The notes under the pieces are model-generated. The model worked only from the letters and a program-made list of their open reading frames with translations. It had not been told where the DNA came from and did no database searches. From the NCBI GenBank assembly GCA_029556915.1, contig JAKQIT010000060.1, positions 1-64,000 of the forward strand: a stretch of 64,000 nt of DNA, given 5' to 3'. Both the position numbers and the translations under genes were made by a program. Numbering within the stretch: position 1 is the stretch's first letter; the number at the start of each line of letters is the position of its first letter. Source of the stretch: Pseudomonadota bacterium. GTDB taxonomy: Bacteria; Pseudomonadota; Gammaproteobacteria; Burkholderiales; Methylophilaceae. Shown one piece after another: positions 1-64,000 of this stretch.

Positions 1-96
1 CCACAAGCACCCACACTTATCAGTTGTTATTTTGTTAAAGAACAGTGCCAAAAACCCTCAGGTCTCAGCTTCTCGATTACGCCTTGCGTTAACGAG
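1..96 (-). promoter_or_regulatory. Leader of a 16S rRNA operon (boxA region), gene off the left edge
   Basis: Read on the minus strand, this stretch has the standard proteobacterial pre-16S leader: a boxA-like element TGTTCTTTAACAA (plus-strand 32-44) followed by a segment matching the conserved GATAAGTGTGGGTGCTTG just before 16S genes. boxA is the Nus-factor antitermination signal, and the segment after it belongs to the RNase III processing stem. The 16S gene itself must start shortly beyond base 1 and is not in the window. Recognition is from memory of betaproteobacterial leaders. Confidence 0.85.
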
Positions 97-102
97 GTGC
101 GC

Positions 103-130
103 ATTATACAGGGCTTTATTCACCCGTCAA
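103..130 (-). promoter_or_regulatory. rRNA operon promoter P1 (proximal)
   Basis: On the minus strand a -35 TTGACG (125-130) and a perfect -10 TATAAT (103-108) are 16 bp apart. They are followed by a GC-rich discriminator (GCGCACC), as in stringently controlled rRNA promoters. Predicted start is near 96, leading into the boxA leader. Confidence 0.8.
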
Positions 131-213
131 GGGGATTTGAAACATATTTTCAAATATTTATTGACCGTACTATTTTCGCTTATCGCCAACATGTTTTGTT
201 AGCGAAGGCGCGC

Positions 214-241
214 ATTCTACAGACCATTGGCGTTTGGTCAA
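214..241 (-). promoter_or_regulatory. rRNA operon promoter P2 (distal)
   Basis: On the minus strand a -35 TTGACC (236-241) and a -10 TAGAAT (214-219) are 16 bp apart, followed by a GCGCGCC discriminator. Spacing and discriminator match those of the proximal promoter, giving a tandem rrn promoter pair about 111 bp apart. Confidence 0.7.
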
Positions 242-428
242 GCGCTACTTACGTGGTTTACAAATTTATTACAATTTGCAGTTATTTTTAATGATTTTTT
301 AAGCATTTTTTGCCCGAGCAAAAATTAATGCCCTGGAAGCCGCATGGATATTGGCTTGCAGGGCAGATAAAAAGATGTTTAAGAAAATTACCTTTAATTT
401 AGAGGGTTTTTCTGATAAACCTTTTCTA
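242..428. other. Spacer between rRNA promoters and tyrS
   Basis: AT-rich sequence with no credible gene. It holds copy 1 of the hairpin repeat (313-366). No clear tyrS terminator other than this hairpin was seen. Confidence 0.6.
313..366 (+). repeat. Dispersed hairpin repeat, copy 1
   Basis: Starts with CCCGAG and has the stem-loop CCCTG-G-AAGCC / GGCTT-G-CAGGG around the loop GCATGGATATT. Compared with the usual CCTCTG/CAGAGG arms, one base is missing from each arm, so pairing is kept. Lies 3' of tyrS. Confidence 0.8.
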
Positions 429-1634
429 TCAATTAATAGATATTTTGGCAAATTTTCGTTTGCCCACTTGCGCAACCACTGTTGCGCCTTTGCTCAGTTG
501 TAGGTTTTTGTCCTCAATTTTTTCGCTATCTAATTTAACGCCGCCTTGCTGAATAGCGCGAATCGCTTCTGAAGTGCTTTCTACCAAACCTGCCATTTTT
601 AATAACTGCGCTATGCCAATACTTTCGCTTTCTATCGTTAAGCTAATCTCAGGCACTTCATCTGGAATGCCGCCTTTTGCGCGCGTTTGAAAATCACTCA
701 ATGCTTTTTGCGCATCTTCTTGACTGTGGAAACGCGCGACGATTTCTTGTGCAAAGCCTACTTTAATATTACGTGGGTTAGCGCCCGCTAAAACTTCAGC
801 CTTCCATTTTGCAATGGTTTCTAAGCTTTCAAAAGAGAGCAACTCAATATAGCGCCACATTAATTCATCTGAAATAGACATGATTTTTGCAAAGATAACT
901 TCGGGCGCTTCTGCAATGCCAATATAGTTACCGAGCGACTTAGACATTTTGTTCACGCCATCCAAACCTTCAAGCAAGGGCATGGTGAGTACGCATTGTT
1001 GAGGCTGACCAGCCTGCTTTTGCAACTCTCGTCCCATTAGCAAATTGAATTTTTGATCCGTACCGCCCAGCTCAACGTCAGCTTTAAGCGCAACCGAGTC
1101 GTAGCCTTGTAATAGTGGATACATAAATTCATGTATCGCAATTGGCTGATTACTTTTAAAGCGCTTAGTAAAATCATCACGTTCCAACATGCGCGCAACG
1201 GTGTGACTGGCGGCAAGTTTTAACATGCCCGCTGCGCCTAACTCTGTGAGCCATTTCGAGTTGAACACGACTTCGGTTTGCTCAGGTTTTAAAATCTTAA
1301 AAACTTGGGCAGCATATGATTTTGCGTTTTCTTGCACTTGCTCAGCCGTTAGTGGCGGGCGCGTTGCACTTTTCCCCGTTGGATCACCAATCATGCCAGT
1401 GAAATCGCCAATTAAAAACAAAACATGATGCCCTAACTCTTGAAATTGGCGCAATTTGTTAATCAACACTGTGTGGCCAAGATGCAAGTCTGGCGCGGTG
1501 GGGTCAAAGCCGGCTTTAATTCTAAGCGGTACACCTTTTTTGAGCTTTTCAATCAGTTCAGCCTCTATTAAAAGCTCATCTGCGCCGCGCTTAATGACAG
1601 CTAATTGATCGTTAATATTGTAAGTTGTTGCCAC
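429..1634 (-). CDS. tyrS: Tyrosyl-tRNA synthetase
   Basis: Charges tRNA-Tyr with tyrosine in the cytoplasm. The 401-residue product is a full class I synthetase: HIGH motif as HLGH (51-54) in a [13 protein letters not shown] context, tyrosine-site GYDS (177-180), GGTDQ (190-194), KMSKS (229-233), and an S4-like RNA-binding domain from about residue 335. The sequence resembles the TyrZ-like bacterial subtype more than the E. coli TyrS subtype. The start codon is GTG at 1632-1634, with AAGGA 8 bases upstream; no nearer in-frame ATG is available. It diverges from the M23 peptidase gene. The tyrS, M23 peptidase, anmK neighbourhood next to an rRNA operon is common in betaproteobacteria. Confidence 0.96.
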
Positions 1635-1781
1635 ATTGATGTCCTTAAAGCTAAATATGCACTGTTGCTAATATGCCGAGTTTTTCTAGTATTTGATGAA
1701 CTGTTACAGTTTATTTACTTGTTTAAATTGAGTTTTCTGTTACCATTCACGGCCGTATCAAACATTTGTTGAGGTCAGCCC

Positions 1782-3155
1782 GTGCAAAAAAACGAGACTA
1801 ATCAAAGTAACAATGAACTGAATCACCTTGCTAGTAACGCTTCTAGGCAAAACGCTATTTTAGCGCAAATCGCCAATAAAACTGAGCGCAAGCTTAAATT
1901 ACGCTGGATTTTAGCGATTTCAACTTTACCTTTATTCGGCATTTTCACGGCCTTTGGTATCGCTCCGCAAACTGTCAGCTATACGCCTACCGCCATTGTA
2001 GAAGAAATTTCTTTACCTAGCGTTCAAACAACTGCTAGCAATGCCACTCAGCATTTTTGGTACAAAGAACGTGTGCGCCGAGATGACACACTAAATACTT
2101 TATTTTCTCGTTTAAATGTGCAAAGTCGTGATGCCATTGATTTTATTCGCAACGATAGCGTGGCAAAAGAAATTGCCTCTTCCTTAAGGCCAGGTCGTGC
2201 TGTGCAAGCGCAAACAGATGCAGAAGGCAATTTGATTGCGCTAGATTATCAATTAAGCGGTGAGCAATTTATCGTCATTAAACAAGTAGAAAATGGTTTT
2301 GAAGCGAGTAAAGTTCTGCACCCGCTTGAAAATCGCCCGATTTTAAAATCAGCCAAAATCAAAAGCTCGCTATTCGGTGCTGCTGATGATGCCAATATTC
2401 CAGATGATATTGTGATGCAAGTGGCTGAGCTTTTTGAAAGTCATATTGATTTCAACACAGACTTGCGCCGTGGTGATCAACTCAATGTGATTTATGAAGG
2501 CAATTTTGACCAAGGTGAATTAATCAACACCGGTAAAATTATTGCTGCTGAATTTACTAACAACGGTAAAACTTACCAAGCTGTGGGTTTTAAAGACGCT
2601 TCTGGTGAAATGCAATATTACACCCCTGAAGGCATGAGCTTACATAAAACCTTCTTACGTACGCCGCTTGAATTTTCACGTATTAGTTCTGGCTTCACGA
2701 TGGGCCGCTTTCATCCCATTTTGCAACGTTTGAAAGCGCATAAAGGCACTGATTTTGCTGCGCCAACTGGCACTGCTGTTAAAGCGGCGGGCGATGCCGT
2801 GGTTGACTTTGTTGGTGTTAAAGGTGGTTATGGAAATGTGGTAGTGCTCAAGCACGACAATGGTGTTAGCACTGTATATGGGCATTTATCACGCTTTTCT
2901 GCAAATCTGCAAAAAGGCACAAAAGTTGCGCAAGGTGAGTTAATTGCTTATGTGGGCACTACGGGGTTATCTACGGGCCCTCATTTGCATTATGAGTTTT
3001 TAGTGAATGGCGAGCATCGTGACCCAATGACTGTTGCATTGCCTAAAGATAATGCGCTAACTGGGGAAGCAAAAGTAGCATTTGACGCGCATAGCAAGCT
3101 CATTACAGCGCAACTCGGCCTGCTAAGCAATAGCAACATGGCTTCACTCGACTAA
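1782..3155 (+). CDS. Murein DD-endopeptidase, M23 family (MepM-like)
   Basis: Probably cleaves peptide cross-links in periplasmic peptidoglycan. The 457-residue protein has one N-terminal membrane anchor (about 40-60), a LysM/OapA-like segment (about 90-150), and a C-terminal M23 lysostaphin-type domain (about 300-425). Zinc ligands are visible as H320 and D324 (HKGTDF) and in the HxH pair at H401/H403 (HLHYEF). The start codon is GTG with GAGG 7 bases upstream. The anmK gene follows within about 20 bp, so an operon for cell-wall turnover and recycling is likely. The MepM/YebA assignment rests on architecture; other M23 subfamilies cannot be excluded. Confidence 0.88.
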   Translation: MQKNETNQSNNELNHLASNASRQNAILAQIANKTERKLKLRWILAISTLPLFGIFTAFGIAPQTVSYTPTAIVEEISLPSVQTTASNATQHFWYKERVRRDDTLNTLFSRLNVQSRDAIDFIRNDSVAKEIASSLRPGRAVQAQTDAEGNLIALDYQLSGEQFIVIKQVENGFEASKVLHPLENRPILKSAKIKSSLFGAADDANIPDDIVMQVAELFESHIDFNTDLRRGDQLNVIYEGNFDQGELINTGKIIAAEFTNNGKTYQAVGFKDASGEMQYYTPEGMSLHKTFLRTPLEFSRISSGFTMGRFHPILQRLKAHKGTDFAAPTGTAVKAAGDAVVDFVGVKGGYGNVVVLKHDNGVSTVYGHLSRFSANLQKGTKVAQGELIAYVGTTGLSTGPHLHYEFLVNGEHRDPMTVALPKDNALTGEAKVAFDAHSKLITAQLGLLSNSNMASLD

Positions 3156-3173
3156 ACTCTTCAACTGCACGTG

Positions 3174-4271
3174 ATGGCTGGTACGCTATTTATCGGGCTC
3201 ATGTCTGGTACCAGCCTAGATGGTGTGGATGTTGCGTTGGTGGATTTTAAAACGCAGCACCCGCAAGTTGTTACCACCCATTTTCTTGCTTTTCCTGCGG
3301 ATTTACGCGCTCAAATTTTAGCGCTACAACACCCCTCTACCAACGAATTGGAAATCACTTGCCAGATTGGCAATCAGCTCGCGCACCTTTATGCAGCTGC
3401 AGTAAATGTGTTACTTGAAGTCAATCAAATTTCTGCACAAAACATCACCGCTATCGGCTGCCACGGGCAAACCATCCGCCACCGCCCAGAACTTGGCTTT
3501 ACTTTGCAAATTGGCAACAATGCTTTGCTGGCTGAGTTAACGAATATCACTGTTGTGGGTGATTTTCGTAGCCGCGATATTGCCGCTGGTGGCCAAGGCG
3601 CGCCGCTGGTGCCCGCTTTTCACCAAGCTATTTTTGCGCATCCGCAAAAAAACCGCATGATTGTGAATATTGGTGGCATTGCAAACATTACTTTTTTAGC
3701 TAAAACTGGCCAAGTGTTAGGGTTTGATTCTGGTCCTGGCAATATGCTAATTGACTCATGGACAAAGCTGCGTCACGGCAAAGATTATGATGCCAACGGT
3801 GCATGGGCAGCCACAGGCATTGTGCTTGATAGCTTATTGTTTGATATGTTGGCCGAGCCTTATTTTGCCTTACCCCCGCCTAAAAGTACGGGGCGTGATT
3901 TATTTAACGATAACTGGCTCAAGCGGCATTTACTTTATCCACATTTGCGCTCACAAGATGTCGCTCGCACTTTAGTTGAACTCACAGCGCAAACGATTGT
4001 GGACGCCATTTTTAAAACTTGCCACCATGTTGATGAAGTCTATTTATGTGGCGGTGGCGCACATAATGCTTTATTGGTTGATAGCTTAAAAGCCAAACTC
4101 GGCAACATTCCGCTAGCCAATACAGATGCCTTAGGTGTGGGTGTAGATTGGCTAGAAGCCGTCGCTTTTGCTTGGCTTGCGCAGCAAACAATCACTGGAA
4201 AAACCAGCAATTTGCCTGAAGTAACAGGCGCAGCTGGAACACGCATTTTAGGCGCGATTTACCCAAACTAA
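3174..4271 (+). CDS. anmK: Anhydro-N-acetylmuramic acid kinase
   Basis: Phosphorylates and opens 1,6-anhydro-MurNAc released by lytic transglycosylases, feeding it back into murein recycling in the cytoplasm. The N-terminal signature GLMSGTSLDGVD is characteristic, and the GGGAHN segment near residue 290 fits the ASKHA sugar-kinase fold. Length (365 residues) is typical. GTG (3171) and ATG (3174) are adjacent; the ATG is chosen. It lies directly behind the M23 peptidase, consistent with co-transcription. Confidence 0.95.
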   Translation: MAGTLFIGLMSGTSLDGVDVALVDFKTQHPQVVTTHFLAFPADLRAQILALQHPSTNELEITCQIGNQLAHLYAAAVNVLLEVNQISAQNITAIGCHGQTIRHRPELGFTLQIGNNALLAELTNITVVGDFRSRDIAAGGQGAPLVPAFHQAIFAHPQKNRMIVNIGGIANITFLAKTGQVLGFDSGPGNMLIDSWTKLRHGKDYDANGAWAATGIVLDSLLFDMLAEPYFALPPPKSTGRDLFNDNWLKRHLLYPHLRSQDVARTLVELTAQTIVDAIFKTCHHVDEVYLCGGGAHNALLVDSLKAKLGNIPLANTDALGVGVDWLEAVAFAWLAQQTITGKTSNLPEVTGAAGTRILGAIYPN

Positions 4272-4301
4272 AAAGCGTAATTGCACACATCTTCCTTTTG
4301 A

Positions 4302-4355
4302 CACCTCTGCAAGCCAATATCCATGCGGTTCTCAGGGCAGTGTTTTTCTCTCGCG
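4302..4355 (-). repeat. Dispersed hairpin repeat, copy 2
   Basis: Reverse orientation. On the minus strand it reads GCGAGAGA, then an arm CCCTGAGAACC, loop GCATGGATATT, and arm GGCTTGCAGAGG. This is one of the less well-paired copies. Lies between anmK and gltA. Confidence 0.7.
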
Positions 4356-4491
4356 CACTATTTTAATGCGCATTGCCCAAAAATATACGCGTAAATTCAC
4401 GATATTTTCAGCACTAAATAGCTTGATTATCGCCCATCATTCTAGACATACTTTATAATGGATTTAAATTAGAATTTATAGAAAGTTTGCA

Positions 4492-5787
4492 ATGAAACCG
4501 ACTAAAGCTACCATCACTTTTGATAATGGCGCGACGCCTATCGAGCTGCCAATTTTAACTGGCACACTAGGCAATGATGTCATTGATATCCGCACACTGG
4601 GCAAACATGGCATTTACACTTATGACCCAGGCTTTATGGCCACAGCGTCTTGTAGTTCTGCCATCACCTATATAGATGGCGAGCAAGGCATCTTGCTGCA
4701 CCGTGGCTACCCTATTGAGCAGCTGGCAGAAAATTGCGACTTTTTAGAAGTGTCACACTTGCTGCTGCACGGCGAATTACCTAATGCCGAGCAAAAAATG
4801 GATTTCACCAGCCGCATCAATGGCCACACCATGTTGCATGACCAACTCACCAACATTTTTCGCGGCTTTAGGCGCGATGCCCACCCAATGGCGGTCATGA
4901 TTGGCGTGGTAGGCAGTATGTCTGCCTTCTATTTTGATTCAATGGATGTATATAACCCTGAACATCGCATGATTTCGGCCTACCGACTGCTTGCCAAAAT
5001 GCCAACCATTGCCGCTTGGAGTTATAAATATAATTTGGGTCAGCCGTTTATGTACCCAAAAAACAAATTCAATTATGCTGAAAACTTTATGCATATGATG
5101 TTTGCCACGCCATGTGAAGACTATGTGCCCAACCAGATTTTAGCCAAAGCATTTGAACGTATTTTAATTTTACATGCCGACCATGAGCAAAATGCCTCAA
5201 CCAGCACCGTGCGGTTAGTGGGCTCTAGTGGTGCAAACCCTTTCGCCAGTGTTTCGGCAGGCATCGCCTCGCTTTGGGGCCCGGCGCACGGTGGCGCGAA
5301 TGAAGCAACACTCACCATGCTAGAAGAAATCGGCGATGTGTCGCGCATTGATGAATTTATCAAACGCGCCAAAGATAAATCTGATAGCTTCCGCCTGATG
5401 GGTTTTGGGCATCGCGTTTATCGCAATATGGACCCACGCGCCGCGATTATGCGCAAAACCTGCTATGAAGTGCTGGCTGAGCTGGGCTTACAAGATGACC
5501 CCATGTTTAAGTTGGCGATGGCACTTGAAAAAATTGCGCTGGAAGACGAATATTTTGTGTCACGCAAGCTGTATCCGAATGTGGATTTTTACAGCGGCAT
5601 TGTGATGCGTGCGATGGGAATTCCTAACTCGATGTTCACCGCTATTTTTGCACTGGCTCGCACCGCTGGTTGGATTGCACAATGGTCTGAAATGAATAGC
5701 GACCCAGAACATAAAATTGGCCGCCCAAGACAGCTCTATACGGGTGAAGCTAAGCGCGATTTTGTGCCCATCAATTTACGCGATTAA
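4492..5787 (+). CDS. gltA: Citrate synthase (type II)
   Basis: Condenses acetyl-CoA and oxaloacetate to citrate. The 431-residue length matches the NADH-sensitive hexameric type II enzymes. Catalytic residues are visible: H266 in [10 protein letters not shown]307 in FGHRVYR, and D365 in PNVDFYSG. The ATG has no strong Shine-Dalgarno sequence; a TATAAT at 4454-4459 could be a -10 but lacks a good -35. The gene stands alone here, without sdh or other TCA genes beside it. Hairpin repeats lie on both sides. Confidence 0.96.
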
Positions 5788-5805
5788 CCCTACCTTCTTT
5801 TACAC

Positions 5806-5914
5806 TGCCCTGTACCAGTACTTGGCATCACCATTCTCGCTAAGTGCTAAAGCACTAAGTCGAATGCGAGAGCCAGTATCCACGCGGATTTCGGGGCTTT
5901 GTTTTTTGCTCGGG
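5806..5914 (-). repeat. Dispersed hairpin repeat, copy 3, with an internal insertion
   Basis: Reverse-orientation copy beginning CCCTGTA and resuming at AGCCAGTATCC, ending at CTCGGG. The two parts of one stem arm are separated by about 56 bases (5815-5870) absent from the other copies. The insert contains the inverted repeat AGTGCT-AA-AGCACT within CTCGC...GCGAG. CCAGTA occurs at both edges (5815-5820 and 5873-5878), possibly a short target duplication or replication slippage. Confidence 0.6.
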
Positions 5915-5941
5915 TGTTTTTAGCAAATATTTTTGCTTTTT

Positions 5942-6559
5942 TTAACGCACAAAACCTAATCTTTTCAACTCGGCTAGCATTTCGTTGCTTACCGCTTTGT
6001 AGCCCGCTGCATTTGGATGCACTTGATCTGACTTTAAGCTATTATCAGACAGCACCTCTGAAAATACTTCTTCAGCCAATGGTGTAGAAGTTTCCTCAGC
6101 AATTTGCGCATAAAGCGGATGGTCAGACAAATTACCCACTGCCGCTTTAATTGGACTAAATTCAGGAATCGCCACCAGTAGCGTACTGACTCCTTTTACT
6201 TTTGCCTGCGCCAGAATGGAATTGATGTTGGTGCTCGTTTGACTGGCGGGCAATTTTTGTAAAAAATCATTGCCCCCAAGCGCCACTATCAATAATTTTG
6301 GATGATGGTTCTCCAGCAATGCCGGCAAGCGAGCCAGCCCTTCTGCTGACGTGTCGCCCGGAATGCCCGCATTAATCATCTGCCAGCCCGTGGCGCTGGC
6401 TAACAGTGTAGGATAATCTTCCCCCACATTTGCGCCAGTACCATAGCTTAAACTATCGCCCAAAATCAGCACCGTGGCGCCTTTAGGAATCGCTGAGTGC
6501 TTTTCACCACCATCGCACGCCGCGAGCAACAGCACAAACAATATTAGCCATTTTCTCAT
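5942..6559 (-). CDS. SGNH/GDSL-type lipoprotein esterase (TesA-like)
   Basis: Likely a periplasmic, membrane-anchored serine esterase or lysophospholipase of the TesA/arylesterase group. Blocks of the SGNH family are visible: GDSLSYGTG (nucleophile Ser), GIPGDTS (Gly), GGNDFL (Asn) and DQVHPN (catalytic Asp and His). The N-terminus from the chosen ATG is a lipoprotein signal with lipobox LAAC, then DGGEKHS. An upstream in-frame ATG at 6584-6586 sits inside the arm of the erpA terminator hairpin, so the internal ATG at 6557-6559 is preferred. About 205 residues. The physiological substrate is unknown. Confidence 0.85.
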   Translation of the reverse strand: MRKWLILFVLLLAACDGGEKHSAIPKGATVLILGDSLSYGTGANVGEDYPTLLASATGWQMINAGIPGDTSAEGLARLPALLENHHPKLLIVALGGNDFLQKLPASQTSTNINSILAQAKVKGVSTLLVAIPEFSPIKAAVGNLSDHPLYAQIAEETSTPLAEEVFSEVLSDNSLKSDQVHPNAAGYKAVSNEMLAELKRLGFVR

Positions 6560-6576
6560 GTTGATTTTAACCAATA

Positions 6577-6602
6577 AAAAAGCCAAGCATTAGCTTGGCT
6601 TG
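6577..6602 (-). terminator. Rho-independent terminator of erpA
   Basis: On the minus strand a 9-bp stem AAGCCAAGC / GCTTGGCTT with loop TAAT is followed by a run of T. It lies 15-40 bp after the erpA stop codon, so the SGNH hydrolase probably has its own promoter or relies on read-through. Confidence 0.85.
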
Positions 6603-6616
6603 TTAAGCGGGATGAT

Positions 6617-6982
6617 TTATGCCGAAAATGATGAGCCGCAGCCACAGGTTGTTTGTGCATTTGGGTTACGAATCACAAACTGTGAACCCTGCAAGCTATC
6701 AGTATAGTCAATTTCTGCACCCATTAAATATTGCAAGCTCATTGGGTCAATCAGCAAAGTAACGCTGTCTTTTTGCACTTGGGTATCATCTTCATTCACT
6801 TCTTCTTCAAAAGTAAAGCCGTATTGAAAGCCTGAACAACCGCCGCCACTGACAAACACGCGCAGTTTTAAATCGGGCGAGCCTTCTTCTTCAATCAGCT
6901 CTTTAACTTTTTTTGCCGCGTTATCGGTAAATATCAATGGGCTTGGCATTTCGGTAACTGGTAACTCTGTTGTTGTGTTCAT
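6617..6982 (-). CDS. erpA: Iron-sulfur cluster insertion protein ErpA
   Basis: A-type Fe-S carrier that delivers clusters to apoproteins, in particular the isoprenoid enzymes IspG/IspH. The 121-residue HesB/IscA fold shows the three conserved cysteines: C49 in GGGCSG, and C113 and C115 in the C-terminal TTCGCGS. The N-terminal extension before the [10 protein letters not shown] block fits ErpA better than IscA. It has a good promoter just upstream (7011-7039) and its own terminator, so it is probably monocistronic. Confidence 0.94.
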
Positions 6983-7010
6983 GTTGAACTCCTAAATTTT
7001 CTATTGATTT

Positions 7011-7039
7011 ATTATGTTGTATTGGGGCGACCCTGTCAA
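7011..7039 (-). promoter_or_regulatory. Promoter of erpA
   Basis: On the minus strand a perfect -35 TTGACA (7034-7039) and a -10 CATAAT (7011-7016) are separated by 17 bp. It lies between the bactofilin stop codon and erpA. Confidence 0.75.
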
Positions 7040-7040
7040 T

Positions 7041-7430
7041 TTACAAGTTGCTATCATTCGATTGTGCAACATCACCCAAATAAACGAGTTTGCCTTCTAT
7101 CACTGCACCCGTGTGCATTTCCAGCGATTTATAATAAACATCACCCGTGATATGGGCTTTTGCCTGTAATTCTATAAAAACACCTGACGTCACTGGGCCA
7201 ACCACCTTGCCGTTGATTACCATTTTAGATGCCGTTACCGCACCTTCAACGCGACCGTGTTCACTCAATATTAGTGTACATGGGCTTGCATTTGGTTCGA
7301 TGACATTACCAATAATGGTGCCGTCAACGCGCAAACCGCCTGAAAAGTGAACATTTCCCTCAATACGCGTATCGGCGCCCACTAATGTGTCGATGCTATT
7401 TTGAATTTTGTTACTTTTTTTAAAGAACAT
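7041..7430 (-). CDS. Bactofilin family cytoskeletal protein
   Basis: Small polymer-forming protein of the bactofilin (formerly DUF583) family, which builds membrane-associated filaments used in cell shape and positioning of wall enzymes. The beta-helix repeat pattern is clear: I..GN..F.GGLRVDG.I.GNV, then GRVEGAV.A..MVINGKV.GPV. From the chosen ATG (after GGGAG, 7-base spacing) it has about 129 residues and begins MFFKKSNK. An ATG 33 bases upstream is possible but has no better ribosome-binding site. The neighbouring coiled-coil membrane gene may be a partner; this is inference from position only. Confidence 0.9.
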   Translation of the reverse strand: MFFKKSNKIQNSIDTLVGADTRIEGNVHFSGGLRVDGTIIGNVIEPNASPCTLILSEHGRVEGAVTASKMVINGKVVGPVTSGVFIELQAKAHITGDVYYKSLEMHTGAVIEGKLVYLGDVAQSNDSNL

Positions 7431-7478
7431 TAGGTTTCTCCCTTTAGTCAGCTTGCCTAACAACGGCTACACTAGCAC

Positions 7479-7841
7479 TTATTTCTTCTTAGCCATCATG
7501 TTTTTATAAAACAATAAATCTTCTTTTATTTTTATATTTTCATCTTGCACAAGGTTCAATTCTTTATTTAAATTGGCTTGGGCAGCTTGCTCAATTTGAA
7601 TTTGACGTTCAACCTGAATGACTTTATTTTGCATATTTTGGTTTTCAGCCGTCACTTGCTTGAGCTTTTCGACCACACTTTGCCCACCAGCCGCATATTG
7701 CCAGTAGGCTAAGCCGTAACCAGTTGCCAAAATAATAGTGCCTAAGACCCAACGATAATACCAAGGGCGATGTGAGCGCACCGCAACTTGTTTTGCAGTT
7801 AAGCCATAGTGTTTTCTAATTTTACGTTTAACTGGCTTCAT
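7479..7841 (-). CDS. Single-pass membrane coiled-coil protein, unknown function
   Basis: A 120-residue protein with a basic N-terminus (about 1-25), one membrane segment near residues 31-50 (WVLGTIILATGYGLAYW), and a predicted coiled coil from about 57 to the end, ending AKKK. It lies 3 bp after argC and 48 bp before the bactofilin gene on the same strand. Similar short membrane coiled-coil genes (DUF6776-like) are often found at this place in betaproteobacteria, but I cannot confirm the family. A role tethering the bactofilin to the membrane is possible but speculative. Confidence 0.75.
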   Translation of the reverse strand: MKPVKRKIRKHYGLTAKQVAVRSHRPWYYRWVLGTIILATGYGLAYWQYAAGGQSVVEKLKQVTAENQNMQNKVIQVERQIQIEQAAQANLNKELNLVQDENIKIKEDLLFYKNMMAKKK

Positions 7842-7844
7842 TAC

Positions 7845-8894
7845 TTATGGCAGCAACGGAACAACTTCTAAACCAGTATTTTCTGCCACGCCAAACATAA
7901 TATTCATATTTTGTACTGCTTGACCTGCCGCGCCCTTGACCAAGTTATCTTGCACCACTACCAAAGTTAAATAGTCCGAGCTGACTTGCTTATGTAGTGC
8001 AATGCGAATTTGATTTGAACCACGTACTGAGCGCGTTTCTGGCAACACGCCAGTAGGTAAAACATCCACAAAACGCTCATTTTTATAACGTGCCTCAAAC
8101 AAAGCTTGCAAGTCGAGAGAGTTAGCTTTTTCAGACAATTTAACGTAAATGGTCGATAACATGCCGCGTATCATCGGGATTAAATGCGGTACAAAAACAA
8201 ACTGCACATCATTATTTGCCAGTTTTGTAAGTTGCGCATGAATCTCGGGGTGATGACGATGTCCACTTACGCCATAAGCTTTCATATTATCACTGGCTTC
8301 GGCAAACAAAGTCGCCACCTCTGCTTTTCTACCCGCGCCTGAAACACCTGATTTTGAATCCGCAATAATAGGCGCAGAAAAATCTATCAGACCCTGTTCA
8401 AGCAATGGTGCTAACCCTAATAATACGGTGGTTGGGTAACAACCTGGATTACCAATCACCTGTGCAGATTTGATTTGCGCACGATAAAGCTCAGGAATGC
8501 CATATACCGCATTTTTCAAAACTTCTGGGCAACTGTGTGGCATTTTGTACCATTTTTCAAACACAGCAGTATCTTGCAAACGAAAATCAGCCGCTAAATC
8601 GATGATTTTCACATTTGCATCAAGCAATGCTTGTGCTTGACTCATGGCCACACCATGTGGCGTTGCAAAAAACACCACATCACATTGATTTAAATTAGCA
8701 TTGGCTGGGTCAGAAAAAGCTAAATTCACATAGCCACGCAAGCTTGGAAACATATCAGCCACGGGCAAACCTGCATCACCGCGCGAAGTAATCGCCGCCA
8801 ACTCTACGTTTGGGTGAACAGCTAGCAAGCGTAGTAATTCAACACCTGTATAGCCTGTGCCTCCGACAATACCCACTTTAATTTTTTTGCTCAT
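7845..8894 (-). CDS. argC: N-acetyl-gamma-glutamyl-phosphate reductase
   Basis: Third step of arginine synthesis: NADPH-dependent reduction of N-acetyl-glutamyl phosphate to the semialdehyde. The N-terminal Rossmann motif [16 protein letters not shown] and the catalytic cysteine block [10 protein letters not shown] (Cys about 152) are present. The full length of about 349 residues is that of the long, homotetrameric type. Two ATGs are adjacent (8897 and 8894); the second is used. The gene lies downstream of rplM-rpsI but is separated from them by a strong terminator, and a TATAAT (8929-8934) suggests its own promoter. Confidence 0.96.
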
Positions 8895-8958
8895 CATATT
8901 TACAATTGAATATTATCAATAACTTGTGATTATAAGTGCATACGAGATTGCTTGAAAT

Positions 8959-8987
8959 AAAAAAGGCCGCATTTGCGACCTTTTTTA
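8959..8987. terminator. Terminator after rpsI
   Basis: Hairpin AAAAAGG(C/T)CGC-ATTT-GCG(A)CCTTTTTT flanked by A and T runs, so it could work on either strand. It lies about 30 bp behind the rpsI stop and ends the rplM-rpsI transcript. Confidence 0.85.
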
Positions 8988-9016
8988 CAATTAACGCGCT
9001 TTGACTAATTAAAAGT

Positions 9017-9409
9017 CTAGCGTTTAGAGAATTGTTTACGACGACGCGCTTTGCGTAAGCCCACTTTTTTACGCTCAACTTCACGTGCATCACGTGTTAC
9101 AAAACCTGCATTTGACAATGCGCTTTTCAAGTTTGCATCAAAATCAATCAAAGCACGCGTAATACCATGGCGCACTGCACCTGCTTGACCTGACTCGCCG
9201 CCACCAATCACGTTAACCATGATGTCGAAGCTTGCTAAATTGTTAGTTAATTCAAGTGGTTGACGCAAAATCATGCGTGAAGTCACGCGTGAAAAGTATT
9301 CATCCACAGGTTTATCGTTAACCACGATATTACCTTTACCAGATTTTAAGAATACGCGCGCTACTGAGCTTTTGCGGCGACCTGTACCATAATTGTATTT
9401 ACCGATCAT
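9017..9409 (-). CDS. rpsI: Ribosomal protein S9 (uS9)
   Basis: Small-subunit protein whose C-terminal tail reaches the P-site tRNA. The 130-residue product starts with the family signature [15 protein letters not shown] and ends in the basic tail [13 protein letters not shown] typical of S9. It follows rplM by 11 bp in the universal rplM-rpsI operon. Confidence 0.98.
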
Positions 9410-9420
9410 CTCATTTATCC

Positions 9421-9849
9421 TTAGATTACCAATGGTTGCGGTTGTTGTGCCGCGTGCTCATGCTTGTCGCCAGCATACACTTTCATTTTTTTGATCATTG
9501 CGTAACCTAATGGACCTTTAGGTAACATGCCTTTAACTGCTTTTTCTAAAGCGCGACCAGGAAACTGGTCTTGCATTTTAGAGAAAGTCGTAGTGCTAAT
9601 ACTGCCTGGGTAACCAGAGTGACGGTGATACAATTTATCGTCGCCTTTGTTACCAGTTACTTTCATTTTGTCGGCATTAATCACGACAATATAATCACCC
9701 GTATCAACGTGTGGTGTATAAATAGTTTTATGTTTACCGCGTAAACGATGTGCAACCGCGCTAGCCAAACGACCTAGCACCAAGTCTGTGGCATCAACCA
9801 CAAACCAATCGCGCTTCACTTCATGTGATTTTGCTGAAAAGGTTTTCAT
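9421..9849 (-). CDS. rplM: Ribosomal protein L13 (uL13)
   Basis: Early-assembly large-subunit protein. The 142-residue product carries the typical [25 protein letters not shown] and [17 protein letters not shown] blocks. It is the first gene of the rplM-rpsI operon, with a near-consensus promoter about 40-70 bp upstream. Confidence 0.98.
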
Positions 9850-9887
9850 TATGTTCTAACTAATAGCTAAAAAAAATTAAGAGGCGG

Positions 9888-9917
9888 ATTTTATGCTGAA
9901 TCGCACTTGTTTGTCAA
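9888..9917 (-). promoter_or_regulatory. Promoter of rplM-rpsI
   Basis: On the minus strand a perfect -35 TTGACA (9912-9917), an 18-bp spacer and a -10 TAAAAT (9888-9893), followed by a CCGCC discriminator suited to growth-rate control. Confidence 0.75.
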
Positions 9918-9954
9918 ACACTATGTTGCGCTTTTGCAATCTTATTTTACTATC

Positions 9955-10845
9955 TTACCCAAACGGCTTAGTGTATTGCACCCAGTAATGCGCGAGCAAA
10001 CCTAAAAACACCGCAAAACCAAACCAATTATTGTGTAAAAAAGCTTTAAAGCACGCCGATTTTTCACGCGCTTTAATTAAGTGGTAATGATAAAGCGCAA
10101 TCGCTGCCGGTGCCGCTAGGCCAACAAAATAAATTAAGCTTAAAGCAAGCATGTAGCCTGCCACCGTCAACAATCCTAGCGTAATGACATAACATAGCAT
10201 GACGGCAATTACGTCATATTTTGCAAAGGTAATAGCGGATGATTTGATGCCAATTTTTAAATCATCATCACGATCCACCATCGCGTATTCCGTATCATAG
10301 GCAATTGCCCAAAAAATATTAGCGGCCAACAATACCCAAGCCACCATTGGGATATTATCAGTAATAGCTGCGAACGCCATCGGAATACCCATGCCAAACG
10401 CGACACCTAAATACGCTTGCGGCATCGCAAAAAATCGCTTAGTGAGTGGGTAGGTGGCAGCCAAAAACATAGCCGCAACGGATAAATACATGGTTTTTTT
10501 ATTTAACAGGCAAACCAATATAAAAGCTAGTAAACACAAAAAAGCTGCCAGCCAGCGCGCTTCATTCTTACTGACTTCATTGGTAATCAGTGGTCGATGT
10601 TTGGTGCGCTCAACTTTTCCGTCATACTGGCTATCTGCAATGTCATTGAGCACGCAACCTGCACTACGCATCAACACTGTGCCCGTCACAAAAATCAGCA
10701 CAATAATCCAGTCCGGTTTGCCGTTGCCTGCAATTAGCAAAGCCCAAAGCGTGGGCCAGAGCAATAACAAAATGCCAATCGGCTTATCTAAGCGCATTAA
10801 GCGCTCATAAGCGTTAATTTTTATGCTAATCGTTTGAATGTTCAT
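9955..10845 (-). CDS. ubiA: 4-Hydroxybenzoate polyprenyltransferase
   Basis: Membrane enzyme that attaches the polyprenyl tail to 4-hydroxybenzoate in ubiquinone synthesis. The 296-residue protein has about eight or nine hydrophobic segments and both Asp-rich prenyl-diphosphate motifs: NDIADSQYD (67-75) and YDTEYAMVDRDDD (183-195). The ATG lies inside the 3' end of ubiC (20-bp overlap), so translation is probably coupled and the two enzymes act in sequence. Confidence 0.96.
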   Translation of the reverse strand: MNIQTISIKINAYERLMRLDKPIGILLLLWPTLWALLIAGNGKPDWIIVLIFVTGTVLMRSAGCVLNDIADSQYDGKVERTKHRPLITNEVSKNEARWLAAFLCLLAFILVCLLNKKTMYLSVAAMFLAATYPLTKRFFAMPQAYLGVAFGMGIPMAFAAITDNIPMVAWVLLAANIFWAIAYDTEYAMVDRDDDLKIGIKSSAITFAKYDVIAVMLCYVITLGLLTVAGYMLALSLIYFVGLAAPAAIALYHYHLIKAREKSACFKAFLHNNWFGFAVFLGLLAHYWVQYTKPFG

Positions 10846-11404
10846 TAAATAATTGCGGCAAAAATACTTCAGTAACTAATATACTAGCGCAATTTAAGCT
10901 AAAAACAGAACGCCGTGCCCACAGAAAGCTCGGCTTAGCTGTTAAATATTGTATCGCTTGCTGATAAAGCGCGTGATTCGCCGATAATTTTTTATAACTA
11001 ATCGGCGTGCGTTTTACCTTTGGATTAGCAAACAAGGTTGCGCCTAGCGGCTTATTGCCTAGCTTTCCCAGCCCACACCAAGCACCGCGCAAGCTACTTT
11101 TTGGCAAAACGCTATGCGCAAATACCACGGCCTGCTGATTACCCTTTAATAACACTTCTCTAACCAATGCACATTGATACATGGCTGAGTGTAACAAATA
11201 GGCTTCATCTTTTAGCGGCTTATCATCAACTAAGCGCACCGTTTGCACTGCAAAATCTGCATAGTGGCGCTGCAAACGTGTAGTAAGTGAGCCTCTTTCT
11301 ATTAACCAAGCAGTATATTGTCGGCTTAAAAATGGTTTTTTGAGCCAATTGCCTCGAGAATATGATGGATGTTTTTTTGTTTTCACCAGCAGATTATCGC
11401 ACAA
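10826..11404 (-). CDS. ubiC: Chorismate pyruvate-lyase
   Basis: Converts chorismate to 4-hydroxybenzoate and pyruvate, the first committed step of ubiquinone synthesis. The 192-residue protein matches the family in order: WLIERGSLTTRLQ, the REVLLKGN segment, the LRGAWCGLGKLGNKPLGATLF segment, and LWARRSVF ... VTEVFLPQL near the C-terminus. It overlaps ubiA by 20 bp on the same strand. The 5' side holds a hairpin repeat that separates it from recG. Confidence 0.92.
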   Translation of the reverse strand: MCDNLLVKTKKHPSYSRGNWLKKPFLSRQYTAWLIERGSLTTRLQRHYADFAVQTVRLVDDKPLKDEAYLLHSAMYQCALVREVLLKGNQQAVVFAHSVLPKSSLRGAWCGLGKLGNKPLGATLFANPKVKRTPISYKKLSANHALYQQAIQYLTAKPSFLWARRSVFSLNCASILVTEVFLPQLFNEHSND

Positions 11405-11463
11405 GTATGTCGAACTAAATGCGGCCTTTTTAACTGACTTATTTTTACATCTTCATTGGACCT

Positions 11464-11515
11464 GCCCTGTAAGCCAGTATCCATGCGGCTTACAGAGGGG
11501 CAAAAATCTCTCGGG
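11464..11515 (-). repeat. Dispersed hairpin repeat, copy 4
   Basis: Reverse orientation. The usual G-G mismatch in the stem is replaced here by a T-A pair (TGTAAGCC / GGCTTACA), a compensatory change. Loop GTATCCATGC on the plus strand is the complement of GCATGGATAC. Ends with CTCTCGGG. Lies between recG (3' end) and ubiC (5' end). Confidence 0.8.
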
Positions 11516-11549
11516 GGATTTTTGATGCCATTTTTCTATTTTAAGTGGC

Positions 11550-13589
11550 TTAAACTTTTACTAATTCTTCTGCACTTGGCATCCATCTGGCCAAATGCGC
11601 TTCCACGGCTTGCGGATAGTTTTTAATTAAACTATCGGCCATATTTTTGGCCACTTCAAGCAGATGCGCATCACGATTCAAATCAGCAATTTTGAGCATC
11701 GGCACGCCACTTTGGCGCGTGCCTAAAAATTCACCCGGCCCGCGTAAATTAAGGTCTGCTTGGGCGATAGCAAAACCGTCATTACTCTCATAAATTACTT
11801 TTAATCTTGCACGTGCGGTTTCAGATAGTTTATTTTGATACAGTAAAATACAGGTACTTTTAGCAGCCCCTCGCCCCACACGGCCACGGAGTTGATGTAA
11901 CTGACTTAAGCCCATGCGTTCGGCGTGCTCTATCACCATTAAACTGGCGTTGGGTACATCTACCCCAACTTCTATTACCGTTGTTGCCACAAGTAACTGC
12001 AATGCATTAGTGCTAAACGCACTCATCACCGCTTGTTTTTCAGCCGGTTTCATGCGGCCATGAATAAGACCAATGTTTAACTCAGGAAATTCGCTTTGCA
12101 TTAAAGCGTAAGTATCGTTGGCGGTAGCCAGCTGTAAAGCTTCTGACTCTTCAATTAACGGACAAACCCAATAAGCCTGATTACCTTGCTTACAGGCATC
12201 GCGTATGCGTTGCAAAATTTCATCTCGACGTTCGTCACTCACTAGCTTTGTGATGATGGGCGTACGGCCCGGTGGTAATTCATCAATCACGGAAACATCT
12301 AAATCTGCGTAATAGCTCATTGATAGGGTTCGTGGAATCGGTGTGGCAGACATCATGAGTTGATGTGGCTCTGGTTCACCCTTTTTACGCAAAGCTAGCC
12401 GTTGCTGAACGCCAAAGCGATGTTGCTCATCAATAATGGCCAAACCTAATTTATTAAACTGCACAGCATCTTGAAACAATGCGTGTGTACCCACCACCAA
12501 TTGTGCACTACCTTGCGCAATAGCTTGCAAGGCAGCCTCGCGCTCTTTTTTGGTTTGACTACCTGTGAGCCATGCAATCGAGATATTAAGTGGCGTCAGC
12601 CAACCTGATATTTTCTGATAATGTTGCTCAGCTAAAATTTCTGTCGGTGCCATCAACGCCACCTGCCAGCCATTTTCAATCGCCTGCATGGCCGCCATAC
12701 AAGCAACTATCGTTTTACCACTGCCTACATCCCCTTGTAATAAACGTTGCATTGGGTGTTTCTGCATTAAATCACGCTGAATTTCTAATGCAACTTTTTG
12801 CTGCGCATTGGTGAGCGCAAACGGCAAACTTTTAAGCAACTGAGTAATCAGCTGTTGTGATTGGGCAAACGACGGCGCATTCACAGCCCGACGACGCGCG
12901 TAATGTTTGCGCATGGAAAGCTGCTGTGCGAGCAGTTCATCAAATGCCAAACGTTGCCATTCTGGTGTAGTTTTGTTTTCTAAAGCACGTAAGTTGGCAT
13001 CGGGCGCTGGGTGGTGTAATGCTTGAATACTTTCAGCGAAACTGGGTAAATTTAATCTGGCATAAACATTAGCTGGTAATGTTTCATGCAAGACGTTTTG
13101 GCCTAGTGCAATGCTCATTGCTTTACGTAAATTTGCTTGCGTTAAGCCAGCTACGGTGGGATATATCGGCGTTAAGGTTTCAGCCACAACCGTTTTTTCA
13201 CCCACCGTTTTGCAAGTAGGATGCACCATCTCAAAGCCGAAATAACCATGTCGCACCTCACCATAAACGCGTAAGTGAGTACCAACTTTCAGCGCAGTTA
13301 TTTGGCTGGGGTAAAAATGTAAAAATCGCAAAGATAATTGCCCGCTAGCATCTTCAAGTCTCGCTATTAGCGCTTTGCGTGGTTTATAGCTAACTTCGGC
13401 GTGTACTATTTCACCTTCCACTTGAGCGGATTCGCCAACATGTAAGTCACGTACAGCAGTAATATGCGTTTCATCAATATAGCGTAGAGGTAAATGTAAC
13501 AATAGTGATTGCAAATTGTTAACGCCAAGTTTGGCCAGATTTGCCAACATCGGCTTACTAAAGGCTTTAATTTGCGTGAGTGCTATCAC
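11550..13589 (-). CDS. recG: ATP-dependent DNA helicase RecG
   Basis: Branch-migration helicase that regresses stalled forks and processes Holliday junctions. The 679-residue protein has the N-terminal OB-fold wedge domain (about 50-150), Walker A GDVGSGKT (286-293), the DEQH box in IIDEQHRFG (about 385), SATPIPRT (motif III), and the C-terminal motifs LLVATTVIEVGVDVPN and QLHQLRGRVGRG followed by the RecG tail. It is the last gene of the gmk-rpoZ-spoT-recG run (17 bp behind spoT). Confidence 0.97.
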   Translation of the reverse strand: MIALTQIKAFSKPMLANLAKLGVNNLQSLLLHLPLRYIDETHITAVRDLHVGESAQVEGEIVHAEVSYKPRKALIARLEDASGQLSLRFLHFYPSQITALKVGTHLRVYGEVRHGYFGFEMVHPTCKTVGEKTVVAETLTPIYPTVAGLTQANLRKAMSIALGQNVLHETLPANVYARLNLPSFAESIQALHHPAPDANLRALENKTTPEWQRLAFDELLAQQLSMRKHYARRRAVNAPSFAQSQQLITQLLKSLPFALTNAQQKVALEIQRDLMQKHPMQRLLQGDVGSGKTIVACMAAMQAIENGWQVALMAPTEILAEQHYQKISGWLTPLNISIAWLTGSQTKKEREAALQAIAQGSAQLVVGTHALFQDAVQFNKLGLAIIDEQHRFGVQQRLALRKKGEPEPHQLMMSATPIPRTLSMSYYADLDVSVIDELPPGRTPIITKLVSDERRDEILQRIRDACKQGNQAYWVCPLIEESEALQLATANDTYALMQSEFPELNIGLIHGRMKPAEKQAVMSAFSTNALQLLVATTVIEVGVDVPNASLMVIEHAERMGLSQLHQLRGRVGRGAAKSTCILLYQNKLSETARARLKVIYESNDGFAIAQADLNLRGPGEFLGTRQSGVPMLKIADLNRDAHLLEVAKNMADSLIKNYPQAVEAHLARWMPSAEELVKV

Positions 13590-13606
13590 AATAATATGTG
13601 CGTTTT

Positions 13607-15895
13607 TTATTTAGTGCCATTGCTTGCTGCTGCACCTTTTGCACGGTTAATACGCACAACGTTAGGAATTTTGCGAATGGTACGCATTAAGTCAGCTAAA
13701 TGCACGCGATCGCGCACTTGAACCGTAAAGTTCACGCCAGTGTATAGGCTGTTATCGGCTTCTTCCATACTGACATTATCAATATTTGATCCTGTATCAG
13801 CAATGACCGAAGCAATCATCGCCAACATCCCCGGTTTATTTTCCACAACCATTTTTAGATTAACCTTGAACAACCGCTTGTTGTCCGAATCCCACTCAAC
13901 ATCGAGCCATTTTTCAGGGTCTAGGCGGAACTTGCCGATAGCTGGACAATCATGCGTATGAATAATCAAGCCTTTATCTTTATTGATAAATCCTAAAATA
14001 GGGTCTCCAGGAATAGGACGACAACACGCTGCAAATTGTACGTTCATGCCTTCAGAACCACGAATTGTGATGGTATCTAACGGTTTTTTACTGGATTTTC
14101 CAAAAATTTTGCCAAATAAATTGTTGCTAAATAATTTACTCACTACGTTTCCAGCATCTGGATTAACAGCACTACTATCTGTAGCTAATAGCTGATGCGC
14201 CACCATGACGCTTTGACGTTTGCCCAAACCAATATCCGCCAGAATTTCTTGTTTGCTTTTAACGCCATAATCGCTAATCAATTTTGCCCACTGTTTTTCG
14301 TAAATATCTTCTGGCTCTACACGCATCGCTCGCAATGCTTGATTTAACATACGCTCTCCAATATACTTGGGCTCTTCAGACTGAATTGTTTTTAAATAAT
14401 GGCGAATATGCGAGCGCGCTTTGCCTGTTTTAACGTAATTAAGCCATGCAGCATTGGGCTTAGAAAGCGCAGCCGTAATAATTTCAACGTGATCCCCATT
14501 ATTAAGCTCTGTACGTAGTGGGGCTAGTTCTTGATTTATTTTTACCGCCACACAGCAGTTACCCACATCTGTATGCACGGCATAGGCAAAGTCCACCGCT
14601 GTAGAACCACGTGGTAAAGCTAAAATATTGCCTTTTGGCGTAAATACATAAACTTCATCAGGAAATAAATCCACCTTAATGTGCTCTAAAAACTCCAGCG
14701 AATCTACGCTTTCCGTTTGAATTTCTAACAAGCGTTGTAACCATTGGTGCGTTTGCTGTTGTAGGGCAGTCAATTCAGCATCGCTAGATTTATATAGCCA
14801 ATGTGCCGCAACGCCAGCATTCGCCACGTTGTGCATATCAATACTGCGAATTTGCACTTCTATTGGCGTACCAAAAGGTCCAAACAGCGTGGTGTGTAGC
14901 GATTGATAGCCATTGGCTTTAGGAATGGCAATGTAATCTTTAAATTTACCAGGAATAGGCTTGTAAAGACTGTGTAGGGTACCTAATGCTAGATAGCATG
15001 TAGGCAAGTCTTTTACTACGATGCGAAAACCGTAAATATCATAAATTTGCGAAAAAGCATTCGTTTTTCCTGCCATTTTTTTATAAATGCTGTATAGGTG
15101 CTTTTCACGCCCAGTCACTTCCGCTTCTATGTGAGCTTCTTTTAGCTTTGCTTCAATACTCTCTAAAATTTTGCTAATTACCTCTTTACGGTTACCTCGT
15201 GCCGATTTAATGACTTTGGTCAGCACGCGGTAGCGCATGGGGTAAATCGCTTTAAAGCTTAAGTCTTCTAACTCTTGATAGATGAGATTTAAACCTAGCC
15301 GATTTGCAATTGGCGCGTAAATATCTAATGTCTCTTTAGCTATGCGTCTGCGTTTTTCTGGCTTCATTGCATCTAGTGTTTGCATGTTATGCAATCTATC
15401 AGCCAGTTTTACCAAAATAACCCGCACATCTTGGCTCATCGCCAATAACATTTTTCTAAAATTTTCCGCTTGAGCCTGGCTGGCACTTTGAAACTCGATT
15501 TTATCGAGCTTAGTCACTCCGTCCACCAAGTCAGCCACTTGCGCGCCAAATTTTTCTTTTACCTCCGCTGATGAAATATCAGTATCTTCTACCACATCGT
15601 GTAATAAGGCTGCTAGCAAAGTTGGCACGTCCATGTGTAGATCAGCCAAAATACACGCAACAGAAACAGGATGGGTAATGTAAGGCTCACCTGTTTTACG
15701 GGTAACACCATCGTGCGCAGTAAAGGCAAAACGATACGCCTCCCACACGAGCGCTACGTCTTCTGGTTTAAGGTAATGCTTAATGCGTAAAGTTAAGGCT
15801 GAATCTTCACTGTCTGCAGGCAGCAAAGGTGATGCCCCGAGCATTAGGCTAGGGGTTGATGACTCCGCTGGTTTAGATGTTGCGGTTTTTGGCAT
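13607..15895 (-). CDS. spoT: Bifunctional (p)ppGpp synthase/hydrolase (Rel/SpoT)
   Basis: Makes and degrades the stringent alarmone (p)ppGpp. The 762-residue protein has an N-terminal hydrolase domain with intact HD motif (H75, HD 99-100, ED 103-104), a synthase domain (about 250-370) with YDIYGFRIVV, YQSLHTT and EVQIR, a TGS domain (about 405-465), a conserved-Cys region (AACCRPIPGD) and a C-terminal ACT domain (about 685-755). Both activities look intact. It follows rpoZ on the same strand, the usual proteobacterial order. I saw no second RSH gene in this window. Confidence 0.96.
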   Translation of the reverse strand: MPKTATSKPAESSTPSLMLGASPLLPADSEDSALTLRIKHYLKPEDVALVWEAYRFAFTAHDGVTRKTGEPYITHPVSVACILADLHMDVPTLLAALLHDVVEDTDISSAEVKEKFGAQVADLVDGVTKLDKIEFQSASQAQAENFRKMLLAMSQDVRVILVKLADRLHNMQTLDAMKPEKRRRIAKETLDIYAPIANRLGLNLIYQELEDLSFKAIYPMRYRVLTKVIKSARGNRKEVISKILESIEAKLKEAHIEAEVTGREKHLYSIYKKMAGKTNAFSQIYDIYGFRIVVKDLPTCYLALGTLHSLYKPIPGKFKDYIAIPKANGYQSLHTTLFGPFGTPIEVQIRSIDMHNVANAGVAAHWLYKSSDAELTALQQQTHQWLQRLLEIQTESVDSLEFLEHIKVDLFPDEVYVFTPKGNILALPRGSTAVDFAYAVHTDVGNCCVAVKINQELAPLRTELNNGDHVEIITAALSKPNAAWLNYVKTGKARSHIRHYLKTIQSEEPKYIGERMLNQALRAMRVEPEDIYEKQWAKLISDYGVKSKQEILADIGLGKRQSVMVAHQLLATDSSAVNPDAGNVVSKLFSNNLFGKIFGKSSKKPLDTITIRGSEGMNVQFAACCRPIPGDPILGFINKDKGLIIHTHDCPAIGKFRLDPEKWLDVEWDSDNKRLFKVNLKMVVENKPGMLAMIASVIADTGSNIDNVSMEEADNSLYTGVNFTVQVRDRVHLADLMRTIRKIPNVVRINRAKGAAASNGTK

Positions 15896-15945
15896 AGAAA
15901 GAGCACGATTTTATTTTTCTAAATAGGCTTTAGAAAGATTTAATT

Positions 15946-16158
15946 TTAGCTGCGCACGCGATTTAAAATCTCTACACCAACCTTGCCAGCAGCAATTTCG
16001 CGCAGTGCCAACACAGTAGGCTTATCTTTTTGTCCAACGCCATGTACAAAAGGGTCTGAGCCATTTGCTAGTTGGCGTGCGCGCAATGCCGCCACTAAGG
16101 TTAATTGAAAGCGATTAGGGATTTTCTCCAAGCAATCATCTACAGTAATACGTGCCAT
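15946..16158 (-). CDS. rpoZ: RNA polymerase omega subunit
   Basis: Omega chaperones the beta' subunit and forms one of the ppGpp binding sites of RNA polymerase. The 70-residue product begins with the diagnostic [19 protein letters not shown] and carries the [10 protein letters not shown] helix. It lies between gmk (15 bp) and spoT (50 bp) as in most proteobacteria. Confidence 0.97.
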
Positions 16159-16173
16159 ATTATTTCCTTTGAA

Positions 16174-16794
16174 TTATGTGAGTGTTTTAACAAGGTCTGC
16201 GTAGCGTGCTAGCTGCACAGTACCTTTGAGTCGTTGTGCGCGAATAATTGCACTGATGTCTTGCAAAGCCACATCAAAATCATCGTTGATTGTAACATAA
16301 TCAAACTCAGCTACGTGGCGCATTTCTTCCCGCGCTGCAGCCACGCGTTTTGCAATAACATCACTGCTATCTTGACCACGTCCGTTTAATCTGCGCTCCA
16401 AAGCTTCAATTGAAGGGGGAAGAATAAAAATGCTCACTGCCTGTGGATACAAACGGCGCACTTGCTCTGCCCCTTGCCAGTCTATTTCTAGCACTAAATC
16501 AAAACCAGCCTGTAAAGGTGCTTCTAATGCAGCATGCGATGTACCATAACGCGCCTCGTGTACCAGCGCACTTTCTAAAAATTTTGCCTCACCAAGCATG
16601 CTTAAAAAAGTTGCATCATCAACAAAGTGATAATCTACGCCATCCACCTCACTCGGGCGCGGTTTACGCGTTGTGTGCGAAATAGAGAGCTTAAGCTGCG
16701 CATCTTTTGCAAGTAATGCTTTAATTAAGCTGGTTTTGCCTGCGCCAGAGGCCGCGGTGATAATAAATAAATTACCTGTAGTCTTCATCATCAT
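16174..16794 (-). CDS. gmk: Guanylate kinase
   Basis: Phosphorylates GMP to GDP. The P-loop AASGAGKTSL is near residue 15, followed by the GMP-binding region SISHTTRKPRPSEVDGVDYHF and the lid with GRGQDSSDVIAKR. About 206 residues. Three ATGs in a row follow the stop of the Anbu gene; the first (16792-16794) overlaps that stop by one base (TAATG), a layout typical of translational coupling. The further upstream TTG is rejected. This joins the gmk-rpoZ-spoT-recG set to the Anbu operon. Confidence 0.95.
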   Translation of the reverse strand: MMMKTTGNLFIITAASGAGKTSLIKALLAKDAQLKLSISHTTRKPRPSEVDGVDYHFVDDATFLSMLGEAKFLESALVHEARYGTSHAALEAPLQAGFDLVLEIDWQGAEQVRRLYPQAVSIFILPPSIEALERRLNGRGQDSSDVIAKRVAAAREEMRHVAEFDYVTINDDFDVALQDISAIIRAQRLKGTVQLARYADLVKTLT

Positions 16795-17528
16795 TAACAC
16801 CAATCTGGGCTTGGCAGTGCAGAAAAAACTTTTTTAAGGCCGTCACCCCAGCCTTGTCTGATTTGCGCAAAATAGGGGTCGTTTTCAGCAATACGTTCTT
16901 TGCAGTTAGCATGTAAGCTGTCGGTGCGATAGAGCAAGATATCAATCGGCGCTGCTACAGATACATTACTACGAATTGTCGAATCAAACGAAATTAATAG
17001 GCACTTTACAGCATCCATCATTTCAGTGTGGTGCTTGACTACACGATCAATAATGGGTTTGCCATATTTAGTTTCGCCAATCTGAAAATAGGGTGTTTCA
17101 GCACAGGTCTCGATGAAGTTACCCGCCGCATAAACATTGAACAGTCTTGGCTTTTCGCCTTTGATTTGCCCACCGAGCAAAATACTCGCATTAAAATCAA
17201 TACTATGGTTTTTTAATGCTTTTGCATCACGCTCAAAAGAGGCACGTAATGCCTCGCCAACCAAACCTGCTGCATCGAACATGCTGTCTACATTATGTAA
17301 GTGCTTAGCGCCTTTTTTAGGCTTATTAATTGAAGCTTTTAGATGACTCACTACAGATTGCGTGATAGCTAAATTGCCAGCCGTTAACAGCACGATTACA
17401 CGGTCATTTTCTACCTCAAACACATGCATTTTAGGTGAAGTTGCCACTTGGTCAACGCCCGCATTGGTGCGCGTGTCAGATGCAAACACCAAACCTTGCT
17501 CTAGCAGTAATCCTACACAATACGTCAT
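16794..17528 (-). CDS. Anbu (bacterial proteasome-like) peptidase
   Basis: Ntn-hydrolase of the Anbu family (ancestral beta subunit, COG3484), related to HslV and 20S proteasome beta subunits and known to form helical or ring-like oligomers. After removal of Met the sequence starts with the nucleophile Thr (TYCVGLLL); the catalytic Asp and Lys are seen as D18 and K33 in ASDTRTNAG and TSPKM. About 244 residues, the family norm. It is the last of a four-gene set with transglutaminase, alpha-E and circularly permuted ATP-grasp proteins, the classic Anbu cluster. No regulatory ATPase is encoded. Substrates are unknown. Confidence 0.93.
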   Translation of the reverse strand: MTYCVGLLLEQGLVFASDTRTNAGVDQVATSPKMHVFEVENDRVIVLLTAGNLAITQSVVSHLKASINKPKKGAKHLHNVDSMFDAAGLVGEALRASFERDAKALKNHSIDFNASILLGGQIKGEKPRLFNVYAAGNFIETCAETPYFQIGETKYGKPIIDRVVKHHTEMMDAVKCLLISFDSTIRSNVSVAAPIDILLYRTDSLHANCKERIAENDPYFAQIRQGWGDGLKKVFSALPSPDWC

Positions 17529-17570
17529 GAAAAACTCAACACTAAATTTGAGGATTAAATTCTACCATTA

Positions 17571-18437
17571 TTATTGCTGGGCTTGCTGAGCTTGTTTTGC
17601 CTGATACTCTAATGCCGCCACATTCATGCGATGTTGTGCATTCAAAGGCATGCCGGCTTGGTTCACAATCACGCTGCTTGCCATACCTTCCACTCCACCG
17701 CCAGCGCGCATTCCACCTACTGGGCTAGCACTGCGGTAATCCAAACCGGTGGCTAAACGTACATGCGTTTCGCCTGCGCGGCATCCATTTGAAACGTCAT
17801 AACTTTGCCAACCACCGTTGGTTAAATGTACATCTGCCCAAGCATGGGTTTGCATCAAACTGCCATCTTCAGTAAACAAATAACCGCTCACATATCTAGC
17901 TGGCAACCCAATGCTGCGGCAACAAGCAATAAATATATGGGCATGATCTTGGCAAACGCCTTGTCCTAACTCAAATGCTTCAATTGCTGTTGTGCTAACT
18001 TGCGTAGCACCTTTAATGTATTGCACCCTCTTCAACAAGGCGTGCATCATATCTTCTAATGCTGCCATTTGCGCATACACATCGGTGATATAAGTTGATG
18101 CAAATTCGCGCATATTTTGGTTGCTTATGGTCAGTGGGGTTTCACGCATGTAAATATCCAGCGGCAGATTTTGATGCTGTGCGACTACCTCAACGCCTGT
18201 TTCTACCTCGCCTATTGCCACTATTAAAATTTCCTGATGTGGCTTATCAACCACCAAAGTGTGTGTGTTGTTCCCGTAAGCATCTACTGTTGAATAAAGC
18301 TCACCATTCACTTTGATTTCCCAACGCTTAACGTGTTGTCCAAAACCGTTTTGCGGTGTTAATCGTAATTGCTGTATGGTGTAATTCACATATTCGCTAT
18401 AAACATAACGCGTGTGGTGTTCAATGTTAAGCAGCAT
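17571..18437 (-). CDS. Transglutaminase-like cysteine protease family protein
   Basis: 288-residue protein with an N-terminal bacterial transglutaminase-associated domain (about 1-85) and a papain-fold transglutaminase core with intact triad C162 (GQGVCQDHAH), H198 (THAWADVH) and D214 (YDVSNG). Members may hydrolyse or form amide bonds; the reaction here is not known. The C-terminus is rich in Gln (AKQAQQAQQ), unusual but present in some relatives. It lies 2 bp after the alpha-E gene and 42 bp before Anbu. No signal peptide, so it is cytoplasmic. Confidence 0.9.
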   Translation of the reverse strand: MLLNIEHHTRYVYSEYVNYTIQQLRLTPQNGFGQHVKRWEIKVNGELYSTVDAYGNNTHTLVVDKPHQEILIVAIGEVETGVEVVAQHQNLPLDIYMRETPLTISNQNMREFASTYITDVYAQMAALEDMMHALLKRVQYIKGATQVSTTAIEAFELGQGVCQDHAHIFIACCRSIGLPARYVSGYLFTEDGSLMQTHAWADVHLTNGGWQSYDVSNGCRAGETHVRLATGLDYRSASPVGGMRAGGGVEGMASSVIVNQAGMPLNAQHRMNVAALEYQAKQAQQAQQ

Positions 18438-18439
18438 GG

Positions 18440-19402
18440 TTAAGCCGTCACAATACTAAAAAAGGTTTTGTGCACTTCTGCGCCTAATTTATTGTTGGAT
18501 TCCACAAAATCACTTAAAAACTCATGCAAACCACGCTGAAAAATATCCTGCATTTTGCCAAAGCGTAGTTTGGAGTGTAACTCTCCCGCCAAGCGCTTAC
18601 ATTCGGTATGTCGCGACCCTGAAAGTAGTTCTAAAATAGGCGTAATTTCATCAAAACAAGCATGCAACGAACGTGGCATATCGCGCCTCAATACCAGCAG
18701 CTCAGCTACGCGCCATGGTTCAATCGTATCGCTATAGATTTTTTGATAGGCTTGAAATGCAGATACTGAGCGCAATACCGCACTCCATTCGTAATAATCC
18801 ACGGCACCACCCACTTCTTCTTGCTCTGGTAATAGCAGATGATATTTAACATCAAGCAAACGTGCCGTGTTATCAGCACGTTCAATAAAAGTGCCTAAAC
18901 GCACAAAATTAAACGCATCATCTCGCAACATGGTGCCAAAGCATACACCCCTAAATAAGTGTGAGCGCGCTTTAACCCAATCACAAAATTCACGCAGGCC
19001 ACTTTGCGCTAAATCTTGTTTAACAAATTGTCCGAATTCCAGCCAAAGCGCGTTGATATTTTCCCAAGTTTCTGTGGTCATCGCTACCCGCACGGCATGG
19101 GCATTTTCTCTTGCACTACGCAATGCACAATAAATACTGGATGGATTATTCATGTCCAACGCCAGATAATGAATGACATTAGCTGCCGTATATTCCACGC
19201 CATTTTCAGTGCTGTAAGAATTCTCAAAGGCCTCTACGTTGCCTGAGATTTCTAATGCGGGTAACCAAAGTGCAGCCTCACTTTCTGCTGCATTAGGCAC
19301 TAAGGACATGTTATAAGTCACATCTAGCACACGTGCCATGTTTTCTGCACGCTCAATATAGCGTGCCATCCAGTAGAGGTGGTCTGCCGTTCGACTTAAC
19401 AT
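18440..19402 (-). CDS. Alpha-E domain protein
   Basis: 320-residue, mostly helical protein of the alpha-E (DUF403) family, starting MLSRTADHLYWMARYIERAEN and containing the second family block RLGTFIERADNTARLLDVKY. No enzymatic activity is established for the family; it is nearly always encoded between a circularly permuted ATP-grasp and a transglutaminase gene, as here. Its start overlaps the end of the ATP-grasp gene by 7 bp, so the proteins are likely made together and probably form a complex (inference). Confidence 0.92.
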   Translation of the reverse strand: MLSRTADHLYWMARYIERAENMARVLDVTYNMSLVPNAAESEAALWLPALEISGNVEAFENSYSTENGVEYTAANVIHYLALDMNNPSSIYCALRSARENAHAVRVAMTTETWENINALWLEFGQFVKQDLAQSGLREFCDWVKARSHLFRGVCFGTMLRDDAFNFVRLGTFIERADNTARLLDVKYHLLLPEQEEVGGAVDYYEWSAVLRSVSAFQAYQKIYSDTIEPWRVAELLVLRRDMPRSLHACFDEITPILELLSGSRHTECKRLAGELHSKLRFGKMQDIFQRGLHEFLSDFVESNNKLGAEVHKTFFSIVTA

Positions 19403-20892
19403 ATGGCCTCCTCTAGTTTGCTGACTTTTGCTTTTGTTGTCACTTTTTCTTCTAACTCATCTTCGAGCACCCAAGTATCTTTGGTGCCACCCCCTTGTGA
19501 AGAATTGACCACTAGCGAGCCTTCTTTCATTGCCACGCGGCAAAGCGCACCTGGCACTAATGTAACCGTTTTGCCCGACAGCACAAATGGGCGCAAATCA
19601 ACATGGCGTGGCGCAATTCCCGCTTCTACTAACGTAGGGCAAGTTGACAGCGCCAAGGTCGGTTGGGCAATATAATTAGCTGGGCTCGATACTATGCGAA
19701 TACGAAACTCGTCTAGCTCTTGCTTACTTGCAGCAGGCCCGACCAACATACCATAACCACCTGAGCCTTGTACTTCTTTTACGACTAATTCATCTAAATG
19801 CGCTAAGGTGTAGGCCAAATCCTCCTCTTTGCTAAGTTCATACGTAGGCACATTTTCCAATATTGGTGTTTCGCCTAAATAAAATTGAATCATGGCTGGC
19901 ACATGAATATAAGTCGCTTTATCATCTGCCACACCTGTACCCACGGCATTGGCTAAGGTCACGCCACCGTTGCGATACACCGAGAGCAAACCTGGCACCC
20001 CCAACATTGAGTTTGCGTTAAATACCAGCGGGTCTAAATAATCATCATCTATGCGTCGATAAATCACATCTACTCGCTGCGGGCCAAGCGTGGAGCGCAT
20101 ATAAACTGCATTGTTGCGCACAAACAAATCTTGACCTTCTACCAGTTCCACGCCCATTTGCTGCGCCAAAAATGCATGCTCAAAATATGCGCTGTTATAG
20201 GCACCAGGCGAGAGCACCACCACGGTTGGGTCTTGTATGCCTGTTTGTGCCACCGCACGTAAATTTTTAAGCAACATTTGCGGATAGTGATCTACTGGTG
20301 CGATGGCATAACGGCGGAATAAATCTGGAAATAAGCGCATCATCATTTTGCGGTCTTCCAGCATATAAGACACGCCTGACGGTGTGCGCAAATTATCTTC
20401 CAGCACGTAAAATTGTGACTCGCTGGTACGCACCAAATCAATGCCGGCAATATGTGCATACACTTGCTGCGGCACATCCACGCCAAACATTTCTGGGCGA
20501 TATTGCGCATTGGTTAAAATATTTGCGGGTACGATTCCGGCTTTAATGATTTCTTGCTGGTGGTAAATATCATGCAAAAACATATTGAGCGCACGCACGC
20601 GCTGAATGGCACCTGCGGATAAATGCGCCCATTCTTTTGCGGCCAAAATACGTGGCACCACATCAAACGGAATAAGTCGCTCAGCGCCGTCATCATCGCC
20701 ATACACATTAAAGGTAATGCCCACGCGCCGAAATAATACCTCCGCCTCTTGGCGCTTGCTGTCGAGTAAATCATGTGGAATTCGGCTCAACCATTGCTGA
20801 TAAGCACTATAAATTTCGCGCACGTTGAGCATATTGGCATTTTCAACGTTGAGTTGCATTTCATCAAAAAATGTGGGGGCAGATTTTTGCAT
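19396..20892 (-). CDS. Circularly permuted ATP-grasp protein, type 2
   Basis: 498-residue protein of the CP-ATP-grasp type 2 family (DUF404/DUF407), predicted carboxylate-amine or peptide ligase. Recognisable blocks are RPEMFGVDVP, LEDNLRTPSGVSYMLEDR, VVLSPGAYNSAYFEH, the YRRIDDDYLDPL segment and KEVQGSGGYGMLVGP. It begins the Anbu operon, followed by alpha-E, transglutaminase and Anbu. Upstream lie a sigma-54-type promoter (20926-20941) and an NtrC-type palindrome (21000-21018), so nitrogen control is predicted. The Shine-Dalgarno sequence is weak (AGAAAGA). Confidence 0.92.
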   Translation of the reverse strand: MQKSAPTFFDEMQLNVENANMLNVREIYSAYQQWLSRIPHDLLDSKRQEAEVLFRRVGITFNVYGDDDGAERLIPFDVVPRILAAKEWAHLSAGAIQRVRALNMFLHDIYHQQEIIKAGIVPANILTNAQYRPEMFGVDVPQQVYAHIAGIDLVRTSESQFYVLEDNLRTPSGVSYMLEDRKMMMRLFPDLFRRYAIAPVDHYPQMLLKNLRAVAQTGIQDPTVVVLSPGAYNSAYFEHAFLAQQMGVELVEGQDLFVRNNAVYMRSTLGPQRVDVIYRRIDDDYLDPLVFNANSMLGVPGLLSVYRNGGVTLANAVGTGVADDKATYIHVPAMIQFYLGETPILENVPTYELSKEEDLAYTLAHLDELVVKEVQGSGGYGMLVGPAASKQELDEFRIRIVSSPANYIAQPTLALSTCPTLVEAGIAPRHVDLRPFVLSGKTVTLVPGALCRVAMKEGSLVVNSSQGGGTKDTWVLEDELEEKVTTKAKVSKLEEAIC

Positions 20893-20925
20893 GGCATCAG
20901 TCTTTCTATAATGTGTTTAGACTTA

Positions 20926-20941
20926 AGCAAAGCGTATGCCA
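20926..20941 (-). promoter_or_regulatory. Sigma-54 promoter of the Anbu operon
   Basis: The minus strand reads TGGCATACGCTTTGCT, compared with the sigma-54 consensus TGGCAC-N5-TTGCW. The invariant GG (20939-20940) and GC (20927-20928) are exactly 10 bp apart. Predicted transcription start is near 20914, about 22 bp before the ATP-grasp ATG. No good sigma-70 promoter was seen in the same place. Confidence 0.72.
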
Positions 20942-20999
20942 TATAATTATGTATTTATAATCATATAGTTACAAATAATCTTTGTAAGATAGCTACTTT

Positions 21000-21018
21000 T
21001 TGCACCAATTGGGTGCAA
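21000..21018. promoter_or_regulatory. NtrC-type enhancer site
   Basis: A perfect dyad TTGCACCAATTGGGTGCAA, i.e. TGCACC-N5-GGTGCA, the consensus for NtrC (GlnG) binding. Its centre is about 95 bp upstream of the predicted sigma-54 start, a normal enhancer distance. A less perfect copy may lie at about 21046-21060. Confidence 0.7.
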
Positions 21019-21134
21019 GCAATAAAGCGTAGAGCATGGAATTGATGCACAACTTATGCGTTTTATATGGCTGATAGCAACTTTAGTGCAATATTTAGCT
21101 GCCTATTTTTTAATCAAAACATGCCAAAAACACA

Positions 21135-21185
21135 CCGAGAGAAAATGACGCCTCTGGAAGCCGCATAGATACTGGCTTGCAGAGG
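21135..21185 (+). repeat. Dispersed hairpin repeat, copy 5
   Basis: CCGAGAGA lead, arm CCTCTGGAAGCC, loop GCATAGATACT (one change from the usual GCATGGATACT), arm GGCTTGCAGAGG. Lies just after the yicC stop codon. Confidence 0.8.
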
Positions 21186-21231
21186 CATAACAAGGAAGAT
21201 AGCTATTTAGAGCGTATTTTTAGATGAAAAG

Positions 21232-22098
21232 TTATTCAATATTTTGAATTTGCTCACGCATTTGTTCTATCAGCACTTTAAGCTCCATCGACACTTGTGT
21301 GGTATCCACCGAAACCGATTTTGAGCCTAAAGTATTGGCTTCACGATTTAGCTCTTGCATTAAAAAATCCAAGCGTTTACCTGCTGGTGCATCGCTATTC
21401 AAAATGCGTTTTACTTCAGACACATGCGCAGTTAAACGACCCAATTCTTCATCTACATCAATGCGTTGCGCGAATAAAACCAACTCTTGGGCAATGCGTT
21501 CTTGATCAATCGTTTTAAGATTTTCTTGCAGTTTAGCTTCCAGTTTGGCCTGATATTCTTTGGCTAGTGCTGGCAATAGTGGCTTCACTTTCGCTACCAA
21601 TCTTTCAATTTGGCTGATTCTATCTAGAATAATAGCCTTGAGTTTTTCACCTTCGCGCTGGCGCGATGCGTTTAAATCTTGCAAACTTTGTTGCACTAGT
21701 GCTTTAACCGCTTCAGCTAGCGCTTCTGCATTTGGTGTATCACCCACCACCACGCCTGGCCAACGCAAAATATCAGCCACACTTAAGGTGCGACTTTGCG
21801 GAAAATGCGCCTGCACTTGTGTTTGCATTTGTTGCAGTTGCCCAATCAGCGCATCATCTAACTGCACAGCTTGTTTGGCTTGGCTGTGCGCCATTAGACT
21901 CATTTTGCATTCCACTTTGCCACGGTTTAATTGCGCAGCTATCATCTCTCGAATGTGCGATTCAAAGCCGCGTATTTGGTCATCAAGCTTAAAGTTAAGA
22001 TCTAAATAACGGCTATTCACCGCACGAATTTCTATTAATAAAGTGGCGTTTTCTATCGCTTGCTCACGTGCGGCAAAACCAGTCATGCTGTAGGTCAT
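21232..22098 (-). CDS. YicC family endoribonuclease
   Basis: Widely conserved YicC/YloC protein; E. coli YicC has been reported to be an endoribonuclease involved in sRNA turnover. The 288-residue protein starts with the family signature MTYSMTGFA, has EIRAVNSRYLD (about 26-36), an E-rich helical middle, and the C-terminal DUF1732 block RLDFLMQELNREANTLGSKS. It diverges from the Ser/Thr kinase gene. Its linkage to rph and gmk is common in bacteria. Confidence 0.93.
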   Translation of the reverse strand: MTYSMTGFAAREQAIENATLLIEIRAVNSRYLDLNFKLDDQIRGFESHIREMIAAQLNRGKVECKMSLMAHSQAKQAVQLDDALIGQLQQMQTQVQAHFPQSRTLSVADILRWPGVVVGDTPNAEALAEAVKALVQQSLQDLNASRQREGEKLKAIILDRISQIERLVAKVKPLLPALAKEYQAKLEAKLQENLKTIDQERIAQELVLFAQRIDVDEELGRLTAHVSEVKRILNSDAPAGKRLDFLMQELNREANTLGSKSVSVDTTQVSMELKVLIEQMREQIQNIE

Positions 22099-22264
22099 TG
22101 TTTTTATCCATTTTCGTCAAATTTGCATCATGTTATCAAATATGCGCAAATTATTCGAAAAATTTTCATAAATAACTTTAATTACAACCAATTACACGTT
22201 ATATTGACGAATGTACTGTAAGTTTACACACTGCCTATAATTTACTTAGAATTCGCTTATACAT

Positions 22265-23248
22265 TTGTCATCATCACCTAAAAATTTAGCATTACCCGCT
22301 GGCTACCAACTTCAAGACTACAAAATCAATAGCGTCTTGAGTTCTGGTGGCTTTAGTTTTGTCTATTTAGCAACAGACAAAAACAAGCAAACGGTAGCGA
22401 TTAAAGAATATTTGCCCACTTCTATTGCTGTGCGTAGCGATGGCGCAACGGTGATGCCAAATGATGATGACATTGCTTTATTTCGTCATGGATTAAAATG
22501 TTTTTTTGATGAAGGTTTAGCGTTAGCCAAAATTGATCACCCCAATATTGTGCGCGTGATTAATTTTTTTCGCGCCAATGAAACCGTGTATATGGTGATG
22601 CAGTATGAGCATGGCAAATCACTTCAAGACTACATTTTAGGGCAATCTGGCGCTGTCTCTGAAGGTTTTATAAAGCGTGTATTTAGCCAGCTTGCCAATG
22701 GCTTGCGCGAAGTGCATGCACAAAAATTGTTGCACTTAGACATTAAGCCAGCCAATATTTATATTCGTACCGATGGCTCACCTGTGTTGCTTGATTTTGG
22801 TTCTGCGCGCCAAGCCTTGACTGAAAATACTTCTAAAACCTCCCCCAGTTATACGCCTGGCTTCGCACCACCAGAACAATATTTTGACCGCTCCCAGCTT
22901 GGCCCTTGGAGCGACATTTACAGCATAGGCGCGACGATGTATTCGTGCTTGTCACGCACTTCGCCTGCGGCTGCAAATTTACGGGTGAAAAATGACTTAT
23001 TAGTGCCTGCGGTTACGCTTGGTAAAGATAAATACTCACAAGCTTTGCTTGAAATTATCGACCAATGCTTGCATTTGGATTATCTTGAGCGGCCACAAAG
23101 TGTGTTTTCACTACAAAAATCTTTGTTAAGTATCGTGCCAAAATCTAGCAATAAAACAGGCATGCAAAAGTTGGTAGATGCTTTTAGTACACCGCTTAAA
23201 ATGGATAAAATTGTGGATGTGCTTAATAGCCCAATGAACAAAAAATAA
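22265..23248 (+). CDS. Serine/threonine protein kinase
   Basis: Cytoplasmic Hanks-type kinase of 327 residues without a membrane segment or sensor domain. Catalytic elements are complete: Gly-rich loop LSSGGFSFVYLA (about 25-36), K47 in VAIKEYLP, catalytic HLDIKPAN (D159, K161, N164), DFG at 177-179, and the activation/APE region PGFAPPEQY. The start codon appears to be TTG with no clear Shine-Dalgarno sequence and no in-frame ATG nearby, suggesting low translation. A PP2C phosphatase gene follows after 3 bp, making an antagonistic pair. Targets are unknown; no type VI secretion genes are in the window. Confidence 0.92.
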   Translation: MSSSPKNLALPAGYQLQDYKINSVLSSGGFSFVYLATDKNKQTVAIKEYLPTSIAVRSDGATVMPNDDDIALFRHGLKCFFDEGLALAKIDHPNIVRVINFFRANETVYMVMQYEHGKSLQDYILGQSGAVSEGFIKRVFSQLANGLREVHAQKLLHLDIKPANIYIRTDGSPVLLDFGSARQALTENTSKTSPSYTPGFAPPEQYFDRSQLGPWSDIYSIGATMYSCLSRTSPAAANLRVKNDLLVPAVTLGKDKYSQALLEIIDQCLHLDYLERPQSVFSLQKSLLSIVPKSSNKTGMQKLVDAFSTPLKMDKIVDVLNSPMNKK

Positions 23249-23251
23249 ATC

Positions 23252-24172
23252 ATGAAATTCACCATTTTTCAAAATAGCTTACAAGGCCCGCGCCAATATA
23301 ACCAAGATAGATTGGCGTATTCCTACAGCAAAGATGCGCTTTTGCTAGTGGTGGCTGATGGCATGGGCGGGCATCGCTATGGCGAAATTGCGGCGCAATT
23401 AGCTGTTACCACCATGACAGATGCGTTTCAGCGCTTGGCGGTGCCTACACTTTCAAGTCCGGCAAAATTTTTGATTGAGCATATACAGCAAGTGCACGAC
23501 ACCATTGCCCAATTTACGCTGGAGCGCGAGCTACTTGAAGCACCGCGCACCACGGTTGTTGCCGCCATTGTGCAACGCGGCATGCTGTATTGCGCGCATG
23601 TGGGCGATTCGCGCCTGTATCATTTTCGTAATAATCATTTGCTGTTTCGTACTGAAGACCACTCCGTGGTGCAATCACTCTACACCAAAGGCATGATAGA
23701 TAAAGACGAAATGAGCTCGCATCCTTATCGCCATAAAGTCTATAGCTGCTTGGGTGGCGATACGCCGCCTAAAATTGACCTAGCAGATAGGCAAGAGTTG
23801 GCTGAAGGCGACACTATTTTACTTTGCACCGATGGCGTGTGGGGCGCATTGAGTGACGAGCAAATCAAACTAATTCTGATGGGCGCTAATATTAGCGATT
23901 CCATTACCGAACTGTTGGACAAAGCCGAAACCATTAGCCAAGACCAAGGCGACAACATGAGCGCAATTGGTTTACAGTGGGGAGACAAATTGAGTAATCC
24001 ACTGGCCGTTTCTACCCAAACCATGGGCATGGGCGTTACAACAACCATTTTGAACCCCACTACCACGCAAAACTTTGCCACCAGCACTTCTGTTTCTGAC
24101 TATGACATTACCGACGAAGAAATTGAAAATACCATCAATGCAATTCAAGACGCCATTCGCAAAACCCGCTAA
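23252..24172 (+). CDS. PP2C-type serine/threonine phosphatase
   Basis: 306-residue PPM/PP2C phosphatase, likely reversing the adjacent kinase. Metal-binding motifs are present: NQDR (17-20), VADGMGGHRYGE (D36, G37), HVGDSRLYHFR, LCTDGVWG and QGDNMSA. The last ~50 residues (from LSNPLAVSTQ) are Thr/Ser-rich and acidic and extend beyond the catalytic domain; they could be a kinase target. The ATG lies 3 bp after the kinase stop, so the two genes form one unit. Confidence 0.93.
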   Translation: MKFTIFQNSLQGPRQYNQDRLAYSYSKDALLLVVADGMGGHRYGEIAAQLAVTTMTDAFQRLAVPTLSSPAKFLIEHIQQVHDTIAQFTLERELLEAPRTTVVAAIVQRGMLYCAHVGDSRLYHFRNNHLLFRTEDHSVVQSLYTKGMIDKDEMSSHPYRHKVYSCLGGDTPPKIDLADRQELAEGDTILLCTDGVWGALSDEQIKLILMGANISDSITELLDKAETISQDQGDNMSAIGLQWGDKLSNPLAVSTQTMGMGVTTTILNPTTTQNFATSTSVSDYDITDEEIENTINAIQDAIRKTR

Positions 24173-24225
24173 AAATTACGGCAATTGATTGCCTAAAAAA
24201 TCATAAAATTTAAGCGTAATTTTCC

Positions 24226-24280
24226 CCCGAGAGAATTTTATGCCTCTGCGAGCCTCATAGAATAAGGCTTAGCGGGGAGG
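24226..24280 (+). repeat. Dispersed hairpin repeat, copy 6
   Basis: CCCGAGAGAATTTTATG lead is intact, but the hairpin is altered: arm CCTCTGCGAGCC, loop TCATAGAATAA, arm GGCTTAGCGGGG. A divergent copy between the PP2C gene and rph. Confidence 0.65.
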
Positions 24281-24412
24281 TAAATTTATTTGTTAGAAAA
24301 AAATCGCTGTTTTTAGCCATTTTTTAAACACATTAAATTTAGTCAAAAGTCTGCTTTATTTCCGCACTACTTTGCTAAAATGAACGTTTAGATTTTTATG
24401 TAGGATTTTGTC

Positions 24413-25141
24413 ATGCCCAACAACCTTCGCCCCAGTGGGCGCGCCAACAATCAATTGCGCAATGTAGAAATTATCCGCCATTACACCAAACATGCGGAAG
24501 GCTCGGTTTTGGTAAAATTTGGCGATACGCACGTGCTTTGCACCGCCAGTGTGGATGAAAAAGTCCCCGGGTTTTTAAAAGGTAAAGGCCAAGGCTGGGT
24601 AACGGCTGAATATGGAATGTTGCCACGATCTACCGGTCAACGGATGGATAGAGAGGCCGCCAAAGGCAAGCAATCTGGTCGCACGCAAGAGATTCAACGT
24701 TTGATTGGCCGTAGCTTACGCGCGATTATTGATTTAGAGAAGTTAGGAGAGCGAAGCATTCAGATTGATTGTGATGTGATTCAGGCTGATGGTGGCACCC
24801 GTACTGCGAGCATCACCGGCGCTTATGTGGCGCTACATGATGCAATTTCTACGCTGATTAAAAATGGAAAACTCGCGCAAAATCCTTTAAAACAAGCGGT
24901 GGCGGCGATTTCTGTGGGCGTTTATAAAGGTAAGCCGGTGCTGGACTTAGATTACGTTGAGGATTCTGACTGCGATACGGACATGAACGTGGTGATGACG
25001 GCGGATGGCGGCTTTGTGGAAATTCAAGGCACCGCCGAGGGCGAGCCTTTTAGCCGAGATGCCATGAACGCGATGCTGGATTTAGCCGCTCATGGTATTG
25101 CGCAACTAATTAAAATACAATATGAGGCTTTAGGTGTTTAA
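24413..25141 (+). CDS. rph: Ribonuclease PH
   Basis: Phosphorolytic 3'-5' exonuclease trimming tRNA precursors. The 242-residue protein has [11 protein letters not shown] at the N-terminus, [18 protein letters not shown], the [15 protein letters not shown] block and [16 protein letters not shown]. It overlaps rdgB by 8 bp; the rph-rdgB-hemW order is common in proteobacteria. Confidence 0.97.
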
Positions 25142-25733
25142 GCAACTCGTTATCGCTACCGGCAATAAAGGCAAATTGCGTGAAATTACGCATTTACTTT
25201 CGCCGCTAAACATTGAAATTATTCCGCAATCAGCGCTTAATGTGCCGGAGTCCGAAGAACCATTTTGCACGTTTATAGAAAATGCCTTGGCTAAAGCACG
25301 CCATGCCAGCAAACATAGCGGCTTGCCCGCGCTGGCAGATGACTCCGGCCTGTGTGTGGATGCCTTGCAAGGCGCACCTGGCGTAATTTCTGCGCGCTAC
25401 GCGGGCGAACCTAAGTCTGATGAAGCAAATAACCAAAAACTGCTGACCGTGATGCAAGGCGAAAATAATCGCCATGCGCATTTTTATTGCGTAATGGTGC
25501 TGGTGCGTCATGAAAATGACCCAGAACCGATTATTGCCGAAGGCCAATGGCATGGCGAGATTTTGACCGAATATCGCGGCAATGATGGCTTTGGTTACGA
25601 CCCATTATTTCTCGATGACAAAACCGGCAAAACCGTGGCCGAGCTGCCGCTCGAAATTAAAAGCCGCATTAGTCACCGCGGCCATGCCATGAGCAAACTG
25701 CTTCAAAAGCTGGAACGTTTAAACCATGCATAA
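25134..25733 (+). CDS. rdgB: XTP/dITP diphosphatase (RdgB/HAM1)
   Basis: House-cleaning enzyme that removes non-canonical purine nucleoside triphosphates (dITP, XTP). The 199-residue protein begins with the substrate-binding motif [12 protein letters not shown] and has [21 protein letters not shown] and GFGYDPLF. The GTG start lies inside the 3' end of rph (8-bp overlap), implying coupled translation. Confidence 0.95.
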
Positions 25734-25941
25734 ATCTTGGCCAAAGTGGGTGCGCGATGATGGCAGCGTGGTGGCTTGCACCGAAAAAGTCAAAGTCATG
25801 ACGGAGAATTTTGATGAAATTAAACAAATCGCCCAAGACGCGTTGGAAGATGGCTTGCTGATGGAAGTTTCTGAGCAACAAATGCGCGAGGCACTTCATG
25901 CGTTGGTGGATAACTTAATCAACCCTTATCAAAAAAAATGA
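25726..25941 (+). CDS. Small conserved-looking protein, unknown function
   Basis: 71-residue acidic protein, not recognised. It overlaps the rdgB stop by 8 bp and ends 14 bp before the hemW start, so it sits inside a tight operon and is probably real. It begins [21 protein letters not shown], then has two predicted helices (about 25-42 and 48-66, the latter EQQMREALHALVDNLI). No signal peptide, membrane segment or metal motif. A regulator or partner of HemW or RdgB is conceivable, from position alone. Confidence 0.7.
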   Translation: MHKSWPKWVRDDGSVVACTEKVKVMTENFDEIKQIAQDALEDGLLMEVSEQQMREALHALVDNLINPYQKK

Positions 25942-25954
25942 TTTTTCGGCTGCT

Positions 25955-27160
25955 GTGATCCCTATCATTCCTGTCGTACCTCTGCAAGCCAATAATCATG
26001 CGGCTCCCAGCGGGTTAAAAAATTCTCCGCCACTTTCTTTGTATATTCACATGCCTTGGTGTGTGCGTAAATGCCCTTATTGCGATTTTAATTCGCATGA
26101 GTCTCGCGCTGATATTCCTGAGAAACGTTATGTGCAAGCGCTGATTGCAGATTTAGAGCAATCCGTGCCGCGCGTGTATGGCCGCAAAATGCGCAGTGTA
26201 TTTTTTGGTGGCGGCACGCCTAGTTTGTTTAGCCCAGAATCTATTGATGAAATTTTAAGTGCCGTACGTGCGCTTACCCCGCTTGAATATGATGCTGAAA
26301 TTACTTTGGAAGCCAACCCGGGCACGGTAGATACAAAACATTTTCGAGGCTACAAACAAGCTGGTATTAACCGATTATCACTTGGTATTCAAAGCTTTAA
26401 TGCCGATTTTCTCAAGGCATTAGGGCGTATTCACGATGATAAACAGGCAATGGCCGCGGCTGAACTTGCCCTGAGTACCTTTGAGCGCGTAAATTTGGAT
26501 GTGATGTATGCATTGCCTAAGCAAACGCTGGCACACGCATTGCAAGATGCAAAACAAGCAGTTGCGTTAAGCCCCGACCATCTGTCGTTTTATCATTTAA
26601 CGTTAGAGCCGAATACACCGTTTTATCGCACACCGCCCAGTTTGCCAGACGATGACACCAGCGCAGAGATGCAAGAACAAATTGAGGCGTTTTCGGCTGA
26701 AAATGGCTATGAACATTACGAAACTTCAGCCTTTTGCAAACCAAACAGCCAAGCCCGACACAACTTGAATTATTGGCAGTTTGGTGATTATTTGGGTATT
26801 GGTGCCGGCGCGCACAGCAAGTTGAGTTATTTTGACAAAATCACCCGAGAAACACGCCACAAACACCCAAAGTTGTTTATGGAACATGCCGAAAAAGGGA
26901 ATGCGGTAGATAATACTTGGCAAATCACTAGCGCAGATTTAGGTTTTGAGTTCATGATGAACGGTTTACGACTAATCGATGGCGTGCCAATTAATCTGTT
27001 TCAGCAGCGCACAGGGCAACCCATAAACACCATACAAGTTGCCATAAAAAAAGCCCAAAACAAGGGCTTATTAGAGGTATCTGCTGACCATTTACGCCCT
27101 ACTTTACTTGGGCAGCGGTTTTTAAATGAACTTTTAACTTTGTTTTTAAAAGAGGACTAA
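25955..27160 (+). CDS. hemW: Heme chaperone HemW (radical SAM)
   Basis: Radical-SAM-fold heme chaperone that passes heme to respiratory proteins, formerly annotated as coproporphyrinogen oxidase-like. The cluster motif is C36-x3-C40-x2-C43 in MPWCVRKCPYCDFNSHE. FFGGGTPSLF, LEANPG and RLSLGIQSF follow. 401 residues. The only usable start is GTG 25955. Residues about 8-25 are encoded by a hairpin repeat (25978-26028) that lies between the start and the first family block; E. coli HemW has only about five residues there. The 3' end overlaps the convergent FimV-like gene by 4 bp. Confidence 0.94.
   Translation: MIPIIPVVPLQANNHAAPSGLKNSPPLSLYIHMPWCVRKCPYCDFNSHESRADIPEKRYVQALIADLEQSVPRVYGRKMRSVFFGGGTPSLFSPESIDEILSAVRALTPLEYDAEITLEANPGTVDTKHFRGYKQAGINRLSLGIQSFNADFLKALGRIHDDKQAMAAAELALSTFERVNLDVMYALPKQTLAHALQDAKQAVALSPDHLSFYHLTLEPNTPFYRTPPSLPDDDTSAEMQEQIEAFSAENGYEHYETSAFCKPNSQARHNLNYWQFGDYLGIGAGAHSKLSYFDKITRETRHKHPKLFMEHAEKGNAVDNTWQITSADLGFEFMMNGLRLIDGVPINLFQQRTGQPINTIQVAIKKAQNKGLLEVSADHLRPTLLGQRFLNELLTLFLKED
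25978..26028 (-). repeat. Dispersed hairpin repeat, copy 7, inside the hemW coding region
   Basis: Reverse-orientation copy: ACCTCTGCAAGCC, loop region AATAATCATGC, GGCTCCCAGCGGG, then TTAAAAAATTCTCCG, comparable to the complement of the family consensus. It is read through as part of the HemW N-terminus. Confidence 0.7.
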
Positions 27161-28635
27161 TCGTTTAAAGCCAATTTTTGGCGCATTTCTAGCATTCCGC
27201 GCAATAATATAATTTCTTTAAATACCTCTAAGCTAAAACCGCTACGCTCGTTTCCGCGATTATCAGTCAGCAAGTCATCAAGATATTGTTTTGTTTGTGC
27301 AATTTTTCCAGCTTCTTTTTCGCAATTTTCCCAAAGATCTGTCATTTTTTTAGAGATATGCTCGAACTCTTCCAAGCTGGTAGCTATTGCTGCTGGCAGA
27401 GCCACATTATCCCAAGCAGGCATCATCACATTAAAATGCTTGTGCAAAAGCTTAGCATACTGCAAAAACTCTTCTTTTTGGTTACTTTTGCGATAAATAT
27501 CCAATAATAAAAGCCAATGCCGTAAAGCCGCTTTTGGTGCAGATTTAATTTGTTCTTTCAGCAGCTTAATAGCCACATCCTCCCGTTTTATATCAACGTA
27601 AATTTGCGCCTGTTCTAGTGCAAGTTCTTTATCGTCAATATGATTTGGTATGCCTATATCACTTAAATCAGTCACTATCATAGAGCCTGAATACTCGCTT
27701 TTTGCGACAGGCTGTATGGGAAAATCCGCTGAAAAAATGACAGGCGATTTTTTTATTATTTTTGGTTTATTCTTACTGAACCAATTTTTCTTAATCCTAC
27801 CATAATTCGACTTTAATTTTGTATATAAATTAGGAGAATAGTGATTGTTTACAGTAACGCTGGTTTTATGCAGACCCAACATAAAGAACAAGCTCATCAC
27901 GAATAAAACTGAAAGGATAGGTAACCATAAATACCAAGTGTTTTGCGGTCCACGTCCAAAGCCTGTGCTAGGATGAGGTGTTGGTGAAAGCGTCGCTTCT
28001 ACAGTGCTTTCTATTGTTTGTGTTGGGCTTTCGCCTGATTGTGGCGCGGTATTCTCAAGCACGCGTAGCAAGTCAGCGGTTAGGCTCGCCAAAACTTCTT
28101 GTAAATATGCGAGTTTAGCGTTTAGCTTGGCTATTTCTTGCTTAAGCAACTGATTTTTAGCAACCAAATAATCATAAGCTTCTTGCCATGCGGTGGCTTG
28201 ACTAGGCGTAACTTGTGCCGCTGATTGTGGTGCATTTAAACTTGCTTTGCGCTCTGACTTAATAACTTTTTTAACTTTGGGCGCTTTTAAGTACTTGATA
28301 TTTGGAATAACAATGGCATGCTCAACATCCACGTGATACGCTGGGTTTAAGTTTGGATAAACGTCACGGCTTAGTTGCACGGTTTTTTCAACAAAGCGCC
28401 ATTGCATTTGCTTGTTTTTTGGATAAAACAGACGTGCTACATCATTTAAGCTTTCGCCCGGTAATAATGACCAAGCCATAATAGGCTGTTGATTACTTTG
28501 TTGATCTATAACAGGATATTCAGTTTCATTATCTACCGTTTCATCCCAGCTTTCAGCATAACTATTTACGCCCAGCAGAAAGCTTATCACCAACACCAGT
28601 GATTTCACCAACAACACGTTTAAATGGATTTTCAT
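27157..28635 (-). CDS. FimV-like LysM/TPR membrane protein
   Basis: 492-residue protein with the FimV layout: signal peptide (about 1-27), a periplasmic LysM-like segment (about 50-110), a coiled coil (about 155-190), a Ser/Thr/Pro-rich linker, one membrane segment (about 233-255), and a cytoplasmic TPR-like part (about 340-400). FimV-type proteins of pseudomonads bind peptidoglycan and help assemble type IV pilus/secretion machinery and polar complexes. It is shorter than P. aeruginosa FimV and lacks the long acidic cytoplasmic region. It lies 111 bp downstream of argH on the same strand. Family assignment is by architecture. Confidence 0.7.
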   Translation of the reverse strand: MKIHLNVLLVKSLVLVISFLLGVNSYAESWDETVDNETEYPVIDQQSNQQPIMAWSLLPGESLNDVARLFYPKNKQMQWRFVEKTVQLSRDVYPNLNPAYHVDVEHAIVIPNIKYLKAPKVKKVIKSERKASLNAPQSAAQVTPSQATAWQEAYDYLVAKNQLLKQEIAKLNAKLAYLQEVLASLTADLLRVLENTAPQSGESPTQTIESTVEATLSPTPHPSTGFGRGPQNTWYLWLPILSVLFVMSLFFMLGLHKTSVTVNNHYSPNLYTKLKSNYGRIKKNWFSKNKPKIIKKSPVIFSADFPIQPVAKSEYSGSMIVTDLSDIGIPNHIDDKELALEQAQIYVDIKREDVAIKLLKEQIKSAPKAALRHWLLLLDIYRKSNQKEEFLQYAKLLHKHFNVMMPAWDNVALPAAIATSLEEFEHISKKMTDLWENCEKEAGKIAQTKQYLDDLLTDNRGNERSGFSLEVFKEIILLRGMLEMRQKLALND

Positions 28636-28746
28636 CTACAAAAGAATCGCTTTAATATTATTATGTTGGCTTGGCGGTTACGCCTAGCCTATATTGCGAC
28701 TCATTGTATTTGAAGCGAAAAATCTATCAATAACCCGTTTGGGTCT

Positions 28747-30147
28747 TTATAATGCCTTTTTCGCGCGGGTGATGGCGGCTTTCACTTGAGTTGGGGCAGT
28801 GCCTCCAATGTGGTTACGGCTATTGAGCGAGCCTTCTAAAGTCAGCACTGCATAAACATCTTCGCCGATTTCGGCGGCAAATTCTTGCAGCTTTTCTAAA
28901 GGTAAATCACTTAAATCTACTTGCTGATCTACCGCGTAACGCACAGCCAAAGCCACGGCTTCATGCGCATCTCTAAAGGGCATGCCCTTTTTAACCAGAT
29001 AATCCGCTAAATCTGTTGCTGTGGCAAAACCCTCACTTGCGGCTTGGCGCATCTTAGCTTTGTTGGCGGTAATGCCACGCATCATGTCGGCATAAATTTG
29101 CAAGGTAACTAATAAGGTATCGGCAGTATCAAATAGTGGCTCTTTATCTTCTTGGTTATCTTTGTTATACGCTAGCGGCTGCCCTTTCATCAAGGTAAGC
29201 AAGGCCATTAAATGCCCATAAACACGCCCTGTTTTACCGCGCACTAACTCAGGCACGTCAGGGTTTTTCTTTTGCGGCATAATAGACGAACCTGTGCAAA
29301 AACGATCCGCTATATCCACAAATGCAAAGCGTGGGGAACTCCATAAAATCAGCTCTTCTGATAGCCTTGATAAATGCATCATAACCAGTGAAGACGCAAA
29401 GGTAAACTCAATCGCAAAGTCACGATCTGATACGGCATCGAGCGAATTCTCACATACACCATCAAAACCCAAATTATTAGCGACCATTTCACGGTCAATA
29501 GGATAGCTTGTTCCTGCAAGCGCAGCAGCACCCAATGGCAATCGATTAATCCGTTTATGGCAATCTTGAAAGCGCGATACATCACGTTTAAGCATTTCTA
29601 TATACGCCATTAAGTGGTGGCCGAATGTTACTGGTTGCGCCACCTGTAAATGGGTAAAGCCAGGCATGACTGTATCAAAATGATTTTCGGCTAACGCTAA
29701 CAGACTTGATTGTAGCTGCTTGAGCGCACCAATCACTTGCGTATTTACTTCGCGTAACCATAAACGCACATCGGTTGCTACTTGGTCGTTTCTGCTTCTG
29801 CCTGTGTGTAAGCGCTTACCTGCATCACCTATTTTATCGGTAAGACGCTTTTCAATATTTAAATGTACATCTTCTAAATCTAGTAGCCACTCAAACTGAC
29901 CAGTTTCAATTTCTTGCAAAATTTCATTTAAGCCTTGTTCAATAAGTTTGACGTCTTCAGCACTAATAATTTTTTGCGCACCCAACATTTGTGCATGTGC
30001 GATTGAGCCTTGAATATCATATTTTGCCAAACGATAATCAAACCCAACTGAGGCGGTATATTTTTTTACCAACTCTGCCACAGGCTCATTAAAACGCCCA
30101 GACCAGCTGGTGTCTTTTTTGTTAAGTGCGTTTGTTTTTTGTGTCAC
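28747..30147 (-). CDS. argH: Argininosuccinate lyase
   Basis: Last step of arginine synthesis: splits argininosuccinate into arginine and fumarate. The 466-residue protein carries the fumarase/ASL signature [23 protein letters not shown] and [14 protein letters not shown]. It diverges from the AlgZ-like kinase gene, the same arrangement as argH/algZ-algR in pseudomonads. Confidence 0.97.
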
Positions 30148-30225
30148 GTTAACTATCTCTTTTAAAATCGTTTATTATGGTTAGTATAATGCAAAATTGC
30201 TGTTATTTAGCTGAAAATAGCACCC

Positions 30226-31221
30226 ATGAGAAAATCTAGTCGCCTACCTAACCTGCATAATTTAGGTATCAATTTACGGATTTTAGTCATCGTTAATGCT
30301 GCCATTGCGCTGGCAGCGATGGTGTTAAGCAATGGTTTTAACGATTTTTCATCCTTGCTCGCCAGCCTTTCCGCCATTGCGCAACCGATGTTGTTGCTGA
30401 GCCTATTATTGTTATACGGTAGTTATGCGCTCATGAGCAAGATGCCGTACTGGCTTGGTGTATTGAGCGTTTTTGTGCTGGTGCTACTGGTGTGTAGCGG
30501 CATGTATGATATTTTTTCGCAATTAGTATTATTTAGCAATTTGCCATCGCGAACTCGCATTTTGTTTTTTGCTTTTTTAATTACCGCATTTTCACTTTAT
30601 TATTTCAATTTGCAGCAACATGCTTATTCACCTGCAGTTTCTGAAGCACGCTTACAGGCATTGCAAGCACGCATTCGCCCGCACTTTTTGTTTAACTGCA
30701 TCAATGCGGTGTTATCGCTGATTCGTAGCCAACCAAAGCGTGCCGAAACCGCACTAGAAGACATGGCTGATTTATTTCGCGTACTGATGGCAGATAACCG
30801 CGATTTAGTGCCGCTCGCTCAAGAAATTGCACTTTGCCGCCAGTATTTAGCCCTGGAAAAATTGCGCATGGAAGATAGGCTGATGGTGAACTGGCAAATT
30901 GACGACATGCCGCCAGATGCAATGATTCCACCACTGATACTGCAACCCCTGATTGAAAATGCGGTTTATCACGGCATTGAACCGCTGGCAAATGGCGGCA
31001 CGATTACCATTCAAATATACACATCGCGCAAAGAGGTGCATGTGGTGCTTACTAATCCTTATGCCGATACCAACATGCGCCATAGCGGCAATAAAATCGC
31101 ACTCAAAAATATTAAAGAGCGTCTTGCGCTACATTTTGACCTTGAAGCATCGCTCAAAAGTAAACAAAGCGCGGGCGAATATCAGGTGCATATTGTTTTG
31201 CCACACCAGGCTGAACCATGA
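30226..31221 (+). CDS. Sensor histidine kinase, LytS/AlgZ (FimS) family
   Basis: 331-residue membrane kinase with about four N-terminal hydrophobic segments (up to about residue 125) and a His_kinase domain whose phosphoacceptor is H153 in RPHFLFNCINAVLSLI. The N-box region is LQPLIENAVYHGIEP; the G-box is poorly conserved, as in other AlgZ-type kinases. It overlaps the response regulator gene by 4 bp (ATGA). The argH / algZ-algR / hemC-hemD-hemX-hemY neighbourhood matches pseudomonads, where the pair controls type IV pili and exopolysaccharide. The target here is unknown. Confidence 0.9.
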   Translation: MRKSSRLPNLHNLGINLRILVIVNAAIALAAMVLSNGFNDFSSLLASLSAIAQPMLLLSLLLLYGSYALMSKMPYWLGVLSVFVLVLLVCSGMYDIFSQLVLFSNLPSRTRILFFAFLITAFSLYYFNLQQHAYSPAVSEARLQALQARIRPHFLFNCINAVLSLIRSQPKRAETALEDMADLFRVLMADNRDLVPLAQEIALCRQYLALEKLRMEDRLMVNWQIDDMPPDAMIPPLILQPLIENAVYHGIEPLANGGTITIQIYTSRKEVHVVLTNPYADTNMRHSGNKIALKNIKERLALHFDLEASLKSKQSAGEYQVHIVLPHQAEP

Positions 31222-31970
31222 CTATTAAACTAATTATTGCCGATGACGAAACCCCCGCGCGCAACCGCTTGCGTGAGCTGTTAAGTGAGGTTCATGAGGT
31301 GCAAATTATCGCGGAAGCCAAAAATGGCCGTGAAGCATTAAGCCTTGCAACTGAACATCAGCCCGATATTTTGCTGCTTGATATTAGAATGCCTGGCATG
31401 GACGGCATTGAAACTGCGCAACATTTGCAAAAAATGGCCACGCCACCAGCGGTAATTTTTACCACTGCCTATGATAATTATGCTTTGCAGGCATTTGACT
31501 TAAACGCCATCGACTATTTACTTAAGCCTATTCGCCTTGAGCGATTACAGACAGCCATTAACAAAGCGCGCGCTTTAAAACCCAAGCAATTACAGGCGAT
31601 TGCGCCACTTTCGCCTAAGCGCAGTCACATTAGCATTAGCGAGCGTGGGCGGATTATGCTGATTCCTATCGCAGATATTATTTTTCTGCGAGCTGAGCTT
31701 AAATACATCACGGTGCGCACTATCGAAAAAGAATATTTATTAGAAGAGTCGCTGAATCATTTAGAGCAAGAGTTTGGCAACATTTTTATACGACTGCACC
31801 GCAACTGCTTGGTGGCACAGACTTATATCACTGGCTACGAAAAACGTCATTTAAGCTACGATGCTGAAGGCAATATCAGCACCGAAAAACAGTGGGTGGC
31901 GCTCCTTAAACATATTCCAGATGTTGTTGCGGTCAGCCGCAGGCAGCAACATTTAATCAAACAAAATTAG
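31218..31970 (+). CDS. LytTR response regulator (AlgR-like)
   Basis: 250-residue regulator with a receiver domain (phosphoacceptor D55 in LLLDIRMPGMDG, conserved acidic pair at D9-D10, K at about 102 in LLKPI) and a C-terminal LytTR DNA-binding domain (about 138-240) with RLHRNCLVA. It forms a two-component system with the overlapping upstream kinase. Hairpin repeat copy 8 follows its stop. Confidence 0.92.
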   Translation: MTIKLIIADDETPARNRLRELLSEVHEVQIIAEAKNGREALSLATEHQPDILLLDIRMPGMDGIETAQHLQKMATPPAVIFTTAYDNYALQAFDLNAIDYLLKPIRLERLQTAINKARALKPKQLQAIAPLSPKRSHISISERGRIMLIPIADIIFLRAELKYITVRTIEKEYLLEESLNHLEQEFGNIFIRLHRNCLVAQTYITGYEKRHLSYDAEGNISTEKQWVALLKHIPDVVAVSRRQQHLIKQN

Positions 31971-31992
31971 ACTTTATTGTTCTTAATTTTTG

Positions 31993-32047
31993 CCCGAGAA
32001 AATTTTATACCTCTGTAAGCCGCATGGATACTGGCTTGCAGAGGAGG
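31993..32047 (+). repeat. Dispersed hairpin repeat, copy 8
   Basis: CCCGAGAAAATTTTAT lead, arm CCTCTGTAAGCC, loop GCATGGATACT, arm GGCTTGCAGAGG, then AGGTGAAAAGATG. Very close to copy 9. Lies between the convergent AlgR-like and pseudopilin genes. Confidence 0.85.
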
Positions 32048-32125
32048 TGAAAAGATGTACGTGATATTTTAATTGGGTATACTCAACTTCCAACAAAGAC
32101 ATTAAAAATATTCCAAGAACAAAAC

Positions 32126-33031
32126 TCATTCTTTTCGATGTGACTCAGCAATATCTTGATCTAAAAATCGACCATCGGCACTCATAATAGCCACCATTTG
32201 CGCATTTGGTAATAACTCGGCTTGCTCAATATTGTTGTTCCCATTATCGTCGCTTGCAACATGAAACAGGACGATGTGACGTGCGTACTTTTTAGCTGGA
32301 TTGATGACTTTGCTGACAGAAGTAGGCGCTTGCGATATCGCAACCTTAGAACGGGTGGTACTGTTTGCGGCATCGTGACCAAATCCGAAAACTAATAGCA
32401 AATCACAACGACTTAGCTCCAAGTCACCGCTTACAACGTTAAGAAATGCTACATCAGTGGACGAGATTGCCGTTCCATCCAATTTGTCAGTGATTGTAGT
32501 ACCATTGATTTGACATGGCGTACCGTTATTTAGCATCTCAGATGCCACCACGAATTTCGTCACAGTGCTAACCAGTGTTGCACTTACATCCACCCCCACA
32601 GAGCCCTCATTGTGCTGAAGATTCGGAACCACATACTGAGTTTTGCTGGCGTTGCTACGTATTTGTAGCATATCAACTCCAACGCTAGCAAGGGCAACAT
32701 CAAGCCTGTCGCGAAAATCTCCAGACGTTACCGTAACTGGGATGTTGATTTCCGACAGGTGTGAATAAGTGCTGGTATCCACAAAAGCAAGCGATGCGCC
32801 AGTATCGGTTACCAGATGATCCCATTTGTTTGGGTATTTAGCTGTAAACGAACGATAGCTACGAATCGCTCGATATGCCGAATTGGTATTGCTTACCGAT
32901 GCCGTCGCTTGCGAGGTATCTACAACACTTTCATAAGTTGCAAGCGCTCCAACAGACAATGCGGATAGAATGAATATTACCGACACTATTTCTAATAAGG
33001 TAAAACCGTTTTTATATTTTCTGGTTTTCAT
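32126..33031 (-). CDS. Orphan type IV pilin-like/pseudopilin protein
   Basis: 301-residue protein with a prepilin peptidase leader: MKTRKYKNG cut before FTLLEIVSVIFILSALSVGAL, with Glu at mature position 5. The rest (about 40-301) is a Ser/Thr/Val-rich exported domain with two Cys pairs at most and no match I recognise. It is longer than the usual major pilins (about 150 residues). A strong GGAGG site precedes the ATG. No pilus assembly genes are nearby; it lies between algR-like and hemC, which are usually adjacent in related clusters. Could be a minor pilin or a type II secretion pseudopilin. Confidence 0.8.
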   Translation of the reverse strand: MKTRKYKNGFTLLEIVSVIFILSALSVGALATYESVVDTSQATASVSNTNSAYRAIRSYRSFTAKYPNKWDHLVTDTGASLAFVDTSTYSHLSEINIPVTVTSGDFRDRLDVALASVGVDMLQIRSNASKTQYVVPNLQHNEGSVGVDVSATLVSTVTKFVVASEMLNNGTPCQINGTTITDKLDGTAISSTDVAFLNVVSGDLELSRCDLLLVFGFGHDAANSTTRSKVAISQAPTSVSKVINPAKKYARHIVLFHVASDDNGNNNIEQAELLPNAQMVAIMSADGRFLDQDIAESHRKE

Positions 33032-33311
33032 ACCCTTCCTCCCAAGGAGTGCATCAGAGATAAATAAATCTGTTTTTTTATCAGATACACCAGATTCTTT
33101 GCTTTATTTTATTTAACGTTACTGCAACTCTCGTGCCAACATTAAGTAATGAAAGTAACTTATTGAGTCAACTGGTTATACGAAAAAATTTCAGCTTAAA
33201 ATTGGTTGCTAACAAACAAATTTTGGTGGTTGTTTATAAACAATGGGCTAAAATTATCCACTTAAGAAAATTCTGAACAAGGCCTTAAGACGCTTGTGAT
33301 AAAATCCCGCT

Positions 33312-34238
33312 ATGAAAAATATCCCTAAAAAATTGGTCATCGCCACCCGCGAAAGTCCGCTCGCTATGTGGCAAGCGCTACATATTCAAAGCCGTTTGCA
33401 AGCACTCTACCCGCAAACGACGGTTGAAATTTTGGGCATGACCACGACAGGCGACCAAATTTTAGACACGCCGCTTGCCAAGGTGGGCGGCAAAGGCTTG
33501 TTTGTGAAAGAGCTGGAAACAGCCTTGGCAGACGGCCGCGCTGATTTAGCCGTGCACAGCATGAAGGATGTGCCCATGAATTTGCCCGAAGGCTTTATGC
33601 TGGCCGCCACGGGTGAACGCGAAGATCCGCGCGATGCATTCGTATCGAACAACTTTGCTTCGCTTGAAGATTTACCTGCGGGCAGTATTGTGGGCACTTC
33701 CAGCTTGCGCCGTCAAAGCCAGTTGCAAGCGCGTTTGCCGCATTTAAAAATTGAGTCTTTGCGTGGTAACTTGCAAACCCGGTTACGTAAATTAGATGAA
33801 GGGCAATATGCAGCGATTATTTTGGCCGCCGCAGGCTTAATTCGGCTAGGTTTACAGTCACGTATTCGCAGTGTGATTGCACCAAACTTAAGTATTCCAG
33901 CTGTGGGGCAAGGTGCACTCGGCATTGAAATTAGCGCTAGTCGCCCAGAGTTGGTTGCAGTTTTAGCGCCATTAAACCACAGAGACACGCAAGCGTGCGT
34001 TGAAGCAGAACGCGCCATGAGCCGCGCACTGGCGGGCAGTTGCACGGTGCCTTTAGGTGCTTACGCAACCTGCGAAAACGATTTGATTCACATTACCGGC
34101 TTTGTGGCGAGCGTGGACGGCAAACAAATGCTAGTGGAAACCGCTACAGGTAAGCGCTTAGCGGCAGATGCCTTGGGCAAACAATTGGCACAACAATTGG
34201 TCGCCAAAGGTGCGGATAAAATTTTAGCTGCTTTATAA
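33312..34238 (+). CDS. hemC: Porphobilinogen deaminase (hydroxymethylbilane synthase)
   Basis: Polymerises four porphobilinogens to hydroxymethylbilane for heme. The 308-residue protein has [31 protein letters not shown], the [10 protein letters not shown] block and the dipyrromethane-bearing cysteine C244 in [11 protein letters not shown]. First gene of hemC-hemD-hemX-hemY (8 bp to hemD). Confidence 0.97.
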
Positions 34239-34246
34239 GCAATCGC

Positions 34247-35014
34247 ATGACGGCTGAACCTTCCCTCAAAAACTTACACATCGCAGTCACCCGTCCTGCT
34301 GAGCAAGCGGCAAGTTTGTGCGAAGCGATTCGGCATCATGGTGGTTTTGCAGCGGATTTTCCGTTATTAGCCATAAAACCATTAGATGATTATCACGCGT
34401 TTGATTTAGCCATTACTGAATTAGAACACGCCGATTGGGCAATTTTTATTAGCACCAATGCGGTAGATAACGCGATGCCACGTGTACTCAGGCGTTATGG
34501 CAACGTGCCTGAAAGTGTGAATTTTGCAGCGATAGGTCACCAAACTGCCAAAGAGTTGGGACGCTTTGGTGTGCACAACGTGCTCACCCCGCATACACGC
34601 TTTGACAGCGAAACCTTGCTTGCCCTCAGTGAAATGCACGATGTGGCGAATAAAACCGTGCTGATTTTTCGTGGCGTTGGTGGGCGAGAGTTGTTGGCTG
34701 ACACGCTCAAAGCACGCGGCGCGCACGTGATATTTGCCGAGAGCTATCAGCGCATTAACCCGCAAACCGACACGCAATTACTGAATCAGCTTTGGCAGCA
34801 TCACAAGCTGGATGCGATTGTGGTTACTAGTAGCGAGGCTATGCGCAATTTGCTTCATCTTGCCGCCAAAACAGAATGGCTACGTCACGTGACGCTGTGC
34901 GTTAATCACGCTAGAATAGCCGAGATTCCCTTGCAGTATGGCTTAAAAGTGCTGGTTACCAATGCGCCAGGTGATGACGCTTTGATACAGACTTTATCGC
35001 AATTAGTTAAATAA
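34247..35014 (+). CDS. hemD: Uroporphyrinogen-III synthase
   Basis: Closes and rearranges hydroxymethylbilane to uroporphyrinogen III. The 255-residue protein shows the weak family pattern: VTRPAEQAASLCEAI at the N-terminus, IFISTNAVDNAMPRV, FAAIGHQTAKELGRFGV, and VVTSSEAMRNLL. The operon position between hemC and hemX makes the call safe. It ends 1 bp before hemX. Confidence 0.93.
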   Translation: MTAEPSLKNLHIAVTRPAEQAASLCEAIRHHGGFAADFPLLAIKPLDDYHAFDLAITELEHADWAIFISTNAVDNAMPRVLRRYGNVPESVNFAAIGHQTAKELGRFGVHNVLTPHTRFDSETLLALSEMHDVANKTVLIFRGVGGRELLADTLKARGAHVIFAESYQRINPQTDTQLLNQLWQHHKLDAIVVTSSEAMRNLLHLAAKTEWLRHVTLCVNHARIAEIPLQYGLKVLVTNAPGDDALIQTLSQLVK

Positions 35015-35015
35015 T

Positions 35016-36059
35016 ATGGCCGAAGAATTAAACACGCAACCACAAGACAGACGTAAGTCTTCACTCTTCTCAAACACCGCTTTAATACTGGTGATTATTG
35101 CTTTGCTTACATTGGCATGGCAATGGCTAAACACGCGCCAGCGCTTTAATGAAGTAGAAAAGTCACTCAGCTTAAAACTTGAAAACTATCTGGCTATCAA
35201 CCAACAAAGTCTTGCTTTAGCCAAAATGGCGGAAGAGCGCAGCACACAAGCCAATGCGCGCACCATGGTGTTAGAAGAAAAGTTAGCTGAATCTCATGAC
35301 CAGCAAGAAGTATTGCAAACTTTATACGACCAACTTGCTGAAAATCGTGAAGCTACTGCCCTGGCAGAAGTTGAACAATTGCTCACGATAGCCAATCAAC
35401 AATTACAGCTGGCTGGCAATGTAAAAGCTGCGCTATTGGCATTAGAAGCTGCGGACAAACGCTTAGCACCTTTGGAACTGCCGCGTGCAACCCAACTTCG
35501 GCAAACGCTGGCCTTAGAAATTGAAAATTTGCGTAAATTACCGCATGTGGATGTGACTGAAATCAGCCAACAGTTAGAAAATTTATCTGAACTGAGTGCT
35601 GTTTTGCCTTTAATTAGCGAGCGTCAGCCGACCCTAAATGCTAATTTGGCAGCATCCAGCACATCGCCTGAACCTGCGCCTACTGGCACCATCGACAAAA
35701 TTGTGATGCCAATATGGAAAGATATTAAAAACTTAGTCACCGTTGAGCGCATCGATAAACCCGAACCACCTTTGCTTTCTGCTGATCATGCACAATATTT
35801 GCGTGAAAATGTAAAACTGCGCCTACTTACTGCACGCATTGCTTTATTACAGCGCGATAATGTGACGTATAAAACAGATTTAAAAAATGTCAGTCAATGG
35901 CTCAATCTTTATTATGACAACAAGCACCCTAAAACTATGCAAGCGTTGCACATATTAAAAAAACTGGGGAATAACGACATTAGCATCGAGCTGCCACAGC
36001 TCACCGAAAGTTTGGCTGCGGTTGATCGCTACAAGCAAACGCTAGAAAATAATGACTAA
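35016..36059 (+). CDS. hemX: HemX family protein
   Basis: 347-residue protein anchored by one membrane helix (about 25-46) with a long periplasmic, coiled-coil-rich part (about 50-120) and a helical C-terminal domain. Although named after uroporphyrinogen-III methyltransferase in E. coli, HemX has no methyltransferase motifs; its role in tetrapyrrole metabolism is unclear. It overlaps hemY by 8 bp. Confidence 0.88.
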   Translation: MAEELNTQPQDRRKSSLFSNTALILVIIALLTLAWQWLNTRQRFNEVEKSLSLKLENYLAINQQSLALAKMAEERSTQANARTMVLEEKLAESHDQQEVLQTLYDQLAENREATALAEVEQLLTIANQQLQLAGNVKAALLALEAADKRLAPLELPRATQLRQTLALEIENLRKLPHVDVTEISQQLENLSELSAVLPLISERQPTLNANLAASSTSPEPAPTGTIDKIVMPIWKDIKNLVTVERIDKPEPPLLSADHAQYLRENVKLRLLTARIALLQRDNVTYKTDLKNVSQWLNLYYDNKHPKTMQALHILKKLGNNDISIELPQLTESLAAVDRYKQTLENND

Positions 36060-36492
36060 ATTTAAACTTAAGCGAAAATTTTTATGGTGGCTGCTTATGT
36101 TTGGCTTGCTAGTTGGCGTGGTATGGTTTGCTAGCAATAATGTGGGCTATGTGCTGATTGTGCGCCCGCCTTACCGGCTTCAATTTTCATTTAATTTTTT
36201 ACTGGTGCTGATGGTAATAGGCTTTTTGCTCATACATTATTTTTTGCGCTTTTTGCTTTTTTTACGTCGCTTGCCTGCTATCAGGCGCAGTAAATTAGAA
36301 GCGCGCCGCCTAGAAGCCAGTAATGCTGCGCTGGTGGAGGCCATTCATGCAGTGGCGGAAGGCGATTTTGCCAGTGCCGAAACCGCGGTAAAACACGCGC
36401 ATGATTTAATTCAAAATGCCGACCATGAAAAACTCATGACTGCGCTCGCCGCTGAAAAAACCAAACGTGGTTTTTTTGATAAAACGCTTTAA
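36052..36492 (+). CDS. hemY: Short HemY-like membrane protein (N-terminal domain only)
   Basis: 146-residue protein matching the HemY N-terminal domain: two membrane segments (about 9-27 and 41-65), the VGYVLIVRPPYRLQFSFN region between, and the following amphipathic helix RRLPAIRRSKLEARRLEASNAAL cut after the first TPR-like helices (GDFASAETAVKHA). Normal HemY proteins are about 390-420 residues with a long TPR region, which is absent here; no further coding sequence follows before a hairpin repeat and a 194-bp repeat element. It may be a truncated or naturally short form. The protein still ends in a clean stop and keeps operon coupling to hemX. Confidence 0.75.
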   Translation: MTKFKLKRKFLWWLLMFGLLVGVVWFASNNVGYVLIVRPPYRLQFSFNFLLVLMVIGFLLIHYFLRFLLFLRRLPAIRRSKLEARRLEASNAALVEAIHAVAEGDFASAETAVKHAHDLIQNADHEKLMTALAAEKTKRGFFDKTL

Positions 36493-36802
36493 ATTTTTAA
36501 AGAAATATTGATTTGTTTTCACCCGAGAGAATTTAATGCCTCTGGAAGCCGCATGGATACTGGCTTGCAGAGGAGGTGAAATGATGTTATCTAAAAATGA
36601 CTAATATTTCAAAGGCCTCTGCATAACGTAGCGAGCGATGCAAAGGCAAGGAAAAAATTGGAGAAAACTTTAGTTTCAGTGCAGGGTAATATGCGTAAGC
36701 ATGTTAGCCGTAACTAAAAACCGGAGTTTATGCGTTATAAATGAGGATTTTGAGCCAATTTTTAACGCAGTATTTGCAAGCGTAGGTGCTGTGCAGAGGT
36801 CT
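36493..36802. other. Repeat-filled spacer behind hemY
   Basis: Holds hairpin repeat copy 9 and the 194-bp inverted-repeat element back to back. No gene and no remnant of the missing HemY C-terminus recognised. Confidence 0.7.
36522..36576 (+). repeat. Dispersed hairpin repeat, copy 9 (closest to consensus)
   Basis: CCCGAGAGAATTTAATG lead, arm CCTCTGGAAGCC, loop GCATGGATACT, arm GGCTTGCAGAGG, then AGGTGAAATGATG. Starts 30 bp after the hemY stop. Confidence 0.85.
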
Positions 36803-36804
36803 TT
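36611..36804. repeat. 194-bp MITE-like element with terminal inverted repeats
   Basis: The ends are AAAGGCCTCTGCA (36611-36623) and the complement of AAAGACCTCTGCA (36792-36804), 12 of 13 identical. Inner segments also pair (AAAAATTGG near 36653-36661 with CCAATTTTT near 36763), so the whole could fold into a long imperfect hairpin. No transposase. Similar elements occur in other betaproteobacteria by my recollection. The right end runs into the stop codon of the reductase gene. Confidence 0.65.
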
Positions 36805-37831
36805 AGGCTGTTTTTGGCGTTGGTTTGGCATAGCTAAACGCATCTGATAAAAACGCATCTTCCGCCAAACCTGCTTGCAAAAAGCTGGCATGGGCAACTT
36901 CAACCATCGCGGGCGCGCCGCAACAATATACTTCATAATCTGCCAAGCCTATGTTAGCAAAATCATCTAATACCGCTTGATGCACAAAACCCGTGCGGCC
37001 TTGCCAGTTGTCTTCAGGTTGCGCGTCAGATAATACTGGAATAAATTTGATATGTGGATATTGCGCAGCCCAAGCTTCTGGCAACGCTGGTTGGTAAAGA
37101 TCTTCTTTGGCGCGCGCGCCCCAATATAAGGTGATTTCACGTTGAATATTGTGATGCAGCATATGCTCGATAATGCCTTTAATCGGCGCAAAACCAGTGC
37201 CTCCCGCCACCATAATCATCGGTTTTTGTGAGTCTTCACGCAGATAAAAGCTACCAAATGGGGCTTCTATGCGCAAAATAGCTTTTTCAGGCATTTCGTT
37301 AAAAACATACGCAGTAAACTGGCCTCCTGGAATTAAGCGTAAATGTAGCTCAATCAAGTTATCCACGTGTGGCGCATTCGCGATAGAAAATGCACGGCGT
37401 TTGCCATCTTTAAGCAAAAACTCTAAATATTGCCCCGCTTTAAATTGCAAATGCTCATTGCTCGGCAACTTTAAAAACAAAGCCATCACATCATGTGAGA
37501 GTTGCTCTTTGCGCTCAACGCGTGCTGGCATAATGCGGGGTGGAATCACATTTGCATGAATTTCCCGACCATCAATCACCAAGTCACTCAGCGCACGCGT
37601 ACAACAAAATAATGCTTTGCCTGCAGATTTTTCTGCATCTGTGAGGGCGCTGGGTGCGTAATCGCCATAATCCACTTCACCACTAATAATTTCTCCTTTA
37701 CAGGTGCCACAAGTGCCGTTACGACAGCCATAAGGCAAGTTCACCCCCGCCGCAATGGCAGCCTCAATAATGGTTTGACTCGGGCGAGCTTCAAATTGAT
37801 GGTTACTCGATTGAATTAAAATTTGGGTCAT
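36803..37831 (-). CDS. [2Fe-2S] ferredoxin/flavin reductase (CDP-6-deoxyglucoseen reductase-like)
   Basis: 342-residue electron-transfer protein: N-terminal plant-type ferredoxin domain with C36, C41, C44 (CRNGTCGTC) and a fourth Cys at 76/77, then an FAD-binding barrel (RAFSIAN near 145) and an NAD(P)-binding domain (GGTGFAPIKG near 210, CCGAPAMVE near 305). This is the layout of AscD/RfbI-type reductases and of oxygenase reductases; in betaproteobacteria such a gene is often a stand-alone NAD(P)H reductase of unknown partner. It overlaps fxsA by 4 bp. The stop codon lies at the edge of the 194-bp repeat element. Confidence 0.88.
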   Translation of the reverse strand: MTQILIQSSNHQFEARPSQTIIEAAIAAGVNLPYGCRNGTCGTCKGEIISGEVDYGDYAPSALTDAEKSAGKALFCCTRALSDLVIDGREIHANVIPPRIMPARVERKEQLSHDVMALFLKLPSNEHLQFKAGQYLEFLLKDGKRRAFSIANAPHVDNLIELHLRLIPGGQFTAYVFNEMPEKAILRIEAPFGSFYLREDSQKPMIMVAGGTGFAPIKGIIEHMLHHNIQREITLYWGARAKEDLYQPALPEAWAAQYPHIKFIPVLSDAQPEDNWQGRTGFVHQAVLDDFANIGLADYEVYCCGAPAMVEVAHASFLQAGLAEDAFLSDAFSYAKPTPKTA

Positions 37832-38307
37832 TTTGGATCTTTTTCTTCTTTAATTTCAGTGAACTCTGCATCTATTACTTCATCGTTTGAAGCTTGACGC
37901 GAATGTTTAAAAGTGGGCTCTTTTGCTGGCGTTTGCGCTTCATAAACATCTTCTTGATATGTTTCTTGATTGGCTGAACGCGCCAATTTAGGCTGCTTAA
38001 GCGGAATCAACAGCAAACCCGCCGCGATTAAATCTGTAATTACCCCAGGAATCAACAATAGCACGCCTGCTATCATATTGCGCGCACTACCCAGCATTGC
38101 TTTTACAGGATTACCGCCTTGCATCACACTTTGCATCATACGCCCAGAAAACAATACCTTTTCTGCGCGAATCAATTGTAAGCCAAGCCAGCCAATCACG
38201 ACTAAGTAAAGTAGCACCCACCAACCGTATTGATGTGCCAAATTAACAAGGATCCAAATTTCAGCCACGGGAAGAGCTAATAACAACAGAATAATGATGA
38301 TGCGCAT
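37828..38307 (-). CDS. fxsA: FxsA family membrane protein
   Basis: 159-residue cytoplasmic membrane protein of the FxsA family (in E. coli linked to exclusion of phage T7 by F plasmid). Three or four hydrophobic segments (about 1-20, 26-45, 78-105), the conserved VAEIWILV and GVLLLIPGVITD blocks, and an acidic cytoplasmic tail from about 110. The downstream reductase starts within its last codons, so they are co-translated; a functional link is unknown. Confidence 0.9.
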   Translation of the reverse strand: MRIIIILLLLALPVAEIWILVNLAHQYGWWVLLYLVVIGWLGLQLIRAEKVLFSGRMMQSVMQGGNPVKAMLGSARNMIAGVLLLIPGVITDLIAAGLLLIPLKQPKLARSANQETYQEDVYEAQTPAKEPTFKHSRQASNDEVIDAEFTEIKEEKDPK

Positions 38308-38423
38308 AACGCTATTATCCTCAAAGTATTGAACGTATGATACAAATTTGCATCTATTAAATGCCTTATTTATTGTTTGTTGTGCCTATACATTATAATT
38401 ACAAGACTTAACTGAGAAATAAC

Positions 38424-40301
38424 GTGAAAAAAATAACCCTCGCCCTTTTTTTAAACGCTTTGATTTTGTGCATTACTTTTGGCTTTTTGCCAACTAGCCA
38501 TGCTGCAGAATCTAGTAACGGTAGTCTGCTAGGCGACCTTGTAGATGGAAGTAACGACAATTTTTTACAGCCTGATGCAGCTTTTAAGCTTGATATAAAA
38601 GCCTTGAGCGCGCATCAGCTTGCCGCGCATTTTAGCGTTGCCCCTGGCTATTACCTGTATCAAAAGCGCATTAAATTTGTTTTAGCCTCTGACTCAAAAG
38701 CAAAAATTGCGAGCTTGGATTTACCAAAAGGTGAAATAAAAAATGATCCTAATTTTGGCGAGATGGAAGTATATCACCAAGATTTTGTAGCAACCGTAAA
38801 TTTAGCGGATGTTAAATCACCCGAAGTAAAGCTTGAAGCTACTTTTCAAGGTTGTAGCGAAAAAGGATTATGTTACGCGCCAATCAAGAAAACTTTTTCT
38901 GTATTGTTGCCTGCTAGCCAATCGGATGCTTCGCCCAATGTTGCTGCGGCTGCACCTGTCGAACAATTCAATGCATCGAGTAGCGATGGCCAAGCAGCAA
39001 ATTTGCTGAGTAGTGGTAATTGGTGGCTCATTATTTTAGGATTTTTCACCGCCGGTTTATTGCTATCTTTTACGCCATGTGTTTTTCCAATGATGCCGAT
39101 ATTATCTTCCATCATCATCGGCAAAAATGCCCATCACTCGCGATTACAAAGCTTTAATTTATCGCTTGCTTACACGCTTGGCATGTGTGTTACTTATACC
39201 TTAGCTGGCATTGCTGCTGGACTTTCAGGGCAGATGCTAAGCAACGCGCTGCAAACGCCATGGGCTCTCGGATTTGGCGCACTCATCTTTGTTTTACTAT
39301 CGCTTTCAATGTTTGGCTTTTATGAGCTCAAACTTCCAAGTGCAATAGAAAATAAATTCTTAAACTGGAATCAACGTTTTAAAGGCGGCAGTTATCTGAG
39401 CGACTTTATCATGGGCGTATTATCTGCCTTGATTATCAGCCCATGTGTTGCAGCCCCTTTGGCGGGCGCATTGCTTTATATTAGCAAAACACAAGATGTG
39501 GTATTAGGCGGCGTGGCATTATTTTCACTCTCACTCGGCATGGGTGCGCCGCTTCTAGCTATTGGCGCATCAGCTGGCACCATATTGCCTAAAGCGGGCG
39601 CCTGGATGAACACTGTACGCAATGTGTTTGGTGTCATCATGCTTGGGGTGGCAGTTTGGCTTATTTCCCCTGTTATTCCAATGGCTGTCCAGTTGATGAT
39701 GTGGGCAGCATTACTTATTGTACCCGCCATTTTTATGCATGCTATAGATCCCTTGCCTGCAGAGGCAAAACCTATTTTACGTTTTTGGAAAGGTATTGCC
39801 ATCATGTTTTTAGTGGCTGGGCTGGTGATGCTTGTGGGCGCGTTTTCTAACGCCAAGTCGCCACTACAACCACTCGGCGGTATATTGGCAAAAGCTGGCT
39901 CTACAACACAGCACGCCGCCTTAAATTTCACTCGTATTAAAAATGTCGCCGAACTTGACGCCCAACTTAAGGCCGCTAACGGCAAACCAGCTATGCTCGA
40001 TTTTTACGCAGATTGGTGCGTAGCTTGTAAAGAGCTAGAGCAGTTTACTTTTAGCGACTCGCGAGTGCAAAATGCTTTGAAAGACACGCTATTGCTGCAA
40101 ATTGATATGACCAACAATACCGAAGATGACCAAGCCATGCTGGCAAAATTTAACTTGTTTGGCCCACCTGGTATTATTTTTTTTAATGGTCAATCACAAG
40201 AGCAAAACGCACTTAAAGTAGTGGGCTATAAAAATGCCGAAGATTTTTTGCATATTCTCAATCAGCGCGAAAGCTGCTTACCTGACACCGTCAAATGTTA
40301 A
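38424..40301 (+). CDS. dsbD: Thiol:disulfide interchange protein DsbD
   Basis: Moves reducing power from cytoplasmic thioredoxin to the periplasm, serving cytochrome c maturation and disulfide repair. The 625-residue protein has a signal peptide (about 1-28), an N-terminal alpha domain with the cysteine pair in CSEKGLCYAP, eight membrane segments with the key cysteines in FTPCVFPMMP and ISPCVAAPLAG, and a C-terminal thioredoxin-like domain with WCVAC (about 525). The start codon is GTG. It overlaps the following thioredoxin-like gene by 7 bp, suggesting they work in one pathway. Confidence 0.95.
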   Translation: MKKITLALFLNALILCITFGFLPTSHAAESSNGSLLGDLVDGSNDNFLQPDAAFKLDIKALSAHQLAAHFSVAPGYYLYQKRIKFVLASDSKAKIASLDLPKGEIKNDPNFGEMEVYHQDFVATVNLADVKSPEVKLEATFQGCSEKGLCYAPIKKTFSVLLPASQSDASPNVAAAAPVEQFNASSSDGQAANLLSSGNWWLIILGFFTAGLLLSFTPCVFPMMPILSSIIIGKNAHHSRLQSFNLSLAYTLGMCVTYTLAGIAAGLSGQMLSNALQTPWALGFGALIFVLLSLSMFGFYELKLPSAIENKFLNWNQRFKGGSYLSDFIMGVLSALIISPCVAAPLAGALLYISKTQDVVLGGVALFSLSLGMGAPLLAIGASAGTILPKAGAWMNTVRNVFGVIMLGVAVWLISPVIPMAVQLMMWAALLIVPAIFMHAIDPLPAEAKPILRFWKGIAIMFLVAGLVMLVGAFSNAKSPLQPLGGILAKAGSTTQHAALNFTRIKNVAELDAQLKAANGKPAMLDFYADWCVACKELEQFTFSDSRVQNALKDTLLLQIDMTNNTEDDQAMLAKFNLFGPPGIIFFNGQSQEQNALKVVGYKNAEDFLHILNQRESCLPDTVKC

Positions 40302-40858
40302 AAAAACTCCTCACTAGTCTTGGTTATTTAGCCATTATGGCAACTTTAGGTTTTGCCATTTATTACTACATTCTTAACCCAAATTCGCCACTTAAAAACG
40401 ACAATACTGATTACAGCGGACTTTCAACCGAAGCATTATTTAACACAAAACTACCTAACGAAAATGGAGTGATACAAAATTTAAGTCAATATAAAGGCAA
40501 AGTTATTGTATTAAACTTTTGGGCAACTTGGTGCCCGCCATGCCGTGAAGAAATGCCTGAACTCGATGCACTTTATAAAAAATATCAATCACAGAATGTA
40601 GTTGTCATTGGTATTGCCGCCGAAGAACTTGCAACCATGCGGCAATATGCCATCAACTCGCCTGTTAGCTATCCACTTCTAGCAGGTGATATGGAAGCCA
40701 TCGGCTTAGCTAGCTTACTGGGTAATGCACAAGGCGCATTACCTTACACCGTCATTATCAACAAAGATGGTCTTGTAAAAAGCGTGTACTTAGGTCGAAT
40801 TTCCGTGCCTAAACTTGAAAAAACCATTGATAAATTACTCAAACCACTGCCCCGCTAA
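40295..40858 (+). CDS. TlpA/ResA-like thiol-disulfide oxidoreductase
   Basis: 187-residue membrane-anchored thioredoxin: hydrophobic N-terminus (about 7-27), then a periplasmic AhpC/TlpA-type domain with the active site WATWCPPCREEMPEL (about 75-90), the cis-Pro segment ALPYTVIINKDG, and a typical TlpA insertion. Probably receives electrons from the overlapping DsbD and reduces apocytochrome or other exported Cys proteins. The precise role cannot be told from sequence. Confidence 0.9.
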   Translation: MLKKLLTSLGYLAIMATLGFAIYYYILNPNSPLKNDNTDYSGLSTEALFNTKLPNENGVIQNLSQYKGKVIVLNFWATWCPPCREEMPELDALYKKYQSQNVVVIGIAAEELATMRQYAINSPVSYPLLAGDMEAIGLASLLGNAQGALPYTVIINKDGLVKSVYLGRISVPKLEKTIDKLLKPLPR

Positions 40859-41021
40859 AATCAATTTACACTCGCGTGTGGGATTTTAATGTCTGATATA
40901 AATATGGTTAATTTCTGAAAATAGGCGCTATTTAGCTGGACAAAACCGAGTAACTTCGGCAAACTTGCAACTATGAATTACAGTAATTTACAAGTCTCTC
41001 ATGTGGCGAAAAGGTTAAATC

Positions 41022-41477
41022 ATGTCGGCTAAATCTATTTTAGTGTTACATGGTCCTAATCTAAACTTGTTAGGTATGCGTGAGCCTGAGCTTTATGGCA
41101 ACACGACGCTTACGTCTATTAATCAAAACTTGATTGAAGCCGCTAAGCAAGCAGACGTAACTATCGAAACATTTCAGAGCAACTCTGAAGCTGATTTAGT
41201 TAGCACAATTCAGTCTATTGCCACAAAAAAAGTAGATTTTGTCATTATAAACCCTGCCGCCTTTACGCACACTTCTGTGGCAATGCGTGATGCGCTTTCT
41301 GCAGTAAAAGTTCCGTTTATTGAAGTGCATCTTTCAAATGTATTTGCAAGGGAAGCTTTTCGACATCACTCATACTTTACCGACATTGCGGTTGGCATCA
41401 TCAGCGGCTTAGGGGCACAGGGCTACACACTTGCTTTAGAGTTTGCAGTTAAATATGTAAAACAATCAACAAAATAG
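41022..41477 (+). CDS. aroQ: 3-Dehydroquinate dehydratase, type II
   Basis: Third step of the shikimate pathway. The 151-residue protein has the type II signature [18 protein letters not shown] with the catalytic Tyr, [25 protein letters not shown] and the His-bearing EVHLSN...REAFRHHS region. It stands 52 bp upstream of accB, the common aroQ-accB-accC order. Confidence 0.97.
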
Positions 41478-41529
41478 AAGCAAAAACATAACAACATTAT
41501 AATTTATTAGCATTTTAGGGGTTATATAC

Positions 41530-41985
41530 ATGGACTTACGCAAACTGAAAAAATTGATAGACCTTGTCGAAGAGTCAGGGATTGCTGAGCTTGAGTTGAC
41601 TGAAGACGGCGAGAAGGTGCGGATTAGCCGCAACTTTACTGCCAGCGGCCACCAGTATTCCGCTCCCCCGGTGCATTATGCTGCTGCACCCCATGCGCAA
41701 GCGGCGCAACCAGCTGCAGTTATTGCTGCTGAAGCCCCTGCAGTGGAAACAGGTCACGCTGTTAAATCCCCGATGGTGGGTACTTTTTATCGCGCCTCTT
41801 CGCCAGATGCAAAACCATTTGTTGAAGTGGGTGATACCGTTGCGGTGGGTGATACGCTGTGCATTATTGAAGCTATGAAGCTCCTCAATGAAATTGAATC
41901 TGACAAAGCGGGTGTTGTGAAAAAAATCTTGGTAGATAATGGCTTAGCTGTTGAATACGGCGAGCCATTATTTATTATTGGCTAA
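41530..41985 (+). CDS. accB: Biotin carboxyl carrier protein of acetyl-CoA carboxylase
   Basis: Carries the carboxybiotin for malonyl-CoA synthesis. The 151-residue protein starts [18 protein letters not shown], has an Ala/Pro/His-rich linker (about 45-78) and a C-terminal biotinyl domain with the modified Lys in [10 protein letters not shown] (about 117). It lies 41 bp upstream of accC. Confidence 0.97.
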
Positions 41986-42026
41986 GTTTTTCTTGCCCAT
42001 TTCTTTTCAAGACAGGATTTTATAGC

Positions 42027-43409
42027 ATGGCTATATTCAGTAAAGAAGCACCCGCCCAAAAGATTGATAAAATCTTAATCGCCAATCGTGGCGAAATCGC
42101 TTTGCGCGTCCAGCGCGCTTGTCGTGAGCTTGGTATTCGCACCGTTGCCATCCACTCTGAGGCAGATCGTGAAGCAAAATACGTTAAATTAGCAGATGAA
42201 TCTGTTTGTATTGGCCCAGCACCCTCAGGGCAAAGCTATTTAAATATTCCCGCGGTGATTAGTGCGGCTGAAGTGACTGATGCACAAGCCATACACCCTG
42301 GCTATGGTTTTTTGTCTGAAAATGCGGATTTTGCCGAACGCGTTGAGCAAAGTGGCTTTATTTTTATCGGCCCCAGAGCTGAAACTATTCGCTTGATGGG
42401 CGACAAAGTATCTGCTAAAAATGCCATGAAAAAAGCTGGCGTACCTTGTGTGCCTGGCTCTGATGGCGCGCTCTCTGATGATCCAGCTGAAATTATTAAA
42501 ACGGCCAAACAAGTCGGCTACCCAGTGATTATTAAAGCTGCAGGTGGCGGCGGCGGGCGCGGTATGCGCGTTGTGCATACTGAGGCCGCGCTGTTAGCGT
42601 CAGTGAACATGACTAAAGCAGAGGCGCAGGCCGCATTTGGTAACCCCATGGTTTACATGGAAAAATATTTAGAAAAACCACGCCACATTGAAATTCAAGT
42701 GCTGGCAGATCAACATGGTAACGCGGTGTTTTTGGGTGAACGAGATTGCTCGATGCAACGTCGCCATCAAAAAATTATTGAAGAAGCACCAGCCTCAAAT
42801 TTAAACGTAAAATTGCGCGATAAAATTGGCGAACGTTGCGCTGAAGCTTGCCGCAAAATTAACTATCGTGGCGCAGGTACTTTTGAATTTTTATATGAAA
42901 ATGGCGAGTTTTATTTCATTGAAATGAATACGCGTCTGCAAGTTGAGCACACCGTCACTGAAATGATTACCGGCATTGACTTAGTGCAACAACAAATTTT
43001 TGTGGCCTCTGGTGAAAAACTTAAAGTTCGCCAAAAAGATATTATTTTGCGCGGTCACGCAATTGAGTGCCGGATTAATGCCGAAGACCCTTATACATTT
43101 GTGCCATCCCCAGGCAAAATAGATAAGTTTCACATGCCGGGCGGCCCTGGCGTTCGCATTGATACCCATGCGTATTCTGGTTATAGCGTTCCACCACACT
43201 ATGATTCTATGATTGGTAAACTCATCACTTATGGTGACACACGTGAACAGGCAATTGCCCGCATGCGTATTGCGCTATCAGAAATGATGATTGATGGAAT
43301 TAAAACTAACGTACCTTTGCACGCTGATTTAATGGCTGATGCAGCATTTCATGCGGGTGGTACGAGTATTCACTATCTAGAGCAAAAGCTTGGCATTTAC
43401 AATAAATAG
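42027..43409 (+). CDS. accC: Biotin carboxylase subunit of acetyl-CoA carboxylase
   Basis: ATP-dependent carboxylation of biotin on AccB. The 460-residue protein has the N-terminal [14 protein letters not shown], the ATP-grasp Gly-rich loop [12 protein letters not shown], metal-binding [14 protein letters not shown] and the C-terminal biotin carboxylase domain. About 13 extra residues precede the usual start. prmA begins immediately after its stop codon. Confidence 0.98.
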
Positions 43410-44297
43410 ATGCCGTGGATTTCAGTCAAAATACAGGCGCAAGATAACACTGCCGATTTAATTAGCGACACGCTGATGGCGCTGGGTGCGTTGTCAGCCA
43501 TCATTGAAGATGCAAACGCAGACACGCTTGATGAGCAGCCCATTTTTGGCGAGCCAGGCGACCCGCCACCAGGTATTTGGCAGCAAAATTTAGTCAGCGC
43601 GCTGTTTGATGATGATGCCGACGTTGTAAAAATCATGGCTGATTTACAGCGCAAAACCAAGCTTAGCAACTTACAATATTCTACTGAAACCATAGAAGAG
43701 CAAGATTGGGTACGTGCCACACAAAGTCAGTTTGACCCGATAAAAATTACCGATACGCTTTGGATTGTCCCCACTTGGCACAGTGCACCAAATCCTGATG
43801 CCATTAACATTGTGCTAGACCCTGGCTTAGCTTTTGGCACAGGTAGCCACCCTACCACGCATTTATGTTTGGCTTGGCTTACGCAAAACGTTAACCCACA
43901 AAATACCGTGTTAGATTATGGCTGTGGTTCAGGGATTTTAGCGATTGCGGCAAAATTGCTGGGCGCCAATCACGTGGAAGGCACAGACATTGATACGCAG
44001 GCTATTCAAGCAAGCCTTTATAATGCTGAGCAAAATCACGTCCGTGCTGATTTTTACCATGCCAGCCAATATCAAACACGCGAGTTTGATATTGTGGTGG
44101 CCAATATTTTATCCAGCGCACTTAGCGTGTTAGCACCCGCTTTAGCTGCATCCTGCAAAACTGGTGGTAAAATCGCCTTATCTGGTATTTTAAAAGAGCA
44201 GGCAGAGGCCGTTTCTAATATTTATGCGCAGTGGTTTAATATGCAAGCACCACAATTCATGGATGCATGGGTATTACTCACAGGTATTAAGAAATAA
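43410..44297 (+). CDS. prmA: Ribosomal protein L11 methyltransferase
   Basis: Trimethylates lysines and the N-terminus of L11 using S-adenosylmethionine. The 295-residue protein has the small N-terminal substrate domain (about 1-60) and a Rossmann methyltransferase core with DPGLAFGTGSHPTT, VLDYGCGSGILAIAA and VANILSSAL. Starts directly at the accC stop codon; accB-accC-prmA is the usual betaproteobacterial order. Confidence 0.96.
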   Translation: MPWISVKIQAQDNTADLISDTLMALGALSAIIEDANADTLDEQPIFGEPGDPPPGIWQQNLVSALFDDDADVVKIMADLQRKTKLSNLQYSTETIEEQDWVRATQSQFDPIKITDTLWIVPTWHSAPNPDAINIVLDPGLAFGTGSHPTTHLCLAWLTQNVNPQNTVLDYGCGSGILAIAAKLLGANHVEGTDIDTQAIQASLYNAEQNHVRADFYHASQYQTREFDIVVANILSSALSVLAPALAASCKTGGKIALSGILKEQAEAVSNIYAQWFNMQAPQFMDAWVLLTGIKK

Positions 44298-44322
44298 ATT
44301 CGCAATTTAAGCATTTTCACAC

Positions 44323-45285
44323 ATGAGTTCTGTTACCACCTGCCCCAATTGCCAATCGCAATTCGCTGTTACTGATGCGCAGCTTAGTCAATACAGCGGA
44401 AAAGTCCGTTGCGGGCATTGTTTGCATGTTTTTGACGCCACTCAGCACATCATTGATGAAGATGAGGCCGCTCTCGTTGCGCATAAAGCTGCCCCTAAGC
44501 CGCGAAAAAAGACAAATGCCTCTAAAGCAGCCTCAGAAAACAAAAAAACTGCCTCAAAATCAAACATTGATGCTACTGAAGAACCAGAAAGCATCATTAA
44601 AAGTGCTGAAGAAATCATTGAAAAAACCAAAGGCACAGAATTTGAAGCTGACGAAGATGAAGATTTTGCGATTGAGACGATTGACTACAGCGCCATTGGT
44701 CACTCTTATGAACCAATAGACGAGGCTATGCCTAGCAAAAGTACGCCTCTCGCTATCGAAACGCCCAGCAATATTGCCTACAGCCTGCCTAAAAAGCGCG
44801 CCACTAAAAAGGCGGCTGCGTGGCCAATTTGGGCGCTTATTTTGCTGCTGATTACCGCAGCTCTGGGGCAAACAATTTATTTTATGCGCGATGAAATTGC
44901 CATTTATTACCCTAGTAGCAAACCCTATCTTGAGCAAGCCTGCGCGCAAATTGGCTGCAGCGTTAAATTGCCGCAAAAAATTGATTTCATTGTGATAGAC
45001 GACTCGGAAATGCAAGAAGACACCGAACGCAAAGGTCTCATCCGCCTCACTAGCACCTTGATAAATCAAGCAGGCTTTGCGCAAGCCTACCCCAACTTAG
45101 AGCTCACATTGACTGACGCGGACGATAAACCTAAGCTGCGCCGCACTTTTAAACCTGCTGAATATCTAACGGCAAGCGCCGACGTTGAAAGCGGCTTGCC
45201 AGCTGGTGCAGAAATTAAAATCAATCTCGCTATTAGCGCAGAGGGGGAAACCCTTACAGGCTATCGTCTGTTTGTAACTTATTAA
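44323..45285 (+). CDS. Zinc-ribbon and DUF3426 membrane protein
   Basis: 320-residue protein with an N-terminal MJ0042-type zinc ribbon (CPNCQSQF...VRCGHCLHVF, residues about 6-40), a long Lys/Ala/Glu-rich low-complexity cytoplasmic linker (about 50-150), one membrane segment (about 167-188) and a C-terminal DUF3426 domain outside the membrane. It commonly follows prmA in betaproteobacteria. Function unknown; the zinc ribbon suggests a nucleic-acid or protein contact in the cytoplasm. Confidence 0.9.
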   Translation: MSSVTTCPNCQSQFAVTDAQLSQYSGKVRCGHCLHVFDATQHIIDEDEAALVAHKAAPKPRKKTNASKAASENKKTASKSNIDATEEPESIIKSAEEIIEKTKGTEFEADEDEDFAIETIDYSAIGHSYEPIDEAMPSKSTPLAIETPSNIAYSLPKKRATKKAAAWPIWALILLLITAALGQTIYFMRDEIAIYYPSSKPYLEQACAQIGCSVKLPQKIDFIVIDDSEMQEDTERKGLIRLTSTLINQAGFAQAYPNLELTLTDADDKPKLRRTFKPAEYLTASADVESGLPAGAEIKINLAISAEGETLTGYRLFVTY

Positions 45286-45332
45286 CCATTTCTAATGAAA
45301 ATCATGAGCCGTATTTAGGCGCTATGCTTAGA

Positions 45333-45348
45333 GAGGTTTTGCAACCTC
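45333..45348. other. Hairpin in the pqqA upstream region
   Basis: Inverted repeat GAGGTT-TTGC-AACCTC, about 70 bp before the pqqA ATG. It could be an operator or a leader hairpin. A TTGCAA (45339-45344) that could serve as a -35 overlaps it, with CATAGA 18 bp further on as a weak -10. Confidence 0.4.
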
Positions 45349-45416
45349 CCTGTATGATGCAAGTCATAGATTGCGTAGTTAATTTTCATTAATCAACAAA
45401 ACTAAGGAGAAATATT

Positions 45417-45488
45417 ATGTGGACAACACCAGCAGCTACAGAAATGCGTTTTGGCTTTGAAGTAACAATGTATGTAATGAATAAATAA
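45417..45488 (+). CDS. pqqA: PQQ precursor peptide PqqA (orphan copy)
   Basis: A 23-residue gene starting MWTTPAATEMRFGFEVTMY and ending VMNK. It matches PqqA: the N-terminal MW-x-x-P, the GFEVTMY core, and Glu15 and Tyr19 at the exact spacing (E-V-T-M-Y) that PqqE cross-links to build pyrroloquinoline quinone. A strong AAGGAG lies 7 bases before the ATG. pqqB-E are not beside it: a terminator follows within about 30 bp, then gyrB convergent. It is therefore a free-standing copy supplying peptide to Pqq enzymes encoded elsewhere. PQQ is the cofactor of the methanol dehydrogenases of methylotrophs. Confidence 0.9.
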   Translation: MWTTPAATEMRFGFEVTMYVMNK

Positions 45489-45515
45489 GCCCAACGAATA
45501 ATTAAAGCTTAATTA

Positions 45516-45541
45516 AAAAGGACGCTTAAAGCGTCCTTTTT
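45516..45541. terminator. Terminator behind pqqA
   Basis: Perfect hairpin AAAAAGGACGC-TTAA-GCGTCCTTTTT ending in a T run, about 30 bp after the pqqA stop. It is symmetrical and may act on both strands. It makes pqqA a single-gene transcript. Confidence 0.9.
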
Positions 45542-45602
45542 ATTTACCTTTTTTTGTACGCATTTTTGCCATTAAAACACAAGTTATCCACAACCCAACC
45601 TC

Positions 45603-45654
45603 TCCGAGAGATTTTTATGCCTCTGAGAGCCGCTCTGCAGGCGGCTTACAGAGG
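45603..45654 (+). repeat. Dispersed hairpin repeat, copy 10
   Basis: CCGAGAGATTTTTATG lead, arm CCTCTGAGAGCCGC, loop TCTGCAG, arm GCGGCTTACAGAGG. The loop is shortened by extension of the stem (GCCGC/GCGGC), again with paired changes. Confidence 0.75.
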
Positions 45655-45752
45655 TGCTTGGGGGATGTTTGTGAAATTGATTAAAAAATAAGCAGGTTTT
45701 TTCTTGCTAAACTCGCCTAATTTTGTTCACATATTTTAGCTATAACCCTTAT

Positions 45753-45791
45753 AAAAATAGCGGACAGATTTTTAATCTGCCCGCTATTTTT
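45753..45791. terminator. Terminator behind gyrB (bidirectional)
   Basis: Long hairpin AAAAATAGCGG(A)CAGATT-TTT-AATCTG(C)CCGCTATTTTT with one mismatch and flanking A/T runs, about 35 bp after the gyrB stop on the minus strand. Confidence 0.9.
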
Positions 45792-45823
45792 GACTTACGA
45801 TTTTGTATGTTTAAAATATTTTT

Positions 45824-48259
<2,436 letters not shown>

Positions 48260-48295
48260 TTAAATTGTGTGAAATTAAACGTGTGGTTATATCAA

Positions 48296-49396
48296 TTAAA
48301 TGCGCATTGGCATCACTACATATTTGTAATCTGCCTGATTAGGAACTGTAATTAAACAACTGCTGTTTGCATCTGAAAATGAAAATGAAATTTGCTCGCT
48401 ATTAGCGTTGTTGAGTACATCTATTAGATAAGTCACATTAAAACCAATATCTAATGCGTCACCTTGATAATCTATCTCTAATTCCTCTTCAGCTTCTTCT
48501 TGGTCACTGTTGGTACTGATGAGCTTTAGATTATTTTTATTTATTACCATGCGAATTCCACGGTATTTTTCGTTAGATAAAATTGAAGCACGTTGCATCG
48601 CTAGCAGAACACCTACTCTGTTTGTTGTAAATGTATTTTGATGACCTATCGGTATCACACGATTGTAATCAGGAAACTTACCGTCAATAATTTTAGAAAT
48701 TAGCTTAATTTGCCCAAATGTAAAATTAACTTGGTTAGCAGACATTTCTATTTGTGCATCTTCATCACTATCATCAAGCAGTTTAATGAGCTCAATCACC
48801 GTTTTTCGTGGCAATATCACCTCTTGCTTTTCATAACTTTGTTTTAACTCAGTAGAAGTAAAACTTAGACGATGACCATCTGTTCCCACGATATTTAAAC
48901 GATTATTCATTACTTCAAATAATAAGCCATTTAAATAATAGCGTATATCTTGTTGCGCCATGGCAAACTCAACTTGCTTTAATAAGTCTTTTAACTCTCT
49001 TTGGGCAATGGTAATTAAAGTGCTGTCACTTTGTGTTTTCGACATCACAGGGTAATCAGCTGCAGGTAGTGTTTGTAAGTTAAATCGGCTTTTTCCTGCT
49101 TTTAATGTCATACGGCTATCATTGCTAGCCATATTGATCTCTGCACTATCAGGTAAAGAGCGGCAAATATCTAGTAATTTTTTTGCTGCTAACGTTGTAG
49201 AAAAATCACCTTCTGTTGCACTGTCTATAGATAAAGAGATTTGCATCTCCAAATCTGTAGCGGTAAGTTGAATTTGATTCTTTTTAGCTTCAATTAACAA
49301 ATTTGAAAGTATGGGTAAGGTATGTCTTTTTTCAACAATGCTTGCAACGGATGTCAGGGGTTTTAATAAGGTTTCGCGGTTGATTTTGATATTCAT
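48296..49396 (-). CDS. dnaN: DNA polymerase III beta subunit (sliding clamp)
   Basis: Ring-shaped processivity clamp. The 366-residue protein has three clamp domains, starting MNIKINRETLLKPLTSVASIVEKRHTLPILSN and ending YVVMPMRI, the usual C-terminal hydrophobic-pocket strand. Lies downstream of dnaA across a 226-bp spacer with DnaA boxes. Confidence 0.98.
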   Translation of the reverse strand: MNIKINRETLLKPLTSVASIVEKRHTLPILSNLLIEAKKNQIQLTATDLEMQISLSIDSATEGDFSTTLAAKKLLDICRSLPDSAEINMASNDSRMTLKAGKSRFNLQTLPAADYPVMSKTQSDSTLITIAQRELKDLLKQVEFAMAQQDIRYYLNGLLFEVMNNRLNIVGTDGHRLSFTSTELKQSYEKQEVILPRKTVIELIKLLDDSDEDAQIEMSANQVNFTFGQIKLISKIIDGKFPDYNRVIPIGHQNTFTTNRVGVLLAMQRASILSNEKYRGIRMVINKNNLKLISTNSDQEEAEEELEIDYQGDALDIGFNVTYLIDVLNNANSEQISFSFSDANSSCLITVPNQADYKYVVMPMRI

Positions 49397-49622
49397 CTTT
49401 ATAACCTAAATAATATATATAAAATAATAGTAATAATAATGTGGTTTATTTTTGTGTATAACTGTTTATTTTACAGTTAAATCAAAAAGTTATTTTAATT
49501 TTTTACATCTTAGCAATAGCTAAATTCTATTGTGGATAAATTGTTAATCAAATTGAAGCTAGCTCAAATTAATCAACTTATACTCATTTTATCCACAGTT
49601 CTTTCATAAGATAAGCACTTAT
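49397..49622. other. DnaA-box cluster between dnaN and dnaA (possible part of oriC)
   Basis: AT-rich spacer with two perfect DnaA boxes, TTATCCACA (49589-49597, plus) and its complement (49531-49539), and one near match, TTATACACA on the minus strand (49453-49461). Together with the boxes upstream of dnaA it marks the replication origin region and likely DnaA autoregulation. Confidence 0.65.
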
Positions 49623-51044
49623 CTAATCGCGTATTACTTGAGTTAAAAACCCAATATCACGTGCAAGAGTTGCATCATTTTGTTTCAGTAAATCAATTTC
49701 ATCGCATGCATGCATTACCGTCGTATGGTGCCTACCGCCAAATGCTTCACCTATTTCTGGAAAGCTATGATTAGTCAGTTCACGTGCCAGAGCCATAGCT
49801 ACTTGTCTTGGCCGAGCAAAATTACGTGTGCGCTTTTTACTGTACATTTCTGCAACTTTAATTTTATAGTAATCAGCAACAGTTTTTTGAATATTTTCTA
49901 ATGTGACCTGTCTGCCACGCACCGCAATTAAATCTCTTAATGCATCTTTAGCTAAATGTACATCAATAGCATGGCCAGTAAATTTAGCCATGGCAATGAT
50001 ACGATTTAACGCGCCTTCTAACTCACGCACACTAGAGCGTATTTGCTTAGCAATAAAAAAAGCAACATCGTCAGATAAATCTAAATTAACAGCTTCTGCT
50101 TTTTTAAGTAATATTGCCACGCGCATTTCAAGCTCAGGAGGTTCAACCGCCACGGTTAAACCCCAACTAAAACGTGTTCTTAAACGCTCGTCAACATCAA
50201 TAATTTCTTTTGGATAAGTGTCGCAAGTAATCACAATTTGTTTTTTTGCTTCAACTAGTGAGTTAAAAGCATAGAAAAACTCTTCTTGTGTGCGCGTTTT
50301 TTTTGCAAAAAATTGAATATCATCAATCAGTAATAAATCAAGAGAATGGTATTGCTGTTTAAAAATATCAAAAGCCTTATTTTCATAGGCTTTCACAACA
50401 TCAGAAACATAACGCTCAGCATGTAAATAACGTATTTTGGCTTCTGGGTTATTATGTTTTAACTCATTACCGATTGCTTGTAGCAAATGTGTTTTGCCTA
50501 AGCCTACACCGCCATAAATAAATAAAGGGTTGTAGGCGTTACCAGGATTTTCTGCAACCTGTATAGCTGCGGCACGTGCAAGCTGGTTAGCGCGCCCTGT
50601 AACATAGTTGTTAAAGTTGAAACTTTCATTCAAGCCAGAATGGGCGCTTGTTTTTGAAAGACCATTGATTTTCTTGTTATCTTTGTAAAGAGCGGAGGGT
50701 TGTTTGGCAAGCAAATTCATGACCAGCTTATGCTGCGCATCTTCGCCTAATTTTTGGTTAAACTCAGACTCTTTAGCTTTACTAGTTTTGATGTCAGTTA
50801 GCTCTGCTTGACTTGCAACAACAAAATCAATTTGAATATTGTTTAAATTTAATTCAAATGCTATTTGTTCGATTTTTTTTAGAAAACGGTCTTTAACCCA
50901 CTGCATCACAAAGCGATTAGGCGAGATAAGCCTAACCGCGTTACCCTCGAATTCGACAGAGAGCGGTTTTATCCACGTATTAAATTGTTGTGCAGAAAGC
51001 TCTTGCTCTAAGCGGCTCAGGCAAGTAGGCCAAAAATTTTTCAT
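49623..51044 (-). CDS. dnaA: Chromosomal replication initiator DnaA
   Basis: Initiator that opens oriC. The 473-residue protein has domain I (about 1-85), a linker, the AAA+ domain with Walker A GGVGLGKTH (about 177-185) and Walker B LLIDDIQFF, and the C-terminal DNA-binding domain with RPRQVAMALARELT and the signature GRHHTTVMHACDEI. Transcribed away from rpmH, toward dnaN. Confidence 0.98.
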   Translation of the reverse strand: MKNFWPTCLSRLEQELSAQQFNTWIKPLSVEFEGNAVRLISPNRFVMQWVKDRFLKKIEQIAFELNLNNIQIDFVVASQAELTDIKTSKAKESEFNQKLGEDAQHKLVMNLLAKQPSALYKDNKKINGLSKTSAHSGLNESFNFNNYVTGRANQLARAAAIQVAENPGNAYNPLFIYGGVGLGKTHLLQAIGNELKHNNPEAKIRYLHAERYVSDVVKAYENKAFDIFKQQYHSLDLLLIDDIQFFAKKTRTQEEFFYAFNSLVEAKKQIVITCDTYPKEIIDVDERLRTRFSWGLTVAVEPPELEMRVAILLKKAEAVNLDLSDDVAFFIAKQIRSSVRELEGALNRIIAMAKFTGHAIDVHLAKDALRDLIAVRGRQVTLENIQKTVADYYKIKVAEMYSKKRTRNFARPRQVAMALARELTNHSFPEIGEAFGGRHHTTVMHACDEIDLLKQNDATLARDIGFLTQVIRD

Positions 51045-51312
51045 TTTTACTTTAAAAAAGAGAGTTTTAAAAACTGTGAATAACTAAAGAGACTAGCAAT
51101 TATAAAAATTAAATAACTACTTGATTTAATATGTTTTATTATTAATTAAGCATCTACTTCATATTATCAGTCAGAGCATCATTCTAGCTGGTTTGTGAAA
51201 ACTTATCCACAGGCTTTTTTATTTTAAGTTTAGTCAAATAATCATTGACAAAATAGCCAGTTATCGTGTTTAATGTCGGACTTTATTGAAAATAGCTGCA
51301 CAGGAGTATTAA
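51045..51312. other. Intergenic oriC candidate between dnaA and rpmH
   Basis: 268 bp between divergent dnaA and rpmH with one perfect DnaA box TTATCCACA (51203-51211, plus), one near match TTATTCACA on the minus strand (51075-51083), and a very AT-rich stretch (about 51095-51150) that could be the unwinding element. The rpmH promoter is at its right end. Confidence 0.6.
51245..51274 (+). promoter_or_regulatory. Promoter of rpmH-rnpA
   Basis: Perfect -35 TTGACA (51245-51250), 18-bp spacer, -10 TTTAAT (51269-51274), about 38 bp before the rpmH ATG. Confidence 0.7.
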
Positions 51313-51447
51313 ATGAAACGTACTTATCAACCATCTAAAACACGTCGTGCTCGCACGCATGGCTTTTTAGTGCGTATGGCAACTAAAGGTGGCCGTGCTG
51401 TGATCGCGGCTCGGCGCGCTAAAGGCCGCAAACGTTTAGGTCTGTAA
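51313..51447 (+). CDS. rpmH: Ribosomal protein L34 (bL34)
   Basis: 44-residue basic protein starting [18 protein letters not shown] and ending AKGRKRLGL, the universal L34 sequence. AGGAG lies 6-7 bases before the ATG. First gene of the rpmH-rnpA-yidD-yidC-mnmE run to the right of the origin. Confidence 0.98.
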
Positions 51448-51511
51448 TAAATTTGGTAGTAAGCTTTTATAGTCACTACATAAAGTCGGCGTTTAGAGGG
51501 GGTTATAATGC

Positions 51512-51916
51512 ATGGCCCAAACGTATAAACTACCTAAACAAGCCAAATTAACTAAAGCGGATGATTTTTCATCCGTTTTTAATTTCCGCAAGCGAATTGC
51601 AAGCACCCACTTAGTCATGCATTATCAGCCTAATATACATCAAAGACCCCGCATAGGCTTGGTAGTGAGCAAGAAAGTAGCAAAATTAGCTGTTAGTCGC
51701 AATTACATCCGTCGCGTTTTACGAGAGTTGTTTAGATTAAAGCAGCATGATATTGCGCATGTAGATTTAGTTTTACGGGTACAAAAAAAATTTACTAAAT
51801 GTGATTTTATAGAAATTACAAAAGAATTTGATATGCTAGTAAGCAAATTAAATCAGAAAGCTAAAGCTACTTTTAGTTCTTCTGGGGTAGTACACTCGCT
51901 CCAAGGCGAAATTTAA
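51512..51916 (+). CDS. rnpA: Ribonuclease P protein component
   Basis: Protein cofactor of RNase P, which matures tRNA 5' ends. The 134-residue protein has KADDFSSVFNFRKR near the N-terminus and the RNR-type signature RIGLVVSKKVAKLAVSRNYIRR. A GAGGGGG run precedes the ATG by about 9 bases. Ends 2 bp before yidD. Confidence 0.96.
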   Translation: MAQTYKLPKQAKLTKADDFSSVFNFRKRIASTHLVMHYQPNIHQRPRIGLVVSKKVAKLAVSRNYIRRVLRELFRLKQHDIAHVDLVLRVQKKFTKCDFIEITKEFDMLVSKLNQKAKATFSSSGVVHSLQGEI

Positions 51917-51918
51917 TA

Positions 51919-52137
51919 ATGAACCCTATCGTACGTTTAATGACGGGAATAATTAAAGCATATCAATTGATATTAAGCCCTGTTATGGGCCAACATTGTC
52001 GTTTTTATCCTACTTGTTCGCAATATGCACTAGAATGTGTACACAAACACGGTGCTATCAAAGGCGGATATTTAAGCTTACGTCGCCTATCGCGTTGTCA
52101 CCCATGGCATGCTGGCGGGTATGATCCAGTTCCCTAG
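51919..52137 (+). CDS. yidD: Membrane protein insertion efficiency factor YidD
   Basis: 72-residue protein with an amphipathic N-terminal helix and the family's cysteine-rich core CRFYPTCSQYALECVHKHG, then SRCHPWHAGGYDPVP. Always found between rnpA and yidC, where it aids YidC-dependent insertion. Confidence 0.96.
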   Translation: MNPIVRLMTGIIKAYQLILSPVMGQHCRFYPTCSQYALECVHKHGAIKGGYLSLRRLSRCHPWHAGGYDPVP

Positions 52138-52180
52138 TTTAAATAAAATTATTACTTTATATAGATTGCACTAATAAATC

Positions 52181-53815
52181 ATGGATACCAAACGTTTAAT
52201 ACTTTTTATTATTTTTTCGATGTCGATCTTAATGCTTTGGGATGCATGGCAACGTCAAAATTTGCCGGAGCCGGTAGCGCAACAAGCTGGTAAAACTTCT
52301 GATAACTCTGTAGCTGTGCCTAACCCAAAAACTGAAAACACTACAGTTGCGGAAAGTGATTTTCAATTGGCACAAGGTCAGCGTATAAGCATTACAACAG
52401 ATTTATATCAGGCAGATATAGAAACAACAGGTGGTGATTTACGCAAGTTAACGTTGTTGAAGCATCGCGCCAGTGATGGTGAGCATGCCAACTTTGTCTT
52501 GTTAGACGATGCTGCAAAACCTATGACTTACGTTGCACAAACTGGGCTAGTTGGTGCTGATTTGCCAACGCACAAAGCTGTATTTACAAGCACTGCCACT
52601 AGCTATCAAATGCCAGCTGACAAGGATACGTTGGAAGTGCGCCTAAATTGGCTGGGTAAAAATGGCATTTCTGTTGATAAAATTTATACATTTCATCGAA
52701 ATAAATATGAGATTGATGTCTACTACGAAATTAAAAACGGCTCAACAGCTGTGATAGCCCCAACCGTGTATTATCAAATAGTGCATGATGATCAGTCTAA
52801 CCAAGGGTCGATGTTCATGCCTACCTTTACAGGGGGCACATACTATACGGAGTCAACTAAATTTAAGAAGCTTGCATTTAGTGACATGAACAAAGAAGCT
52901 CTTAATGTTAAAACGAGTGATGGCTGGGTAGGCTTGTTGCAGCACTATTTTGTGAGTGCTTGGATACAAAAGGAAGGTACCGAGCGCACATTTTACACTA
53001 AAAAATTAAGTGATCACATTTATAGAATTGGTGCAGAAAGCAAGTTGGCCAATATTGAACCAGGGGCAAGTTTAAGTGTTCCAGCAAGATTGTATGCGGG
53101 CCCACAAACGCAAAAGGACTTAATTGCGGCGGCAACAGGCTTAGAGTTTACAGTGGATTACGGTATGTTAACCATTATTGCTAAGCCTCTGTTTTGGGTG
53201 TTATCCAAAATATACAGTTTGGTCAATAACTGGGGTGTGGCAATTATTTTACTTACAATCTTAATAAAAGCTGCTTTTTACCCACTTTCAGCTAAAAGTT
53301 ATCGCTCGATGGCGCAAATGCGTGAGTTAGCCCCTCGTTTAGAGTCTATGAAACAAAAGTTTGGTGATGACCGCCAAAAAATGCAGCAAGCCATGATGGA
53401 GCTTTACCGTACTGAAAAAATTAACCCCATGAGTGGCTGTTTGCCTATCCTAATTCAAATTCCAGTGTTTATTTCATTGTATTGGGTGTTGTTAGGGTCG
53501 GTAGAGTTACGTCACGCACCATTTTTTGGCTGGATTAAAGATTTATCCGCTATTGATCCATACTACATCCTGCCTTTAATTATGGGCGCTTCGATGATTA
53601 TTCAGACAAAGCTCAACCCTAAACCAACAGACCCAATTCAAGCTAAAGTAATGACTTGGATGCCAGTGATATTTAGTATTTTCTTCTTCTTTTTCCCTGC
53701 GGGCCTAGTGCTTTATTGGGTAGTAAATAACATTATTTCTATTTGGCAACAATGGTTTATCAATAAATCAATTCATGCTGAGGCGCTCGCCAAAAAAACA
53801 GGTGGCAAACGCTAA
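52181..53815 (+). CDS. yidC: Membrane protein insertase YidC
   Basis: Inserts and folds inner-membrane proteins alone or with SecYEG. 544 residues: N-terminal helix (about 5-22), a large periplasmic domain (about 60-330), and the conserved core of five membrane helices from about 335, with [24 protein letters not shown] and [23 protein letters not shown]. Its final codons overlap the start of mnmE. Confidence 0.97.
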
Positions 53816-55160
53816 TTTTATTTCCTCCACAGACACTATTGCTGCCATAGCCACTGCGAGTGGTGCTGGTGGCATTGGTGTAGTGCGTATCTCAGGCGCA
53901 CTAGCCTATCATATCGCTCAAAATATTTTAGGGCATTGCCCTGCCCCGCGGCACGCAGCATATTTAGCATTTAAGCTAGAGAATGATGAAGTGATTGATT
54001 ATGGTATTGCTATCTTTTACCCTAATCCGAACTCGTACACAGGTGAAGACGTGCTTGAATTGCAAGCGCACGGTGGCATAGCTTTAATGCAGCTTTTACT
54101 TGCACGATGTGTAGCGCTAGGTGCGCGCCAAGCTCAGCCAGGGGAGTTCACGCGCCGTGCATATTTAAACGATAAGATGGACCTAGCTCAAGCTGAGGCA
54201 GTATCCGATGTGATTAATGCAGCTACTGCTGAAGCTGCAAAAAGTGCAGCACGTTCACTTTCTGGTGAATTCTCACTGCATATAAATGCGCTACTTTCAA
54301 AGTTGATTGATTTGCGAATGTATGTTGAAGCTTGTTTAGACTTTCCTGAAGAGGAAATTGATTTTATTTCACAGGGGCGTGTAGCAGATAAATTGGCAAT
54401 AATTACCGCTGAGCTTAACACGGTATTTCGTAAAGCCAAGCAAGGTAGCATATTGCGAGATGGCATAAATGTGGTGTTGGTAGGACAGCCGAATGTCGGA
54501 AAGTCGAGTTTGATGAATGCATTGGCAGGTGAAGATGTTGCTATTGTTACACCAATTGCGGGCACTACGCGTGACACCATCAAGAGTGCCATTCAAATTA
54601 ATGGTGTGCCGTTACATGTCATAGACACAGCTGGCTTGCGTGAAACTGAAGATGAAGTGGAAAAGTTTGGTATCGCCAGAACATTTCGAGCGCTAGAAAC
54701 GGCGCATATCGCATTATTATTGGTTGATTCAAGCCATGGCATTACGGAAAAGGAAAAATCGATTTTAGACCACTTGCCGCAAGGAATTGCGAAAATTTGG
54801 GTGCATAATAAAATTGATGTTTCACGTGAAACAGCTAAATTTGAGCAAATATCACAAGATGGACATATTTTTCTGTCAGCTAAAACCGGAGAAGGCTTGG
54901 ATATTTTAAAGACGCATTTGTTGAAGTTAGCGGGTTACCAGCCTGCTGGTGAAAGTGTATTTATGGCTAGGGCTCGCCATTTAGATGCTCTAAAATCTGT
55001 TGAAAAGCATTTGCAAACTGCAATGCACAGGATGTCATCGGCAGAGTTGGTGGCGGAAGAGTTGCGCTTAGCTCAGGTATCGTTGGCTAGTATAACGGGT
55101 GAATTTACACCAGATGATTTGCTTGGCGAGATTTTTAGTAAATTTTGTATTGGTAAGTAA
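53775..55160 (+). CDS. mnmE: tRNA modification GTPase MnmE
   Basis: With MnmG makes 5-carboxymethylaminomethyl-uridine at tRNA position 34. The N-terminal formyl-THF domain begins [22 protein letters not shown]. The G domain has GQPNVGKSS (about 237) and GTTRD; the C-terminus ends in FCIGK with the catalytic Cys. The longest frame starts at ATG 53775, overlapping yidC by 41 bp; an in-frame GTG at 53802 would start nearer the conserved block and is a real alternative. A perfect parS site is embedded in the G-domain coding region (54818-54833). Confidence 0.95.
54818..54833. other. parS centromere site 1, inside mnmE
   Basis: Perfect 16-bp palindrome TGTTTCACGTGAAACA, identical to the canonical chromosomal parS bound by ParB (Spo0J). 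In the mnmE frame it encodes the residues VSRET (context IDVSRETAK). Confidence 0.93.
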
Positions 55161-55162
55161 TA

Positions 55163-55218
55163 TGGGCTACTTTATTGAAGCGCTGAATATATTGCGCTGC
55201 AATTCAACTAGTAGCCCA
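55163..55218. terminator. Possible bidirectional hairpin between mnmE and the DUF2853 gene
   Basis: Outer arms TGGGCTAC (55163-55170) and GTAGCCCA (55211-55218) enclose further pairing (TTGAA/TTCAA, GCGC/GCGC). A short A run follows. It lies between convergent genes; terminator activity is plausible but not typical. Confidence 0.45.
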
Positions 55219-55240
55219 AAAGTGACGCTATCCAGCTGAA

Positions 55241-55570
55241 TTACTTGATAAACATATCTAATTTGTTATATTTATCAGCGAGGATGTAATAGTATGCTAA
55301 GCGTGATTTAAAGCGATCATCTTTCATCGTTTCACCAACTGCTACCACTGCAGCATCTAAATCAGCATCTGAATTAGTTAAGCCTAATTTTTTCTTCAAA
55401 AAGTTTTCACGAACAGTAATTCTTTCAGCTTCGTCGCCAGATGCAACGTATTGTGAATCTTTATTTGACAACACTAGTGCATAATTTTTTGCTAAGCCAT
55501 CTAATGCGGCGGTGTTGACGTTCTTAACGTATTTGATTACGGTTGCTTTATGCTCTTGAATATCGGCCAT
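55241..55570 (-). CDS. DUF2853 family protein
   Basis: 109-residue soluble, helical protein. The block DSQYVASGDEAERITVRENFLKKKLGL followed by SRLAYYYILADKYNKL fits the DUF2853 pattern I recall (SSD..E...V..NFL.KKLGL and YYLL). Function unknown. An AGAAGAAG-type ribosome site precedes the ATG. It is a single gene convergent to mnmE. Confidence 0.75.
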   Translation of the reverse strand: MADIQEHKATVIKYVKNVNTAALDGLAKNYALVLSNKDSQYVASGDEAERITVRENFLKKKLGLTNSDADLDAAVVAVGETMKDDRFKSRLAYYYILADKYNKLDMFIK

Positions 55571-55844
55571 CTTCTTCTCCTAAAAATATTATTGATTAAA
55601 GATTACATTTATTATCATCACGTGAGGTATAAATGCGCTGTAACGCGGGTTTTTAACCTTTTCGCTGGTAATACTATAGGCTTATCTTTTATGCTTCGCA
55701 ATAGTTGTTTTGACTACAGGGTTAAATGATTGTAAACAATCGTCAAGCGATAAGTCAGTAGAAAATTCTGTATATGCGCAAATGCGTACAATGTGTTAGA
55801 GATAATAATCTATCTAATATGATGTTTTAGCTTATGCATTTTTG

Positions 55845-55899
55845 CCCGAGAGAAAAATGATGCCCTGTAAGCCGCATGGATATTGGCTTGCATGGCAGG
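55845..55899 (+). repeat. Dispersed hairpin repeat, copy 11
   Basis: CCCGAGAGAAAAATGATG lead, arm GCCCTGTAAGCC, loop GCATGGATATT, arm GGCTTGCATGGC. Arm lengths match copy 1, with TG/CA changes that keep 11 of 12 pairs (one G-T). Confidence 0.8.
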
Positions 55900-56026
55900 T
55901 CGAATAATGATGGGTTAAATTAGGCGATTACTGAGGCAGTTTTAAGTGGTCAGTACCAGCTTAAAAGTTGCACATTAGTTTTTATGTGGCAACCAATAAA
56001 ATTGCTGATATCTTGTCAAAGTTTGA

Positions 56027-56042
56027 TGTTTCACGTGAAACA
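56027..56042. other. parS centromere site 2, intergenic
   Basis: Perfect TGTTTCACGTGAAACA, about 230 bp from the cytochrome gene 3' end and about 3.6 kb before parA. Confidence 0.95.
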
Positions 56043-56186
56043 TTAGTTTAAAGCTGGCTTTAGCGATGTTGAACAAATAATATAGCTTTTCGGCCAGTTT
56101 TTAGGTGTCAGCTATTACTCGTATTAGCTTGTCTTTGCGCATCATGCTTTATATTGCTGTGCTTCAAAGAGTGCATCGAAAAATGC

Positions 56187-56214
56187 AAAAAAAATCCCAT
56201 GCATATTGCATGGG
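56187..56214 (-). terminator. Terminator of the cytochrome c'' gene
   Basis: On the minus strand AATCCCATGCA-ATA-TGCATGGGATT is followed by eight T. Between it and the stop codon is another hairpin set (GGTCTC/GAGACC within GCGCATC/GATGCGC, 56230-56275). Confidence 0.85.
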
Positions 56215-56273
56215 ATTCGCTATAGCTTGCGCATCTTAGGTCTCGTTAACTGAGACCAGAGGCGCTTGATGCG

Positions 56274-56732
56274 CTATTTTTTAGCGCTTGGTGTACTTTC
56301 TGTTAATAAGTAAGCAATAAAATCAGCTTTCTCTTCAGGTTTGCAGTCAGCACCGATAATTTCGTTACAGTGTTTTGTGAATTTATCTTCAACTTTATCT
56401 AAGTCAGAAAAGCGTTTGTCGTTCACAACTGGTGAAAGTGGTTTAATTGATTTACCCGTAACAATGTGCTTGCCTTTATCTGCAGGGTTTGCAGTGTGGC
56501 ATGAGGCACAAGCAACTTCTTTATTGTCTTTAGTGTTGCCTTTAAACTGGGTAATTTTACGGTTATAAAATTCTTTACCCGCTTCAGCATTAGGGCCAGC
56601 ATAAGTTGGGGTGACTGATTTTGCTATCGTGGTGTATAGCTTTTCCATTTTTTCTGCGCTAGCTACATCTGCTTTTGCTGATAAAGCAGTAAAGCCAAGT
56701 AAAGCGGCTAAAACTAAATTCGTGTATTTCAT
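56274..56732 (-). CDS. Cytochrome c'' (SHP/DUF1924 family)
   Basis: Exported monoheme c-type cytochrome of 152 residues. Signal peptide ends at about AKA-D (21/22). The heme motif is C75-A-S-C78-H79. DUF1924 blocks follow: TGKSIKPLSP, RFSDLDKVEDKFTKHCNEIIGADC. H121 stands where the oxygen-binding SHP of Rhodobacter has its Asn ligand, and C122/C130 fit the known disulfide. Both features match cytochrome c'' of Methylophilus methylotrophus, in which the second His leaves the heme on reduction. A role as an electron carrier or NO/O2-binding protein is inference. It has its own terminator. Confidence 0.88.
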   Translation of the reverse strand: MKYTNLVLAALLGFTALSAKADVASAEKMEKLYTTIAKSVTPTYAGPNAEAGKEFYNRKITQFKGNTKDNKEVACASCHTANPADKGKHIVTGKSIKPLSPVVNDKRFSDLDKVEDKFTKHCNEIIGADCKPEEKADFIAYLLTESTPSAKK

Positions 56733-57005
56733 TTTAATGCTCCAAGTTAATAAAAAACGTTAATTGCTACCGTGCCAGTATTATACAGTTTTTATAATGA
56801 TACTTTGATGTAAAGCAGGTTAATTTTATTTAGTATGATTCTAAGCCTTTAGCGTTAACAAATTGTGTCTCTTTTGTAACACAGTCATTTTTTCACAAAA
56901 TTGCGGGTTCAAATCGTTGAATAAGCATGCTTTTACATGACTTTGCTATTCATAAACTTGCTATTAAAGTAAAATCGCATCTTTAAAAATGTTGAAGTGT
57001 TAAGA

Positions 57006-58904
57006 ATGAATTTTCCTGATGTTTTTGATGTGATTGTGGTGGGTGGCGGCCATGCGGGTACGGAGGCGGCGTTGGCGGCTGCGCGTATGGGGCAAAAAAC
57101 GCTACTACTCACGCACAATATTGAAACTTTAGGCCAAATGTCTTGTAACCCCAGCATTGGTGGTATTGGTAAGGGACATTTGGTTAAAGAGGTGGATGCC
57201 TTGGGTGGCGCAATGGCGCAAGCAACTGATGTTGGGGGCATTCAATTTCGCATTCTAAACTCCAGCAAAGGCCCAGCGGTGCGTGCTACAAGGGCGCAGG
57301 CCGACCGTATTTTGTATAAAGCTGCAATACGCCACAAATTAGAAAATCAACCCAATCTATGGCTATTTCAACAGGCTGTAGATGACATTATTCTAGATGG
57401 CGCACGTGCTGCGGGAGTGGTGACGCAAATTGGTTTACGCTTTTCTTCAAAGTCAGTGGTGCTGACTGCAGGCACTTTTTTGGGCGGATTGGTGCATGTC
57501 GGTTTGCAAAATTACAGTGCTGGTCGCGCTGGTGACCCACCAGCAATTTCGCTTGCTGCGCGTTTGCGCGAGCTCAATTTGCCTGCCGGACGTTTAAAAA
57601 CCGGTACGCCGCCACGTATTGATGGGCGTACGATTGATTATTCAGTAATGACGGTTCAGCCTGGCGATAACCCCGTGCCAGTATTTTCATTTTTAGGCGA
57701 CGCCAAACAGCACCCAGCCCAGCTACCCTGCTGGATAACGCATACAAATGAGCGCACACATGAGATTATTCGTAGTGGCTTAGATCGCTCACCGATGTAC
57801 ACCGGCGTGATTGAAGGTGTTGGTCCGCGCTATTGTCCAAGTGTGGAAGATAAAATTCATCGCTTTGCCGATAAGGAATCACACCAAATATTTTTAGAGC
57901 CAGAAGGTTTAAATACAAATGAAATTTATCCGAACGGCATATCTACCAGCCTTCCTTTTGATATTCAATTAGCGCTAGTACGCTCTGTGCGAGGTTTAGA
58001 AAATGCGCATATATTGAGGCCGGGCTACGCCATTGAATATGATTATTATGATCCGCGCGGTTTAAAATCAAGCCTCGAAACTAAAGCCATTCAAGGACTA
58101 TTTTTTGCGGGACAAATTAACGGCACGACTGGTTACGAGGAGGCTGCAGCGCAAGGCTTGTTGGCTGGTGCAAATGCGGCATTATATGCACAAGAAAAAG
58201 AAGCTTGGTGCCCTGCGCGCGATGAGGCCTATTTGGGCGTGTTAGTAGATGATTTGGTCACTAATGGAGTGACTGAGCCTTATCGCATGTTTACCAGCCG
58301 CGCTGAATATAGGCTTCAGCTTAGAGAGGACAACGCAGATATGCGTCTCACTGCCAAGGGGCGTGCGTTAGGTTTGGTGGATGATGTGCGCTGGGAGGCA
58401 TTCAGTCGTAAACAAGAGGCGGTGGCACGTGAACAAGAGCGGCTAAAACGCACGTTTGTGCAACCTGCAAGTGTTTCACGTGAAACACAACTTGCAGTAT
58501 TGGGCAAAGAAATCGACCACGAGTATAGTTTGTTTGAATTATTGCGTCGTCCAGAAGTAAGTTATGACGCCCTATTAACATTAGGTGAATTTGATTTTGA
58601 CGAACTTGAGCCTGAAGTGCGTGAGCAAGTAGAGATAGCAGCTAAATACCAAGGCTATATTGACCGTCAGGCAGATGAAGTGGCGCGTAGTCGCGGTCAA
58701 GAGAATACAAAGCTGCCAAAGGATTTGGATTATCGTGACATTCACGGCTTGCCAATTGAGGCGCAACAAAAGCTAAATGCGCAAAAACCAGAAACGATAG
58801 GTCAAGCAAGTAGAATATCAGGAATCACCCCAGCAGCGATTTCATTATTATTGGTCTATTTAAAGCGTAAATCACGCGCTAAAAATATCGAGAAAGCTGC
58901 CTAA
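57006..58904 (+). CDS. mnmG: tRNA uridine-5-carboxymethylaminomethyl enzyme MnmG
   Basis: FAD-dependent partner of MnmE in wobble-uridine modification. The N-terminus [27 protein letters not shown] holds the FAD motif; [36 protein letters not shown] and [11 protein letters not shown] follow, and the C-terminal helical domain contains [21 protein letters not shown] at 56997 would add three residues, but ATG 57006 fits relatives. A perfect parS (58472-58487) lies in the coding sequence. rsmG starts on the last base of its stop (TAATG). Confidence 0.96.
58472..58487. other. parS centromere site 3, inside mnmG
   Basis: Perfect TGTTTCACGTGAAACA. In the mnmG frame it also encodes VSRET (context ASVSRETQL), the same residues as the mnmE site, because it is read in the same phase. 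Confidence 0.93.
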
Positions 58905-59581
58905 TGGCCGTGCCAAGCAATTTGAAGGCAGATGTTCGTGCGCAAATGCAAACAAAGCTAGCAGCTGGCTTGGATGAAATGGGGTTGCTCATTACTGCTG
59001 AGCAACAGCAAAAACTATTGAATTATGTAGAATTAATTTACAAATGGAATCAAGTACACAATTTAACGGCCGTACGTGAGCCGCTTGAAATGATAACCTT
59101 GCATGTGCTTGATAGCTTGTCTATACTGCCTTTTGTTGAAAGTAAACACTTACTTGATGTAGGTGCTGGGGCTGGTTTGCCAAGTATTCCGTTGGCAATT
59201 TGTTTGCCCGATTTGAAAGTGACTGCGATTGATGCGGTGCAAAAAAAAGTGAGCTTTATGCGGCAAGTTAAAGCAGAATTGAGCTTGGCAAATTTTACAG
59301 CCATTCATGGTCGAGTAGAGGCACAGACTGTGCCAAGTAAAGAAATGGACACAAAATTTGATACGATTACCTCACGCGCGTTTTCAGAAATAGGCTTGTT
59401 TTTGACACTTACCAAACATCTATTAGCTGAAAACGGTAAGTGGTTGGCCATGAAGGGCGCTATTCCTCAGCATGAGTTTGACAGCGAGCTGTACAAAGAT
59501 ATGCACATTTCAAGTGAAGTTATACAGTTAAACGTAGCAGGTTTAAATGCCGAGCGACATTTAGTGGTTTTGAAAATTTAG
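58904..59581 (+). CDS. rsmG: 16S rRNA (guanine-527-N7) methyltransferase
   Basis: Methylates G527 of 16S rRNA (loss gives low-level streptomycin resistance). The 225-residue protein has YKWNQVHNLTAVREP, the SAM motif LLDVGAGAGLPSIPLAI and the TSRAFSEIGLFLTL segment. The start overlaps the mnmG stop by one base; parA follows by 15 bp. The mnmG-rsmG-parA-parB order is typical near proteobacterial origins. Confidence 0.95.
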   Translation: MAVPSNLKADVRAQMQTKLAAGLDEMGLLITAEQQQKLLNYVELIYKWNQVHNLTAVREPLEMITLHVLDSLSILPFVESKHLLDVGAGAGLPSIPLAICLPDLKVTAIDAVQKKVSFMRQVKAELSLANFTAIHGRVEAQTVPSKEMDTKFDTITSRAFSEIGLFLTLTKHLLAENGKWLAMKGAIPQHEFDSELYKDMHISSEVIQLNVAGLNAERHLVVLKI

Positions 59582-59596
59582 TTTAGAAAATCAATA

Positions 59597-60412
59597 ATGA
59601 AAATATTAGCCATCACCAATCAAAAAGGCGGTGTGGGTAAAACCACTACTTGCGTAAACCTAGCCGCTAGCTTGGCTAGTTTAGAGAAGCGCGTACTGTT
59701 AATAGATTTAGACCCGCAAGGCAATGCCAGCACGGGTAGCGGAATTGACAAAGCCCATTTAAAACACAGTATTTACCATGTGTTGATAAATGCAAAAACA
59801 TTTAAAGATGTCATCGTGCGTAGCGAAAAAGGTGGTTACGATGTTGCTCCTTCAAACCGCGAACTTGCCGGTGCAGAGGTGGAGTTGGTGCATGAAATCG
59901 CGCGTGAAATGCGCTTAAAAGAAGCCATCACAAAAATAAAAGAATTTTATGACTATATATTGCTTGATTGCCCCCCTGCCCTAAATTTAGTCACGGTAAA
60001 TGCGCTTACCGCCGCTAATGCTGTGATGATTCCTATGCAGTGTGAATATTACGCATTAGAAGGACTGTCTGATTTGGTCAATACCATCAAGAAAGTGCGT
60101 GCTCACTTAAACCCTACGCTTGAGATAGAGGGCTTATTGCGCACCTTGTTTGATAATCGGAATATGTTGGCGAATCAAGTGTCAGCGCAACTGATTAGCC
60201 ATTTTGGCGATAAAGTGTATAAAACGATGATACCGCGCAATATTCGTTTGGCAGAAGCGCCCAGCTATGGCTTACCCGTGCTGAACTATGACAAAAACTC
60301 AAAAGGCGCAATTGCATACTTAGAGCTAGCACGGGAAATTGTCAAAAAAGAAACGATAAATAGCAAAGTAAACGTAAAAGAAACCATCAAAAAAGAGGCA
60401 AAACATGGCTAA
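59597..60412 (+). CDS. parA: Chromosome partitioning ATPase ParA
   Basis: Walker-type ATPase that moves the ParB-parS complex of newly replicated origins. The 271-residue protein opens with the deviant Walker A NQKGGVGKTTT (about 8-18), LIDLDPQGNAS and the DCPPALNLVT motif. The Lys-rich tail VKETIKKEAKHG is longer than usual. It overlaps parB by 8 bp. Confidence 0.97.
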   Translation: MKILAITNQKGGVGKTTTCVNLAASLASLEKRVLLIDLDPQGNASTGSGIDKAHLKHSIYHVLINAKTFKDVIVRSEKGGYDVAPSNRELAGAEVELVHEIAREMRLKEAITKIKEFYDYILLDCPPALNLVTVNALTAANAVMIPMQCEYYALEGLSDLVNTIKKVRAHLNPTLEIEGLLRTLFDNRNMLANQVSAQLISHFGDKVYKTMIPRNIRLAEAPSYGLPVLNYDKNSKGAIAYLELAREIVKKETINSKVNVKETIKKEAKHG

Positions 60413-61280
60413 ATTAAAGGGCTTAGGCCGTGGATTAGATGCACTACTGGCAGGTGATATGGGCAGTGTGGGCGAAGCGGATTCGCTGATGATGCTCAAG
60501 GTCACGCAAATGCAAGCAGGCAAATATCAGCCACGTAGCTACATGGATGATGCGGCTTTGCAAACGCTGGCGGATTCTATTAAAGCACAAGGCATTATGC
60601 AGCCAATTTTGGTGCGTCAACTAGCGGACGAGCGTTATGAAATTATTGCGGGAGAGCGTCGCTGGCGTGCCAGCCAAATCGCTGGTTTAGCAGAAGTGCC
60701 AGTGCTAGTGCGCGAGATTGCCGACGAAGCGGCACTTGCCATGGCTTTAATTGAAAATATTCAACGTGAGAATTTAAACCCGCTAGAAGAGGCGCTAGGT
60801 ATAAAGCGTTTAATTGATGAGTTTTCGATGACTCACGAAAAAGCTGCCGAAGCTGTTGGGCGTTCAAGAGTGGCGGTGTCAAACTTGCTGCGGTTGTTAA
60901 CGCTGTGCGAGCCTGTCCAAGACATGTTGATGAGCGGCAAACTAGATATGGGCCATGCACGAGCTTTGATAGGTTTAAGTGGGGCACAGCAAGTCATGCT
61001 CGCAGAGCAAACGGTGCAAAATGATTTATCCGTGCGAGAAGTGGAAAATTTAGTTAAAAAGACCCTCTCGAATGCTGACAGGGATACACAAAAAAATACA
61101 TCAAAAAAATCATCATCACAGCAAGCACACCAAGATGTGTTACGGCTACAAGAAACCTTAAGCGATAAACTAGGTGCAACGGTTAACATTAAAGCCAGCG
61201 CCAGCGGTGCCGGCGTGCTTAAAATAAGCTATGCAAACTTAGATCAGCTAGATGAAATCATTGCCAAAATCAGCCGTTAA
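60405..61280 (+). CDS. parB: Chromosome partitioning protein ParB
   Basis: CTP-dependent clamp that loads at parS and spreads. The 291-residue protein begins KLKGLGRGLDALL (ParA-stimulating N-terminus), with the CTP-binding segments ERYEIIAGERRWRA and ALIENIQRENLNPLEEA, the helix-turn-helix MTHEKAAEAVGRSRVAVSNLLR, and a C-terminal dimerisation domain after a Ser/Gln-rich linker. The three parS sites 2-6 kb upstream are its expected targets. Confidence 0.97.
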   Translation: MAKLKGLGRGLDALLAGDMGSVGEADSLMMLKVTQMQAGKYQPRSYMDDAALQTLADSIKAQGIMQPILVRQLADERYEIIAGERRWRASQIAGLAEVPVLVREIADEAALAMALIENIQRENLNPLEEALGIKRLIDEFSMTHEKAAEAVGRSRVAVSNLLRLLTLCEPVQDMLMSGKLDMGHARALIGLSGAQQVMLAEQTVQNDLSVREVENLVKKTLSNADRDTQKNTSKKSSSQQAHQDVLRLQETLSDKLGATVNIKASASGAGVLKISYANLDQLDEIIAKISR

Positions 61281-61320
61281 TTTTTGAATAAAAAGGCAAT
61301 AAAATTTGACTTGAAAGGCT

Positions 61321-61372
61321 CCCGAGAGATTTTTGTGCCTCTGGGAGCCGCATGCAGACTGGCTTACAGCGG
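61321..61372 (+). repeat. Dispersed hairpin repeat, copy 12
   Basis: CCCGAGAGATTTTTGTG lead, arm CCTCTGGGAGCC, loop GCATGCAGACT, arm GGCTTACAGCGG. A moderately divergent copy 41 bp after the parB stop. Confidence 0.75.
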
Positions 61373-61513
61373 TGCTTAAATGAAGATGTTAAAAAACATC
61401 GCTTTTAGATGGTGAAATCGGATTTCTAAATATTTGCAAAAGTACAAAATTTAAAGAGGCGAAAAATACCTGATTGGGGCAATATAAACTTGATGAATAA
61501 AAGCACTAAAGCC

Positions 61514-61542
61514 TTGACTAAAAAGTGCTAATCATTCAAAAT
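61514..61542 (+). promoter_or_regulatory. Probable promoter of the atp operon
   Basis: -35 TTGACT (61514-61519), 17-bp spacer, -10 CAAAAT (61537-61542). An inverted repeat AGCACT...AGTGCT (61502-61529) spans the -35 region and could be an operator. Confidence 0.5.
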
Positions 61543-61625
61543 CGCGTTCTTTGCTAGAAAAACAATTAAAACAACGCAAAATCAGCATTTAATAAACACC
61601 GGAATTTACTAGGCCTTTAAGCAAA

Positions 61626-62000
61626 TTGTCAGCATCTTACACAACCGATGTTTTTAGCAAAATGCTTAAAATTCAACTGATTAGTACATTACTTGTAGCT
61701 ACGGTATTAGTGTTTTTATCGGGGTTTAATGCCAGCATATCAGCGGTGCTAGGCGGCCTAAGCGTAGTGCTAGGGGGTTGGATCGCTAGTTTAATCGCTA
61801 AACGCGGTGCAAAATTGCAAGACCCAACTGAAGTGTTGGTGAATATTTTAAAAGCAGAAGCGGTAAAAATTTTAGTGATTGTCGCAGTTTTGGCAATCAT
61901 TTTTAATGTGTACCATCAGTTGGTGCCCTACGCGCTCATTGCAGGTTTAGCTGCCGCAGCCATTTTTTCTGGTGCAGCATTGAGTAAATTAAAAGCTTAA
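61626..62000 (+). CDS. atpI: ATP synthase subunit I
   Basis: Small membrane protein that helps assemble the c-ring. From TTG 61626 it has 124 residues with four hydrophobic segments (about 15-32, 38-58, 78-97, 101-120) and the SAVLGGLSVVLGGWIASLIA block. TTG has a weak AGG upstream; an in-frame ATG at 61662 gives a 112-residue form starting MLKIQLIS, without a clear ribosome site. First gene of the atp operon. Confidence 0.88.
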   Translation: MSASYTTDVFSKMLKIQLISTLLVATVLVFLSGFNASISAVLGGLSVVLGGWIASLIAKRGAKLQDPTEVLVNILKAEAVKILVIVAVLAIIFNVYHQLVPYALIAGLAAAAIFSGAALSKLKA

Positions 62001-62025
62001 CAACTATTAAAAGTTAATTTAGATT

Positions 62026-62901
62026 ATGGCGACAGAACACGGACAACAAGCAGAGCACGCGCTCACACCTTCAAGTTACATTGAGCATCACCTGAGTTTT
62101 AATGCGCAAAAAGTGGGTGATGGCAGTTTTTGGACATTGCACATTGATACACTGGCTATGTCAGTGATTTTAGGCTTGATTGTGATGGGTTTGGTCTGGA
62201 TGGTGGCGCGCAAGGCAACGTCTGGTGTGCCAACTAAAGGCCAAGCCTTTGTCGAGCTAGTATTTGGCTTTATTGATGATCAAGTAAAAAACATTTTCCA
62301 CGGCAACCGTCATGCGTTTATTGCTCCAACTGCGCTGACGGTTTTTTTGTGGGTGTTTGCCATGAATGCAATGGACTTCTTGCCGGTTGATGTTTTTGCA
62401 AAATTCATGCATGCCATTGGTTTTGACACTTGGCGGGCAGTGCCAACCTCTGACATCAACACAACCTTTGCATTAGCCTTAGCCGTTTGGTTTTTGATGA
62501 TTTACTTCTCAATTGCAGTTAAAGGCTTTGGTGGCTGGATTCATGAGTTATTTTATGCGCCATTTGGTGGCGCAAAATTCTTCAAGCCAAAAAGTGCACT
62601 AGGCTATCTTGGTTTGCTGCTAAGTCCGCTATTATTTGTGGCAAACTTTGCTTTCAACATGATTGAATACGTTTCTAAACCACTTTCACATTCATTGCGC
62701 TTGTTTGGCAATATGTATGCAGGTGAGGTTATTTTCTTGTTATTGGGCTTGTGGGCAGCTACTGGCTTAACAGGAACCATTTTTGGTGCAATTTTAGGGG
62801 CGGGTTGGTCAATCTTCCATATTTTAATTGTAGCATTACAGGCTTTTATTTTCATGATGTTAACGGTTGTTTATTTAGCCATGGCGCATGAGTCGCATTA
62901 G
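62026..62901 (+). CDS. atpB: ATP synthase F0 subunit a
   Basis: Forms the proton half-channels next to the c-ring. The 291-residue protein has about six membrane segments and the essential Arg in [14 protein letters not shown]. It includes an N-terminal extension [14 protein letters not shown] common to betaproteobacteria. Confidence 0.97.
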
Positions 62902-62958
62902 ATTGTAGGTTTAGTTGTTTGTTTGTTATTTTAGTTAAGTGGTAAGTTTAATTTTTGA

Positions 62959-63237
<279 letters not shown>

Positions 63238-63308
63238 TTTAGCCTCGTAATTTGGCGCTGGAAAAGTGTCTGGCCCTAATTAAACGACTTAAATATTTGG
63301 AGTAAGTA

Positions 63309-63779
63309 ATGGATATTAACTTTACGCTGGTAGCTCAAGCAATTGCGTTTTCGGTGCTGATTTGGTTTACAGTAAAATTTGTTTGGCCACCGTTATTAGG
63401 TGCAATAGAAGCGCGCCAAAAAGAAATAGCGGATGGTTTAGCCGCAGCATCTGAAGGTAAAAATTCTTTAGAAGCTGCTGCAAAAAAATCAGAAGTAACA
63501 CTGAATGAAGCCAAGCAAAAAGCAGCTGAAATTGTTGGTCAAGCCGAAAAACGTGCCAGTCAAATTGTGGAAGAAGCCAAAGGCAATGCCAAAGTAGAAG
63601 GTGATCGTATTATTTCTGGCGCAAAAGCAGAGATTGATCAAGAGGTCAATCGCGCAAAAGAAAGCTTGCGTGCTCAAGTATCACAATTGGCGGTTGCTGG
63701 TGCAGAAAAAATCTTGCGCAAAGAGATTGATGCAAAAGCCCATAGCGACATGCTTTCAAAATTAGCGGCAGAACTTTAA
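63309..63779 (+). CDS. atpF: ATP synthase F0 subunit b
   Basis: Peripheral stalk subunit: one N-terminal membrane helix (about 7-26, ending FVWPPLL) and a long Ala/Lys/Glu coiled coil. 156 residues, the norm. Ends 9 bp before atpH. Confidence 0.97.
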
Positions 63780-63788
63780 GGAAACCCC

Positions 63789-64000
63789 ATGGCTGAAATA
63801 TCAACCATTGCAAGACCTTATGCAGTTGCTGCTTATAAGCTCGGTAAAGAGCAAAAAACCCTTGCTAAGTGGTCTGAAATGCTCGGTTTTGCAAGTGCGG
63901 TGACTAATGACCCGCAAATGCAGGCCTTTATTCAAGACCCAAAAGTAGTGAATGCAGATTTGCAAGCGACCTTTTTAAAAGTTTGTGGCGACAAGCTAAA
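63789..64000 (+). CDS. atpH: ATP synthase F1 subunit delta (partial, cut by window end)
   Basis: First about 70 codons of the delta subunit, starting MAEISTIARPYAVAAYKLGKE, the typical N-terminal pattern. The reading frame is open to the right edge. Follows atpF by 9 bp. Confidence 0.93.
   Translation, partial: MAEISTIARPYAVAAYKLGKEQKTLAKWSEMLGFASAVTNDPQMQAFIQDPKVVNADLQATFLKVCGDKL

Follow-up and report, generated by a model that had tools for sequence, protein, structure and literature searches.

The window analysed here is a stretch of 64 kb, whose positions are used as coordinates throughout, from the 3.28-Mb assembly of a methylotrophic Methylophilaceae bacterium. Its minus strand carries, in this order, yicC, a gap of 339 bp, genes for an ATP-grasp, an Alpha-E, a transglutaminase-like and an Anbu protein, and then gmk, rpoZ and a spoT-like gene. 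The four-gene Anbu cluster proposed in an earlier note on this DNA was confirmed by Pfam. The first gene of the operon (19396..20892) encodes a circularly permuted ATP-grasp protein with matches to PF14403 (540 bits) and PF04174 (512 bits) and with a solved relative, 3n6x, and is followed by that of the Alpha-E protein (18440..19402; PF04168, 345 bits). The transglutaminase-like protein (17571..18437; PF08379 and PF01841) was aligned to its solved relative 3isr, and the family's Cys, His and Asp, presumed here to be catalytic, fell into line. Anbu (16794..17528; PF00227), a proteasome beta-like protein, has Thr1, Asp17 and Lys32, as judged from the translation and from alignment to the solved Anbu proteins 5loy and 5nyw; Thr1, Asp17 and Lys32/33 are its candidate catalytic residues in the available text of PMC6376114. 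The Anbu operons of P. aeruginosa, Y. bercovieri and Hyphomicrobium, as far as their published descriptions were available, share the four genes, their order and the three residues; the comparison covers genes and residues.

The upstream neighbour yicC occupies 21232..22098 (PF03755 and PF08340). Immediately behind the Anbu operon lies the gmk-rpoZ-spoT row, which the earlier note had overlooked. The guanylate kinase gene gmk (16174..16794; PF00625) gave a single match in this genome and is the only copy found; its ATG overlaps the anbu stop codon by one base (TAATG). The open frame at 15946..16158 we take, from its sequence and synteny, to be rpoZ, encoding the omega subunit of RNA polymerase. 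The open frame at 13607..15895, which follows gmk and rpoZ in the relatives too, presumably encodes, by its sequence, a relA/spoT-type ppGpp synthetase/hydrolase.

The gap between yicC and the ATP-grasp gene contains both a sigma-54 core and an NtrC site. The core promoter TGGCATACGCTTTGCT (20926..20941, minus strand) has its -24 GG and -12 GC exactly 10 bp apart, just as had been described, and it matches TGGCAYGNNNNTTGCW, which we take to be the sigma-54 consensus, at 11 of the 12 specified positions, a recount that replaces the earlier score of 10 out of 11. When the predicted +1 is placed twelve bases 3' of the -12 GC, transcription would start at about 20915 and leave a leader of 23 nt to the ATP-grasp ATG at 20892. 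The predicted NtrC binding site TTGCACCAATTGGGTGCAA (21000..21018, assigned to neither strand) is centred at about -94, close to the 95 bp upstream of the predicted start first proposed. Its 7-bp arms, TTGCACC and GGTGCAA, form a perfect inverted repeat and its 5-bp centre, AATTG, is not palindromic, so that only the arms deserve the term perfect palindrome. The half-site pair at 21001-21017, at enhancer distance upstream, has zero mismatches to TGCACC-N5-GGTGCA, presumably the NtrC consensus, and the identity with that consensus put forward before thus holds for the half-sites. A sigma-54 core of the form GGcacg-N4-ttGC is given in the part of PMC5491218 that was available.

The 19-mer TTGCACCAATTGGGTGCAA occurs once in the genome. 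The pattern TGCACYN5RGTGCA was found without mismatches at two places in the 3.28 Mb, namely upstream of the Anbu operon and upstream of amtB, and with at most one mismatch at 29 places, while reversing the pattern as a control gave 13. The window contains two matches to TGCACCN5GGTGCA at up to two mismatches, which is less than the 3.7 expected, and only the pair at 21001-21017 is perfect. The core pattern TGGCAYN5TTGCW was found three times versus 0.58 expected, a number reached in 2 of 100 shuffles. A core by itself is weak evidence for that reason, and pairing and conservation decide whether the promoter element is real. Another perfect core, TGGCACGAGAGTTGCA, lies at 33123-33138 on the minus strand, some 90 bp before a 301-aa gene (32126-33031) that is presumably pilin-like by its N-terminal GFTLLE motif. 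Upstream sigma-54 cores are also typical of PilR-controlled pilin genes.

A dispersed hairpin repeat, GCCTCTG-N2-AGCC...GGCTT-N-CAGAGGC, was observed at six places in the window (21150, 25978, 32009, 36538, 45619 and 61337; none in shuffles) and at 233 places genome-wide (none for the reversed control), and looks like a REP-type element. One copy (21150-21186; fold z -6.5) is located between yicC and the NtrC site. It was considered as a conserved terminator after yicC and rejected, being one of the 233 places of the repeat; a hairpin scan of the relatives' intergenic regions revealed no common counterpart.

The genome encodes the regulators that such a promoter would use. The DNA-binding domain Sigma54_DBD gave one match (222 bits), to rpoN, and the NtrC model TIGR01818 gave two matches over the curated cut-off, each beside a gene for an NtrB-like kinase; another five or six enhancer-binding proteins that resemble NtrC all scored below it. 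The two ntrB-ntrC pairs, on contigs C82 and C103 of the window's genome, G000 (L180 and L181), are closely similar, and each has a related 2OG-oxygenase-like gene near by. They are either paralogues or the result of a mixed assembly, and as assembly contamination is listed as 5.65%, one pair may be foreign. The gene presumed from its sequence to be amtB is preceded by NtrC-like sites at -140, -127 and -110 and by a sigma-54 core at -41, counted from the first listed start, and thus has the same kind of promoter as the Anbu operon within one genome.

Conservation was examined in two samples, the best 80 of 588 relatives and 150 genomes of the family, 88 of which had an ATP-grasp match. The 163 loci with such a match were reduced to 156 with a complete upstream region of 250 bp (L012, L021, L041 and L100 had less than 60 bp; L008, L048 and L061 less than 250 bp), and to 139 non-redundant ones after near-copies and a duplicate of the window had been taken out. 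A core was counted when it was found within 150 bp with at most two mismatches and a fixed GG; 60 dinucleotide shuffles and 395 control regions, each the 250 bp in front of another gene from these loci, were scored by the same rule. The relaxation of the filter to GG alone was adopted after the data had been seen, and shuffles and controls were scored alike. The absence of the sites upstream of orthologues, which the earlier note had named as the observation that would speak against it, was not what was seen: a core was present in 127 of the 139 regions (shuffles on average 3.3, at most 11; controls 9/395). NtrC sites with up to one mismatch were found in 32 regions (shuffles 0.45; controls 3/395) and with up to two in 78 (shuffles about 6; controls 17/395), while both elements, with at most two mismatches each and 40-200 bp apart, occurred together in 62 (shuffles 0.05; controls 3/395). 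At this threshold no core was found in 12 of the 139 (L027, L044, L045, L049, L050, L052, L054, L064, L077, L078, L160 and L163). Among 40 distant members of the class, picked from the upper part of the match list with second hits and some rows of the same family skipped, 17 had the core (1.2 expected) and six both elements (0.09 expected). The arrangement is widespread and not universal.

The distance between the two elements is conserved as well. Of 71 regions from Methylophilaceae, with distances taken from the core, 51 had an NtrC-like site (9 or more of 12 positions) at 74-80 bp, whereas the count in each of the remaining 7-bp bands from 46 to 192 was 0 to 10. In the clade of the window, all 29 loci that were in the non-redundant set, out of 38 named clade loci, had an NtrC-like site 76-79 bp from the core; ties were resolved here in favour of 77, a rule that helps the reported value and that was not used for the 51 of 71. 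The other Methylophilaceae had a core in 35 of 37 regions and an NtrC-like site in 31, of which 16 were at 77-79 bp, again with ties broken towards 77. No fixed spacing is seen outside the family, where 8 of 56 regions have the site in the 74-80 bp band. Of 68 loci that have an Anbu gene, 62 have the core; so do 37 of 43 loci in whose examined stretch no Anbu gene was found, and all 28 whose downstream sequence was too short to judge. As it also precedes clusters in which Anbu was not found, the promoter appears to go with the ATP-grasp/Alpha-E pair and not with Anbu as such.

Many Oxalobacteraceae (L013, L015, L016, L018, L020, L022-L026 and others) have TGGCACGTTTCTTGATA as the core before their ATP-grasp gene. 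A strict GG-N10-GC filter had wrongly implied that the promoter is missing in many of them, until 14 sequences showed TGGCACGTTTCTTGATA-like cores. The -12 GC of sigma-54 cores is nearly invariant; its replacement by GA in 20 and by GT in five of the 127 cores is unusual and lineage-specific. In Oxalobacteraceae with a TGGCACGTTTCTTGATA-type core, an NtrC-like site is often just some 24 bp upstream. Many genomes of the family (G008, G021, G027, G075 and others) contain an additional, distant ATP-grasp match (31-36% identity). It belongs to a long open frame of about 850 codons, which gives the impression of a fusion with another domain.

Regulation of such clusters by NtrC and sigma-54 is not new in kind. 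In B. cenocepacia H111, genes I35_5080-83 encode ATP-grasp, Alpha-E, transglutaminase-like and large transglutaminase-like proteins; their expression fell in an ntrC mutant by log2 values of 8.2, 9.4, 9.4 and 6.0, and they were named a common sigma-54/NtrC target (available part of PMC5491218). The first genes are the same as those of the window operon, whereas Anbu is not among the four genes named there; the comparison covers genes and regulation. P. putida PP_2685-2688 (Anbu, transglutaminase, Alpha-E, ATP-grasp) were reported to be induced by nitrogen limitation, as is proposed for the window operon, and were assigned to NtrB/NtrC. In the wild type, PP_2686-2688 rose 11- to 15-fold and PP_2685, the Anbu gene, changed just 1.1-fold; in the rpoN mutant PP_2686-2688 still rose 14- to 20-fold, and the urt genes likewise still rose (PMC7801951, in the part available; column order of wild type, relA/spoT and rpoN as in its Table 1). 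The persistence in the rpoN mutant argues against an absolute need for sigma-54 in that strain, which is from a different class-level lineage than the organism of the window. The nitrogen link of Anbu is also cited in two Anbu structure papers (PMC5666114, PMC6376114; parts available). The literature searched, largely outside subscription journals, yielded no recognisable description of this promoter in Methylophilaceae, and no papers on Anbu, its ATP-grasp protein or the operon from 2018 on.

These data make it very likely that the Anbu operon is under NtrC/sigma-54 control, as had been proposed; conservation, spacing, the comparison with amtB and the published expression data from other Proteobacteria support this strongly. 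The element is very probably a working NtrC-activated sigma-54 promoter, and because induction persisted in the rpoN mutant of P. putida, the grading of this claim was kept at that level. We infer NtrC binding and a nitrogen response in this organism along the following lines. Under nitrogen limitation, NtrB would phosphorylate NtrC, and NtrC-phosphate would bind the predicted site at about -94. By looping of the DNA it could then contact sigma-54 RNA polymerase held at -24/-12 and open the promoter, upon which the ATP-grasp/Alpha-E/transglutaminase/Anbu operon would be induced together with amtB.

Chance matches, for which one could cite the three cores in a window expected to hold 0.58, are so improbable as to be negligible; shuffles, control genes, the fixed spacing and the genome-wide counts rule out such an origin of the two motifs. 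It is unlikely, at somewhat shorter odds, that promoter and site are real and that a different or additional enhancer-binding protein acts on them, the signal then not being nitrogen, or not nitrogen only. The genome does encode the five or six further NtrC-like proteins, and the upstream site degenerates in close sister species (three mismatches, e.g. L084-L090) while the core is kept. Most known NtrC promoters have two strong sites for co-operative binding, which is usual and not strict. The Anbu operon promoter has one perfect site, the second-best within 250 bp upstream (L082) having three mismatches, which if anything speaks against the main reading. On the other side, the half-sites equal the NtrC consensus, the sole other perfect pair in the genome precedes amtB, and the related Burkholderia cluster was published as NtrC dependent (PMC5491218, available part).

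A sigma-70 promoter, or read-through from yicC, might instead drive the operon and leave the sigma-54 element as a relic or in a minor role. Sigma-70-like pairs matching 9 of 12 positions lie at 20988-20960 and 20974-20946, but such pairs occur at chance frequency (14 found, 13.2 expected). Anbu was remarked to be constitutively expressed in moderate amounts (PMC5666114), and induction in the P. putida rpoN mutant (PMC7801951; both sources in part) points the same way. A relic would not have kept a constant distance between its elements in all 29 clade members, and this explanation is considered quite improbable.

A search for gmk in 19 relatives placed yicC before it in 17, with a gap of up to 57 bp in 13, of 84 and 114 bp in two, and of 0.8 and 1.1 kb in two; in the examined stretch of L194 and L197 yicC was not found. 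On this ground yicC-gmk-rpoZ-spoT is taken to be the common, ancestral arrangement. The two large gaps (L200 and L204) hold other insertions at the same place. In the window and its relatives, the Anbu operon with its promoter is positioned between yicC and gmk. In a phylogeny of 90 ATP-grasp proteins, 82 of them different, the 37 yicC-adjacent rows fall in one supported group of 41 (99/87), and adjacency to yicC needs five changes as labelled. Of the four rows of the group without yicC, L085, L088 and L100 have gmk downstream (L211, L214 and L226), so that L083 remains. The simplest reading is one insertion of the operon between yicC and gmk. As relatives with the operon elsewhere also carry the promoter, it looks older than the insertion. 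After anbu, gmk was found in 33 genomes: 24 of 29 loci, seven of the eight L112-L119 (the sequence of L119 ends early), L002 and the window. No gmk was found within 5.5 kb after anbu in L209, L213, L228 and L232, and L236 is outside the supported group. The new observation is that, in one clade of Methylophilaceae, operon and promoter lie within the ancestral yicC-gmk-rpoZ-spoT row.

The arrangement raises the possibility, put forward tentatively, that in this clade nitrogen starvation raises gmk, omega and the ppGpp synthetase/hydrolase directly through the inserted NtrC/sigma-54 promoter. Such read-through is supported by the overlap or short gap, the common strand and the retention of the arrangement in 33 genomes. 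In E. coli, NtrC/sigma-54 activates relA and so wires nitrogen stress into ppGpp metabolism; there the target is relA, whereas putative read-through of the inserted operon would reach the spoT-like gene. In the same E. coli study, polymerase at spoT fell upon nitrogen starvation, which counts against read-through (available part of PMC4066584). In P. putida the link between nitrogen and ppGpp may even run the opposite way, because the operon genes were higher without relA/spoT; a gmk-rpoZ-spoT link is not reported in the available part of that study (PMC7801951).

It is rather more probable than not that NtrC/sigma-54 control stops at anbu, with a promoter for gmk-rpoZ-spoT in or just after that gene and ppGpp metabolism unaffected, a view that rivals the read-through extension and not the NtrC/sigma-54 promoter itself. 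Being single copy and presumably essential, gmk must be transcribed with ample nitrogen too. Five close relatives have an anbu-gmk gap of 63-85 bp with a weak hairpin and a T-rich tail, and the hairpins of four of these five folded at -5.0 to -5.6 kcal/mol. In anbu itself there is a sigma-70-like pair of 10/12 at 17455-17428, although such pairs are at chance frequency (14 vs 13.2). Against separate transcription, the overlap of the gmk ATG with the anbu stop in the window and ATGA overlaps in several relatives suggest one message. Read-through and a separate gmk promoter may both be partly true.

As to function, ATP-grasp proteins make amide bonds, and folds of the hydrolase type are found in both Anbu and the transglutaminase-like protein. 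With much less certainty than for the regulation, these enzymes, an amide ligase and two hydrolase-type proteins, may remodel proteins or peptides and in this way regain or redistribute nitrogen in starvation, a role that fits induction under starvation better than storage would. In published assays Anbu showed no detected peptidase activity and the ATP-grasp protein freed phosphate from ATP (PMC6376114, available part). The earlier interpretation accordingly stands for its regulatory half, while its peptide or isopeptide synthesis or breakdown system is a suggestion about function, since regulation tells when the operon is used and not what it makes or cuts.

In conclusion, the conserved promoter says when to look for the biochemical role of Anbu operons, namely in nitrogen starvation, when NtrC is active. 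Conserved across many Betaproteobacteria, this promoter extends, by footprinting, the results from Burkholderia and Pseudomonas, and ntrC, rpoN or the -12 GC offers a simple handle on the function of the operon. If read-through into gmk-rpoZ-spoT is real, this Methylophilaceae clade would be a clear example of how an operon, once inserted, can rewire the stringent response, and the coupling of nitrogen and stringent responses would have arisen here independently, made by insertion, in parallel to NtrC-relA in E. coli.
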